Assembly (NCBI GenBank): GCA_031279825.1
Contig: JAITHT010000051.1
Span: 1-42,423, forward strand
Direction: 5' to 3'
DNA: 42,423 nt
From: Desulfovibrio sp.
GTDB taxonomy: Bacteria > Desulfobacterota > Desulfovibrionia > Desulfovibrionales > Desulfovibrionaceae
The translations under genes and the position numbers were made by a program. Below, one piece after another: positions 1-42,423 of this stretch. The notes under the pieces were generated by a model that worked only from the letters and a program-made list of their open reading frames with translations, was not told the origin of the DNA and did no database searches. Every line of letters begins with the position of its first letter. Position 1 is the stretch's first letter.

Positions 1-119
1 GCCCCGACCCCGCCCTGAAGGGCGGGGTTTCTTTCCGGGGCGGAAGCTTGGGAGGGGCTGGGACCCCTCCCAAGCGCAAGACGCGAAGCCCTGAAGGGCT
101 TCGCTACCTCATTTGGATA
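1..119 (+). repeat. Family 1 structured repeat, copy A (cut by window edge)
   Basis: This copy holds three hairpins in a row. The first is a G+C-rich stem with a TGAA loop followed by TTTCTTT, which resembles an intrinsic terminator. The second is a 12-bp stem (GCTTGGGAGGGG and its complement) with loop CTGGGA. The third is a 9-bp stem GCGAAGCCC/GGGCTTCGC, again with a TGAA loop. Near-identical full copies lie at 16298-16464 and 29867-30033, and partial ones at 3015-3100 and 14784-14873. The 5' head seen in those copies falls outside the window here. It lies just past the 3' end of panC, which is on the other strand. Confidence 0.9.
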
Positions 120-175
120 CACTCGTTGCGTCTGTTTCTCTCCTGAAAAGCCTTGTCCGTCCCCATGAAAACATT

Positions 176-1024
176 CTACGCCGTGACGGCGACGTTATCA
201 ATCAGTCGGGTTTTGCCGATACAGGCGGCAAGCGCGATTAGCGCGGGACCGGCAAGATTGCGCAGGGGCCGCATAGAGACCGGATGGACTATTTCGATGT
301 AGTCGATGGCGATCAGGGGCTCTGTCGTCAGCTCGGTTTTAATAACGGTCCTGAGGATGGCGCTGTCCCGTTCGCCGTCGGCGACGGCCTGTTCGGCAAG
401 ACGCAGGGAGCGGCTCAGCGCCAGGGCCGCCTTGCGTTCTTCAGGCCGCAGATAGATGTTGCGGGAGCTTTTAGCCAACCCGTCCTGTTCTCGGACGATG
501 GGGCAGGCGACGATTTCTGTGGGAATATTCAAATCCTGCGTCATCCTCCGGATGACGGCCAGTTGTTGGGCGTCTTTCCGGCCGAAGTAGGCCTTATCCG
601 GAGCGATGATATTGAACAGTTTACATACTACCGTGCACACACCCGCAAAATGCGCGGGCCGGCTTTTGCCGCATAGTCCTTCGGTAAGTCCATTTACGGT
701 AATTGTTGTATGGAATTCATGTGGATACATGATGTCTGACCGCGGATGAAAAATAAGGTGGACCCCAGCGCCTTCGCAACACAGGACATCCCGTTCCATA
801 TCCCGCGGATACCGTTCAAGGTCTTCATGTGGACCGAACTGCAGGGGGTTGACGAAAATACTGACGACGACGCGGTCATTTTCTCCAGCGGCCCGTTGCA
901 TCAGACTTTGATGTCCTTCATGCAGATAACCCATGGTGGGCACCAGCCCGATGGACATCCTCTCTTTTTTCCAGACGGCGACGGCGGCGCGAATCTCAGG
1001 CACTGTACCGAGTATCGGTATCAC
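176..1024 (-). CDS. panC: Pantothenate synthetase (pantoate--beta-alanine ligase)
   Basis: This cytosolic enzyme makes pantothenate from pantoate, beta-alanine and ATP, the last step of vitamin B5 synthesis for coenzyme A. At 282 residues it has the normal length. All family signatures are present: PTMGYLHEGH at residues 29-38 (the HxGH nucleotide-binding motif), FVNPLQF, GKSRPAHFAGV, YFGRKDAQQ and GLAKSSRN. The start is GTG, chosen because AAGGA lies about seven bases upstream and the homology begins at once (MIPILGTVPEIRAA). No panB or panD is adjacent. The gene is flanked on both sides by repeats (copy A of family 1 downstream, a family 2 copy upstream), so it looks like a single-gene unit. 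Function is confident; the promoter was not identified. Confidence 0.95.
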   Translation of the reverse strand: MIPILGTVPEIRAAVAVWKKERMSIGLVPTMGYLHEGHQSLMQRAAGENDRVVVSIFVNPLQFGPHEDLERYPRDMERDVLCCEGAGVHLIFHPRSDIMYPHEFHTTITVNGLTEGLCGKSRPAHFAGVCTVVCKLFNIIAPDKAYFGRKDAQQLAVIRRMTQDLNIPTEIVACPIVREQDGLAKSSRNIYLRPEERKAALALSRSLRLAEQAVADGERDSAILRTVIKTELTTEPLIAIDYIEIVHPVSMRPLRNLAGPALIALAACIGKTRLIDNVAVTA

Positions 1025-1054
1025 AATCTGTCCTTTTGCTCTTTGCGGGTCGTA

Positions 1055-1084
1055 CTACGGCATTTTCAGCTGAAACATTCGTGC
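1055..1084. repeat. Hairpin upstream of panC, possible diverged family 2 copy
   Basis: The segment reads CGGCA...TGCCG around a perfect 12-nt palindrome TTTCAGCTGAAA. The GCATTTTCA...TGAAA layout recalls the first hairpin of family 2 (1129-1251 and 40628-40752), but the similarity is short. It lies in the panC leader region on the minus strand and could instead be an operator. Kinship to family 2 is inference. Confidence 0.35.
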
Positions 1085-1128
1085 CGCCAAAGAACCGAGG
1101 GCGGGCTTCGCCGACTGTTAAACGAGCG

Positions 1129-1251
1129 GGGCATTTGCAACGTGAAAATGCCCGTCAATCGGCAGTGTAAGCGCTGACTCGCGCGCGACGCACAGGCGAA
1201 ACGTGTGTTCGCCGTAAAGGACGAGCGCGACGTTTCAAAGTTAATCCGCTC
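1129..1251 (+). repeat. Family 2 structured repeat, copy a
   Basis: A segment of about 123 bp that aligns over its whole length with 40628-40752. Shared blocks include the CGGCAG.(G/A)TAAGCGC block, GGCGAAAC....TTCGCC and the near-identical right end ACGTTTCAAAGTTAATCCGCTC. The first hairpin is GGGCATTT.../...AAATGCCC here but GAGCATTTTCA/TGAAAATGCTC in the other copy, a compensatory change that keeps the pairing. It sits within about 12 bases of the stop codon of the lytic transglycosylase gene, so it may act in 3'-end formation or mRNA stability. Confidence 0.8.
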
Positions 1252-1262
1252 TCTTTGAAGCG

Positions 1263-2663
1263 TTAGTTACTATAGTTGGCGGCGGAATAGTTTTTCATGC
1301 GGTTCAATACGATTTCCACATAACGTCGGGTTTCCGCATAGGGCATTTCCGTCGTCAGAGCGGCATAGACCTGTTCCGGCGTCAGGGCATTAATGCGGTC
1401 AAGCGCTGTTTCCGGATCCGGATCAAAAAAGCGGAGCACCGCGTTGGGGCCGCCGTTATAGGCGGCAATGATGCAAAGCTGGCGGGAGGCGGTATTGTTG
1501 ACTTTGGCGAAATAGCGGCGCCCCAGGAGGTGCAGATAGACGGCGCCGTATTTGATATTATATTGGGGAGAGAAGAGGGTTTCCATGCTGGGCGTGCCGT
1601 GCGTACCCATAAGATAACGGTAGACTTCGTTGCCCGCCGTATCCGGGACTATCTGCATAAGCCCCACAGCCTGGCTGGAGCTGACGGCAAGCGGGTTGAA
1701 ATTGCTTTCAGTGTGCATGATGGCAAGCATCAGAGAGGCGGCAAGATTGTATTGTTCCGCGTACAGGCTGACATAGTCATGGTATTTGTCCGGATTTGAC
1801 CCGTAATGGGCTCCGGGGACGGGTGTGCCCAGACCCAGCAGGAGGCGTTGCCGATTCGCCGCGTGACTGTCTTCAGCAAAATCGCACGTCATGGCTGTTT
1901 TTTGGGGAAAATCCCTGTTTCTCCATGCCCAGCGAACGGGAGTTCCTTCATGATCCAGGGATTCACCGTATAATAACGAGGGCAGGCGGTCTTTTGAGGC
2001 GTTAGGCGGTGTGAATAAAGTAACGTCAATGGGATCAAGGGACGGCGCCGGCGGTAGATTTACGGCCTGGCGCAAGGGGCTTATAAAGACGCTGCCGTCA
2101 ATTGTTTCAATACTGACGCGTCCTTTGGAAAAATGCACGATGCCTTTTTTCCCCTGTTTTTGTGAGGGGGACATTGCCGCCGGACGCTGGGCGTTCACAT
2201 CCGGTCCGTGCTCGTTGGAGAAAAAAACTATTCTGGAAGAAGACTCGGCGGAGTAGACAGGCATGGAGCCAGTCGTCCGGACGGAAGCGTTCCGACCGGG
2301 GAAAAAAGGATCGCCGTCTTCAAGATGGCTCCGCGGGTTTTCGTTGATTACGGCAAAATTGGCGGGCAGACAGACGTAAGGACCATACGGTCCGGTAGGG
2401 GGGCGGGTCAGATGGGCCAGAGTGGCGCCGGCGGCAAGGGCGGCGGCGACGCATAATGCCAGCGTGGCGCCGAGCAACAGAGCCGTATATGCGCCGAAGG
2501 GCGAGTCCTTCAGGATGCCGTCCCAGGAAACGACTCTTTTGTCAATATTTTGGCGATAAACATTTCTCAAGGCGCGTAAAAGGGGCCGTATTGTTTCAAT
2601 ACGGAAAAGGATCTTACGGAAAAGAATCTTGAGAGTCATACGTGTATTATTGTGGCACTGCAT
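1263..2663 (-). CDS. Membrane-bound lytic murein transglycosylase, MltC type
   Basis: Predicted to cleave the beta-1,4 link between N-acetylmuramic acid and N-acetylglucosamine in peptidoglycan, leaving a 1,6-anhydro end. Order of parts: a cytoplasmic basic N-terminus; one membrane segment at about residues 58-85 (AYTALLLGATLALCVAAA); a low-complexity periplasmic stretch; an MltC-N-like region (GIVHFSKGRVSIETIDG, then LLYGESLDHEGTPVRW); and a C-terminal SLT domain from about residue 295. The likely catalytic glutamate is E319 in AIMHTESNFNP, followed by QAVGLMQI and AAYNGGP, which are SLT hallmarks. Classic MltC is a lipoprotein; this one has a transmembrane anchor instead. The start is uncertain because no clear Shine-Dalgarno precedes either Met1 or Met9. 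Confidence 0.85.
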   Translation of the reverse strand: MQCHNNTRMTLKILFRKILFRIETIRPLLRALRNVYRQNIDKRVVSWDGILKDSPFGAYTALLLGATLALCVAAALAAGATLAHLTRPPTGPYGPYVCLPANFAVINENPRSHLEDGDPFFPGRNASVRTTGSMPVYSAESSSRIVFFSNEHGPDVNAQRPAAMSPSQKQGKKGIVHFSKGRVSIETIDGSVFISPLRQAVNLPPAPSLDPIDVTLFTPPNASKDRLPSLLYGESLDHEGTPVRWAWRNRDFPQKTAMTCDFAEDSHAANRQRLLLGLGTPVPGAHYGSNPDKYHDYVSLYAEQYNLAASLMLAIMHTESNFNPLAVSSSQAVGLMQIVPDTAGNEVYRYLMGTHGTPSMETLFSPQYNIKYGAVYLHLLGRRYFAKVNNTASRQLCIIAAYNGGPNAVLRFFDPDPETALDRINALTPEQVYAALTTEMPYAETRRYVEIVLNRMKNYSAANYSN

Positions 2664-3014
2664 GGATATAGTATGAGTTTTCAGGTAGTGTCCGCACGCC
2701 TCCTCCTCCGGGGTGGCGGTTCGTTGCCGGGCGGAAACTCGCGCCGTCAGTGAGGCTCAGGATATGCGCCTTACACGTCCATTGAGTTCCAACTGAGTTA
2801 ATAATGCAAACCCCGCGCCAAGGTCAATGCGCGCCGCATCGGGAGCGGTCGTTGATGCGACGGCATTTCCACCTCCGGCTGTAGCCGGTTCATTTCCCGG
2901 GACCGTACAATCGCGCAATGAAGAAACGCCTTAATAAATTGGCGACGTGAGGCGTTATTGGCGCGATAGCTCGTTATGCCCGATATTCATGTGGAAGTCA
3001 TTTCATAATTCACT
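2664..3014. other. Noncoding spacer with one transposon-end-like word
   Basis: About 350 bases with no credible ORF on either strand. The only recognisable item is CAGGTAGTGTCC at about 2690-2701, which recurs in the minus-strand reading near 14750, where it follows a truncated transposase start. Such GGTAGTGTC words are typical of insertion-sequence ends, so this may be a decayed mobile-element border. The rest (including an imperfect repeat of ACGCC...GGCGT around 2928-2965) gives no clear signal. Confidence 0.4.
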
Positions 3015-3100
3015 ATCCGAATGAGGTAGCGAAGCCCTTCAGGGCGGGGTCGGGGCTATATGGCCTTGCGGCCGGGGTTTCAGACCACAAAGGAAGTTCC
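3015..3100 (-). repeat. Family 1 structured repeat, copy B (internally deleted, inverted)
   Basis: Read on the minus strand this copy has the normal head (the CTTTGTGGTCTGAAAC word), then a GGCC-GCAA-GGCC hairpin, then GCCCCGACCCC. It passes directly from the first GCCCTGAAGGGC into the tail GGGCTTCGCTACCTCATT. The middle of the element, including the 12-bp hairpin, is missing. The breakpoint lies exactly in the 12-base word that occurs twice in full copies, so the deletion can be explained by recombination or slippage between the two. Confidence 0.9.
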
Positions 3101-3118
3101 TATGCAATGACTTCTGAC

Positions 3119-3194
3119 GCCGGACGAAAGTCCGGCGCGCCGCCACAAGCGGCGTGAGCAAGCCGAAAACCGCGTTTTTCGGCGAAGCGATCCT
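3119..3194 (+). repeat. Family 3 structured repeat, copy a
   Basis: Three adjacent hairpins: GCCGGAC-GAAA-GTCCGGC; CGCCGC-CACAA-GCGGCG; and GCCGAAAA-CCGCG-TTTTTCGGC. The element ends in CGATCCT. The second and third hairpins and the terminal CGATCCT recur at 30167-30224 with changes that keep the pairing. It is immediately followed by a long perfect palindrome (3194-3222). There is no coding capacity. Confidence 0.65.
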
Positions 3195-3222
3195 CATACA
3201 TAGGCCATTGGCCTATGTATGA
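3194..3222. repeat. Perfect 14-bp-arm palindrome
   Basis: TCATACATAGGCCA is followed by a single central T and then its exact reverse complement. An uninterrupted 29-base palindrome is too long for chance in this setting. It lies between a family 3 repeat and the adhesin-like gene (start at 3412). It could be a strong cruciform, an operator, or the end of a mobile element. There is no U-tract, so it is not a standard terminator. Confidence 0.7.
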
Positions 3223-3411
3223 AATTACTTGTCGTTATGATTTGACCTGAGTGCCCCTTCGGGTTAAGTTGTCGGAGATATAGCCGATACTCTTTTGTCG
3301 TCTCAATATCCGGGGCATGCTCCGTATGAAGAACGGCCGGCGTCTGTAGGCAGGGTAATTGCCGTATGTATCGCATGCGTCACGAAAGGCCCCTTGGTTA
3401 AGGAAAGAGAG

Positions 3412-4635
3412 ATGAAACCTGTTCATCTGAGTATGCCGCCGCCGGGAAAAGAGGCTAAAGTCGCTCCGGAGCCCGGACGCCCCTTGGCCTTGGCCTTTGC
3501 GCCGATGGATATGCGCTTTGAACGGGGAGGCCGTAATCTGTATATTGACGCGCCTGACGGCGCGCAGCTTGTTATCGTTGATTATTTCGCTTTTCCGGAA
3601 TTGCCCGCCTTCTATACCGAGGATGGCAGGCTTGTTTCCGGAGTTGACTTCCTGATGGTTATGAATCCGATTATGGATCTTACCATTGCCGAATCTTTCC
3701 CCGCGTCCGCCGGCAAATCCCCTCCGATTTTCAATGTGCCTGGAGAACCTTGGGATGAGAGCTTTTATCATTTGGCTACGGAAGATAACGATGCGAGATA
3801 TCATGCCGAATGGGCGGGCCTGTCCGGAATTTCCGCCGCTCCTGACGCCGGGGCGGCTGTCGGCGGCCGTGGAGGCACCCATTACTGGCTTGGCGGAGAC
3901 GCGCTTCAAGGGCAATCGTTTATTCAAAATATCGCGGGATCGATCACCGTGACGCTGATTGCGCCCTCCGGGGCGACGGCGGAATCTTTTTTTATCTATG
4001 CGAGCATGCAGGGCGGCGATTTTTCTTTTCCCGGCGCGGGTGAGGCTAAGGGCAATAACGGCCTTTTTCAGGATGGCGTCATGGGGAGGGCCAGCATCGT
4101 GCAGCGCAGCGCTTTGGAAGGGGATTCTCTGACGCTTGCGGCGGAGGCTTTTTCTTCTTTCGAATCGTATTACGGCGGGTGGCTGCTTATGAGTTTTCCC
4201 TCCATGCGGGTGGAGGGAATAGAGATTCTGATGAACGCTCCCAGCGGTCAGTCCGTGGTGGATTTACAGGAATATTTCAGCCATCCCGTTTTTAATGACG
4301 TGCCGATTGCCTGGTTATATGATGAAGAGCATAAAGTGCCCAGCGATCTGGCTGATTTTATTGATGACGGCTTTGATTTATTTGATTTTCTTGATGTGGT
4401 GGCAGAGCGGGAAACACTGCTCCCGCTTGCCGACGATCCGGTTGCGGAAAGCTTGCTTCCTCATGTGGAAGATATCGTGCTGGTTCACGCGGAGAGCCAT
4501 GACGCCATTAAACTGCGCGATGACTGGACTTTGCCGGAAAAAATAGAAGATACTTCGTATAGTCCCTTTACTTTTGACGAGCAGACCATGCCCCTTCACG
4601 AGAGCAATTTTTCTGAAAATGAGGGAGAAGGCTGA
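3412..4635 (+). CDS. Adhesin N-terminal-prefix-like protein, short form
   Basis: 407 residues, no catalytic motif. The first 100 or so residues (PPGKEAKVAPEPGRPLALAF, RGGRNLYIDAPDGAQLVIVD, GVDFLMVMNPIMDL) resemble the N-terminal prefix of giant LapA/RTX-type repeat adhesins common in Desulfovibrio, which are normally followed by thousands of residues of repeats and a secretion signal. Here the protein stops after about 400 residues without tandem repeats or glycine-aspartate nonapeptides. The C-terminal third is strongly acidic (SDLADFIDDGFDLFDFLDVV). Start at Met 3412 is preferred because AAGGAAAGAGAG sits directly upstream; the frame is open back to 3295. It may be a truncated adhesin or a free-standing relative. 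The family match is from memory of the sequence style, so moderate. Confidence 0.55.
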   Translation: MKPVHLSMPPPGKEAKVAPEPGRPLALAFAPMDMRFERGGRNLYIDAPDGAQLVIVDYFAFPELPAFYTEDGRLVSGVDFLMVMNPIMDLTIAESFPASAGKSPPIFNVPGEPWDESFYHLATEDNDARYHAEWAGLSGISAAPDAGAAVGGRGGTHYWLGGDALQGQSFIQNIAGSITVTLIAPSGATAESFFIYASMQGGDFSFPGAGEAKGNNGLFQDGVMGRASIVQRSALEGDSLTLAAEAFSSFESYYGGWLLMSFPSMRVEGIEILMNAPSGQSVVDLQEYFSHPVFNDVPIAWLYDEEHKVPSDLADFIDDGFDLFDFLDVVAERETLLPLADDPVAESLLPHVEDIVLVHAESHDAIKLRDDWTLPEKIEDTSYSPFTFDEQTMPLHESNFSENEGEG

Positions 4636-4832
4636 ATCAGCTGTTCCCACCGTCTTTGCAATACTTTTACATCCTGTGATCCCCTTGTTCATGCCGGCAT
4701 TTTTCTGTTCGCGGTAACGGTCGGCAAGTCCGCGGATTATACGCGTGTTTTTGTCAAAGTCGATATGGGGCCATTTCACGTAATGCCTCATCTCGCGTTT
4801 TTCCGCGGCAACGCGGAGGGGTCTCCCGTGAG

Positions 4833-4862
4833 TTGACAAAGCGCGGCCTTTTTGCGTAAGCG
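4833..4862 (+). promoter_or_regulatory. Candidate bioB promoter
   Basis: A perfect TTGACA at 4833-4838 lies 18 bases before a weak TAAGCG. Transcription would start about 15-20 bases before the bioB ATG. The -35 is good and the -10 poor. No clear BirA operator palindrome is visible. Confidence 0.3.
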
Positions 4863-4884
4863 GTAAATTCTCAAGGGGTCAGTT

Positions 4885-5859
4885 ATGCGTGACAGCATGT
4901 GTGCCGTCCTGCGCGCCGCCTGCGCCGGGCGAGCCATATCCGAGAGTGAGGCGGAACGACTTCTTTCCCTGCTCCCGGGCGTATTGACGGATATTGTGGC
5001 CGTGGCGGGCGCCGCGCGCGTGGCGGGCGGCACGCGGGCATTTACCTGCGGCATCATTAACGCCAAATCCGGACGATGCGGCGAAGATTGCGCCTTTTGC
5101 GCTCAATCTCGCCACCATGATGCCGCCGCGCCCGTCTATCCGCTGGTTGATGAGGAGACTTTGCTTGAACGCGCGGAACAGCTTGCGCAATCCGGCGTCA
5201 CGTATATGGGTATAGTCACCGGCGGCGTCGGCCCGGCCGCGCGGGATTTTGAACGGATCTGCCGGGCGGCGCGGCGGATCGCGCGGGAGGTCGGCATCAA
5301 GCTTTGCGCCTCCCTCGGCCTGCTTGAGGAAGGGCAGGCGCTTGCTCTCAAACATGCCGGGTTCACCAGTTATCACCATAACCTGGAATGTGCCCGCAGT
5401 TATTACAGCCGTATTTGCACCACCCATTCGTACGAGCGGCGGAGAGAGACCGTGCAACAGGCCCGGGATGCCGGACTCAGAACGTGTACCGGGGGCATCT
5501 TCGGCTTGGGGGAGAGTTGGCGGCAACGTCTGGAACTTTCCGCCGATCTGCGGACACTGAATGTGGATTCCATTCCCGTCAATTTTCTGACTCCCATAGC
5601 CGGCACTCCTCTGGAACACGCGCCCGGCCTCCATGCCGGGGAGGCGTTGGCCCTTATCGCATTGCTCCGGCTTATGCATCCGGGTAAGGATATCCTCATC
5701 TGCGGCGGCCGCACCCGTACCCTGGGAGAGTGGGAAAACAGTCTGTTTTTTGCCGGAGCCAACGGATTGATGGTCGGCGACTATCTTACGTTGAAAGGCA
5801 ACGCCCTCGCCGATGACATGCGCATGCTGCGCACCCTTGGATTGGCGCGGGATGTCTGA
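4885..5859 (+). CDS. bioB: Biotin synthase
   Basis: Radical-SAM enzyme that inserts sulfur into dethiobiotin to form biotin, the last step of the pathway. 324 residues, the usual length. The 4Fe-4S cysteine triad is C65-x3-C69-x2-C72 within GRCGEDCAFCAQS. Other family marks are YHHNLECARSYY, CTGGIFGLGE (cysteine ligand region), PVNFLTPIAGTPL and the C-terminal ICGGRTRTL, containing the arginine that binds the 2Fe-2S cluster. The start ATG follows AAGGGG at a suitable distance. Its stop overlaps the start of the next gene (ATGTCTGA), so bioB and the bioD-bioA fusion are translationally coupled. Confidence 0.97.
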   Translation: MRDSMCAVLRAACAGRAISESEAERLLSLLPGVLTDIVAVAGAARVAGGTRAFTCGIINAKSGRCGEDCAFCAQSRHHDAAAPVYPLVDEETLLERAEQLAQSGVTYMGIVTGGVGPAARDFERICRAARRIAREVGIKLCASLGLLEEGQALALKHAGFTSYHHNLECARSYYSRICTTHSYERRRETVQQARDAGLRTCTGGIFGLGESWRQRLELSADLRTLNVDSIPVNFLTPIAGTPLEHAPGLHAGEALALIALLRLMHPGKDILICGGRTRTLGEWENSLFFAGANGLMVGDYLTLKGNALADDMRMLRTLGLARDV

Positions 5860-8029
5860 TCCGGATATCCTCTGCGTTGTCGGCACGGATACCGATGTCG
5901 GCAAAACGGTCGTCACCGCGGCTCTGACCAGGGCAGCCCGCCGTCTCGGCCTGCGTCCCCTTGCGCTCAAAGCCGTTCAGACCGGATGCGGGCGTGACGC
6001 TGCCGGTCATTTGCGCGCGCCGGATTGCGCCGTATACCGCGATGCCTGTCCCGAGGCGGAACACGCCGCGTTGATCCTGCTTGAAGACGCCTGCTCGCCG
6101 CATTTGGCCGCCGGGCGTGAAGGCGTGCGCTTGTCGGCCGGCGCCATCGCCGGAAAAATCGCGGATATGGCGCGTTCTTTGACTACCGGGCCGCTGATCA
6201 TTGAGGGCGCCGGCGGCCTGTTGACTCCCCTGAACGATACGGAAACCCTGCTGGACGCCTTTGCTCCGCTGCATGCCTCTTTCGTGCTGGTGGCCGCCAA
6301 CAGGCTGGGTATGCTCAATCATGTTTTTCTGTCCGCGGAATGTTTGCGCGCGCGCGGTCTGCGTCTTCTCGGCCTTGTCCCGACCATGCCGGAACCGGAG
6401 GAATCCGCTTTGGAACGGCGGATTCTGGCCGATAATATCGGGATTGTTTCCCGCATGGGAGGATTGCCCTGTTTAGCGGTCTTGCCGTTCATCAGAGAAC
6501 TGCGCGACCCCGATCCGGCAGTCCGTTTTCAGGGATGGGAACTGGCATCGGCAATATTTTTGAATCGCTTGGCGGCGGAGAAAAAAGAGGGTCCTTGCCT
6601 GTTGCCGTCTTTGGCCGGAAAAGAGATTCCCGCGCACTCCGCCACACCTGTGCCGAATGACTCCCGGCCTGGATTCTTGACTCCTCTTTGCACGGAAAGA
6701 GAGGTTGCCGGGCGGAAAGTCCCTTTGTCATTCTCTCGCGATGCGGCGGCTGACGCGCTGCTCCATTTTGATCGAGAGCACATTTGGCATCCTTACACCT
6801 CGGCCGTCGCGCCGTTACGGGCGCGGGAGGCGGTGAGCGTCAAGGGATCGCGCATTTATCTGCGGGGAGGCGATGTCTTGATTGACGGCATGGCATCGTG
6901 GTGGTGCGCCGTGCACGGATACAGGCATCCGGCCTTGATGCGGGCTTTGCGTGAACAGGCGGGGCATCTGCCTCATGTCATGTTCGGCGGTCTGACCCAC
7001 GAGGCCGCGGTCAGCCTGGCGCGCAAGTTGTTGTCGATCGCGCCGTCGGGTATGGATCGGGTTTTTTTTTCCGACTCCGGTTCCGTGGCTGTGGAGGTGG
7101 CTGTGAAAATGGCCGTTCAGTATCAGAGGGCGAACGGACATCCGGAGCGCTGCAAATTAATGACGGTCCGGGGCGGCTATCATGGAGATACGCTCGGGGC
7201 CATGAGCGTATGCGATCCGGAAAACGGCATGCACGCGGATTTTCGCGGCATCTTGCCGCGGCAGGTGTTCGCTCCCCGTCCTTCCTGCCGCTTTGACGCG
7301 GACTATGCCCCCGCCCCGGCCGCCGTCTTTGAGCGCCTGTTGCGTCGGCACGCCGCGAAAGTGGCCGCCGTGATCCTCGAGCCTGTTCTTCAGGGGGCGG
7401 GCGGCATGTGGATGTACCATCCGGACTATCTGCGCCGTGTCGGCGAACTGTGCCGGGAGACGGGATGCCTGTTGATCGCGGATGAAATAGCCACGGGTTT
7501 CGGCCGTACGGGCAAGATGTTCGCCTGCGAGTGGGCGGGGGTAACTCCGGACATTCTCTGTCTGGGCAAGGCGCTGACCGGCGGCGTCATGAGTCTTGCC
7601 GCCACGCTGGCAACGAAAGAGGTGGCCGAGGGCATTTCGCGGGACGGTCGGGCTTTGATGCACGGGCCGACCTTTATGGCCAACGCTCTGGCCTGCGCTG
7701 TCGCCTCGGCCAGCCTTGATTTGCTTTTATCGCGTGAGTGGGGGGAGGATGTGGCGCGCATAGCAAGGGCCTTGCGGCGCGGGCTTGAGCCGTGCGGAGA
7801 GTTGCCGGATGTGGCGGACGCGCGGGTGCTGGGGGCTGTCGGCGTATTGGAAATGCGCCGTCCGGTAGCGGTGGAAAAACTCCAGGACTACTTCGTCCGG
7901 CGCGGGGTATGGTTGCGGCCCTTCGGCCGTCTGATTTACGTCATGCCGCCCTATGTCATGGAGGACGATGATCTTGAACGGCTCACCCATGCCATGCGCG
8001 GCGCGGTGGAGGAGCGGGCGTGGGAATAA
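5852..8029 (+). CDS. bioD-bioA: Fused dethiobiotin synthetase / adenosylmethionine-8-amino-7-oxononanoate aminotransferase
   Basis: One 725-residue polypeptide carries two consecutive steps. Residues 1 to about 225 are BioD (ATP-dependent ring closure to dethiobiotin) with P-loop GTDTDVGKT from about residue 11, LKAVQTGC and IEGAGGLLTPL. From about residue 305 the protein is BioA, a fold-type I PLP aminotransferase, with HIWHPYTS, ASWWCAVHGY, DSGSVAVEVA, ADEIATGFGRTG and the PLP lysine K573 in LCLGKALTGG. The two are joined by about 70 residues of non-conserved linker. The start ATG at 5852 overlaps the bioB stop; an upstream in-frame start at 5813 would lie inside bioB and is rejected. BioD-before-BioA fusions are known in plants and a minority of bacteria. 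No bioF, bioC or bioH is nearby. Confidence 0.95.
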   Translation: MSDPDILCVVGTDTDVGKTVVTAALTRAARRLGLRPLALKAVQTGCGRDAAGHLRAPDCAVYRDACPEAEHAALILLEDACSPHLAAGREGVRLSAGAIAGKIADMARSLTTGPLIIEGAGGLLTPLNDTETLLDAFAPLHASFVLVAANRLGMLNHVFLSAECLRARGLRLLGLVPTMPEPEESALERRILADNIGIVSRMGGLPCLAVLPFIRELRDPDPAVRFQGWELASAIFLNRLAAEKKEGPCLLPSLAGKEIPAHSATPVPNDSRPGFLTPLCTEREVAGRKVPLSFSRDAAADALLHFDREHIWHPYTSAVAPLRAREAVSVKGSRIYLRGGDVLIDGMASWWCAVHGYRHPALMRALREQAGHLPHVMFGGLTHEAAVSLARKLLSIAPSGMDRVFFSDSGSVAVEVAVKMAVQYQRANGHPERCKLMTVRGGYHGDTLGAMSVCDPENGMHADFRGILPRQVFAPRPSCRFDADYAPAPAAVFERLLRRHAAKVAAVILEPVLQGAGGMWMYHPDYLRRVGELCRETGCLLIADEIATGFGRTGKMFACEWAGVTPDILCLGKALTGGVMSLAATLATKEVAEGISRDGRALMHGPTFMANALACAVASASLDLLLSREWGEDVARIARALRRGLEPCGELPDVADARVLGAVGVLEMRRPVAVEKLQDYFVRRGVWLRPFGRLIYVMPPYVMEDDDLERLTHAMRGAVEERAWE
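6657..6733. repeat. Possible palindromic element inside the bioD-bioA linker
   Basis: The linker DNA is bounded by an inverted repeat, GAATGAC at 6657-6663 and GTCATTC at 6727-6733. Inside lie GGCCTGGATTC and an imperfect hairpin CCTCTTT...AAAGAGAGG. These words resemble the common GTCATTCC/GGAATCCAGG class of intergenic palindromes. This suggests that a small repeat was captured in frame and now forms part of the linker. This is inference from short words. Confidence 0.35.
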
Positions 8030-8093
8030 CCTCGGGGGCCCTGCTCCGGTGCGGCGTGATGCGGCGTCCGGCTTTATGTAATCGGGGTATGTT

Positions 8094-9872
8094 ATGGACT
8101 CCCACGTTTTTCGTCTCATGGCCGCTGAATTGATCCGCTTGTTGCACGGCGCCAGAGTGGAAAAAAGCCACGGCCCCCTGCCGGACGTGTATGTTTTTAC
8201 GCTGTTCGCCCATAAGAAGAAACGTCATCTGCTGCTGCGTTGCGGGCGGCGGTCCCCCCTGCTGTTCATCAGCGTCTGCCGTCCGCCCAATCCGGCGCAG
8301 CCCTCGGCCCGAGTCATGCGTTTACGCAAATACTGCGCGGGCAGACGCCTGGGACGGGGCATCGCCGATTTCATTTCCCGCCGCGTGGCTTTTCCCATAG
8401 CTTCGGGAAGTATGTCGGAGACAGGCTTTTTCGAGAATTTTTCACCGGACGCGTCGCCGGAAGCTTGTTTTCAGCGGGAGGACAGCGCTATTTGGCTGAT
8501 GCTGGATTTATTGAGCGGGCCTGATATCGTTCGGACGCTTCCCCAGGGGTTTGGAAGCGAGCCGCCTTGGCCGGAACCGTCCCTTGCGGATGTTTTGTGC
8601 CGTCGTCCCTGGAACAGAAACGAAACGCAGGGCCTTTGGCGGGAATATGCCGTGCTCACGCCGGCTTTGCGGGAAAGTCTGGCCGGGCTGGATGCTATGG
8701 AAGGGCGCGCTTTGTTGGCGGACCTTGAGAGTGGCGGCGGGGAACTTTTTCTATATGCCGATGCTTCCGGCCGTCCGCGCGCGTATTCAGCCTGGCCCCT
8801 GCCTGAGAGCGTACTCGCGAGGCGGGCGCTGGAACCTTGGAAGGATGGCGCCGGCAAGGGCTGCGGGCACGATTCCCTTTTCGGCGCGCGTGGTGACGAT
8901 GATCGGCTGAGGGAGTTCCCTGCGCTTGCCGGCATCGCCCGCGTTGATGAGGCGTGCTTTTTGTCGGCCTACGGCAGCCTGACGGAGAAACAGGAAGGCG
9001 AAGCGCGGCGGCGTGAGCAAAAACGGGTTGCCGGACTCCTGGATAAGCTGGATCAGGAGGAAGAGCGCTTGAGGAAAATGCTGGAGTTGCGCCGGGACGC
9101 CTGCCTGTTGCAGGGGGTATTGTGGCGATATCCCGCTTCCACCCGCCTTAGCGAGGTTCCTGTGGACGCGCACGACGGGGAGAGGCGGATCGTTGTCATG
9201 AATCCCTTGTTGAGTCTGCGCGATAATATGGCCCGTATGTTTCGCGATTCGGCGCGTGGGAGCAGAGGGCTTGAACATGTGCGGCGGCGGCGTGGAGAGA
9301 TAATGGCGTTACAGGAGGATCCGTCGGGAGGAAGGCGGATGGCCGTATTCGGTCTTGAGGCTTGTAACGCGCTTTCGGGCGAGCCTGGAGGCGGAAGGGG
9401 GAAGGTGGAACGCGCCGGTGGATCACAATCCGTTCCCGGCATCGCTACGGAAGCGAAACGACGCAATGTGCGTAAAGATTCCGGACACAGGGGCATGGCG
9501 AATGTGGCCCGCTTTGTTTCGTCAGACGGCTTTATCCTGTTGCGGGGCAAAAACGCCGAGGGCAATCAGGCTTTGCTGCAATTAGGGCAACCATATGATT
9601 TTTGGATGCACTCCCAGGAGGGTCCGAGCGCGCATCTGATTGTCAGACGTCCGCATCCCGCCGCGGAGATCCCGGAGACGACCCTCATGGAGGCGGCGGC
9701 CATGGTGGGGAAAAGAAGCCGGCAGCGGCATGACGCCGAGGCGTATGTCATGGTGGCCCTGTTGCGGCATGTGCATGCCGTAAAAGGGGCTGAGCCGGGG
9801 AGGGTCAGAGTGGATGCCGTGTTGCGCGTCCTTACTGTCCCCCTTGACGGCGTCGTTGCAAAATTTCTATAG
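8094..9872 (+). CDS. NFACT family protein, RqcH-like ribosome quality control factor
   Basis: 592 residues. The layout is that of NFACT proteins: an N-terminal NFACT-N domain (LMAAELIRLLHGARVEKSHG, LLLRCGRRSPLLFIS), a charged coiled coil at about residues 295-340 (EKQEGEARRREQKRVAGLLD), and a C-terminal NFACT-R/DUF814 domain from about residue 470 (ARFVSSDGFILLRGKNAEGN, then DFWMHSQEGPSAHLIVRRPH). Bacterial relatives (RqcH, older name FbpA-like) bind stalled 50S subunits and recruit alanyl-tRNA for C-terminal alanine tailing. The older name, fibronectin-binding protein, should not be taken as a surface role, since no signal peptide is present. It follows bioDA by 64 bases on the same strand and precedes a glycosyltransferase by 43. 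Confidence 0.85.
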   Translation: MDSHVFRLMAAELIRLLHGARVEKSHGPLPDVYVFTLFAHKKKRHLLLRCGRRSPLLFISVCRPPNPAQPSARVMRLRKYCAGRRLGRGIADFISRRVAFPIASGSMSETGFFENFSPDASPEACFQREDSAIWLMLDLLSGPDIVRTLPQGFGSEPPWPEPSLADVLCRRPWNRNETQGLWREYAVLTPALRESLAGLDAMEGRALLADLESGGGELFLYADASGRPRAYSAWPLPESVLARRALEPWKDGAGKGCGHDSLFGARGDDDRLREFPALAGIARVDEACFLSAYGSLTEKQEGEARRREQKRVAGLLDKLDQEEERLRKMLELRRDACLLQGVLWRYPASTRLSEVPVDAHDGERRIVVMNPLLSLRDNMARMFRDSARGSRGLEHVRRRRGEIMALQEDPSGGRRMAVFGLEACNALSGEPGGGRGKVERAGGSQSVPGIATEAKRRNVRKDSGHRGMANVARFVSSDGFILLRGKNAEGNQALLQLGQPYDFWMHSQEGPSAHLIVRRPHPAAEIPETTLMEAAAMVGKRSRQRHDAEAYVMVALLRHVHAVKGAEPGRVRVDAVLRVLTVPLDGVVAKFL

Positions 9873-9915
9873 CTTGGCGGAGCATGGCAAGCATGAAACG
9901 TTCTATTGCCGGGAA

Positions 9916-11124
9916 ATGATAGTGACGGAAGAACGCGCAAAGAAGCCCGCGGCGCGTATAGCCTTGATGCTGCCGCGTTTTTCCCGCTACGGCGGGGTGG
10001 AGCAATACGGCTATGCCCTGGCGGAAGTCCTGGTCAAGCGAGGGCATGCTGTGGATTTTCTCTGCGCCCGGCAGGAGGCGGAGGCTCCCTCCGGAGTTCA
10101 TGTCATCGCCGTTGGTCGCCCCTTCGGACCGAAAGCGGGCAAGCTCTTGTGGTTTATCGCCCGGGTCGAAATGCTGCGCCGGAAGGGAAATTACGATCTC
10201 AGCGTCAGTCTGGGCAAGACATGGAATCAGGATGTCGTCAGGGTCGGCGGCGGTCCTCTACCGGATTTCTGGGAACGTTCCGAGAGGGCGGTTGCTCCCG
10301 GCCTGCCCCGCCGGCTCAAACGCCTCTTGCGTTGCCTTTCGCCCGCCAACAGGCTGACGCTTCTCGCGGAACGGCGTCAGTTTTCTCCCGGCCGCCGTGT
10401 CGTGGCGGTTTCTCATATGGTGCGGGATGATATATTGCGCCGCCACAAGGGCATGCCCGCGGAGCATGTGGAGGTCATTTACAACCGGCCGGACTTGGAG
10501 CGTTTCCTTGTACCTTCGGCGGAGCGACGCGAAAGGTGTCGCCGGGATCTTGCCGGGCGTTTCAGTATTGTTTTGTCGGAACAGGCGGAAGCGGCAGAGC
10601 GGGAAGCACCCGTCTTCGTGGGTACGGCCTCCACCAACTTTCTCCTTAAGGGGCTTGGGCCTCTTATAGAAGCTCTGTCTTTGCTACCGGTTCTTCCTCA
10701 TCTTTTCGTTGCCGGAGGGCGTCATGCCGCAAGCTATGCGACTGAAGCCGACAGACTCGGCCTTGCCGGACACGTCCATTTTTGCGGTAAGGTGGACGAT
10801 ATGCCCTCTTTTTACAATGCCTTGGATATATTCGTGCTGCCGACATTCTATGACGCCTGCTCCAATGCCGTGCTGGAAGCTCTGGCTTCAGGTTGCCGGG
10901 TGCTGACCTCTTCCGCGAACGGCGCCGCCTTTTTTCTCAATCCGGCTTCCATCCTTGCTGATCCGGGCGATGCGGCGGTTATGGCGGGGCAAATGATCTC
11001 GATCCTGCAAGGGGCGCCGCCCCCGCCTTTTGTGTGGCCGAAGGATATCGCCTCGGGAGTGGAGGCTTTTGCGGAAAGAATCGACGCGATGATTGCCGCG
11101 CGCCGCCACTTCTTTCACGTTTAG
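9916..11124 (+). CDS. Glycosyltransferase family 4, WaaG-like
   Basis: GT-B fold glycosyltransferase, probably adding a hexose to the lipopolysaccharide core at the inner membrane. The N-terminal domain opens with ARIALMLPRFSRYGGVEQYG, a typical acceptor-side glycine loop. The linker has VVAVSHMVRDDI and VEVIYNRPDLERF. The C-terminal donor domain has HVHFCGKVDDMPSFYNALDI and the ALDIFVLPTFYDACSNAVLE block that in WaaG-type enzymes binds the nucleotide sugar. About 402 residues from the chosen start. Start choice is uncertain: ATG 9916 has GGGAA very close, while GTG 9922 in the same frame has better spacing. Longer starts would overlap the preceding gene. Confidence 0.85.
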   Translation: MIVTEERAKKPAARIALMLPRFSRYGGVEQYGYALAEVLVKRGHAVDFLCARQEAEAPSGVHVIAVGRPFGPKAGKLLWFIARVEMLRRKGNYDLSVSLGKTWNQDVVRVGGGPLPDFWERSERAVAPGLPRRLKRLLRCLSPANRLTLLAERRQFSPGRRVVAVSHMVRDDILRRHKGMPAEHVEVIYNRPDLERFLVPSAERRERCRRDLAGRFSIVLSEQAEAAEREAPVFVGTASTNFLLKGLGPLIEALSLLPVLPHLFVAGGRHAASYATEADRLGLAGHVHFCGKVDDMPSFYNALDIFVLPTFYDACSNAVLEALASGCRVLTSSANGAAFFLNPASILADPGDAAVMAGQMISILQGAPPPPFVWPKDIASGVEAFAERIDAMIAARRHFFHV

Positions 11125-11198
11125 AGCATATATGGCCCCACCCTGTGGTCAAGGGAATAGTAATGTCTGAGAAATGTGTTCAGAATTTGGACCGGCGT

Positions 11199-11744
11199 TT
11201 ACCGCCATGCTCTGGATGTGCAGTCCCGGAGTGAACCGGTTTGGATAGATAGTAAATCTTTTCGGATAGAGAGTATGTCGCGTCTTGTCAGTATCCTTTG
11301 GTTCGCGCTTCCCCTATGGAGTATTTCCAAATCGCGCAGCGCTTCTACATATGGGCCGTCAATAAGCAGGTCGGCTTGCTCCAGCAGAGCGTTAACGGAG
11401 TCATGCTCTTTCGCCCTGCCGTGCAGTTGCTCAAGTGTATACCCTGTATACACGACAACCGTTTTGTCGAGAGCGCGGACACGGCTTCCCAGGTCAGCCA
11501 GAATCGCTGCCTGCAAAAAAGGCTCGCCTCCGGAAAAGGTGACTCCTGCGAGCAGCGGATTCTCCTGAATTTGCGCCAGCAGCTTTTCCGTACTGACCGT
11601 GTGTCCGCCGCATGGGTCATGCGTTTCCGGATTATGGCATCCGGGACAGTGGTGCGGGCAGCCTTGCGTAAACACGGTGAAGCGCAGACCCGGCCCGTCA
11701 ACTACAGACTCTTCGACAATGCCGTTGACGCGCAGTTCAGACAC
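11199..11744 (-). CDS. nrdG: Anaerobic ribonucleotide reductase activating protein
   Basis: Radical-SAM activase that uses a 4Fe-4S cluster and SAM to install the glycyl radical on class III ribonucleotide reductase. 181 residues from a GTG start. The cluster motif is C29-x3-C33-x2-C36 (GCPHHCPGC), and FSGGEPFLQ supplies the SAM-binding GGEP. The start GTG overlaps the stop of the small upstream ORF (GTGTCTGA), which fixes the start and implies coupling. An upstream extension to 11840 is possible in frame but lacks similarity. Last gene of the nrdD operon. The C-terminus (SLRDCTSRAWR) is unlike the family and may be drifting. Confidence 0.93.
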   Translation of the reverse strand: MSELRVNGIVEESVVDGPGLRFTVFTQGCPHHCPGCHNPETHDPCGGHTVSTEKLLAQIQENPLLAGVTFSGGEPFLQAAILADLGSRVRALDKTVVVYTGYTLEQLHGRAKEHDSVNALLEQADLLIDGPYVEALRDLEILHRGSANQRILTRRDILSIRKDLLSIQTGSLRDCTSRAWR

Positions 11745-11919
11745 CGTGTCTGACCCGGTCGCGTTCTTCGGCACGCTTGGCGTTGTTGAAACGGTCGAGC
11801 GTGCCCACAAGGTATCCGGTAATCCTCCTGGTGCGTTCAAAGCCCTGTCCCTGACCGATCATCTCCATTTGGGGGGCCGCATGCGTTCTTTTCCTGCCGT
11901 GTTGCGTATCAAGCAGCAT
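11737..11919 (-). CDS. Separate glycyl-radical C-terminal domain of class III ribonucleotide reductase
   Basis: A 60-residue protein whose second half, FERTRRITGYLVGTLDRFNN followed by AKRAEERDRVRHG, matches the extreme C-terminus of one-piece NrdD enzymes. In E. coli the corresponding RRVCGYLG loop carries the glycyl radical; here the candidate radical glycine is G35 in RITGYL. The neighbouring nrdD ends just before this domain. The ORF has its own ATG and a strong AGGAGAGGAAGG ribosome site, begins 37 bases after the nrdD stop, and overlaps nrdG by 8 bases. The N-terminal 26 residues have no visible match. It probably docks on NrdD, much as YfiD serves pyruvate formate-lyase. Identification of the domain is firm; function in trans is inference. 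Confidence 0.85.
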   Translation of the reverse strand: MLLDTQHGRKRTHAAPQMEMIGQGQGFERTRRITGYLVGTLDRFNNAKRAEERDRVRHGV

Positions 11920-11956
11920 CCTTCCTCTCCTGTACGTAAATGTGAAATTGCTCTTG

Positions 11957-14209
11957 TTATCTCTGAAACGGAACGTCGTGAAATTTCTTTTTCAGTTCCC
12001 GCAGGGCATCGACGCTTATGCCTTCGCCTTCCCGCCGTCCGCAACGCGGGCAGACATCGCCTATGGTGCCGACATACCCGCAAATCGGATCACGATCCAG
12101 AGGATGGTTGACGGAGCCGTACCCGACGCCTTGCTCATGCATATAACGAATAACGGACTCAAAGGCTTGGGGGTTTTTACCGGTGTCTCCGTCAAGTTCC
12201 ACATAGGTTATATGCCCTGCGTTGGTCATGGCGTGGTATGGCGCTTCCAGCCGGATTTTGCGAAAGGCCGGAATCGGGAAATTCACAGGCACATGGAAGG
12301 AATTGGTGTAGTATTCCTTATCCGTAATGCCTTCGAGCGTGCCGTATCTCTGGCGGTCCATAGCCGTGAAGCGCCCGGACAGGCCTTCCGCCGGGGTTGC
12401 GATAAGCGAGAAGTTCAAGCCCGTTTCTGCGGATTTTTCATCGCACCGCTTCCGCATGTGCCCTATGATCCTTAATCCCAGTTCCTGGGCTTCGGCGGAT
12501 TCTCCATGGTGTTTGCCGCCAAGCGCCTTCAGTGTCTCGGCAAGGCCGATGAAGCCCACGGTCAATGTACCGTGTTTGAGTACTTCCTCAATGGAGTCCT
12601 TCCAATCCAGGCTTTTTGAATCCAGCCAGATGCCCTCGCCCATCAGGAAGGGGTAGTTATAGACCTTTTTGGAACCCTGGATTTTAAAGCGGTGCAACAA
12701 TTGGCGGAAGACCAGATCAATACGTTCGTCAAGCAAGGTGAAGAAAGAGGCGATGTCTCCCTTAGCCTCAATGCCGAGACGAGGCAGGTTGACGGTGGTG
12801 AAGCTCAGGTTGCCGCGTCCGCAAGTAACCTGGCGTTCAGGATCATGCACGTTTCCGATAACGCGGGTGCGGCAGCCCATATAGGCGACTTCGGAATTAT
12901 AGTCACCCGCGCGGTAATATTGCGCATTGAAGGGGGCGTCCAAAAAACTGAAATTCGGAAACAGGCGTTTGGCCGATGTTTCCATGGCCAGCTTGAACAG
13001 GTCGTAATTGGGGTCTTCCGGATTGAAGCTGACGCCGGATTTTACCTTGAAGATCTGCACCGGGAAAATGGAGGTTTCCCCGCTGCCCAGTCCGGCCTTG
13101 GTTGCCAGAAGAAGGTTTTTGACTACCATGCGCCCTTCGGGCGAAGTGTCCGTGCCATAGTTGATGGAACTGAACGGCACCTGCGCTCCGGCTCTGGAAT
13201 TCATGGTGTTAAGGTTATGGATAAAGGCTTCCATGGCCTGATAGGTACGTCTGTCCGTGGCGCCGGTCGCCTTCAGCGCGGCATGGGCGTGCGCTTTGGC
13301 GATGAGCGGTTTCAAATCGTCGTCGGCGGCGAGCAACTCTTTTTCGTAAGCGTCCAGGGTTCCGAGGCCGGGTTTGCTCCTAACTTTGGACTGAATCCCG
13401 GCTGCCAACTCCGCCGCGCCCGTTTCGTCCAAATCGTTTTTGACCTGTATATACGACGCCAGGGCGGAGGCGTATTCCTTACGGAACGTTTTAGCGACTC
13501 CCCGCGCCATTGCGTAGTCAAAATGAGGCACACTCTGGCCGCCGTGCATTTCATTCTGGTTAGCCTGGATGGCTATGCAGCCGAGGGCCGAATAGCTTTC
13601 TATGGAGTTCGGCTCCCGAAGATGTCCGTGTCCCGTGGAAAAACCATTTTGAAAAAGCTGAATCAGATCGATTTGGCAGCAGGTTTCCGTAAGCATGTAA
13701 AAATCTTTGTCATGGATGTGTATGTCGCCGTTGCTATGCGCGGCTGAAGCGTCTTTGGGAAGAATATAGTTATCTATAAAAAATTTCGAACCCTCCGAAC
13801 CATATTTGAGCATGGTCCCCATGGCGGTATCGCCGTCAATGTTGGCGTTTTCTCTTTTGATGTCCTCTTCCACGGCCGCCGACCACGTCAGCTTTTTGTA
13901 GATGTCCATCAAATACGTTTCGGCGTTGCGGATTTTATTGTGCTCCGCGCGATAGAGAATATAGGCCTTGGCTGTTTTGGCGTAGCCGAAGCGAATAAGC
14001 GCCTCTTCGACGACGTCTTGAATTTCTTCAACATGTTCAAGACCACGTTCGTTCAACTGTTTACAGACTTTTTCGGTGACGAAAAGCAGATCTGTCGGCG
14101 TCATTTCTTCATCGCCCACAGCCTTGTTCGCTTTGGAAACGGCGTTGAGTATCTTGGTGGAGTCAAACGAAAGGGTTTTCCCGTCTCTTTTTATGACCTG
14201 CTTGGGCAT
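11957..14209 (-). CDS. nrdD: Anaerobic ribonucleoside-triphosphate reductase, catalytic chain lacking the glycyl radical loop
   Basis: Class III ribonucleotide reductase that makes dNTPs from NTPs without oxygen. About 750 residues from ATG 14209. Residues 1 to about 95 form an ATP-cone allosteric domain (MPKQVIKRDGKTLSF). The central barrel has DIHIHDKDFYMLTETCCQID, ALGCIAIQANQNEMHGGQSV, and PFSSINYGTD. The C-terminal zinc ribbon has ICGYVGTIGD then VCPRCGRREGEG. In usual enzymes the ribbon runs straight into the radical loop (GFERIRRITGYL style). Here it is followed by 18 other residues and a TAA, and the loop is in the next ORF. The start was placed at Met 14209, before which only GAGAAG is seen; upstream in-frame sequence is riboswitch/terminator. 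It is preceded by a cobalamin riboswitch. Confidence 0.95.
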   Translation of the reverse strand: MPKQVIKRDGKTLSFDSTKILNAVSKANKAVGDEEMTPTDLLFVTEKVCKQLNERGLEHVEEIQDVVEEALIRFGYAKTAKAYILYRAEHNKIRNAETYLMDIYKKLTWSAAVEEDIKRENANIDGDTAMGTMLKYGSEGSKFFIDNYILPKDASAAHSNGDIHIHDKDFYMLTETCCQIDLIQLFQNGFSTGHGHLREPNSIESYSALGCIAIQANQNEMHGGQSVPHFDYAMARGVAKTFRKEYASALASYIQVKNDLDETGAAELAAGIQSKVRSKPGLGTLDAYEKELLAADDDLKPLIAKAHAHAALKATGATDRRTYQAMEAFIHNLNTMNSRAGAQVPFSSINYGTDTSPEGRMVVKNLLLATKAGLGSGETSIFPVQIFKVKSGVSFNPEDPNYDLFKLAMETSAKRLFPNFSFLDAPFNAQYYRAGDYNSEVAYMGCRTRVIGNVHDPERQVTCGRGNLSFTTVNLPRLGIEAKGDIASFFTLLDERIDLVFRQLLHRFKIQGSKKVYNYPFLMGEGIWLDSKSLDWKDSIEEVLKHGTLTVGFIGLAETLKALGGKHHGESAEAQELGLRIIGHMRKRCDEKSAETGLNFSLIATPAEGLSGRFTAMDRQRYGTLEGITDKEYYTNSFHVPVNFPIPAFRKIRLEAPYHAMTNAGHITYVELDGDTGKNPQAFESVIRYMHEQGVGYGSVNHPLDRDPICGYVGTIGDVCPRCGRREGEGISVDALRELKKKFHDVPFQR

Positions 14210-14260
14210 ATATGCTTCTCGAAATGGAAAAGCTCGACTCTCTTTTCCCGGGCTGTGAGC

Positions 14261-14295
14261 CAAAAAAATCCTCCGACCTGAACGGACGGAGGAGG
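14261..14295 (-). terminator. Riboswitch-associated intrinsic terminator before nrdD
   Basis: In the nrdD sense the RNA reads CCTCCG-T-CC-GTTCA-GG-T-CGGAGG followed at once by ATTTTTTT. This is a stem of eight pairs with one T-T mismatch and a U-tract of seven. It lies about 60 bases downstream of the riboswitch and 50 bases before the nrdD ATG, where an expression platform would be expected. Confidence 0.85.
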
Positions 14296-14354
14296 AAACG
14301 CGTTTATCCCCGCAAGAACCATCCGGCAAAGGCCCGTCACCGGCGGTTCGTCCT

Positions 14355-14520
14355 CAAGACGATACTGAAGCAGGTCTTCCGGCTCATCGAACCTTTTTTC
14401 GGTCTTCCCACCTGACGCGGCAGTGACGCACAAGGAAAAAAGGCTATTTCGATTCACGGCGGCGGGTCCGCTCCCGACTTAAACGGGATTCCCTATTAAG
14501 CCCCTCAGGGCACATCAGTT
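14355..14520 (-). ncRNA. Cobalamin (B12) riboswitch
   Basis: On the minus strand the region carries the conserved parts of the AdoCbl aptamer in order: ATGTGCCC...GGGGCTTAATAGGGAA, then CCCGTTTAAGTCGGG, GCGGACCCGCC, TCACTGCCGCG, TGGGAAGACC, CGATGA, and finally the B12 box GCCGGAAGACCTGC. Closing helix P1 can form between ACTGA at the 5' end and TCAGT just after the B12 box. It is followed by an intrinsic terminator and then nrdD, so B12 binding should lower transcription of the class III reductase operon. Recognition is by sequence pattern; a covariance-model search would be decisive. Confidence 0.9.
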
Positions 14521-14527
14521 TTTTTAA

Positions 14528-14556
14528 AGAATGTCTTAAGAAAGGGGCTTTGTCAA
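14528..14556 (-). promoter_or_regulatory. Promoter of the nrdD operon
   Basis: A perfect TTGACA (minus strand, 14556-14551) lies 17 bases before CATTCT (14533-14528). The predicted start of transcription, about 14521, coincides with the 5' edge of the riboswitch, which supports the call. The -10 hexamer is weak. No NrdR box pair is evident. Confidence 0.6.
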
Positions 14557-14629
14557 TCCCCCGTAAAGACAGAGCCGGCAAAGCAGAAAAAATTAAAAAT
14601 ATTTTTTTGCGGTATTTTTCAAACTCCCT

Positions 14630-14707
14630 TTGCCGAAACTGTGTGGCCCGCACGGAATTGAGCCGGTAGCCTACGGAAATAATGACGTCCAGGTTGCAGA
14701 AGTCCAT
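14630..14707 (-). pseudogene. RhuM-family fragment
   Basis: 26 codons read MDFCNLDVIISVGYRLNSVR followed by ATQFRQ. This matches the diagnostic YNLDVIISVGYRVNS.RGTQFR core of RhuM (virulence_RhuM) proteins. Nothing before or after it matches: the reading frame runs on into the nrdD promoter and riboswitch, and the upstream side joins a transposase remnant. Intact RhuM proteins have about 300 residues, so this is a small relic. Confidence 0.7.
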
Positions 14708-14756
14708 ATTGTGCGGGAAACTCTACGCCCACCTTTGTTTTGAACTATTCTGGACA

Positions 14757-14789
14757 CTACCTGTCTGTAAATTTTGACTTTTTCATCAG
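14757..14789 (-). pseudogene. Truncated transposase start (IS3 OrfA-like), nine codons
   Basis: On the minus strand the head of repeat copy C gives a ribosome site AAAGGAAG, then ATG and the codons MKKSKFTDR before TAG. MKKSKFT is the usual beginning of IS3-family OrfA proteins. The text then continues with GGTAGTGTCC, a transposon-end-like word, so the coding sequence seems to have been cut by another element. The identification rests on seven residues. Confidence 0.45.
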
Positions 14790-14873
14790 AACTTCCTTTG
14801 TGGTCTGAAACACCGGCCTTCATGCCGGATATAGCCCCGACCCCGCCCTGAAGGGCGGGGTTTCTTTCCGGGG
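14784..14873 (+). repeat. Family 1 structured repeat, copy C (3'-truncated)
   Basis: Contains the head (CATCAGAACTTCCTTTGTGG onward), a hairpin CCGGC-CTTCAT-GCCGG in place of the GGCC-GAAA-GGCC of other copies, and the terminator-like stem CCCCGCCC-TGAA-GGGCGGGG-TTTCTTT. It stops after CCGGGG; the 12-bp and 9-bp hairpins and the tail are absent. The changed first hairpin keeps pairing. Confidence 0.9.
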
Positions 14874-14954
14874 TGTTGCGATGGATAGCGCCGATTCGCG
14901 GCAAAGGACAATCCGCGCCTCAAGGGGATACAAGCGCTTTTACAGAGAGCGGCA

Positions 14955-15992
14955 TCAATTATCGGTGGCCGGATCTCCGATGATGCGCCGCATGGCCGGA
15001 TCGGACGGGACAGACGGATCAAGGAAGACAAGAGAGGCGCGGAAGGTGACGTCCTCAACCCATTGGGGGGGGCCGCCGGATTGCCGGCGTTTTCCCGGGG
15101 ATAAAGACTGTTGAGGTGCTTGTAAAATTTCCAGGATATTGACCGCCCGGCCTTTGCCGTCCGGCCTCAGCCAGAGTACGCCGGGGGTTTCTTGCGCCAG
15201 GGAATGGGCAAAGGCAACTCCTTCTCCTCCACCCAGGATGCAGTCAAAAATTCCCTGAGCGCCGGGAAGGAATTTTTTTTCTCCGACAAGCCCCCAGGGA
15301 CTCACGCCAAGCAGGAGCGCCGTCTTGCCCCGCAAGGCGCGCCCGGCGGCAAGCGCTTTATGTTCCTGTTCTCGCGTAGGGGCTTTCCCCGGCGCTGTTC
15401 CTTGAGGAAAAAACACAATACCGACTTTACCCAGCGCGGTATCAATGACGCGGCTGATCGTGTCTGTATTGACGATATGATAGCCGGGCGGAATTTTCCC
15501 TGCGCTTACCTTCATCCAGTTCGCGGCTTTGGGCGACAGCCAGCCCGCATCAATACGCAGGAGAGAATGGGCGAGCAGAGCGCGTCTGCCCTCTGCGGGA
15601 GGGGGGCTTGGGGGAACTGTGCCGCGCTCTTCATGGCCGTACGGCGAGTCGGCTAAAAATTCATAGGGGCCGGCGATGAACACCGTGTTTTTGCCGCGCC
15701 TTCTGTAGGCATCGAAAAAGCCGGCCCGCCGGGCCAAGCCGCCGTAAGTGGAATTTCCTCAGGTAGGGCAGGGGTGGAGTTCCCCATAGGTAGAGGCGTT
15801 GTATACAATGGTCAGCAACGCGTCTTTTTGAGAAAGCTCATCGGGCAAATCCAGGGTTTCGCCATCAAAATCGCCGTTTGCGGAAAAAGCGACTGTTGCC
15901 GACAGGCATACGGGCAACGCCGTCGCCATGGCTGACAGCAACGCGCACAACGCCAATTGTGCGATGTGCCTCCATGATGCGGGTGTATCCAT
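14955..15992 (-). CDS. UshA-like selenoprotein with in-frame UGA (selenocysteine)
   Basis: A 345-residue protein read through one UGA. Residues 1-77 hold a signal peptide or membrane start (IAQLALCALLSAMATALPVC) and end in YNASTYGELHPCPT. The UGA (minus strand, 15761-15759) would be Sec78, followed in the same frame by GNSTYGGLARRAGFFDAYRR. TYGELHPCPTUG plus GGLARR matches the metal-phosphatase/UshA-like protein family in which Cys or Sec follows CP. Downstream of the UGA a stem GGCCC-GGC-GGGCC, its loop beginning with G about 29 bases after the codon, fits a bacterial SECIS. The gene starts 13 bases after the HU stop; the Shine-Dalgarno is weak. The final stop is also UGA, followed by TGC CGC TCT CTG TAA; with no SECIS evident it is taken as a true stop. 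Catalytic activity is unknown. Confidence 0.82.
15715..15735 (-). promoter_or_regulatory. Putative bacterial SECIS element
   Basis: Read on the minus strand just after the in-frame UGA, GGCCC-GGC-GGGCC forms a five-pair stem with a three-base loop starting with G, extendable by neighbouring G+C bases. Its loop lies about 29 bases after the UGA, within the window in which SelB-dependent SECIS hairpins act. It is inside the coding sequence, as in other bacterial selenoprotein genes. Confidence 0.55.
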
Positions 15993-16005
15993 ATGCTTTG
16001 TAATC

Positions 16006-16281
16006 TTATGAATTGATATATTCCTTGAGTTCCTTGCCTGCGCGGAAAAAAGGCAATTTTTTCGGGGCTACATTCACAACGGTGCCGGTCTTGGGATTGC
16101 GGCCGGAGTAGCCTTGATAGTCCTTAATTTTAAAGCTGCCGAGGCCGCGGATTTCAACTCGTTGTTCCTTCAAGAGCGCCTGGCGGATACTGTCGAAGAA
16201 TGTGTTGACGATAAGAGTGGATTCATCGGCGGAAATAGCGTTTTCTTCCGCCAAGGCTTGAATAAGTTCACTTTTATTCAT
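16006..16281 (-). CDS. HU/IHF-family DNA-binding protein
   Basis: 91 residues; a small dimeric nucleoid protein that bends DNA. Seen: the helical N-terminus MNKSELIQALAEENAI, the VEIRGLGSFKIK strand block and the arm signature GRNPKTG, followed by VNVAPKKLPFFRAGKELKE. The GRNPKTG and PFFRAGKEL motifs are shared by HU and IHF; the subtype cannot be settled by eye. A GGAGC ribosome site precedes the ATG. The head of repeat copy D lies about 17 bases upstream and supplies a second SD-ATG pair, opening an eight-codon ORF (MNMEHIYE) whose stop overlaps the HU start. The selenoprotein gene follows by 13 bases. Confidence 0.93.
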   Translation of the reverse strand: MNKSELIQALAEENAISADESTLIVNTFFDSIRQALLKEQRVEIRGLGSFKIKDYQGYSGRNPKTGTVVNVAPKKLPFFRAGKELKEYINS

Positions 16282-16297
16282 AAATGTGCTCCATGTT

Positions 16298-16464
16298 CAT
16301 CAGAACTTCCTTTGTGGTCTGGGACTCCTGCCGAAAGGCCATATAGCCCCGACCCCGCCCAGAAGGGCGGGGTTTCTTTCCGGGGCGGAAGCTTGGGAGG
16401 GGTTGGGACCCCACCCAAGCGCGAGACGCGAAGCCCTGAAGGGCTTCGCTACCTCATTTGGATG
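16298..16464 (+). repeat. Family 1 structured repeat, copy D (full length)
   Basis: A full copy of about 167 bp. Order: head with TTCCTTTGTGGTCTG; GCC-GAAA-GGC hairpin; outer GCCCCG/CGGGGC stem enclosing CCCCGCCC-AGAA-GGGCGGGG with TTTCTTT; 12-bp stem with one mismatch (CCCCACCC); 9-bp stem with TGAA loop; tail CTACCTCATTTGGATG. It differs from copy E mainly in loops. Its head points into the 5' leader of the HU gene. Confidence 0.93.
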
Positions 16465-16470
16465 TACGCT

Positions 16471-16499
16471 CATCAACATTTCCTTTATTGTCTGAAAAC
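16471..16499 (+). repeat. Family 1 head, isolated
   Basis: CATCAACATTTCCTTTATTG and the following TCTGAAAAC match the head of family 1 with a few substitutions. It begins six bases after the end of copy D, as if a second copy had once followed in tandem. On the minus strand it reads AAAGGAAATGTTGATG, again a ribosome-site/ATG layout. Confidence 0.6.
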
Positions 16500-16509
16500 T
16501 TCACGCATG

Positions 16510-16534
16510 GAGCATTTTCAAAGTGAAAAGGCTC
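16510..16534. repeat. Family 2 first hairpin (copy c), at the 3' end of cysT
   Basis: GAGCATTTTCA-AAG-TGAAAAGGCTC, differing by one base from the hairpin of copy b at 40628. It touches the cysT stop codon. Only the first hairpin of the family is present. Position and stem suggest 3'-end protection or termination. Confidence 0.65.
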
Positions 16535-17370
16535 TATACGTTCCCGGCGAAGCCGGAGGCTCTGGCCTGGATGCGGTTGATGACCAACATGACCGCGAAG
16601 GAGGTCACGAGCATGACCAGAGCGACGGCCGTCGCCTCGCCGTAGGCAAAGGACTCGAGCTTGCCCATGATCAGCAGAGGGGCTATTTCCGTCACGTACG
16701 GCATGTTGCCGGCAATGAACACCACGCTGCCGTATTCGCCGAGCCCTCTCGCAAAGGACAGGCCAAAGCCGGTCAGGACGGCGGGCATAAGCTCGGGCAG
16801 CACGATGCGACGAAAAATCCGCCGGCCCGAGGCCCCCAGCACGCGCCCCGCCTCTTCGTACTGGGGGTCAAGCTGCTCAAGGGCCGGCTGGGTCGTGCGC
16901 ACCGCAAAGGGCAGGGTGATGAAGGTCAGGGCGATAACGATGCCCGCCGGAGCATAGGCTATGTGTATGCCGTACGGAGCGAACAAAGACCCTATCCAGC
17001 CCTTGCCGGAGTAAAGGGTTGTCAGGGCTATGCCGGCCACGGCCGTGGGCAGGGCGAAGGGCAGTTCAATGAGCCCTTCCATCAGGCGGCGGCCGGGAAA
17101 AGGACAACGCACCAGCACCCAGGCCAGAATAAGCCCGAAAACGCTGTTGATCAAAGCGGCGGCAAAGGCGCAGCCAAAGCTCACCCTGAATCCGGCCAGT
17201 ATGCGGCTGTCCGTCACCGTCCGCCAGAATCCGTCCCAGCCGATGCGCGACGCCTCCAGCGCAAGGGCGGCCATGGGAATAAGCACCATCAGGCTGATAA
17301 AGCTCACGGTCATGCCCATGGTCATCCCGAAACCGGGCAGCACGCGTCCCGCTGCAAGCCTCTTTTGCAT
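16534..17370 (-). CDS. cysT: Sulfate/thiosulfate ABC transporter permease
   Basis: 278 residues with about six membrane segments. It forms one half of the inner-membrane channel that imports sulfate or thiosulfate delivered by the periplasmic Sbp protein. Family marks: LPFALPTAVAGIALTTLY, FAVRTTQPALEQLDPQYEEA (the cytoplasmic EAA loop contacting the ATPase) and FARGLGEYGSVVFIAGN. It begins 63 bases after sbp. Its ribosome site and ATG (AAAGGAACTGACGGATG) coincide with a stretch matching the head of family 1. The usual partners cysW and cysA do not follow: after the stop come repeats and an HU gene, so this is an incomplete operon. Confidence 0.93.
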   Translation of the reverse strand: MQKRLAAGRVLPGFGMTMGMTVSFISLMVLIPMAALALEASRIGWDGFWRTVTDSRILAGFRVSFGCAFAAALINSVFGLILAWVLVRCPFPGRRLMEGLIELPFALPTAVAGIALTTLYSGKGWIGSLFAPYGIHIAYAPAGIVIALTFITLPFAVRTTQPALEQLDPQYEEAGRVLGASGRRIFRRIVLPELMPAVLTGFGLSFARGLGEYGSVVFIAGNMPYVTEIAPLLIMGKLESFAYGEATAVALVMLVTSFAVMLVINRIQARASGFAGNV

Positions 17371-17372
17371 CC

Positions 17373-17395
17373 GTCAGTTCCTTTGTGGTTTGAGG
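17373..17395 (+). repeat. Family 1 head, isolated, overlapping the cysT leader
   Basis: GTCAGTTCCTTTGTGGTTTG matches the head of family 1 (TTCCTTTGTGGTCTG). In the cysT direction it provides AAAGGAA six to eight bases before the cysT ATG. No hairpins accompany it. Confidence 0.5.
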
Positions 17396-17433
17396 GCGGA
17401 CCGGGGCATCGTCACTTTGGGGATGTCCCGGAT

Positions 17434-18444
17434 TTATCTGGCGTACAGCGAGTCAAAGATGCCGCCATCGGAGAAGTGGAGCTTTTGCACCGTTTCCCAG
17501 CCGCCGAACAGGGGGTCGTCTATACTGATAAGGGTGATATCCAGCTTGAATGTCGAGGCGAATTCCTTACGTATCTCCGGATTACCCGGCCTGTAATGAT
17601 TTTTGCCGGCCAGGCGCTGCGCCTCGTCGGAATACAGATGCTTCAGATATTCCTCGGCCACGGCGCGCGTGCCGCGCTTGTCCACCACCTCGTCCACCAC
17701 GGTCACCGGAGGTTCGGCCAGTACGCTCAGCGACGGCGCCACGATCTCGAACTCGTCCTTGCGTTCGGCTATGGCCAGGTAGGCCTCGTTCTCCCAGGCG
17801 AGCAGCACATCGCCCTGCCCGTTACGTACAAAGGTATTGGTGGAGCCGCGCGCTCCGGAATCCAACACCAGCACGTTGCGGAAGAGTTTGCCCATAAAAT
17901 CCCGCACGGCCTTTACATCGCCCTTGAACGCCTTGTCGCCCCACGCCCAGGCCGCCAGGTAATTCCAGCGCGCCCCGCCCGATGTTTTGGGGTTGGGGGT
18001 GATGATGCCGACGCCCTCCTTGGCCAGATCCCCCCAATCCTTGAGTCCCTTGGGGTTGCCCTTGCGCACGAGAAAGACGATGGTCGAGGTGTATGGGGAA
18101 CTGTTCCAGGGAAGCCTGGCCTGCCAGCCGGCCTTGATCAGCCCGGCCCGTTCGATTGCCGAAATATCCCAGGCCAGGGCCAGGGTGACCACATCCGCCC
18201 GGTTGCCTTCGATAACCGCCCTGGCCTGCGCGCCGGAGCCGGCGTGCGACTGCACGATGCTTACCTCCTCTCCTGTCTTGGCCTTCCAGTGTTGTTTGAA
18301 CAGGGGGTTGTACCGCTCGTAGAATTCCCGCGTCGGATCGTAGGAGATATTGGAAATTTCGACGGCGGCGGCGCGATGGACACCCGGCCCGGCGAGGGGC
18401 AGGAACAGGAACAGGGTGAGGGCGAGAATGGCTTTTGTTTTCAT
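17434..18444 (-). CDS. sbp: Periplasmic sulfate-binding protein
   Basis: 336 residues, with signal peptide at about 1-27 (ILALTLFLFLPLAG, cleavage after AAA). The mature protein opens with ISNISYDPTREFYERYNPLF and has SHAGSGAQARAV and ADVVTLALAWDI, the anion-binding blocks of the Sbp/CysP family, then PNPKTSGGARWNYLAAWAW. It binds sulfate (or thiosulfate) in the periplasm and delivers it to CysT/CysW. The start was set at ATG 18444 because AAAGGAGT stands eight bases before it. Whether it prefers sulfate or thiosulfate cannot be told. Dissimilatory sulfate reducers often use other importers, so this pair may have been acquired. Confidence 0.94.
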   Translation of the reverse strand: MKTKAILALTLFLFLPLAGPGVHRAAAVEISNISYDPTREFYERYNPLFKQHWKAKTGEEVSIVQSHAGSGAQARAVIEGNRADVVTLALAWDISAIERAGLIKAGWQARLPWNSSPYTSTIVFLVRKGNPKGLKDWGDLAKEGVGIITPNPKTSGGARWNYLAAWAWGDKAFKGDVKAVRDFMGKLFRNVLVLDSGARGSTNTFVRNGQGDVLLAWENEAYLAIAERKDEFEIVAPSLSVLAEPPVTVVDEVVDKRGTRAVAEEYLKHLYSDEAQRLAGKNHYRPGNPEIRKEFASTFKLDITLISIDDPLFGGWETVQKLHFSDGGIFDSLYAR

Positions 18445-18578
18445 GGTGCGACTCCTTTCGCTTGTGCGCGCCGGCAAGCGCGCTCGTTAGATCAGCAAAA
18501 CGGCCTGACAGGCGTAGGCGCGTCCGTCGCCGTGCGCCTGTGGGACAGAACTTAAATATCATCAAATTGGTCGAAATA

Positions 18579-18608
18579 ATAATATTTAAAATGCCAAGCA
18601 AAAGTCAA
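18579..18608 (-). promoter_or_regulatory. Promoter of sbp-cysT
   Basis: On the minus strand TTGACT (18608-18603) is 18 bases before TATTAT (18584-18579), in an A+T-rich stretch. The leader to the sbp ATG would be about 130 bases. No known operator was recognised. Confidence 0.6.
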
Positions 18609-18686
18609 GCTTTTTCTTGAAAAATTTCCGTGGATTTTCTGAGGGAACGCGAGGGGAATATCCGTACAATCCGCTTTCGGCACAGG

Positions 18687-18711
18687 CTAGTTATTTTTGC
18701 AAGTAAACACT
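18687..18711. promoter_or_regulatory. Motif shared with the arsR upstream region
   Basis: TTTTGCAAGTAAACACT (17 bases, ending at 18711) is identical to one arm plus centre of the 26-bp palindrome at 30122-30147. TAACTAG-like bases also flank both. Here only one arm is present. It lies between the divergent sbp and HU promoters. Possible operator for a shared regulator; function unknown. Confidence 0.4.
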
Positions 18712-18750
18712 GATGACATGACACCAGGGATAAATACTTGCCTTATGCCG

Positions 18751-18779
18751 TTGACAGAGAGTAGAATACCGGCTAGCCT
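18751..18779 (+). promoter_or_regulatory. Promoter of the second HU gene
   Basis: A perfect TTGACA (18751-18756), 17-base spacer and TAGCCT (18774-18779). The leader to the ATG at 18821 would be about 35 bases. Confidence 0.6.
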
Positions 18780-18820
18780 ACAACGGCTTCAAACGCCGCA
18801 ACGTTACTAATGGAGGAGTC

Positions 18821-19093
18821 ATGACCAAGACAGAACTCGTTAAAGCTCTTAAGGAAAAAGCCGGACTTGCCACTCTGGTTCAGGCGGAAGCCGCTTATGA
18901 CAGCCTGTTTGCCATTATCGGCGCGGCTTTGAAAAAAGGCGACGGTATCGCCGTTTCCGGCTTCGGCAGCTTCAAGGTGGTGGATCGTAAAGAACGTAAA
19001 GGCCGTAATCCCCGTACGGGTAAGGAAATACGGATTCCTGCGTGTAAAACTGTAAAGTTCACTCTAGGCAAAGCGCTCAAAGACAGTATTTGA
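18821..19093 (+). CDS. HU-family DNA-binding protein (second copy)
   Basis: 90 residues. Seen: MTKTELVKALKEKAGL, ISGFGSF-like VSGFGSFKVVDRKERK, GRNPRTGKEIRIPACKTVKF and the C-terminal GKALKDSI. This is the HU pattern, more typical than the copy at 16006-16281; the two are clearly different proteins. A strong GGAGG lies seven bases before the ATG, a promoter lies at 18751-18779 and a terminator follows, so it is a single-gene unit. Confidence 0.95.
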   Translation: MTKTELVKALKEKAGLATLVQAEAAYDSLFAIIGAALKKGDGIAVSGFGSFKVVDRKERKGRNPRTGKEIRIPACKTVKFTLGKALKDSI

Positions 19094-19120
19094 TAGAGGT
19101 TATTCCGTGTGCTTGTTACG

Positions 19121-19159
19121 GACCTCGGCGCGCGCAGCTCCGGGGTCTTGCGTTTTTTA
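19121..19159 (+). terminator. Terminator of the second HU gene
   Basis: GACCTCGG and CCGGGGTC pair (one G-T wobble) around an 11-base loop, followed by TTGCGTTTTTT. It lies between two convergent genes and touches the stop codon of the hybrid kinase on the other strand. Confidence 0.65.
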
Positions 19160-21280
19160 TTCCCTGCCGGGTAAATATTGACGGAGTTTTTCCAGTATAA
19201 TATTAAAATCAACGGGTTTGCCGATATGATCCTGCATTCCGACGTCAAGGCAGCGTTGCACGTCCTCACGGAAGACATTGGCCGTCATGGCGACAATGGG
19301 GATTGTTTTGGCGTTGGGGGCGGCTAAGGCGCGGATATGGCGCGTGGCCGTATACCCGTCCATGACCGGCATCTGGATATCCATGAAAATCATATCGTAG
19401 CTTTCCGGCGCGGCGCTGAACAGATTGACCGCTTCTATGCCGTTGCCCGCGCAGTCGATGGCCAGACGGGTCGGTTCAAGGCAGGCGAGCACGATTTCCT
19501 GGTTGACCTCCACGTCTTCCGCCAGAATAATCCGATAGCCGGAAAAATCATCTTGTGGGGAGGATTGCGCGCTGTCTTCCTTCACCTTTTTTTTGCCGAG
19601 GCATTTTTCAAGGCAGGCAAGAACGTTGGAAGGAAAAAGAGGCCTGGGTAAAAAGTGCTTTACGCCAAGGGCGTTCAAGCTGTCCGCGATCAGGTTCCAC
19701 TCCCGCATGGTCGCTATGATGACGGGCGCGCCCAAATCGCTCTGTTCCTGAATGCGGCGGACAAGATTCACGCCGTCCGCGGCGATGGTCCTCCAGTCAA
19801 GAAAGCACAGGGCATAGGGCGCCTTTTGCGATATGCGCTCCAGAATCCGGTCGCTGTCCGTTATCTCATCCTGTTTAAGATCGTATTTGCGAAGAATATC
19901 CCGGAAATACTCGATCAAGGTCAGCGAGCCGCTCACGGTGCATATTCGCACGCTGCCGGGATCAGGGACCGGAAACGGGAGTTCCGGTTTTTTTTCTTCT
20001 TTCGCGCAGCGTTCCAGACATACGGTACAGGTAAAGGTAGTTCCTTTATCTATTTCGGACCGCGCGCTGATGCTGCCGTACATCATTTCCACAAGGCGTT
20101 TGGAGATGGCCAGTCCCAGTCCGGTGCCTCCGAATTTGCGGGAGGTGCTGTTGTCGGCCTGCTGAAAGGGCGAGAACAGGCGGGTTTGCTGCTGCTCCGT
20201 CATGCCGATGCCGGAGTCGATCACCTCTATCCGGATAGTGCAGACGCCGTTCCTTTCCCGCTCCAGATGCGTCTGAAGACGCACAGAGCCGGACTCCGGA
20301 GTGAATTTGACGGCGTTCGACAAAAGGTTCGCTATAATCTGCGCCAGGCGCTGATCGTCCCCATTGAGCGCGTCGGGAATGTTCTGATCAAGGAAGATTC
20401 TGAAATCAATACACTTTTCTTCCACTTGAAAAGTAATGACATTGACGACCTTTTTGAGCATCTTCTCAAAGCTGAACGGGGCGATGGACAATTCGAGCTT
20501 ATTGGCCTCTATTTTCGACATATCCAGAATGTCGTTGATAATATTGAGCAGATGCTTTGAGGCGGCTTCGATTTTTCGCAGATAGTAATGTTTTTGTTCC
20601 AGACCTGCCGAGGATTTCGCCAGAGAGGTCATCCCGATAACGGCGTTGAGCGGCGTACGTATTTCATGGCTCATATTGGAAAGGAAGTCGCTTTTGGCCC
20701 GGCTGGCGCGTTCGGCTTCTTCCCGCGCGAATTCCGCGCTTTTCTGGGCGTCGCGTATTTCTGTTATGTCATGGAGCAGCAGGAGGGCGCTGTTCGTCAA
20801 GCCGTTTTCCTCACGCATGGGCGTCAGACAGGCCGTGTATTCGCGAGGTATATTATCGCGCCACGTGATGGTTTCCTCAAAGGTGAAAGAGAGATTTTCC
20901 TCCAGGGTGCCCCTGAGTTGTTCAATCATGGAGGATGCCCAGCTTGCGTGGTCATGCGCGCTGCACACTTCGGAAAACAGCTTTCCGTTAATGGTATTGA
21001 AGTACTCAATGCGCATAGCCTTCAAAAATGTGTTGGAGCAGTAAGCGAAACGTCCATCTTTGTCGAGCATGACGATAATGTCGGGGCTGTTGTCCAGAAG
21101 GAGCTGCAAATATTGCCGCTGTTTTTTCCATTCCATTTCCTGCATGTGCTGGACATTGCTCAGAGAAGACGCCACGGCTTTGTTGCGATCCAGCGTAGCT
21201 TGCAGGCGCGCCACCTGGCGGGCAAGTTTCGTATTTTCTTTTTGCAGCGATGCGATTTGTTGCTCGTAGAGCTCGTCCAT
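19157..21280 (-). CDS. Hybrid sensor histidine kinase with PAS, pseudo-receiver and receiver domains
   Basis: 707 residues with no membrane segment, so a cytosolic sensor. Order: N-terminal coiled coil (1-60), PAS domain (about 60-180), HisKA with phospho-acceptor H205 in NMSHEIRTPLNAVIGM, HATPase with NLLSNAVKFT, DSGIGM and GGTGLGLAISKRL, then two receiver-like domains. The first (about 455-565) lacks the N-terminal acidic pair and has R in place of the conserved lysine (FLPRPL), so it is probably a non-phosphorylated pseudo-receiver. The second (582-700) is canonical: AEDVEVNQ, phospho-acceptor D634 in FMDIQMPVMDG, MTAN and K688 in GKPVD. A FIST-domain protein is encoded 92 bases upstream on the same strand and is the likely sensory partner. 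There is no DNA-binding output domain, so signal output is unknown. Confidence 0.93.
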   Translation of the reverse strand: MDELYEQQIASLQKENTKLARQVARLQATLDRNKAVASSLSNVQHMQEMEWKKQRQYLQLLLDNSPDIIVMLDKDGRFAYCSNTFLKAMRIEYFNTINGKLFSEVCSAHDHASWASSMIEQLRGTLEENLSFTFEETITWRDNIPREYTACLTPMREENGLTNSALLLLHDITEIRDAQKSAEFAREEAERASRAKSDFLSNMSHEIRTPLNAVIGMTSLAKSSAGLEQKHYYLRKIEAASKHLLNIINDILDMSKIEANKLELSIAPFSFEKMLKKVVNVITFQVEEKCIDFRIFLDQNIPDALNGDDQRLAQIIANLLSNAVKFTPESGSVRLQTHLERERNGVCTIRIEVIDSGIGMTEQQQTRLFSPFQQADNSTSRKFGGTGLGLAISKRLVEMMYGSISARSEIDKGTTFTCTVCLERCAKEEKKPELPFPVPDPGSVRICTVSGSLTLIEYFRDILRKYDLKQDEITDSDRILERISQKAPYALCFLDWRTIAADGVNLVRRIQEQSDLGAPVIIATMREWNLIADSLNALGVKHFLPRPLFPSNVLACLEKCLGKKKVKEDSAQSSPQDDFSGYRIILAEDVEVNQEIVLACLEPTRLAIDCAGNGIEAVNLFSAAPESYDMIFMDIQMPVMDGYTATRHIRALAAPNAKTIPIVAMTANVFREDVQRCLDVGMQDHIGKPVDFNIILEKLRQYLPGRE

Positions 21281-21372
21281 AGGTTGTTTCCGTGAGCGTC
21301 GCGCGAAGATGCGGCATGCAGCGTCGATGCCCGGCCTTTCTTCGGAATTCGCGCCTTGGGCGGTTTGAAGTG

Positions 21373-22539
21373 TTACAGCACGGCAAGCGTAAACGTATAG
21401 TTGTGGAAGCGGTTGACAACAACTCCGGACGCGTTGTAGGCGGGGCAGATTTCCCCGCCGCTGTAGAGCAGCATGAAAGGGAACCTGCCGTTGATAAGCT
21501 CCACGCTCTTTTGCAGTTCATCTTCCGATCGCGGGCTGAGCATAAGGCTGCGGGTCATGCAGGAAACCGCCAGAATAGCGCTGGCGCCGTTTGTTTCCGC
21601 ATCGTTCAGGGCCTGCCGCAGAACGGATTCCGCCGTTTCCAGAATGCTGGCGTAATCAATTTCCGTAAAGGTGATGGAGGCTCCCTCCGGTATTTCGCCG
21701 CCGCTCAGCGCGCCTTCCCGCGACAGGGAATAGAGGCCGATCGCCACAGGCGGGGTGCCGTCGTTGTAATCCACTATGAAGGGCAGTATGCTGAGGGCGG
21801 TAAGCATATCCGGCTGTACGCCGATGGAGGCAAGATAGTCGATAAAGGGCACGCCGTTGACCTGTCTGATGAATTGTCCGTCGGACGCCGTGACGGTGGC
21901 CTTTTGCTGCTGTATGTTTCTGGGAGCAAAGGAGGCGGCGTAAAAGCGGGGGGAGATCGATGATCCGTACAGAAGAAGCAAGGCCATTTTGTTGGAGTGC
22001 GCGTCCGCGTTAAGGAAGGTGCGGCTCTGCGCGTAGTTCATCGAAGCGTCATTGGACAGGGTGCCGAAAACAGGCAGGCCGCCGCAGGCGGCATCCAACT
22101 GCTTGAGTATTTGCGCGCCTCCGACGTCAAGCATTATGGGGGGCAGAGCGATAACAAGCCCCGGATCGCCGGGAAGGGCCCTTCTTGCATCGTTCCACGC
22201 CTCCCGGACGGGGCCGGCGATGTCGTTCGGAGAAATTCCAGAGGAGAGGGAGACGGCGAATCGTACGGTGTCGCTGGTTAATACGGTGATGCTGAGTTGT
22301 TCCATGCCGTAAGCTTTGTCGGTCGCGCTGCCCAGCGCCGTGCAACCTATGATGTCGAAAGGCAGCGCGTCGGCCAGGGCCTCCAGTATGCCGGTTTCGA
22401 TATATTCGTAGTAGCAGGCGACAATGCCCGCGGAATGCGCGAGCAGCCGGTTCTCCATATCCAACTGTTCCAGAATGTCGCTCACGGCCGCTACGGGGTC
22501 GTCAACCTCATGGGTGAAGGCGGTCAGGAACTGCAACAT
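21373..22539 (-). CDS. FIST domain protein
   Basis: 388 residues with the two-part FIST architecture: FIST-N (about 30-210: DIIGCTALGSATDKAYGMEQ, then LPVFGTLSNDASMNYAQSRT) and FIST-C (about 225-370: FIRQVNGVPFIDYLASIGV, LYSLSREGALSGGEIPEG, AILAVSCMTRSL, FMLLYSGGEICP). FIST proteins are thought to be small-ligand sensors that feed kinases or cyclic-di-GMP enzymes. The hybrid kinase lies directly downstream. AAGGATGG precedes the ATG at about ten bases. The ligand is not known. Confidence 0.9.
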   Translation of the reverse strand: MLQFLTAFTHEVDDPVAAVSDILEQLDMENRLLAHSAGIVACYYEYIETGILEALADALPFDIIGCTALGSATDKAYGMEQLSITVLTSDTVRFAVSLSSGISPNDIAGPVREAWNDARRALPGDPGLVIALPPIMLDVGGAQILKQLDAACGGLPVFGTLSNDASMNYAQSRTFLNADAHSNKMALLLLYGSSISPRFYAASFAPRNIQQQKATVTASDGQFIRQVNGVPFIDYLASIGVQPDMLTALSILPFIVDYNDGTPPVAIGLYSLSREGALSGGEIPEGASITFTEIDYASILETAESVLRQALNDAETNGASAILAVSCMTRSLMLSPRSEDELQKSVELINGRFPFMLLYSGGEICPAYNASGVVVNRFHNYTFTLAVL

Positions 22540-22624
22540 CGTATCACCATCCTTGCTTCGGACTCGCTATGTCCCGTTATAAGCCGGAATAACCGCCGCT
22601 TGTGTCGCGCGCGGGTGCAACATA

Positions 22625-24460
22625 TCATAAGCCGGAAAAAACGCCAATCGTGCCGTCATTGTGTATATATTCCAGATAATCGTGTTTAAGCGCCCAGAGC
22701 AGGGTAAAGGCCGCCCGCTCCCGGACAAAGGGGCCTGGGGCCCGTTCCTGGAAAAAAAGCAGCAGAGAGCGCATCAACAGGGTGCCGGGCACGGGCTTGC
22801 GGGCGGCCAGGAGCATCCGGCGCACGGCCTCGCCGTCAAGAAAATGTTCCATGCCGGCATAGTGCGCAAGGGGAAGCGCTCCCTTATACAGGGTACCGCC
22901 TGTTTCCGTGCGCCGCAACAGTACCCGCTCAAGCCACGCGGGGTCAAGCGTATGGGAAAAATGGCCGCGAAAGTATTCGCCGAAACGCATGCGTTGCGGA
23001 TGTTCGGCCGCGCGCAACCGTTGCTCTTCGTTTTGCGTGAGCGGGCGTTCGGCCAGTTTGTCCCAGCAGGCCATGTAGCGTTTTATCACCGCCTCCCAGG
23101 AAAACTGTTCCCGAATGCGTATTCTGCCCGCTTCTCCCATGCGTCTGCGCAAGGCGGCGTCCGTTCCCAGTCCGGCCAGAGCTTCGGCCAGGGCGGGCAC
23201 ATGCACGGCGCAGGATTGCGATAATTTCAAGTGGTATTGATTGTCAAACCAGAACGTGGCCAGAAGATCCGTTTCCGTCGTGTCCGTGAAGCCTAAAACG
23301 GGTACGAGCATCCCCGTTTTTCCGTGCAGGACGATATCGCGGTAGCCGTCAAAGTCCGAGGCGATAACCGGCAGCCCGGCGGCTCCGGCTTCCGCGACGG
23401 TCAGGCCGAAGCTTTCCTGGATATTGTCCGAGGGGGAGAGGAATACGTCCGCCGCCGCGTACAGCGCCCGGCGCTCCGCATCCGTCGGCCGCAGGAGCGT
23501 GATGAGGCGTATGCCCAGACTCTCGGCGTATTGCCGCAGGGCGAGGGGCAATGCCTGATCCTCGTCTGCCCAGCCGGCAAGAATCAGCGCGTAGCCGTTT
23601 GCGGGCAGGCCCATGCCTTCCGCGCGTCGCAGGGCGGAGAATACCGGCATGAGATCCATTTTCGAGTACGGGCAGATACGGCCGAAATACAGAAAAAGCA
23701 CTTCCCGATCCACGCCGAGGCGGGAACGCATTTCTCCGGCGGCCATGCCATGGTCCGCAACGGGAGCGCCGCCGGGAACGGGCGGAATACGCGGCGCGCT
23801 TTTCGGGGCGTCCCATCGTTCCGCCGGGCATGGCAGGGACTGCGGATCAACCCCCAGGGGGATTTTTTCGAGGAGGGGGCGGGGAAAGTCCTCCCGGCTG
23901 AGGCCGTATGCCCGGCGCAAGCCGTCGAATACGGCGTCCATGACCAGGCGGACGCTTTCCGACGTCACGATGAGAGCGTCACGGGGGCTGACGCCGCTCC
24001 ACAGGTGTTTGAGGTATGCCGGCATGAAGCGTTCATAGCTGAGGGAGTGGGTAACGCCGGTGACGGGAAAGAGGGAGGGAGCGACGGCGTTGCGCAGCCG
24101 GACGAGTTGCGTGAAACGGGTTACCCCGTCGGAGAGATGCATACAGCGATACGGTATCTCGGAGAGGCTTTTGTGCAGATGCTCATGCCGCCCGATGCAT
24201 ACCGCTTTGCGGCGCAGGATGCCGGAACAACGTTCGCGCAGCCAGGCGCGCAGGGCCGCGTCCTCCTCCGGGCCGCTCAGGAAAAAGTGATAGGCGTCAA
24301 AAGGATCAAGGCGCAGAAAAGCTTCGAGAAAGGTGGCGTTAGCCACTTTACGCCCAAGAACGGGACCGTGTTCGACAAAAGCGTCCGTCGTGCCCCAGAT
24401 GCGCGCGCCCGGGCGTCCCGCTTCGGGTAAAGGAATGGCCGACGTGCTGTGCGTTTGCAT
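22625..24460 (-). CDS. Glycosyltransferase family 4 protein with C-terminal extension
   Basis: 611 residues. The N-terminal half is poorly conserved (DAYHFFLSGPEEDA, TGVTHSLSYERFMPAYLKHL). The donor-sugar domain is clear at about 275-460: VLFLYFGRICPYSKMDLMPV, NGYALILAGWADED, and the GT4 block DVFLSPSDNIQESFGLTVAE followed by AGAAGLPVIASDFDGYRDIV. After about residue 480 there is an unrecognised region of some 130 residues. Acceptor and sugar are unknown; nearby heptosyltransferase and WaaG-like genes suggest surface polysaccharide. It lies 59 bases after truA on the same strand and may be last in that transcription unit. Confidence 0.88.
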   Translation of the reverse strand: MQTHSTSAIPLPEAGRPGARIWGTTDAFVEHGPVLGRKVANATFLEAFLRLDPFDAYHFFLSGPEEDAALRAWLRERCSGILRRKAVCIGRHEHLHKSLSEIPYRCMHLSDGVTRFTQLVRLRNAVAPSLFPVTGVTHSLSYERFMPAYLKHLWSGVSPRDALIVTSESVRLVMDAVFDGLRRAYGLSREDFPRPLLEKIPLGVDPQSLPCPAERWDAPKSAPRIPPVPGGAPVADHGMAAGEMRSRLGVDREVLFLYFGRICPYSKMDLMPVFSALRRAEGMGLPANGYALILAGWADEDQALPLALRQYAESLGIRLITLLRPTDAERRALYAAADVFLSPSDNIQESFGLTVAEAGAAGLPVIASDFDGYRDIVLHGKTGMLVPVLGFTDTTETDLLATFWFDNQYHLKLSQSCAVHVPALAEALAGLGTDAALRRRMGEAGRIRIREQFSWEAVIKRYMACWDKLAERPLTQNEEQRLRAAEHPQRMRFGEYFRGHFSHTLDPAWLERVLLRRTETGGTLYKGALPLAHYAGMEHFLDGEAVRRMLLAARKPVPGTLLMRSLLLFFQERAPGPFVRERAAFTLLWALKHDYLEYIHNDGTIGVFSGL

Positions 24461-24519
24461 GGGCGAGGAGTCCTGGACAGGAACCGCTCCGGAACTGACG
24501 CCCGGACGGTATCCCGGCG

Positions 24520-25302
24520 TCAGTAAAATACTTCCAGCAGCGTCAGACCCTGGGCCGGGGCTGTGGGGCTCGGCAGGGCGCTTCTGTCTCCGGCGGCGAG
24601 AATGGCCTCCACCTCCGCGGGACGGATTTTACCTTGTCCCGCCCATACCAGCAGCCCTATGATATTGCGCACCATTTGCTTCAAAAAACCGTCTCCGTCA
24701 AAGATGAAGGTTTCCACCGGCCAGTCCTGAGGGCAGCGCAACCCGGCAAGCCATGCGTGCCTGCTGGTTATGGAAAACAACGTGCGTATTGTAAGGCGTT
24801 GCGTCGTGCCGGCATTTTGGAGGCTGGCGAAATCCCGGCGGCCGGGAAGCGCGGACGCGACCGCGCGCATACGGTCCATATCGGCGGCCGTGATGCTCCA
24901 CACGAAATTGCGTACACGGGGCAGGGCCTTGTCCCTATGTATCCAGAGACTGTACGCATAGCGCTTGCGCAGGGCGTTTTTGCGCGCATGAAAGTCAGAG
25001 GAGACCCACCGGGCGTCGCGTATGCGGATATCGCAGGGCAACTGCGCATTCAAGGCGCAACGCCAGTCGATGTCTTGCGCGTCTTCAGGCAGATCCACAT
25101 GGCAGACCTGGGCCTCCGCGTGCGCCCCGGCATCGGTGCGTCCGGCGCCGAGCACAGGGGCGCGCCGACCGATCATTCCCTGCACGATGCGTTCAATCTC
25201 CCCTTGAACCGTAGCCGGGTGCTCCCGCGTTGTCCGCGCCTGAAGTTGCCAACCGGCATAACGGGTGCCCTCGTAGGCAAGGGTCAGTTTAAGACGGGGC
25301 AT
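24520..25302 (-). CDS. truA: tRNA pseudouridine(38-40) synthase
   Basis: 260 residues. Converts uridine to pseudouridine at positions 38-40 of the tRNA anticodon stem-loop. Seen: LTLAYEGTRYAGWQLQ, the catalytic aspartate D57 in GAGRTDAGAHA, FHARKNALRKRYAY, and the C-terminal GDGFLKQMVRNIIGLLVWAG. The start lies 13 bases after the stop of the MotE-like gene, without a strong Shine-Dalgarno, which fits translational coupling. Confidence 0.96.
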   Translation of the reverse strand: MPRLKLTLAYEGTRYAGWQLQARTTREHPATVQGEIERIVQGMIGRRAPVLGAGRTDAGAHAEAQVCHVDLPEDAQDIDWRCALNAQLPCDIRIRDARWVSSDFHARKNALRKRYAYSLWIHRDKALPRVRNFVWSITAADMDRMRAVASALPGRRDFASLQNAGTTQRLTIRTLFSITSRHAWLAGLRCPQDWPVETFIFDGDGFLKQMVRNIIGLLVWAGQGKIRPAEVEAILAAGDRSALPSPTAPAQGLTLLEVFY

Positions 25303-25315
25303 GCGGGGGCGCGGC

Positions 25316-26107
25316 TCAATCCAGAGGAAGCTGCATGCGGGCCAGGGATTCCGTAAGCTGGGCCGCGATTTCCGGTCTGACGAAGGTCAGTATTTCGCCG
25401 GCCTGGCGTCCGCGCATTCCCGACAGTACCCTGACGGCGACTTTGGGGTCAAGGGTCTCCAGAACGGCGGCGGCTTGCTTTGACTTCATATTGGCGAGCA
25501 CGTCAACAAGGTGGCGGAACTTGGCATCCTTGGTTTCTTCGGCATCCTTGATCATCATGGCAAGCCGGTTTTCCAGAATACGCATTTTCTCAAGTTTGTC
25601 GGAAAGTTCGCTTTCAAGCACCCGTAACGCCTGCTCTTTGCGGGCCAGATCTTCCTGGCGTCTGGCCATGGAATCCAGACTTTCCGTCTTTGACGTGCCG
25701 TTGACGGCGTTTGAGGATGCCCCGTCGCGGCTGATGGCGGGCAGGGTCCGGGACTGAGCGCCGGCATCGTCCTCAGGGGAGGCGGCCACACCGGGAACCG
25801 CTCCGGGGGCGGCGGAAGGCGACGCCGTACCGGGATTTTTGCGTTCCATGCCCGTATCGGGCAGGCTCACCGGAACAGAAGGGGCCGCTCCCGCCCCGGC
25901 GCCGGTGGCCGCGTTGGCTGTGGCCCGGCCGGAAACTCCGTCTTGAAAAAGCAGGGCAAGGCCGGGCAGGGATGTTATATGGCCGGGCATGACCGGCTCG
26001 CAGATCAAGAGGCCGAGCACGGTGAGCTTGAGGGCGAAAACCGCAAGCAACAGCCTGCAGATCTTAGAGGGCCGCAGGCGTATATCGGAGTGTCGCTGTT
26101 TCGTCAT
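25316..26107 (-). CDS. MotE-like flagellar-associated membrane protein
   Basis: 263 residues. One membrane segment at about 18-38 (LLLAVFALKLTVLGLLICEP), a long low-complexity Ala/Pro/Gly stretch (about 60-145), a coiled coil (RRQEDLARKEQALRVLESEL onward) and a C-terminal MgtE-N-like helical domain (VDVLANMKSKQAAAVLETLD, VRVLSGMRGRQAGEILTFV). This layout is that of the MotE family, chaperones or partners of the MotAB stator, often next to fliJ. It overlaps fliJ by 44 bases. The rest of the flagellar operon is not in the window. Confidence 0.8.
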   Translation of the reverse strand: MTKQRHSDIRLRPSKICRLLLAVFALKLTVLGLLICEPVMPGHITSLPGLALLFQDGVSGRATANAATGAGAGAAPSVPVSLPDTGMERKNPGTASPSAAPGAVPGVAASPEDDAGAQSRTLPAISRDGASSNAVNGTSKTESLDSMARRQEDLARKEQALRVLESELSDKLEKMRILENRLAMMIKDAEETKDAKFRHLVDVLANMKSKQAAAVLETLDPKVAVRVLSGMRGRQAGEILTFVRPEIAAQLTESLARMQLPLD

Positions 26108-26504
26108 TGATTTGCTGCTCTTTTTTCCGTTCTTCCAGCGCGAATCGCGCGGATTGTTTTTCTTTCAGCGTATCCAGCAGGTCGCGGTCCTGGGCTTTCT
26201 GAATCAGGGCGACCCGGCATTGATCCACGTCGTGTTCCTGTTCCGCCAGGAGTTCCAGACTTTGCTCCAGGTCGCGTTTCAAACAGGCTTCATAGGTTCG
26301 GGACAGCCAGCGCTCCGCGGCGCTCAGTTTTTCGGCCCGGCAGAGCATGGCAAGCTGCTCTTCAATGGCTTCACGCAGATCGTCAATGCGCGCCAGGGTG
26401 GCGTCGCGGCGCGTAACGGCCCCGGCCAGAGCCCGCATGGCCTGTTCTTCCAAATGCCTGCGGTAGAGGCGGATTTGTTCGAGCCTGAAGCTGAATGCGG
26501 CCAT
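26064..26504 (-). CDS. fliJ: Flagellar export protein FliJ
   Basis: 146 residues, almost entirely predicted coiled coil (FSFRLEQIRLYRRHLEEQAM, ALAGAVTRRDATLARIDDLR, AEQEHDVDQCRVALIQKAQD). FliJ is the small coiled-coil stalk that links the FliI ATPase ring to the export gate. The opening F.F.LE.ILR-like pattern, the length and the overlapping MotE-like gene support the call. AAGGG lies about seven bases before the ATG. Sequence conservation in this family is low, so identification depends partly on context. Confidence 0.8.
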   Translation of the reverse strand: MAAFSFRLEQIRLYRRHLEEQAMRALAGAVTRRDATLARIDDLREAIEEQLAMLCRAEKLSAAERWLSRTYEACLKRDLEQSLELLAEQEHDVDQCRVALIQKAQDRDLLDTLKEKQSARFALEERKKEQQINDETATLRYTPAAL

Positions 26505-26676
26505 GGGAACCCTTGCGTCATAATTTCGTCGGACGGCTATACCCTAGCAACAGCCGTGCCAAAGAGGGCAATCATCCGTCCTTCCGCTGATCTATGCAAT
26601 ATATAAAGAGAAATGGCAATGTTTTTTTATAGCGGAGCATTGCCGCGGTGACAATGCCCTATCCGCGCGGCATCCT

Positions 26677-27312
26677 TCACAGCAGGCGGGGCAGCCAGCC
26701 TTTCCAGGAGAGAATATACCAGGCGGCGCCGATGACGGTAAGGATCATGAGCATGCGGAAGAGGCTGCGCATGGGACGGATGTCGCGCGTAGAGGCGCGG
26801 GTCCGGCCGGAGGGATCGAGAAGCCGGTCGTCGTCCCGGAAGGAAGGATCGCGCGTATATCCGCTGTTGTGTTTTTGTTTGCCGGCGTGTTGCCGCAAGG
26901 AGCGTCTTGCGGTGAGCAAAGGGGGGGGGAGCGGCTCTTCCGGCACGATCCGTCCGTCCGGCGCCCGTTCCGGCACGGACAGGGTTATCCAGCGGGGATT
27001 CCCCGCCTTGTCCACAGTCGCCGTCCATTCCCCCTCCCTCTCCGCGGCGTTCGCGTCCGGGGCGCGATCGGGATCCTCCGCCTCGCCGTTGTGGGGAGAG
27101 GCCAGGGAGGTCGCCAGATCGTGCAGGCCGGGCAGGTGGGTTTCCTGCCTGCCCGCATCGGACATGATGCGCGAGAAAAGAGCATGTTCGCGGTCGTGTT
27201 CGGGGCAGCCCGCGCCCGCCGGCGTGACGGCCGGGCAGTCTTCTTCCTCGCGGGGAGAAAAAACGGTCCGCCGCAATGGCCGTAAAAAAGCGTTGTTCGT
27301 ATTTTTCAGCAT
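26677..27312 (-). CDS. Hypothetical protein with C-terminal membrane anchor
   Basis: About 211 residues from ATG 27312 (an upstream in-frame start at 27411 would overlap the neighbouring gene). It is mainly hydrophilic and probably disordered, rich in Arg, Pro and Asp/Glu, with one hydrophobic segment at the very end (LFRMLMILTVIGAAWYILSW). A short central block, WTATVDKAGNPRWITLSVPE, looks structured. I recognise no family. It lies between a heptosyltransferase and fliJ on the same strand. The layout suggests a tail-anchored cytoplasmic protein. Confidence 0.6.
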   Translation of the reverse strand: MLKNTNNAFLRPLRRTVFSPREEEDCPAVTPAGAGCPEHDREHALFSRIMSDAGRQETHLPGLHDLATSLASPHNGEAEDPDRAPDANAAEREGEWTATVDKAGNPRWITLSVPERAPDGRIVPEEPLPPPLLTARRSLRQHAGKQKHNSGYTRDPSFRDDDRLLDPSGRTRASTRDIRPMRSLFRMLMILTVIGAAWYILSWKGWLPRLL

Positions 27313-27385
27313 TATGAGGTCTTGGGTTATGAAGGGATGCGCGCCGCAGGCCGGGGTATGGGAGCCCCTGCCCGTTCCCTGGATA

Positions 27386-28405
27386 CTACGCCTGCCTGTC
27401 TTGCTGTTCAAGCGTTTTCAGCACGCTTTCCAGAGAGATCCCGGCCAGGCATTCCCCTTTCCTTCGGCACGAGGAAAGGCCGTATAAGGAACAGGGACGG
27501 CAGGGCAGCGATATTTCCAGCACATGATCGCGCGCGCCGGCGGGATAAAATCCCCACTCGCGCGTCGTCGGACCGAAGAGAGCGATAATCGGCGTATCTA
27601 CGGCCGCGGCAAGGTGGAGCGGCCCCGAATCTCCGCTCACCAGGGAGCGGCAGCAGGAGAGCAGCGCACAGCTCTCGCGCAGGGACGTGGTGTTGCTCAA
27701 GTCCTGTTTCCGGTCGGGGAACAGGGATTTTCCCCGACCCAGGATCAGCCAGGGAACGGATTTTTCGTCCAAAAGTTTCGCAAGCGCCCGCCAGTGGTCT
27801 TCCGGCCAGGTTTTCAGGCTATGGGCGGCAAAAGGATGCAGGGCAACGGGCGAGACGCCGGGTTCCAGCAGGGCGTCTATATGTCGCCGGGCGCGGAGCC
27901 GTTCTTCGTCTCGCAGCCATATACGGGGAAGCAACGCGTCAGGGGGAGGAACATCCCGGCCGGCGGCCATGAAGTAACGTTGCGGCACGGAGGCCCTGAG
28001 TAATTTTTCCGCGCCGGCCCGCGTATGGAGGAATATCCGGCGTTCCATGCTCATTTTAGGGTAGCGCAACACCGGTCCGCGCCACAGGGCGCAAAGCATC
28101 CGGGAGCGCAGGCTGCCGTGCAGATCCAGCAGACCCCAGTCGGCGTACTCCGAGGCAAGGCGCCTGCACAGAGAGGCAAAGGCGACGATGCCGAGTTCCG
28201 CTTTGTCAAGGGCGATTACCGTGCGTATATGAGGGTTGCCGGTAAAGATCTCCGCCCATGGGGTTTTGGTCACAAAGGCGAACGTCCAGCCGAAACCGCG
28301 CCCCAGTTCGGCGAGGACGCCTGTGGTCAGCGTCACGTCCCCGAGATGCCCCAGTCTGAAGACAAGCCAGCGTTTACATGAAAGAGGCGCGTTATGGACG
28401 GGCAT
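27386..28405 (-). CDS. Glycosyltransferase family 9 (heptosyltransferase)
   Basis: About 339 residues. GT9 enzymes transfer ADP-heptose to the lipopolysaccharide inner core. Seen: WLVFRLGHLGDVTLTTGVLA at the N-terminus (the RLGxLGD acceptor loop), VALHPFAAHSLKTWPEDHWR, and SGDSGPLHLAAAVDTPIIAL followed by FGPT, the donor-binding signature. CRPCSLYGLSSCRRKGECLA near the end is the cysteine-rich tail common in this family. Start: ATG 28405 has AAAGG five to eight bases upstream; ATG 28444 and 28558 are longer alternatives without good ribosome sites. Whether it is WaaC-, WaaF- or WaaQ-like cannot be told. Confidence 0.87.
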   Translation of the reverse strand: MPVHNAPLSCKRWLVFRLGHLGDVTLTTGVLAELGRGFGWTFAFVTKTPWAEIFTGNPHIRTVIALDKAELGIVAFASLCRRLASEYADWGLLDLHGSLRSRMLCALWRGPVLRYPKMSMERRIFLHTRAGAEKLLRASVPQRYFMAAGRDVPPPDALLPRIWLRDEERLRARRHIDALLEPGVSPVALHPFAAHSLKTWPEDHWRALAKLLDEKSVPWLILGRGKSLFPDRKQDLSNTTSLRESCALLSCCRSLVSGDSGPLHLAAAVDTPIIALFGPTTREWGFYPAGARDHVLEISLPCRPCSLYGLSSCRRKGECLAGISLESVLKTLEQQDRQA

Positions 28406-28746
28406 GCCGCCTTTCTGCGGATGGAGTGACGAGTTCATGGGCATACGTAATAACAAGCCGCCGCGCCTTTTGAAAAGGGCAAATATAGCGCTTTCCGCTT
28501 TCGCGGCCCGCCCTTCAGCGCGCTTTACGATATTGACAAGGCGCGGCAAATGGAGCAATTTTTTTTAAAAATTCCGCGGTTGATCGCGCACAGGGCATTC
28601 GCGCGATACCATGGATGCATCGCTTTGCGGGAGTTTGCCTGTAAAACCCCGCCGCCGTCAATGCGCGCAGGCAGGCCTCGCCGGCCGTCGCGCAGGCATC
28701 GGGAGCGCGGTTGCAGACAGGCTGCGGCAATACTCAGGAGCGGATT

Positions 28747-29829
28747 ATGCAGTTCGTATACAACCTTCTTCCCGCGTCAAGGCGCAAAACTCCGCCCGCG
28801 GATGAACATTCCCTCGGTTTTGGTCTGCTGCGCACGAATCATATGTTTCTGATGGAATATTCCGACGGCGAGTGGCACAGTCCGCGCATCGAGCCTTACG
28901 GCCCCGTGTCCCTGATGCCCGGAGCCATGTGCTTTCATTACGGGCAGACCCTGTTTGAGGGGATCAAGGCTTTCAGGCATCCGGACGGAGAGATTTACCT
29001 CTTCCGGGCTGACAAAAATGCCGAACGCCTGAACGCGTCCGCGGAGATTCTCTGCATGCCGCGCGTTCCGACCGCTCTGCAGCTTGAAGCCCTTAACCGC
29101 CTTATTGACGTGGAGCGGGCATGGTGTCCCTCCGCTCCGCAGTCTTCGCTGTACATCAGACCCTTTATGTTCGCCACGCAGGACGGTCTGGGCGTCAGGC
29201 CCAGCAGGCAGTATTATTACTGTATTATGCTTTCTCCCAGCGGCGCCTATTATAGCGGAGGCTTTTCCCAGGCCATCCGTCTGCTGGTGACGAAAAAATT
29301 TCATCGGGCCGCTGTCGGCGGCACCGGAGCGTCAAAATGCGGGGGCAACTATGTCGCCTCGTTGCGCGCCGCTGAATACGCGCATACGTTCAAGGCCCAT
29401 CAGGTGCTGTACCTTAATGAAGCCAACACGCACATAGAGGAAGTCGGTTCCATGAATCACTACCATGTGCGCAAAGACGGCGTCTTCGTCATCCCGGAGT
29501 TTACGGATACGATTCTGCGTTCCATCACCTCGATATCCGTTCTTGAACTGGCGGCGGCGGGACGGATTGCGGCTTGTCAGGAACCCGTCGCGCTGGACGC
29601 TTTTCTTGACGACGTGCGTTCCGGAGAGATTACCGAGGCGGGCGGCTTCGGCACCGCCGCCGTTGTCAGCCCGGTGGGGCAGTATGTTTTTGAGGACGGG
29701 ATGGAAATTACCGTGGCTGACGGCAAGCCCGGCCCCCATTCAGGGGCTCTTTACGAATTGTATTCCTCCTACCAGACGGGCAGGGCGCCGGCGCCGGAGG
29801 GATGGCTCGTCAAGGTGCCGCGTTTTTAG
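28747..29829 (+). CDS. ilvE: Branched-chain amino acid aminotransferase
   Basis: 360 residues, class IV PLP aminotransferase of the eukaryote/Gram-positive BCAT2 type. It interconverts leucine, isoleucine and valine with their 2-oxo acids. Seen: FHYGQTLFEGIKAFR, YIRPFMFATQDGLGV, the PLP lysine K197 in GGTGASKCGGNY, LYLNEANTHIEEVGSMN and the C-terminal GPHSGALYELYSSYQTGRAP. The start follows AGGAG by seven bases. It stands alone, followed by a family 1 repeat. Confidence 0.93.
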   Translation: MQFVYNLLPASRRKTPPADEHSLGFGLLRTNHMFLMEYSDGEWHSPRIEPYGPVSLMPGAMCFHYGQTLFEGIKAFRHPDGEIYLFRADKNAERLNASAEILCMPRVPTALQLEALNRLIDVERAWCPSAPQSSLYIRPFMFATQDGLGVRPSRQYYYCIMLSPSGAYYSGGFSQAIRLLVTKKFHRAAVGGTGASKCGGNYVASLRAAEYAHTFKAHQVLYLNEANTHIEEVGSMNHYHVRKDGVFVIPEFTDTILRSITSISVLELAAAGRIAACQEPVALDAFLDDVRSGEITEAGGFGTAAVVSPVGQYVFEDGMEITVADGKPGPHSGALYELYSSYQTGRAPAPEGWLVKVPRF

Positions 29830-29866
29830 GTATCGGCTCAGCTTGCCGTGATGCCGCGTTGGGCTT

Positions 29867-30033
29867 CATCAGAACTGCCTTTGTGGTCTGAAACCCCGGC
29901 CGAAAGGCCATATAGCCCCGACCCCGTCCTGAAGGGCGGGGTTTCTTTCCGGGGCGGAAGCTTGGGAGGGGTTGGGACCCCTCCCAAGCGCGAGACGCGA
30001 AGCCCTGAAGGGCTTCGCTACCTCATTTGGATG
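29867..30033 (+). repeat. Family 1 structured repeat, copy E (full length)
   Basis: The clearest full copy: head, GGCC-GAAA-GGCC, nested GCCCCG/CGGGGC stem around CCCCGTCC-TGAA-GGGCGGGG (a U-G wobble replaces a C-G pair) with TTTCTTT, the 12-bp stem with TTGGGA loop, the 9-bp stem with TGAA loop, and the CTACCTCATTTGGATG tail. It starts about 40 bases after the aminotransferase stop and may terminate its transcript. Confidence 0.95.
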
Positions 30034-30053
30034 CTCTGAAAGCGAGATATTGC

Positions 30054-30082
30054 TTGACACAATAAAACTATAAGAATAGTTA
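30054..30082 (+). promoter_or_regulatory. Candidate promoter and operator upstream of arsR-type gene
   Basis: TTGACA at 30054-30059 is followed 17 bases later by a weak TAGTTA. Overlapping the spacer and -10 is an inverted repeat ACTAT-AAGA-ATAGT (30067-30080) in A+T-rich surroundings, a plausible ArsR-family autoregulatory site. The leader to the gene would be about 200 bases and contains other palindromes. Confidence 0.4.
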
Positions 30083-30121
30083 TTTTGTTATGGCGGCGCG
30101 CACGTTTTCCAATCCATAACT

Positions 30122-30147
30122 AGTGTTTACTTGCAAAAGTAAACACT
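30122..30147. promoter_or_regulatory. Perfect 11-bp-arm palindrome upstream of arsR-type gene
   Basis: AGTGTTTACTT-GCAA-AAGTAAACACT, followed by TATAAAATAC. One arm plus centre is repeated exactly at 18695-18711 between the sbp and HU genes. A+T-rich arms and position suggest an operator rather than a terminator. The regulator is unknown; the adjacent ArsR-type protein is one candidate. Confidence 0.5.
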
Positions 30148-30166
30148 ATAAAATACTCCAGGGTTT

Positions 30167-30224
30167 CGCGCCGCCGAAGGCGGCGTAAGTCGCCTGAAAA
30201 GCATATTTTTCAGCCGACGATCCT
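30167..30224 (+). repeat. Family 3 structured repeat, copy b
   Basis: Hairpins CGCCGCC-GAA-GGCGGCG and CTGAAAA-GCATAT-TTTTCAG, ending in CGATCCT, align with 3136-3194. The second stem keeps pairing despite changed bases. Directly after it comes another inverted repeat, TGCAAAAAT (30224-30232) with ATTTTTGCA (30255-30263), just as copy a is followed by a palindrome. Confidence 0.65.
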
Positions 30225-30286
30225 GCAAAAATATCCGCAAAAAATATACTTGTAATTTTTGCAATTAGACAGAAGAGGCTCTTCTC

Positions 30287-30625
30287 ATGAAAATATGCTT
30301 TACACGGGACCTCCCCCAGGACTGGCTGCCCATAGCCGGGGTATTCGCCGCTCTCGGCGATCCGTGGCGGCAGAAAATCCTGTTGCTCTTCGAAGCGGGC
30401 GAGGAGTTGTCCATCAAAGACATAGCATGTCTGTTTCCCTTGAGTCGCACGGCCATCGTCCATCACCTCCAGGTACTGGAGCGGGAGGGCATTCTCGCCT
30501 CAAGGCGCCTTGGCAAATCTTCACTGTATTCTGTACGGCCGGCTGTGGTGCTTGCCGCCCTGCAAGCCTTGCGGGACTATATCCATACCGCCTTTCCCGA
30601 AACGGCGGAGGGGACAAGGCCGTGA
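30287..30625 (+). CDS. ArsR-family transcriptional regulator
   Basis: 112 residues with a winged helix: FAALGDPWRQKILLLFEAGE, LSIKDIACLFPLSRTAIVHH (recognition helix) and LEREGILASRRLGKSSLYSV (wing). It lacks the CVC metal-binding motif of ArsR/SmtB sensors, so the signal is probably not a metal bound at the usual site. It sits 105 bases upstream of the giant lysophospholipid fusion on the same strand, which it likely controls. Several palindromes lie in its leader. Confidence 0.9.
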   Translation: MKICFTRDLPQDWLPIAGVFAALGDPWRQKILLLFEAGEELSIKDIACLFPLSRTAIVHHLQVLEREGILASRRLGKSSLYSVRPAVVLAALQALRDYIHTAFPETAEGTRP

Positions 30626-30668
30626 CGGCGCCCCGCGCACCTTCTCATTTTTTTTGAGGTTTGTTTGT

Positions 30669-30734
30669 ATGTGGAACAGGGACACGGCATTGTGCAATCG
30701 AATTTCTGACACCGAATTGGGGAGGATGCAATGA
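30669..30734 (+). CDS. Possible 21-codon leader ORF before the LplT-Aas fusion
   Basis: ATG at 30669 preceded by GAGG nine bases upstream; the peptide MWNRDTALCNRISDTELGRM ends in Q. Its TGA overlaps the ATG of the next gene by the classic ATGA. This would couple translation of the fusion gene to the leader. No similarity is recognised, and the region could be simple noncoding leader. Confidence 0.3.
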   Translation: MWNRDTALCNRISDTELGRMQ

Positions 30735-33700
30735 ACAGGGACAGCGAAAAAAATGAAACGACCTCTTCGGGCGCCGCCCTTGTGGCCGGTATGGGAAGTT
30801 GTTACGCACTGGGCACCTTTACGGACAATTTTTACAAACAGGCGGCCGTTCTGCTGGCGGCGGGCACGCAGGCGGGTTCGATGCAAAGTGTCGCCACCGT
30901 GCTCTTTTCCCTGCCGTTCATCGTGTTTTCCGCCTGGGCCGGCTGGCTGGCCGACCGCATGGTCAAAAAGCACATCGTGGTAGCGGCTAAAAGTATGGAA
31001 CTGGCGGCTATGGCCGTCGGCGGCTTCATGCTGGTGCAAGGGAACTGGGCGGGCATCCTGGCCGTGATTTTTTGTATGGGCGCTCAATCCACCATGTTCA
31101 GCCCGGCACTCAACGGCTCCATTCCGGAAAGCTTTCCGGCCGCGCGGGTCCCCCGGGTGAACGCTTTGATCAAATCGGCGTCAACCGGGGCCGTTCTGGC
31201 CGGCATGGCCCTGGCCGGGGTCTTTCTCGATCTTACTCCCGAGCATTTGGGGGGCTTTCTCTCTTTTTACGATCCGTCCGCGGATGCGGGCGATCCCTCC
31301 TCCGTTCCCGTTTACGGCCGGATCATCGCTTCCATCTTTATCGTCGGCATCGCCGTTCTCGGCCTGTTGACGGCCTTCAGCCTGCGCAGACCGCCCGAGA
31401 ACGCCGCCAAAAAAGTTTCCCCGCCCTTTCCCTGGAGCGGTCCGCTGGATTCCGTGCGCCACGCCCTGGAATGCCGCGGCGATCCTTCCCTGTTCCTGGT
31501 TTTGCTGGCGGAAGCGTGGTTTTACGGCATCGCGGCCGTGGCCGTCATCAGCATAGCCAATCTTGCCGTTGGTCTCGGTTACGGGAACACCGTCGCCGGC
31601 ATGATCACGGCCGTTCTGATGATCGGCATCGCCGCCGGCTCTTTGATTGCCGGCAAAAAACACGCGGAAAGCTGGCGGGGGCTTCTGCTGCCCTCGGCTA
31701 TGGGCGTGGGGATTTTCCTGGCCTTGACCGGCCTTGCGCCTTATATGCCCGTCTCCGTGGACCTGTGGAACCTCAATCCGCAACTGTGCTGGATTTTCGC
31801 CTGCCAGGCCCTGTGCGGGTTATGCGGCGGCATCTACCTCATCCCCCTGGCAAGCTATATCCAGGTACGACCGGCCGCCCATGAAAAAGGCCGTGTTCTG
31901 GGAGTCTCCAACTTCATGAGTTTCTCGGCCATGGCCCTGTTCGGCGCGGCATTTTACTGCATCAGCGCGCTGCCCCCGCCTCTGACCTTTGCCGTCTACG
32001 GGCTGTCCACCCTGGCGGTCGCCCGGTTTTTCGCCCGCAATCGCCTGCGTCGCCTGCAAGGCGCGAGTATGAGAGAGGCCGCTTCCTCTCCTCTGGCATG
32101 GCTGCTGCGCGGCCTGCTGGCTTTACGCTATACCGTGACGGAACGCGGACTGGAGGCCATCGCCGTTACGCACGATTCCCGACATCCCGAATCCACCGCC
32201 GACTCCACAGGAAATTCCGACAAAGCCTCCGTTCCCGGCATCCTTTTTCTCCCCAACCATCCGGCCTTGGTTGATCCCGTCATCCTCTATTCCCGCCTGG
32301 CCGGGCTCAAGCCCCGCCCCCTGGCCGACCAACGCCGGATGCGCGGTTTTTTGCCGGGTCTGGCGGCCAGATTTCTCCAGGTCATCATCATACCGGATCT
32401 GCAAAAAGAGGGTAAAGCCGGGGCCGCCGAGGCCGCCGCTTCCCTTGAGAGCGTTATCGCCGCCCTCCGGCAGGGGGACAACGTGCTGCTGTATCCGTCC
32501 GGACGAATATATCGCTCCGCCCGGGAATCCCTGGGAGCCAACTCGGCCGTCAGCCGTATTCTGGCCGCAATACCCGATGTGCGGGTCGTCCTCGCGCGCA
32601 CCTCCGGACTTTGGGGAAGTTCTTTCAGCCATGCCGCGGGGACGGCGCCGGACTTCACCCGCCAATTGTTGCGCGGCCTGATGACCATTCTGTCCAATCT
32701 CATGTTTTTCACCCCGCGCAGAGCTGTCGCCCTCGAATTCGCCGAACCCGGCGATCTGCCTCGGGACGGCGACAAAATGCGGCTGAACAGCTACCTGGAA
32801 GCCTTTTACAACCGGGAGGAACTCCCGGCCGTGGCCGTGCCCCGCCGGTTTTGGCAAGATGCCGCTCCCCTGCCCGCGCCCGATCAAGCCCGCGCGTCCA
32901 CCCCTTCTCCTGCCGCCGTTCCTGACGATGTGCGCCGGACGGTATACCGCCTGATCCGGGAATGCTCCGATCTTCCCCGGGATCAGCCACTCTCGGGGGA
33001 AGATTCCCTGACTGCGGATGCGCACATGGACAGCCTTGCCCTGGCCGAACTGGCCGCGGCCCTGGAATGCGAATTCGGCCGCCCCGTGCCAAACCTGGAA
33101 TCCCTTGTCACTGTGGAGGACTGCCTGCTCGCGGCCATGGGCGAGTCGCGCGCCGGGGATGCCGGCGGCGCGGAAAACGCCGTTCCGGCCGCATGGTTCG
33201 CTCCGGCTGATTCGTCGGAAGCCTCCCGTCCCCTTGTTCCGGTGAAGACGGCGAACACCGTTGTCGAAGCCTTTCTCGCTCTGGCGCGGCAATATCCCTC
33301 CTTCCCCATGCTGGCGGATCGCGCGGGGCAACGCTCCCGCCGCCAGGTTCTTGTCGGAGTCCTTGCCCTCTCCCGCCGCTTTCGCCGGTTGCCTGAAAAA
33401 CGTCTGGGCATCATGCTGCCCGCCGTCCCCGCGGCCGTGATCGTCTGGCTGGCCGCCTTTCTGGCCGGCAAGGAACCGGTTATGCTTAACTGGACCGTGG
33501 GGCCGCGCAATATGCGCCACTGCATCGCCGCTACCGGCATCCGTCGGGCCCTGACCTCCTCGCTGCTCCTGGATCAGCTCCGCCGCACCGGCAATCCCAT
33601 CGCGGACACGGATGTGGAATGGCTCCCCGTCGAAAATCTGGCCGCCGGGCTGAGTCTTTGGAACAAATCGGCGGCGGCGGCGCGGGCCGCCCTGCACTGC

Positions 33701-34840
33701 CTCGGCCTGTTTCCCATCCGCGCGCGCCATACTTCGGACATCGCGGCCGTTCTTTTCACGTCCGGTTCCGAATCCAATCCCAAGGCCGTTCCCCTCAGCC
33801 ACCGCAACATCATGGCCAACGCCGGCGACATTCTTGCCGTTCTGCGGGTGCGGGGCCGGGATTGCCTGCTGGCCATGCTGCCGCCGTTCCATTCCTTCGG
33901 TCTTATGGCGGGGCTGGCGTTGCCCGCCATCGCCGGCCTGCGCGCGGTCTATCATCCCAACCCCACGGAGAGCCTGCCGCTGCTCGATCTCGCGCGTCGC
34001 TACAAAATAACCCTTCTCGGCGCCACGCCGACCTTTCTTGACGCCATGATCAGCCGCGCCGGCAGCGCCGGTGATTTGGCATCTCTCCGCTTTGCCTTTG
34101 TCGGCGCGGAAAAATGCCCGGAACGGATTTACAAGGCCTTCGCGGCCTGCTGCCCGGACGCGGCCCTGTGCGAAGGCTACGGAATAACCGAATGCTCGCC
34201 CGTTATTTCCATCAACAGTCCGGACGACATCGTGCCCGGCAGTATCGGTTTTCCTCTTCCTTCCGTTCACACGGCGGTCGTTGTGGAAGAAGAAGACGCC
34301 CAGGGCCGCGTCGTTCCCCTGCGCCGCGCCCAAGCCGGCGAGGCGGGGATGCTCCTTGTGCGCGGCAAAAGCGTCTTTTCCGGCTATATCGGCGACGCTC
34401 CGGATCCCTTTGTCGGGTTTGAGGGCGAGCGATGGTACCGCACCGGAGATATTATCGCTCAGGACGCCTCGGGACGCCTTGTCTTCAAGGGCCGTCTCAA
34501 GCGCTTCGTCAAGCTTGGGGGAGAAATGCTCTCCCTGCCGCAAATGGAGGAAATTCTGCAAAACGCCCTTAAAAGCCGTCCCGATCTGCCTGAAGACGAT
34601 ACGCCCTTTATAGCCGTTGAAGCCGGGGCGGACAGCGAAGACGGCGGGCAGACCGAAATTTTCGCCTTTTCCACCCTACCCCTCGCCGTCCACGAGGTGA
34701 ACCGGATGTTCAGGGACGCCGGGCTTGCCTCCATTTACGCCGTCAAACGCGTTATCCGCGTGCCTGAAATCCCCCTTCTCGGCAGCGGTAAAACCGACTA
34801 CCGCGCATTGCAGGCGTTGGGGCGGCTTTCCACGGACTAA
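30731..34840 (+). CDS. Four-domain lysophospholipid transporter / acyltransferase / acyl carrier / acyl-ACP synthetase fusion (LplT-Aas type)
   Basis: 1369 residues. Residues about 15-435 are a 12-helix MFS transporter like LplT, the lysophospholipid flippase (SCYALGTFTDNFYKQAAVLL, MGAQSTMFSPALNGSIPE). About 495-690 is a PlsC acyltransferase with the NHPALVDP motif (N509) and LYPSGRIYRS near 588. About 730-795 resembles an acyl carrier protein, with MDSLALAEL placing the likely phosphopantetheine serine at 768. About 830-1369 is an AMP-forming acyl synthetase: FTSGSESNPKAVPLSHRN (near 1007), EGYGITECSPVIS (near 1147), WYRTGDI (near 1235) and LKRFVKLGGEMLSL. In E. coli LplT and Aas are separate, and Aas lacks its own ACP. 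Together they import, activate and reacylate lysophospholipid. GGGAGG precedes the ATG. Confidence 0.93.
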   Translation: MNRDSEKNETTSSGAALVAGMGSCYALGTFTDNFYKQAAVLLAAGTQAGSMQSVATVLFSLPFIVFSAWAGWLADRMVKKHIVVAAKSMELAAMAVGGFMLVQGNWAGILAVIFCMGAQSTMFSPALNGSIPESFPAARVPRVNALIKSASTGAVLAGMALAGVFLDLTPEHLGGFLSFYDPSADAGDPSSVPVYGRIIASIFIVGIAVLGLLTAFSLRRPPENAAKKVSPPFPWSGPLDSVRHALECRGDPSLFLVLLAEAWFYGIAAVAVISIANLAVGLGYGNTVAGMITAVLMIGIAAGSLIAGKKHAESWRGLLLPSAMGVGIFLALTGLAPYMPVSVDLWNLNPQLCWIFACQALCGLCGGIYLIPLASYIQVRPAAHEKGRVLGVSNFMSFSAMALFGAAFYCISALPPPLTFAVYGLSTLAVARFFARNRLRRLQGASMREAASSPLAWLLRGLLALRYTVTERGLEAIAVTHDSRHPESTADSTGNSDKASVPGILFLPNHPALVDPVILYSRLAGLKPRPLADQRRMRGFLPGLAARFLQVIIIPDLQKEGKAGAAEAAASLESVIAALRQGDNVLLYPSGRIYRSARESLGANSAVSRILAAIPDVRVVLARTSGLWGSSFSHAAGTAPDFTRQLLRGLMTILSNLMFFTPRRAVALEFAEPGDLPRDGDKMRLNSYLEAFYNREELPAVAVPRRFWQDAAPLPAPDQARASTPSPAAVPDDVRRTVYRLIRECSDLPRDQPLSGEDSLTADAHMDSLALAELAAALECEFGRPVPNLESLVTVEDCLLAAMGESRAGDAGGAENAVPAAWFAPADSSEASRPLVPVKTANTVVEAFLALARQYPSFPMLADRAGQRSRRQVLVGVLALSRRFRRLPEKRLGIMLPAVPAAVIVWLAAFLAGKEPVMLNWTVGPRNMRHCIAATGIRRALTSSLLLDQLRRTGNPIADTDVEWLPVENLAAGLSLWNKSAAAARAALHCLGLFPIRARHTSDIAAVLFTSGSESNPKAVPLSHRNIMANAGDILAVLRVRGRDCLLAMLPPFHSFGLMAGLALPAIAGLRAVYHPNPTESLPLLDLARRYKITLLGATPTFLDAMISRAGSAGDLASLRFAFVGAEKCPERIYKAFAACCPDAALCEGYGITECSPVISINSPDDIVPGSIGFPLPSVHTAVVVEEEDAQGRVVPLRRAQAGEAGMLLVRGKSVFSGYIGDAPDPFVGFEGERWYRTGDIIAQDASGRLVFKGRLKRFVKLGGEMLSLPQMEEILQNALKSRPDLPEDDTPFIAVEAGADSEDGGQTEIFAFSTLPLAVHEVNRMFRDAGLASIYAVKRVIRVPEIPLLGSGKTDYRALQALGRLSTD

Positions 34841-34951
34841 CGCGAAATTCCGCTTTGCCGCCCGCCCCGTCTATGCTATTTTCGCACCGAACGCAGGGGA
34901 GTATGGCGTGTCGGCAATACATTTACTGCCTGTCAAAATCAAAGGAATCCC

Positions 34952-36226
34952 ATGAGCCAGCTTAAAGACATGTACCGCACCGTCGTCCGGGACGCCTTTC
35001 CGGAAACGATAGGCGTTGATTTCGGCGCCGCCCGCCTCGTTTACCGCCGCCGCGTCTGGGATATCGGCGGAGAGAAAAAAGGGCTGCGTTACGGCGAAAA
35101 TCCCGATCAACCCGCGGCCATGTATGAACTGGCCGAGGGAGAACCGAGCGTCGGCGGCATAACGTACAAAGGCGCCGGTCGGGGTCTGGTTTCGGCGCTG
35201 CGCGAAAAACACATGATCCAGGCGGGCAAGCACCCCGGCAAGACCAACCTGACCGATGTGGATAACGGTATTAACATTCTGCAGTATTTGACCCAAAGAC
35301 CGGCGGCCCTTATTCTCAAACACAATAATCCCTGCGGCGCGGCCTGGTCCGACCGCGGCATCGCCGACGCTCTGGACAAAGCCTACTGGGGGGACCGTAT
35401 CGCCGCCTTCGGCGGGGCCGTGGCGCTCAACAGACCCGTGGACAAAGCCGCGGCCGAAAGAATTGATTCCGCCTATTTTGAAGTGCTGGCCGCGCCGGAT
35501 TTTGAGGAAGGCACGCTGGACATCCTGACAAAAAAGAAAAACCTGCGCATCGTGCACATTCCCGGACTGGCGGCATTGGAAACTTTCGCCGGACTGCCTT
35601 TTCTTGATATCACTTCCCTGAGCGACGGCGGCCTGATTCTCCAGCAATCCTTCGTGAACCGCATACGCGCCGTCGAAGATTTTATTCCCGCCACAGCGGA
35701 AAAAGACGGGATCATGGTCAGCGCGAGAAAACCCACGGCGGGGGAGGCCGACGATCTTCTGTTCGCCTGGGCGGTGGAGTCCGGCGTCAGTTCCAATTCG
35801 GTCATTTTCGCCAGGAACGGAGCAACCGTGGCCATCGGCACGGGTGAACAGGATCGGGTGGGGTGCGTGGAAGTGGCCGTGCACAAAGCCTATGTCAAAT
35901 ATAAAGACATGCTGGTCCACAAAGCCTCCGGCCTTTCCCTGTATGAAGTCGAAGCCAGGGGCGAAAGCGACGCTTCCATGAAAGAGCTCCTCGAGCAGGC
36001 GAATGCCCAGACATCAGCCCGCCGCGGCGGGCTGGCGGGATCCGTGCTGGTCTCCGACGGATTCTTCCCTTTCCGCGACGGAGTGGACGCGGCCATGCGC
36101 CACGGCATCACGGCCATTGCCCAACCCGGCGGTTCCCTGCGCGATCATGAAGTCATCATGGCCGTCAATGAGAGCACGCCGCAAGTGGCCATGGTATTTA
36201 CCGGACAGCGTTCATTCAGGCACTGA
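34952..36226 (+). CDS. purH: AICAR transformylase (stand-alone PurH C-terminal domain)
   Basis: 424 residues. Transfers a formyl group from 10-formyl-THF to AICAR in purine synthesis. Seen: LRYGENPDQPAAMYEL, the catalytic LILKHNNPCGAA (K123, H124), SNSVIFARNGATVAIGTGEQ and the C-terminal DGFFPFRDGVDAAMRHGIT followed by QPGGSLRDHEVI. The N-terminal IMP cyclohydrolase domain of usual bifunctional PurH is absent, and the protein begins directly with the transformylase, so ring closure must be done by another protein. AAAGGAAT precedes the ATG. The RNB gene follows by six bases. Confidence 0.93.
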   Translation: MSQLKDMYRTVVRDAFPETIGVDFGAARLVYRRRVWDIGGEKKGLRYGENPDQPAAMYELAEGEPSVGGITYKGAGRGLVSALREKHMIQAGKHPGKTNLTDVDNGINILQYLTQRPAALILKHNNPCGAAWSDRGIADALDKAYWGDRIAAFGGAVALNRPVDKAAAERIDSAYFEVLAAPDFEEGTLDILTKKKNLRIVHIPGLAALETFAGLPFLDITSLSDGGLILQQSFVNRIRAVEDFIPATAEKDGIMVSARKPTAGEADDLLFAWAVESGVSSNSVIFARNGATVAIGTGEQDRVGCVEVAVHKAYVKYKDMLVHKASGLSLYEVEARGESDASMKELLEQANAQTSARRGGLAGSVLVSDGFFPFRDGVDAAMRHGITAIAQPGGSLRDHEVIMAVNESTPQVAMVFTGQRSFRH

Positions 36227-36231
36227 GGCCG

Positions 36232-38430
36232 ATGATCGCCGACAAAGTCGAATACCCGGGCCCCGGATGCCTGGTTGAGTTCATGCAAGGCAACAGTCCC
36301 GTGCAGGCCCTGGTGATTGAGGAACAGAACGGTCGTTTGCGCCTCTATGCCGTCAACCGGCGTGAAAACAGCTTGCCTTTGGCCCGTCTGCTGCCGTGGT
36401 CCGGCCCGTCCGTGGGCGTCGGTCTTTCCCGTCTGCGCATGGACGAAATCCTCGAGACTCATCAAAAACGGCGCGCCGCTCTGGCTGCGGAACTCTCCCC
36501 CCTGGATCTTTGGAAACTGGCGCAGGGAGAGTTGGAGACCGCTTCGGCCGAATGGCTGGCCGGCCTTGTCTGGGATCAACCGGATATTGACCGGGAAGCG
36601 GCTTTGGGCCATGCGCTGCTGGCGACAAAGACCCATTTTCGTTTTTCTCCGCCGAATTTTGAAATTTTTTCCGAAGCCGTGGTGGAAAGCCGCCTGCGTG
36701 AGGCGCAAGCCGCGCGCGAGCGGGAGCTTTTCGTCCGAACGGCCTCCCGGTTTTTCCAGCGTCTCTGGGATGCCCACTGCCGCAAACTCCCGCCCCCGCT
36801 TCCCTCGGAAGTGCCGGAAGCGCCGATAGCGGAACAATGCCGTGCGTTGATCTTCAGCCGCTTGCGCGATCCGGATACGACAGACGACGCCTCCTTATGG
36901 AACCCGCTGATCAAAGGCCTGCCCGAATCGCCGCATTTGCCGCTATATCTGGCTATTGCCTGGGGTCTGGCGCCGGAGCATTACAATTTCTGGCTGGATC
37001 GCATCGGTTTCGAAAGCGGCGTCGCCTGGGCCGATATCTGGTGGGAGGATCGCGTCCTGGTGCGGGAAAAATACGCGGCCCTTATGGATGAACTGCAAGG
37101 ACCCCGGAATATCGCCCCTTTCGGGCATGCCTGCGGGAAGGGGCAAGAGCCGCCTGATCCGGAAAATACGCCTTACGCGGACACGGCGGGCCGCCTCTTT
37201 GTCAGTATCGACCCGGCTGACGCCCAGGATCGGGACGATGCCTTTTATGTGGAAAAAATACCGGACGGCGCGTTTATCGCCCATATCGCCCTCGCCTGTC
37301 CCGCCGCCGCATGGATATTCGGCAACGGTCTGGACAAAGCCGTGCTGCGGCGCGGGGCGAGCCTCTATCTGCCGGAAGGCGACGAACACATGCTCCCCGC
37401 GGATGTCGGCTATTCCCTGTTCAGCCTGGATGCGGACCGCCTTCGCCCGTGCCTGATGCTGTCCGTGTATCTTACCGCCGACGGCGATGCGAAGGACGTC
37501 TCGCCTCGTCTTGAGCTTGTGCGCGTATGCGACAATCTGGATCCGGAAAGCTGCGAGGCCATTCTGCATCAGGGAGAGCCCCCGGCGCAATGCCTCGCCC
37601 CGGACACGGCGCAAGCCGAAAAACACGGCGTCATGCTGCGTGCGGCCTTTGAACTTGCCCTCCTGCTCCAGGAACGGCGCGTTGCCGCCGGCGCCGTCAT
37701 TACCGAGCGGCCTACTCCAAACATATCGCTGCGGCGAGAAGACGGGGATGTCCAGGTGCATATGGCCGAGAGCCCCCCGGCCAACCGGATGCATGTGCTG
37801 GTGGGTGAACTGATGGTGCTGGCCAACAGCATGCTGGCGACCTGGGCCAGGGATCGGGATATTCCCCTTTTGTACCGGACCCAGGACGTGGCGCTGCCGC
37901 GCGAGTTCGCCGGCGTGTGGACGGAGGCGCAGGATATCGCCCGGGTGGTGCGCTCCCTGCCCCCGTCATCCCTGAAAAGCTCGCCGCGGCGGCACTCCGG
38001 CCTTGCCCTCGCCGCTTACGCCACGCTGTCCTCTCCCCTCCGGCGCTATGTGGATCTGCTGAATCAGGGACAGGTGATCGCTTTTTTGCGGAATAATGCT
38101 CCGCGTCTGGATATGGCGGCCCTGGACAAGTTGTTGCCCGCGGTTTCGGCACGACTCAATGCCGCCGTTCAGGTGCAGCGCTCCCGGCCGCGCTACTGGA
38201 AACTCTTGTATTTCCGCCAGCAGGGAGATAAGAAATGGTGGGACGCGATTATCGTTGAGGAAAACGAAGGATTCGTCACTGTCGCCCTGCCGTGGGCGCA
38301 GCTTACGATCCGGAGCAAACGGCGCCAGTTTGACGAAAAAATCCATGTCGGCATGCGCGTACAGGTGCGTGTCGGTAAAATTCAGCCGCTGCTTAACGAG
38401 ATCCAGGTGCTTGAAGTCAGGGAGGAATGA
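36232..38430 (+). CDS. RNB-domain exoribonuclease (RNase II/R superfamily)
   Basis: 732 residues. The RNB catalytic core spans about 310-620, with VSIDPADAQDRDDAFYVEKI near residue 324 (metal-binding aspartates at 327, 333, 335 and 336) and ATLSSPLRRYVDLLNQGQVI, the region that in RNase II helps bind RNA. The N-terminal 200 residues are helical and do not show the usual cold-shock domains of RNase R. The C-terminal 100 residues (DAIIVEENEGFVTVALPWAQ) look like a degenerate S1/OB fold. Such short RNB proteins degrade single-stranded RNA 3' to 5'. It is 5 bases from purH and is followed about 100 bases later by plsY. Confidence 0.88.
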   Translation: MIADKVEYPGPGCLVEFMQGNSPVQALVIEEQNGRLRLYAVNRRENSLPLARLLPWSGPSVGVGLSRLRMDEILETHQKRRAALAAELSPLDLWKLAQGELETASAEWLAGLVWDQPDIDREAALGHALLATKTHFRFSPPNFEIFSEAVVESRLREAQAARERELFVRTASRFFQRLWDAHCRKLPPPLPSEVPEAPIAEQCRALIFSRLRDPDTTDDASLWNPLIKGLPESPHLPLYLAIAWGLAPEHYNFWLDRIGFESGVAWADIWWEDRVLVREKYAALMDELQGPRNIAPFGHACGKGQEPPDPENTPYADTAGRLFVSIDPADAQDRDDAFYVEKIPDGAFIAHIALACPAAAWIFGNGLDKAVLRRGASLYLPEGDEHMLPADVGYSLFSLDADRLRPCLMLSVYLTADGDAKDVSPRLELVRVCDNLDPESCEAILHQGEPPAQCLAPDTAQAEKHGVMLRAAFELALLLQERRVAAGAVITERPTPNISLRREDGDVQVHMAESPPANRMHVLVGELMVLANSMLATWARDRDIPLLYRTQDVALPREFAGVWTEAQDIARVVRSLPPSSLKSSPRRHSGLALAAYATLSSPLRRYVDLLNQGQVIAFLRNNAPRLDMAALDKLLPAVSARLNAAVQVQRSRPRYWKLLYFRQQGDKKWWDAIIVEENEGFVTVALPWAQLTIRSKRRQFDEKIHVGMRVQVRVGKIQPLLNEIQVLEVREE

Positions 38431-38531
38431 CCCGTTTTTGTTGGAAAGGGCGGGGCAGGCGATGCTTCGCGACGGACGCGACGCGAGTGACCGGGAGACA
38501 GCCTCGCAATGCTGTACGCAAGGAGAGGGGA

Positions 38532-39131
38532 ATGACGTATTTTTTTTCCGCGCTTTTTGCCTCGGCCGCGGCTTTTACGCTGGGTTCGATACCCTTCGGG
38601 CTGCTCATCGGCAAGATTTTCTGCGGCATAGATCCCCGTAGCGCCGGCAGCGGCAACGTAGGCGCCACCAATGTCGCCCGCCTGTGCGGGACGGTCTGGG
38701 GGGCGCTCACCCTGCTCTGTGACGTGCTCAAAGGCTTGCTGCCGATCTTCCTCTACGCCTCGTTCAGCGGCACATCGGACTCCTTTGTGTATTGTCTGGG
38801 GCTGGCGTCCATCTGTGGACACGTGTATTCTCTTTTTCTCGGCGGCAAAGGCGGCAAAGGCGTCGCTACCACTGTGGGCGTTTTTCTGGCCTTCGCGCCC
38901 GTTCAGCTTGCCGTCGCCGGATTGGCATGCCTTGCCGTGATCTGGCGCAGCGGTTTCGTATCCGCCGGTTCTATAACCCTGGTAGCGCTGATGCCCCTGA
39001 TCTTTCTTTGCAGCGGCCGCTGGACGGACGCCCTCTTCTCCTTGCTCGTGGCCGCCTTGATCCTGCATACCCACAGGGAAAACATCCGGCGACTCATACG
39101 CGGCGAGGAAAAATCCTGGCTGAAACGCTGA
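38532..39131 (+). CDS. plsY: Acyl-phosphate:glycerol-3-phosphate acyltransferase
   Basis: 199 residues with about five membrane helices. Makes lysophosphatidic acid from acyl-phosphate and glycerol 3-phosphate, the first step of phospholipid synthesis. Conserved loops: SIPFGLLIGK, GSGNVGATNVAR (39-50), GHVYSLFLGGKGGKGVATT. The start at 38532 follows AGGAGAGGGG. Its plsX partner is not in the window. Confidence 0.95.
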   Translation: MTYFFSALFASAAAFTLGSIPFGLLIGKIFCGIDPRSAGSGNVGATNVARLCGTVWGALTLLCDVLKGLLPIFLYASFSGTSDSFVYCLGLASICGHVYSLFLGGKGGKGVATTVGVFLAFAPVQLAVAGLACLAVIWRSGFVSAGSITLVALMPLIFLCSGRWTDALFSLLVAALILHTHRENIRRLIRGEEKSWLKR

Positions 39132-39176
39132 CGTTTCGCCGGCGTTGCCGAAACATTCGCTATAACAGGAGTGTAG

Positions 39177-40628
39177 ATGTCTTCTTCAACAGGCTTCCCC
39201 CTCTACCGGGGAGATATGCGGTACAGGTGCCTCGGCTGCGGAAAAAACCACGGTATCGACGAACTGCTTTACACCTGCCCGGACTGCGGCGAGGTGCTGC
39301 TGCTGGAAGACGCGTCTTTCGACAGTCTCAAAAAAACGCCGGGGAAACAATGGCGCGCGATTTTTGACGCCAGGGCCGCCGACAAAACACCCGCCCTGCG
39401 CGGCATCTTCCGTTTTTACGAAGTAATGGCGCCTGTACTGGAAGAAGAAGACATCCTGTATCTCGGCGAAGGCAACACGCCGGTCATTGAAGCGGCACCG
39501 GCACTCCTGCGAAGCGTGGGCGCGCGTTTTGCCTTCAAAAACGACGGGCAAAACCCCAGCGCCTCGTTTAAGGACCGGGGCATGGCCTGCGCCTTCAGCT
39601 ATCTGAAAGCGCTGGTGCGCAGGCATCAGTGGACGGATGTGCTCACCGTGTGCGCATCCACGGGAGATACCTCCGCATCGGCGGCCCTTTACGCCGCTTA
39701 TGTGGGCGGCCCCATCAAATCGGTGGTGCTGCTGCCCTGCGGCAAAGTGACGCCGCAGCAGATCGCCCAGCCCCTGGGCAGCGGCGCTCTGGTGCTGGAA
39801 TTGCCGGGAGTGTTCGACGACTGCATGAAGGTGGTGGAAGTGCTTGCCGAACGCTACCGCGTGGCTCTGCTCAATTCCAAGAACAGCTGGCGCATCCTCG
39901 GCCAGGAAAGTTTTTCTTTCGAATTGGCCCAATGGCGGAATTGGGAGACCAAGCATCTTTGCGTCTTTGTCCCCATCGGCAACGCCGGTAACGTCACGGC
40001 TGTCATGCGCGGCTTTTTGAAACTTTATCATCTTGACATTATTGATAGTCTTCCCCGTTTGTTCGGGGTGCAGTCGCACCACGCCGATCCTGTCTACCGC
40101 TATTACGCTGCGCCGGAACACTCCCGGCGTTTCGAAGCGGTACGGGTTTCGCCGAGCGTGGCCCAGGCCGCCATGATCGGTAATCCGGTTTCCTTCCCCA
40201 GAGTAAAAAAACTGGCGGAAGAATACCGGGCTGTCGGCGGCGAACGGGCTTTTCAGGTCATACAGGTTACTGAGCAGGCGATTATGGACAGCATGCTGGA
40301 GGCCAACCGCCACGGGCATATCGCCTGTACCCAGGGAGGAGAATGCCTTGCCGGACTCAAGGAGGCCAAAGCCGCGGGATTGCTTGACGCCGCGGAATAC
40401 TGTGTGCTTGATTCCACGGCGCATGCCCTGAAGTTCATAGATTTTCAGAATATGTATTTCAGCGCGTCGCTGCCCGCCGTCTTCGGCATCGAGCCCGATC
40501 CGGCCCTGACGAACCGGCCGGGTCTGCTGCTTACCGCGGAGGAGCGTCAGGGCATGGATGAGAAAGAGTTCGTTCGGGAAGCCGCCGCCACAATGGCGCG
40601 CCTTCTGCGATTGGAAGCCAGAACGTAG
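39177..40628 (+). CDS. thrC: Threonine synthase
   Basis: 483 residues, PLP enzyme converting O-phosphohomoserine to threonine. Begins with a zinc-ribbon-like CxxC pair (C18, C21 and C34, C37: YRCLGCGK, YTCPDCGE), then the PLP lysine K132 in NPSASFKDRGM, VCASTGDTSASAALYAAYVG, LNSKNSWRILGQESFSFELA and PIGNAGNVTAVMRGF. AGGAG lies seven bases before the ATG. It ends at a TAG that abuts a family 2 repeat. Confidence 0.95.
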   Translation: MSSSTGFPLYRGDMRYRCLGCGKNHGIDELLYTCPDCGEVLLLEDASFDSLKKTPGKQWRAIFDARAADKTPALRGIFRFYEVMAPVLEEEDILYLGEGNTPVIEAAPALLRSVGARFAFKNDGQNPSASFKDRGMACAFSYLKALVRRHQWTDVLTVCASTGDTSASAALYAAYVGGPIKSVVLLPCGKVTPQQIAQPLGSGALVLELPGVFDDCMKVVEVLAERYRVALLNSKNSWRILGQESFSFELAQWRNWETKHLCVFVPIGNAGNVTAVMRGFLKLYHLDIIDSLPRLFGVQSHHADPVYRYYAAPEHSRRFEAVRVSPSVAQAAMIGNPVSFPRVKKLAEEYRAVGGERAFQVIQVTEQAIMDSMLEANRHGHIACTQGGECLAGLKEAKAAGLLDAAEYCVLDSTAHALKFIDFQNMYFSASLPAVFGIEPDPALTNRPGLLLTAEERQGMDEKEFVREAAATMARLLRLEART

Positions 40629-40752
40629 AGCATTTTCAAAGTGAAAATGCTCCGGCAACCGGCAGCATAAGCGCCGGCTCTCGTGCGCGAGGAGTAGGCG
40701 AAACTTGTTTTCGCCGAGGGCGACGAGTGCAACGTTTCAAAGTTAATCCGCT
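40628..40752 (+). repeat. Family 2 structured repeat, copy b
   Basis: It starts within the thrC stop region with a perfect hairpin GAGCATTTTCA-AAG-TGAAAATGCTC, then ACCGGCAGCATAAGCGCCGG, GGCGAAA-CTTG-TTTTCGCC, and the shared right end ACGTTTCAAAGTTAATCCGC. It aligns along about 125 bases with 1129-1251. Position right after a stop codon suggests a role in termination or mRNA 3'-end stability. Confidence 0.85.
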
Positions 40753-40814
40753 CCGCTCCAGGGCGTGTTAACACTATAGAATTTTTGTTCTCCGGCAAGG
40801 AGGATGAGTCTGCC

Positions 40815-40892
40815 ATGAGGGAATATACTCTTACGGTATCTGACCGGGATGGCGGACACAATCTGACGCGGCCGGAGGGCAAAAAGGCATAG
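40815..40892 (+). CDS. Possible 25-residue small ORF
   Basis: ATG at 40815, with AAGGAGG eleven bases upstream, encodes MREYTLTVSDRDGGHNLTRP then EGKKA and TAG. No known family. It lies between thrC and the DedA gene, within about 240 bases that otherwise hold only a CGTGTTAACACTATAGAAT word. Coding status is uncertain. Confidence 0.25.
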   Translation: MREYTLTVSDRDGGHNLTRPEGKKA

Positions 40893-40996
40893 CCTTAACA
40901 GGCCCTGGTATCGGCGAATCCGCCGTGAGTACGTGAGTATCATTAACCGTGCCGCAACGGGCGGCATGCCTTGTCACGCGAAAAACAAGGAACGCT

Positions 40997-41686
40997 ATGC
41001 TGAACTCTGAAGTAAGCGCCGCACTGCGCAAGCGCTGGTATCTCATCGTCCTTGCCGTCGCCGCCGCCGCCGGCATCGCGTACGGCGTTTACGCCTGCGA
41101 TCTGAATCCCCAGACTCTGTTGCGGCGCCACGGGTATCTGGTCATTCTCATATGGACTTTTTTCGAGGGAGAAACCATCGTCATTCTGGCGGGCATGTTC
41201 GCCGAAAAACTGCATCTCGATCCCTGGCGCATTGCCTTGTCCGCCTTTTGCGGCAGTTTTCTCAGCGATCAACTCATGTTCTGCCTGGGCAAATACATGG
41301 GCAAACCGGTATTGCGTTATTTTCCGCGTGTGGAAAAAAACGTGGATAAGGTCGCCGCTCTGTTCGAAAAATACGACATTATCCTCATTCTGGGGTTTCG
41401 CTTCGTGTACGGCGTGCGCAACGTGACGCCAATCCTGCTGGGCATCGGCGGAGTGCGCCATCTCAAATTTTTTCTTCTCAATTGCATCGGCGCGGCCGTA
41501 TGGGCGCTGTCTTTCAGCTTCGGCGGCTTTTACGCGGGCAAAGCCTTTATGCGCATCATGGAACTTGTCGGCCACGGCGTCCTGTACGCCCTTGTTCTGG
41601 GTTTGGGCGCAGGCGCTCTGCTGTGGTACAGACGGACCAAAAAGAACGCCGCCCTTCCTCAAGACGACGTTTCGCGGGATGCCTAG
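40997..41686 (+). CDS. DedA-family membrane protein
   Basis: 229 residues with about five membrane helices. Belongs to the DedA/SNARE-associated (VTT) family of inner-membrane proteins, some of which recycle undecaprenyl phosphate or phospholipids across the membrane. Seen: RHGYLVILIWTFFEGETIVI (the conserved glutamate), GSFLSDQLMFCLGKYMGKPV, FRFVYGVRNVTPILLGIGGV and the basic C-terminal tail RRTKKNAALP. Start set at ATG 40997 with AAGGAA upstream. The stop is followed within four bases by transposase remnants, so the locus has been a breakpoint. Confidence 0.88.
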   Translation: MLNSEVSAALRKRWYLIVLAVAAAAGIAYGVYACDLNPQTLLRRHGYLVILIWTFFEGETIVILAGMFAEKLHLDPWRIALSAFCGSFLSDQLMFCLGKYMGKPVLRYFPRVEKNVDKVAALFEKYDIILILGFRFVYGVRNVTPILLGIGGVRHLKFFLLNCIGAAVWALSFSFGGFYAGKAFMRIMELVGHGVLYALVLGLGAGALLWYRRTKKNAALPQDDVSRDA

Positions 41687-41689
41687 TAA

Positions 41690-41911
41690 TGAAAAGAAGC
41701 AGCGCGACCCTGAGATGTGCCGGACCAAAAAGGGCAACCGGTATTACTTCGGCATGAAGAGTCACATTGGGGTTGACGCGGGCGGCGGCTATGCGCGCAG
41801 CCTGGAAACCACTGCCGCCAATGTCCGCGACATCACGATAACTTCCCGCCTCATTCGTGAAGATGACACGGTGGTGTATGCTGATGCGGGCTATCCCGGC
41901 ATCGAAAAACG
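41690..41911 (+). pseudogene. IS5-family transposase fragment
   Basis: 74 codons with the DDE-transposase text RDPEMCRTKKGNRYYFGMKS then HIGVDA, ATTAANVRDITITSRLI and DTVVYADAGYPGIEKREG. The N-terminal half is missing, and the C-terminus is cut at about 41911, where it passes into another protein. It begins four bases after the DedA stop without a start codon of its own. A relic. Confidence 0.85.
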
Positions 41912-42084
41912 CGAAGGGATCGCCTTGAAGCGCCGGGGCCGCTTGAGGACTACATCAAGCGGCAACAGGGACTTATCACGAAAAAGATACCCGGCTATAC
42001 GGAACTGTCCCGCAAGCCCGTGTCCGTTGGCGAAACAGGCCTTGAAGCCGTGACGATGGAGGTCCGCCTCAAGCAGGACGGCTA
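41912..42084 (+). pseudogene. DUF1795/DcrB-like (EagR-type) fragment
   Basis: One frame reads RRDRLEAPGPLEDYIKRQQG, then LITKKIPGYTELSRKPVSVG and ETGLEAVTMEVRLKQDGYT. This fits the C-terminal half of the DUF1795 fold (ISRDRL...LEEYI.RQ...LPGY...). In type VI secretion loci such small proteins (EagR) are chaperones encoded just before RHS effectors, and an RHS fragment indeed follows directly. The 5' half is replaced by the IS fragment. The match is by eye, so moderate. Confidence 0.6.
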
Positions 42085-42423
42085 TACAAGGACGCGCTCG
42101 GCCAGGAAGAAAGGGCGGACTACGACGCCCTTGGCCGGGTCACGGCGCTCACGCTGCCGGACGGTTCCCGGCGCGGCTACCTCCGGGATCGCGCCGGCCG
42201 TCTGTCTGCGCACGGCCGTTGACGGCATGGACCAGCCCAAGTCCTGGGACTATGACCTGGAAAACAACGCCGTCAGCCGCACGGATGCGGAAAAGCAACG
42301 CCTTGGCTACGACTACGACCAGGCCGGCAACCTCGCCCGGATCGTCAACGAGAACGGCGAAGCCTACACGTTCCGTTATGACGCGCTTGACCGGCAGACG
42401 GAACAGATCAGCCTTGACGGCTC
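42085..42423 (+). pseudogene. RHS repeat protein fragment (frameshifted, runs off the window)
   Basis: Codes for YD-repeat text: YKDALGQEERADYDALGRV and PDGSRRGYLRDRAGRLS in one frame up to a TGA at 42220-42222, then VDGMDQPKSWDYDLENN, GYDYDQAGNLARIVNENGEA and YTFRYDALDRQTEQISLDG in another frame up to the window end. So at least one frameshift lies near 42205-42217, and the 5' junction at 42085 is also out of frame with the DUF1795 text. There is no start. RHS proteins are large toxin-encasing shells, often type VI effectors. Whether an intact 3' part exists outside the window is unknown. Confidence 0.85.

Follow-up and report, generated by a model that had tools for sequence, protein, structure and literature searches.

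We propose that the window, by which we mean the whole stretch of 42,423 nucleotides of Desulfovibrio sp. DNA analysed here, very probably encodes a class III ribonucleotide reductase (RNR) made of two chains, in which the glycyl radical loop is carried by an exchangeable subunit. A preliminary description of this DNA had read the locus as a two-chain reductase or as a replaceable radical subunit like YfiD of pyruvate formate-lyase (PFL). This reading is supported by sequence comparison, which establishes that the split is widespread and conserved, that the two genes are unlinked in some relatives and that phage copies of the small gene occur with no core in the same record. All parts of the locus lie on the minus strand. 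The NrdD core, a chain of 750 amino acids read from 14209 to 11957 and closed by TAA, comprises ATP-cone, catalytic barrel, finger-loop cysteine and zinc ribbon; past the ribbon there is a short tail and no glycyl radical loop. It is followed by a spacer of 37 bases (11920..11956) with an AGGAG-type ribosome-binding site, and by a small ORF that begins with ATG at 11919 and ends at 11737. This ORF encodes a stand-alone glycyl radical loop protein of 60 amino acids (FERTRRITGYLVGTLDRFNNAKRAEERDRVRH), an assignment based on Pfam NRDD, on alignment to PDB entry 8p23 and on purifying selection; its predicted radical glycine, Gly35, has its codon at 11815..11817. Owing to the 37-base spacer, the frame of the small ORF differs from that of NrdD, and when extended upstream it meets a stop, the end of NrdD not being continued there. 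The radical SAM activase gene nrdG (11199..11744), recognised by a match to TIGR02491 above cut-off, lies beside nrdD and the small ORF, and its probable start, picked by eye, is the GTG at 11744, which overlaps the stop of the small ORF by 8 bases.

The two chains share out a single NrdD between them. Pfam NRDD is matched from 1 to 531 on the large ORF (E 3.2e-185), on which the ATP-cone is also matched in Pfam, and from 532 to 562 on the small ORF (E 1.6e-7), so that both jointly span NRDD 1-562; the NCBIfam model PRK07111 is matched over 3-715 on one ORF and over 709-744 on the other. These matches, with the spacer (11956..11920) and its ribosome site, bear out the earlier claims that the 60-residue loop protein is separate (11919..11737), that NrdD stops past its zinc ribbon and that the small ORF has a ribosome site of its own. 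The small protein has no family of its own in Pfam, NCBIfam or PHROGs, its matches being the ends of NrdD models; in Pfam it matches NRDD and one unrelated family below threshold, and PF01228 (PFL-type Gly_radical) is not matched. A profile of 16 separate small proteins, searched against PDB sequences with E up to 1, has the P. copri NrdD as its sole match. It aligns to residues 708-739 of the 8p23 chain and the core aligns up to residue 705; the cut therefore separates the zinc site from the radical loop and falls within what the consulted text of PMC11226230 names the glycyl radical domain. Gly35, already put forward as the candidate radical residue, aligns with residue 715 of chain 8p23_A, in the radical glycine region; since this chain exceeds the published numbering by 4 residues, residue 715 would be the radical Gly711 of PMC11226230.

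The core, for its part, has the hallmarks of a class III enzyme. An alignment of 37 split cores shows many invariant residues, including M444-G445-C446-R447-T448 (the codon of the finger-loop Cys446 lies at 12872..12874), in which MGCR is the finger-loop motif according to PMC9669993, and C710, C720 and C723 of the zinc ribbon (12041..12082). The ribbon has three cysteines (CGY...CPRC) and an Asp where some relatives have a fourth Cys; by analogy with the P. copri NrdD described in PMC11226230, Cys710, Cys720 and Cys723 would bind zinc. The class III fold is kept in the AF2 model of the core alone (pLDDT 83.8, pTM 0.79), whose 13 best Foldseek matches among PDB entries are all chains of the P. 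copri class III RNR. The tail past the zinc ribbon (11960..12034) has a sequence pattern common in split cores: GEx[ILV]xx[EKD] is present in 73 of 93 distinct split-type tails, absent in the other 20, and found in none of 16 fused ones. The possibility that this tail forms a conserved docking helix was considered and rejected, as the AF2 model has no helix there and is of low confidence over the tail. Barrel with ATP-cone, finger-loop Cys, radical loop with its glycine and NrdG are all present at the locus, and the departure from a class III NrdD of one chain is that radical loop and barrel lie on different ORFs.

Related genomes, in which the preliminary description had proposed to look for the same split, contain it in abundance. 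In the genus, core and small piece are found in 10 of 15 genomes and a one-piece NrdD in the other five, and in a second genus of the family the cores end at NRDD profile position 531 in 62 of 79 genomes (57 complete, 5 partial), the remainder having a one-piece NrdD only (8), a small piece only (2), unclear partial cores (2) or nothing (5). Cores thus end at the same place in 72 of the 94 genomes of the two genera; an NrdD match is present in 191 of 199 genomes of the family sample. At least one further match is seen, among the matches listed, in 61 of the 62 split-core genomes of the second genus, the exception being G234, and G201 has a full-length match in addition to its split core. As a side observation, G234 has a core for which no small piece was found, and G208 and G212 have a small piece without core, which may reflect assembly gaps. 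Pairs in the second genus that seemed to form one open frame had suggested re-fusion, an idea that was withdrawn, a TAA standing between the ORFs in L078 (G254), the sole locus read. The split also reaches into other phyla, being found in Clostridia, Fibrobacter and others. The best 80 named-genome loci by similarity to the small protein comprise 57 split, 14 fused and 9 with a small ORF without core in the locus, and include, according to their record titles, Desulfovibrio, Lachnospiraceae, Oscillospiraceae, Butyricicoccus, Fibrobacter succinogenes and Anaerobiospirillum; beyond the two Desulfovibrio-type genera, all such counts derive from hits ordered by their similarity to the small protein, with Bacillota unevenly sampled, and are not natural frequencies. 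When 48 named split genomes were searched whole, 23 had no other NrdD and 25 had another, a few of these only partial or weak.

The loop sequence itself is under constraint. Glycine occupies position 35 in all 201 aligned loci, each of which was found via loop similarity, so that the count is not an independent survey; the alignment did not demand glycine and replaced a first count whose pattern did. By group, the residue is present in 23/23 adjacent, 12/12 prophage-type and 6/6 other stand-alone Desulfovibrio-type loci, in 80/80 viral loci and in 80/80 named-genome loci, fused ones included. Values of pN/pS from 0.07 to 0.15 in the five groups tested, for which the loop pattern was matched by 75 of the 80 viral loci and 79 of the 80 named ones, indicate purifying selection on the loop; they are rough because pS is uncorrected and near saturation.

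Copies of the small gene are also found by themselves. In the second genus, several genomes carry additional small genes at sites away from nrdD; 20 regions around extra copies were fetched and 19 neighbourhoods read, the twentieth being without a small piece. A PHROGs scan of 10 neighbour proteins from 7 loci gave transposition, terminase or connector families in six (L083, L086, L091, L093, L098 and L099) and an unnamed phage family in L085. By eye only, L084, L087, L088, L089 and L095 appear phage-like, and L090, L092, L094, L096, L097 and L100 appear chromosomal. In IMG/VR, the small-protein profile has 395 relatives, and the best 80 of these viral records consist of 69 with the loop only, 10 with a loop-less core and a separate loop, and 1 one-piece gene; many of these records are fragmentary, and a core may lie outside the recorded sequence. 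Annotated phage records gave 15 matches to the window's small protein, some of them within one-piece nrdD genes. The idea that one-piece host genomes are without extra copies was dropped as too weak, resting on 8 genomes. The additional stand-alone copies in prophages and viral contigs strengthen the comparison with YfiD made at the outset, and the recurrence of the split in many anaerobes, together with a loop protein that occurs alone on phages, suggests that the radical part is replaceable. A longer stand-alone type, of about 90-100 amino acids and extended by an N-terminal domain, is found in L258, L229, L235 and L244, which appear chromosomal by eye, and also partners cores in the viral contigs L154, L160, L161 and L163. 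Among the forms found, this longer one is the likeliest to be a genuine repair part. In both G361 and G362, two one-piece NrdDs are accompanied by a stand-alone copy, that of G362 being L258.

It could be argued from these copies that the small protein serves above all to repair NrdD cleaved by oxygen, much as YfiD does for PFL, and that the core works only once re-armed. The extra copies far from nrdD, the pairing in G361 and G362 and the added N-terminal domain of L258 and its three counterparts are in its favour; however, the window and other split genomes have a core that bears no loop of its own and would depend on the small chain from the outset. We consider repair as the main role rather unlikely, and it overlaps with a two-chain reductase rather than excluding it. 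A broader sharing of the part is a possibility that we put forward tentatively: phages without a reductase would bring the small protein alone, which the host's NrdG would charge and which would dock on the NrdD core of the host to raise the supply of dNTPs, and some bacteria with one-piece enzymes would keep the longer version for repair. That the phage copies instead serve as decoys, dominantly inhibit the host reductase or act on NrdG, would agree with the loop standing without a core in 69 of the best 80 viral records, many of which are fragments. This seems improbable, given that purifying selection in the phage copies has preserved the glycine and the residues around it, that an inhibitor has no obvious need of a radical glycine and that phages would presumably benefit from more dNTPs.

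The arrangement of the two genes is consistent with a pair of working chains. Eight loci fetched from the second genus have a core and no adjacent small piece. In five of them (L061, L062, L065, L068 and L076) the nrdG match starts within about 30 bases of the core end, nrdG thus directly following the core, and the small gene is on another contig; nrdG is about 290 bases from the core in L063, and none is in reach in L072 and L075. The small genes of these eight genomes are on other contigs, except in G234 (L072), where none was found. The wide conservation of the split, taken with the unlinked genes of some relatives, fits two chains that function together. Where the genes are linked, the frame offsets over 86 split loci are distributed 37/28/21 and the distance from the core stop to the small domain ranges from 41 to 1483 bases; as frame and spacing vary freely, frameshifting is not at work, and the view that the window's small ORF, lying in another frame, is not the product of a simple frameshift holds.

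In a quick tree of 149 cores, the window's gene belongs to a group of 53 rows (43 split, 8 whose small gene lies elsewhere or was not detected, 1 with only a core and 1 fused) that includes Clostridia, and 34 one-piece genes, among them the five of the genus, form a second Desulfovibrionaceae subfamily far from it. One-piece close relatives had been named beforehand as a possible sign of recent decay; they exist in 5 of 15 genomes, yet in this distant subfamily, so that the split gene is no recent decay of them. Its placement fits the acquisition of an already split gene and goes against local decay. A single origin of the split was rejected in a 68-row quick tree (AU test against one clade, p 5e-41). 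The label split or one-piece changes 7 times, 5 of them forced, in that tree, and 12 times, at least 8 forced, in the 149-row tree. The rows were chosen by hand; the smaller tree leaves out the one-piece genes of the distant subfamily, rows that are unlabelled or consist of a core only, three rows on long branches and numerous near-copies, and the trees would speak to repeated gain or loss of the split rather than to exact counts.

The genome of the window was also searched for a second complete nrdD, as the preliminary description had proposed. The large and the small ORF are the only NrdD pieces in its own assembly, with no other NrdD, one-piece included, in the approximately 83% that is complete; the missing part could hold one. 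A class I/II-type RNR is encoded on another contig of the same assembly, so nrdD might be dispensable, and a decayed or frameshifted nrdD, either a pseudogene or a recent mutation in a cell relying on the other enzyme, would be conceivable on this ground. In L064 (G242) the adjacent small ORF is indeed degraded, but even that genome has two further small pieces on other contigs. The common end of the cores across the two genera, the split in other phyla, the variable frames, the low pN/pS and the many invariant core residues make decay very improbable. It is hardly credible that ribosomal frameshifting, an intron or a split intein joins the ORFs during expression into an ordinary one-chain NrdD, even if phage nrdD can be broken by introns and intein-like insertions (PMC12363816), since frame offset and distance are free to vary, small gene and core are on different contigs in several genomes, and the spacer, of just 37 bases, leads to a small ORF with a start and ribosome site of its own.

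For a two-chain reductase, we infer docking of the chains, a radical on the small chain and a benefit under oxygen, as follows. The 750-residue core would supply the allosteric cone, the active-site barrel, the finger-loop cysteine and the zinc ribbon, and the 60-residue chain the radical loop. The small chain would dock at the zinc-ribbon end of the core and insert its RITGYL loop into the barrel beside the finger-loop cysteine; the core tail is of low model confidence, and the docking site is therefore a guess. NrdG, with S-adenosylmethionine, would then form the radical on Gly35, and catalysis would proceed as in one-piece NrdD. Oxygen is described in PMC12288474 as cleaving NrdD at the glycine, and if this cleavage, and repair of the kind described for PFL (PMC8683613), extend by analogy to the two-chain enzyme, the split would keep the damage within a replaceable part of 60 residues that costs little to make. 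A gene for such a part could accordingly leave nrdD, multiply and travel alone on phages.

Several known systems resemble this arrangement in part. One-piece NrdD (P. copri 8p23, phage T4 1h78) shares ATP-cone, barrel, finger-loop Cys, zinc ribbon and the nrdG partner, and also the sequence of the radical loop, for which the match is to P. copri only; here, in contrast, the loop is on a separate polypeptide and the core has its own tail past the zinc ribbon. The PFL spare parts YfiD/GrcA and T4 Y06I (PMC8683613) are, like the 60-residue protein, small stand-alone glycyl radical domains, one of them phage-encoded, and can in principle replace a damaged C-terminus, as would be the case here. They copy the C-terminus of PFL and back up an enzyme that bears its own loop, whereas the protein described here is of the NRDD family and accompanies a loop-less core. 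An intact one-piece enzyme that it could back up was not found in its own assembly (approximately 83% complete), and in G361 and G362 a copy does stand beside one-piece NrdDs. In the text consulted, PMC8683613 limits biochemical proof of spare parts to those of PFL and leaves other glycyl radical enzymes open. Separate ORFs conserved together, as in the core and small ORF, are known from NrdJa/NrdJb of Pseudomonas aeruginosa, an RNR of two polypeptides that are both needed; it is a B12-dependent class II enzyme in which NrdJb mediates dithiol exchange and has no radical domain (PMC4520616), and the same source terms NrdJab a unique split RNR in a free-living organism. The large subunit NrdA of phage Aeh1 is also made of two assembling chains, but is of class I (PMC3267527), and Aeh1 NrdA and NrdJab are the only split RNRs named in the consulted part of that source. 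The class III reductase is described as NrdD plus NrdG (PMC4009431, PMC3267527). As neither the consulted parts of PMC4520616 and PMC3267527 nor our search of the open-access literature show a class III reductase that is split, or a spare part for NrdD, we regard the two-chain form of class III as undescribed in that literature.

A reductase of this form would let its radical domain be added, removed or swapped, so that installation of the radical, docking and oxygen damage could be studied separately. The question of whether spare parts exist beyond PFL (PMC8683613) is made directly testable by the loop genes. The phage copies point to a very small means of influencing dNTP synthesis in the host and, if the small protein is indeed shared among phages, split hosts and bacteria with one-piece enzymes, it would constitute the first spare-part system for a ribonucleotide reductase.

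Separate pieces of the class III ribonucleotide reductase (RNR) are also encountered in viral sequences. In the viral contig L121 (12120-14682), the NrdD core is made up of two ORFs, and a separate loop protein is encoded on the opposite strand. In the locus of Eggerthella phage EL753P1 (L265), the annotated nrdD product stops beyond the zinc ribbon, with a loop-like stretch lying just downstream (5935-6081), for which an in-frame start is not obvious.

The stand-alone glycyl radical loop proteins at L258, L229, L235 and L244, four of the loci retrieved, are longer and carry an extra N-terminal domain, in surroundings that look chromosomal. The Anaerobiospirillum MAG that holds locus L236 has three separate loop pieces, one of which adjoins its NrdD core. 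The genome to which the window belongs also has a class I/II-type RNR large subunit, encoded elsewhere, on contig C27 (6773-8188).

Within the window, an intergenic element of approximately 90 bases is present in two copies (14782-14873 and 16296-16385), and its end corresponds to a GC-rich, hairpin-like stretch. A fragment of a DDE transposase, recognised by a family match, is located near the contig end (41700-42053, forward strand). Family matches also point to two ORFs on the forward strand that each combine two parts in one frame: a 1369-aa ORF (30731-34840) comprising one part of the MFS transporter type and another of the AMP-binding enzyme type, and a 738-aa ORF (5813-8029) comprising an AAA_26 part and a class III aminotransferase part, which we take to be BioD-like and BioA-like, respectively, the latter ORF being immediately preceded by one that is presumably bioB-like.
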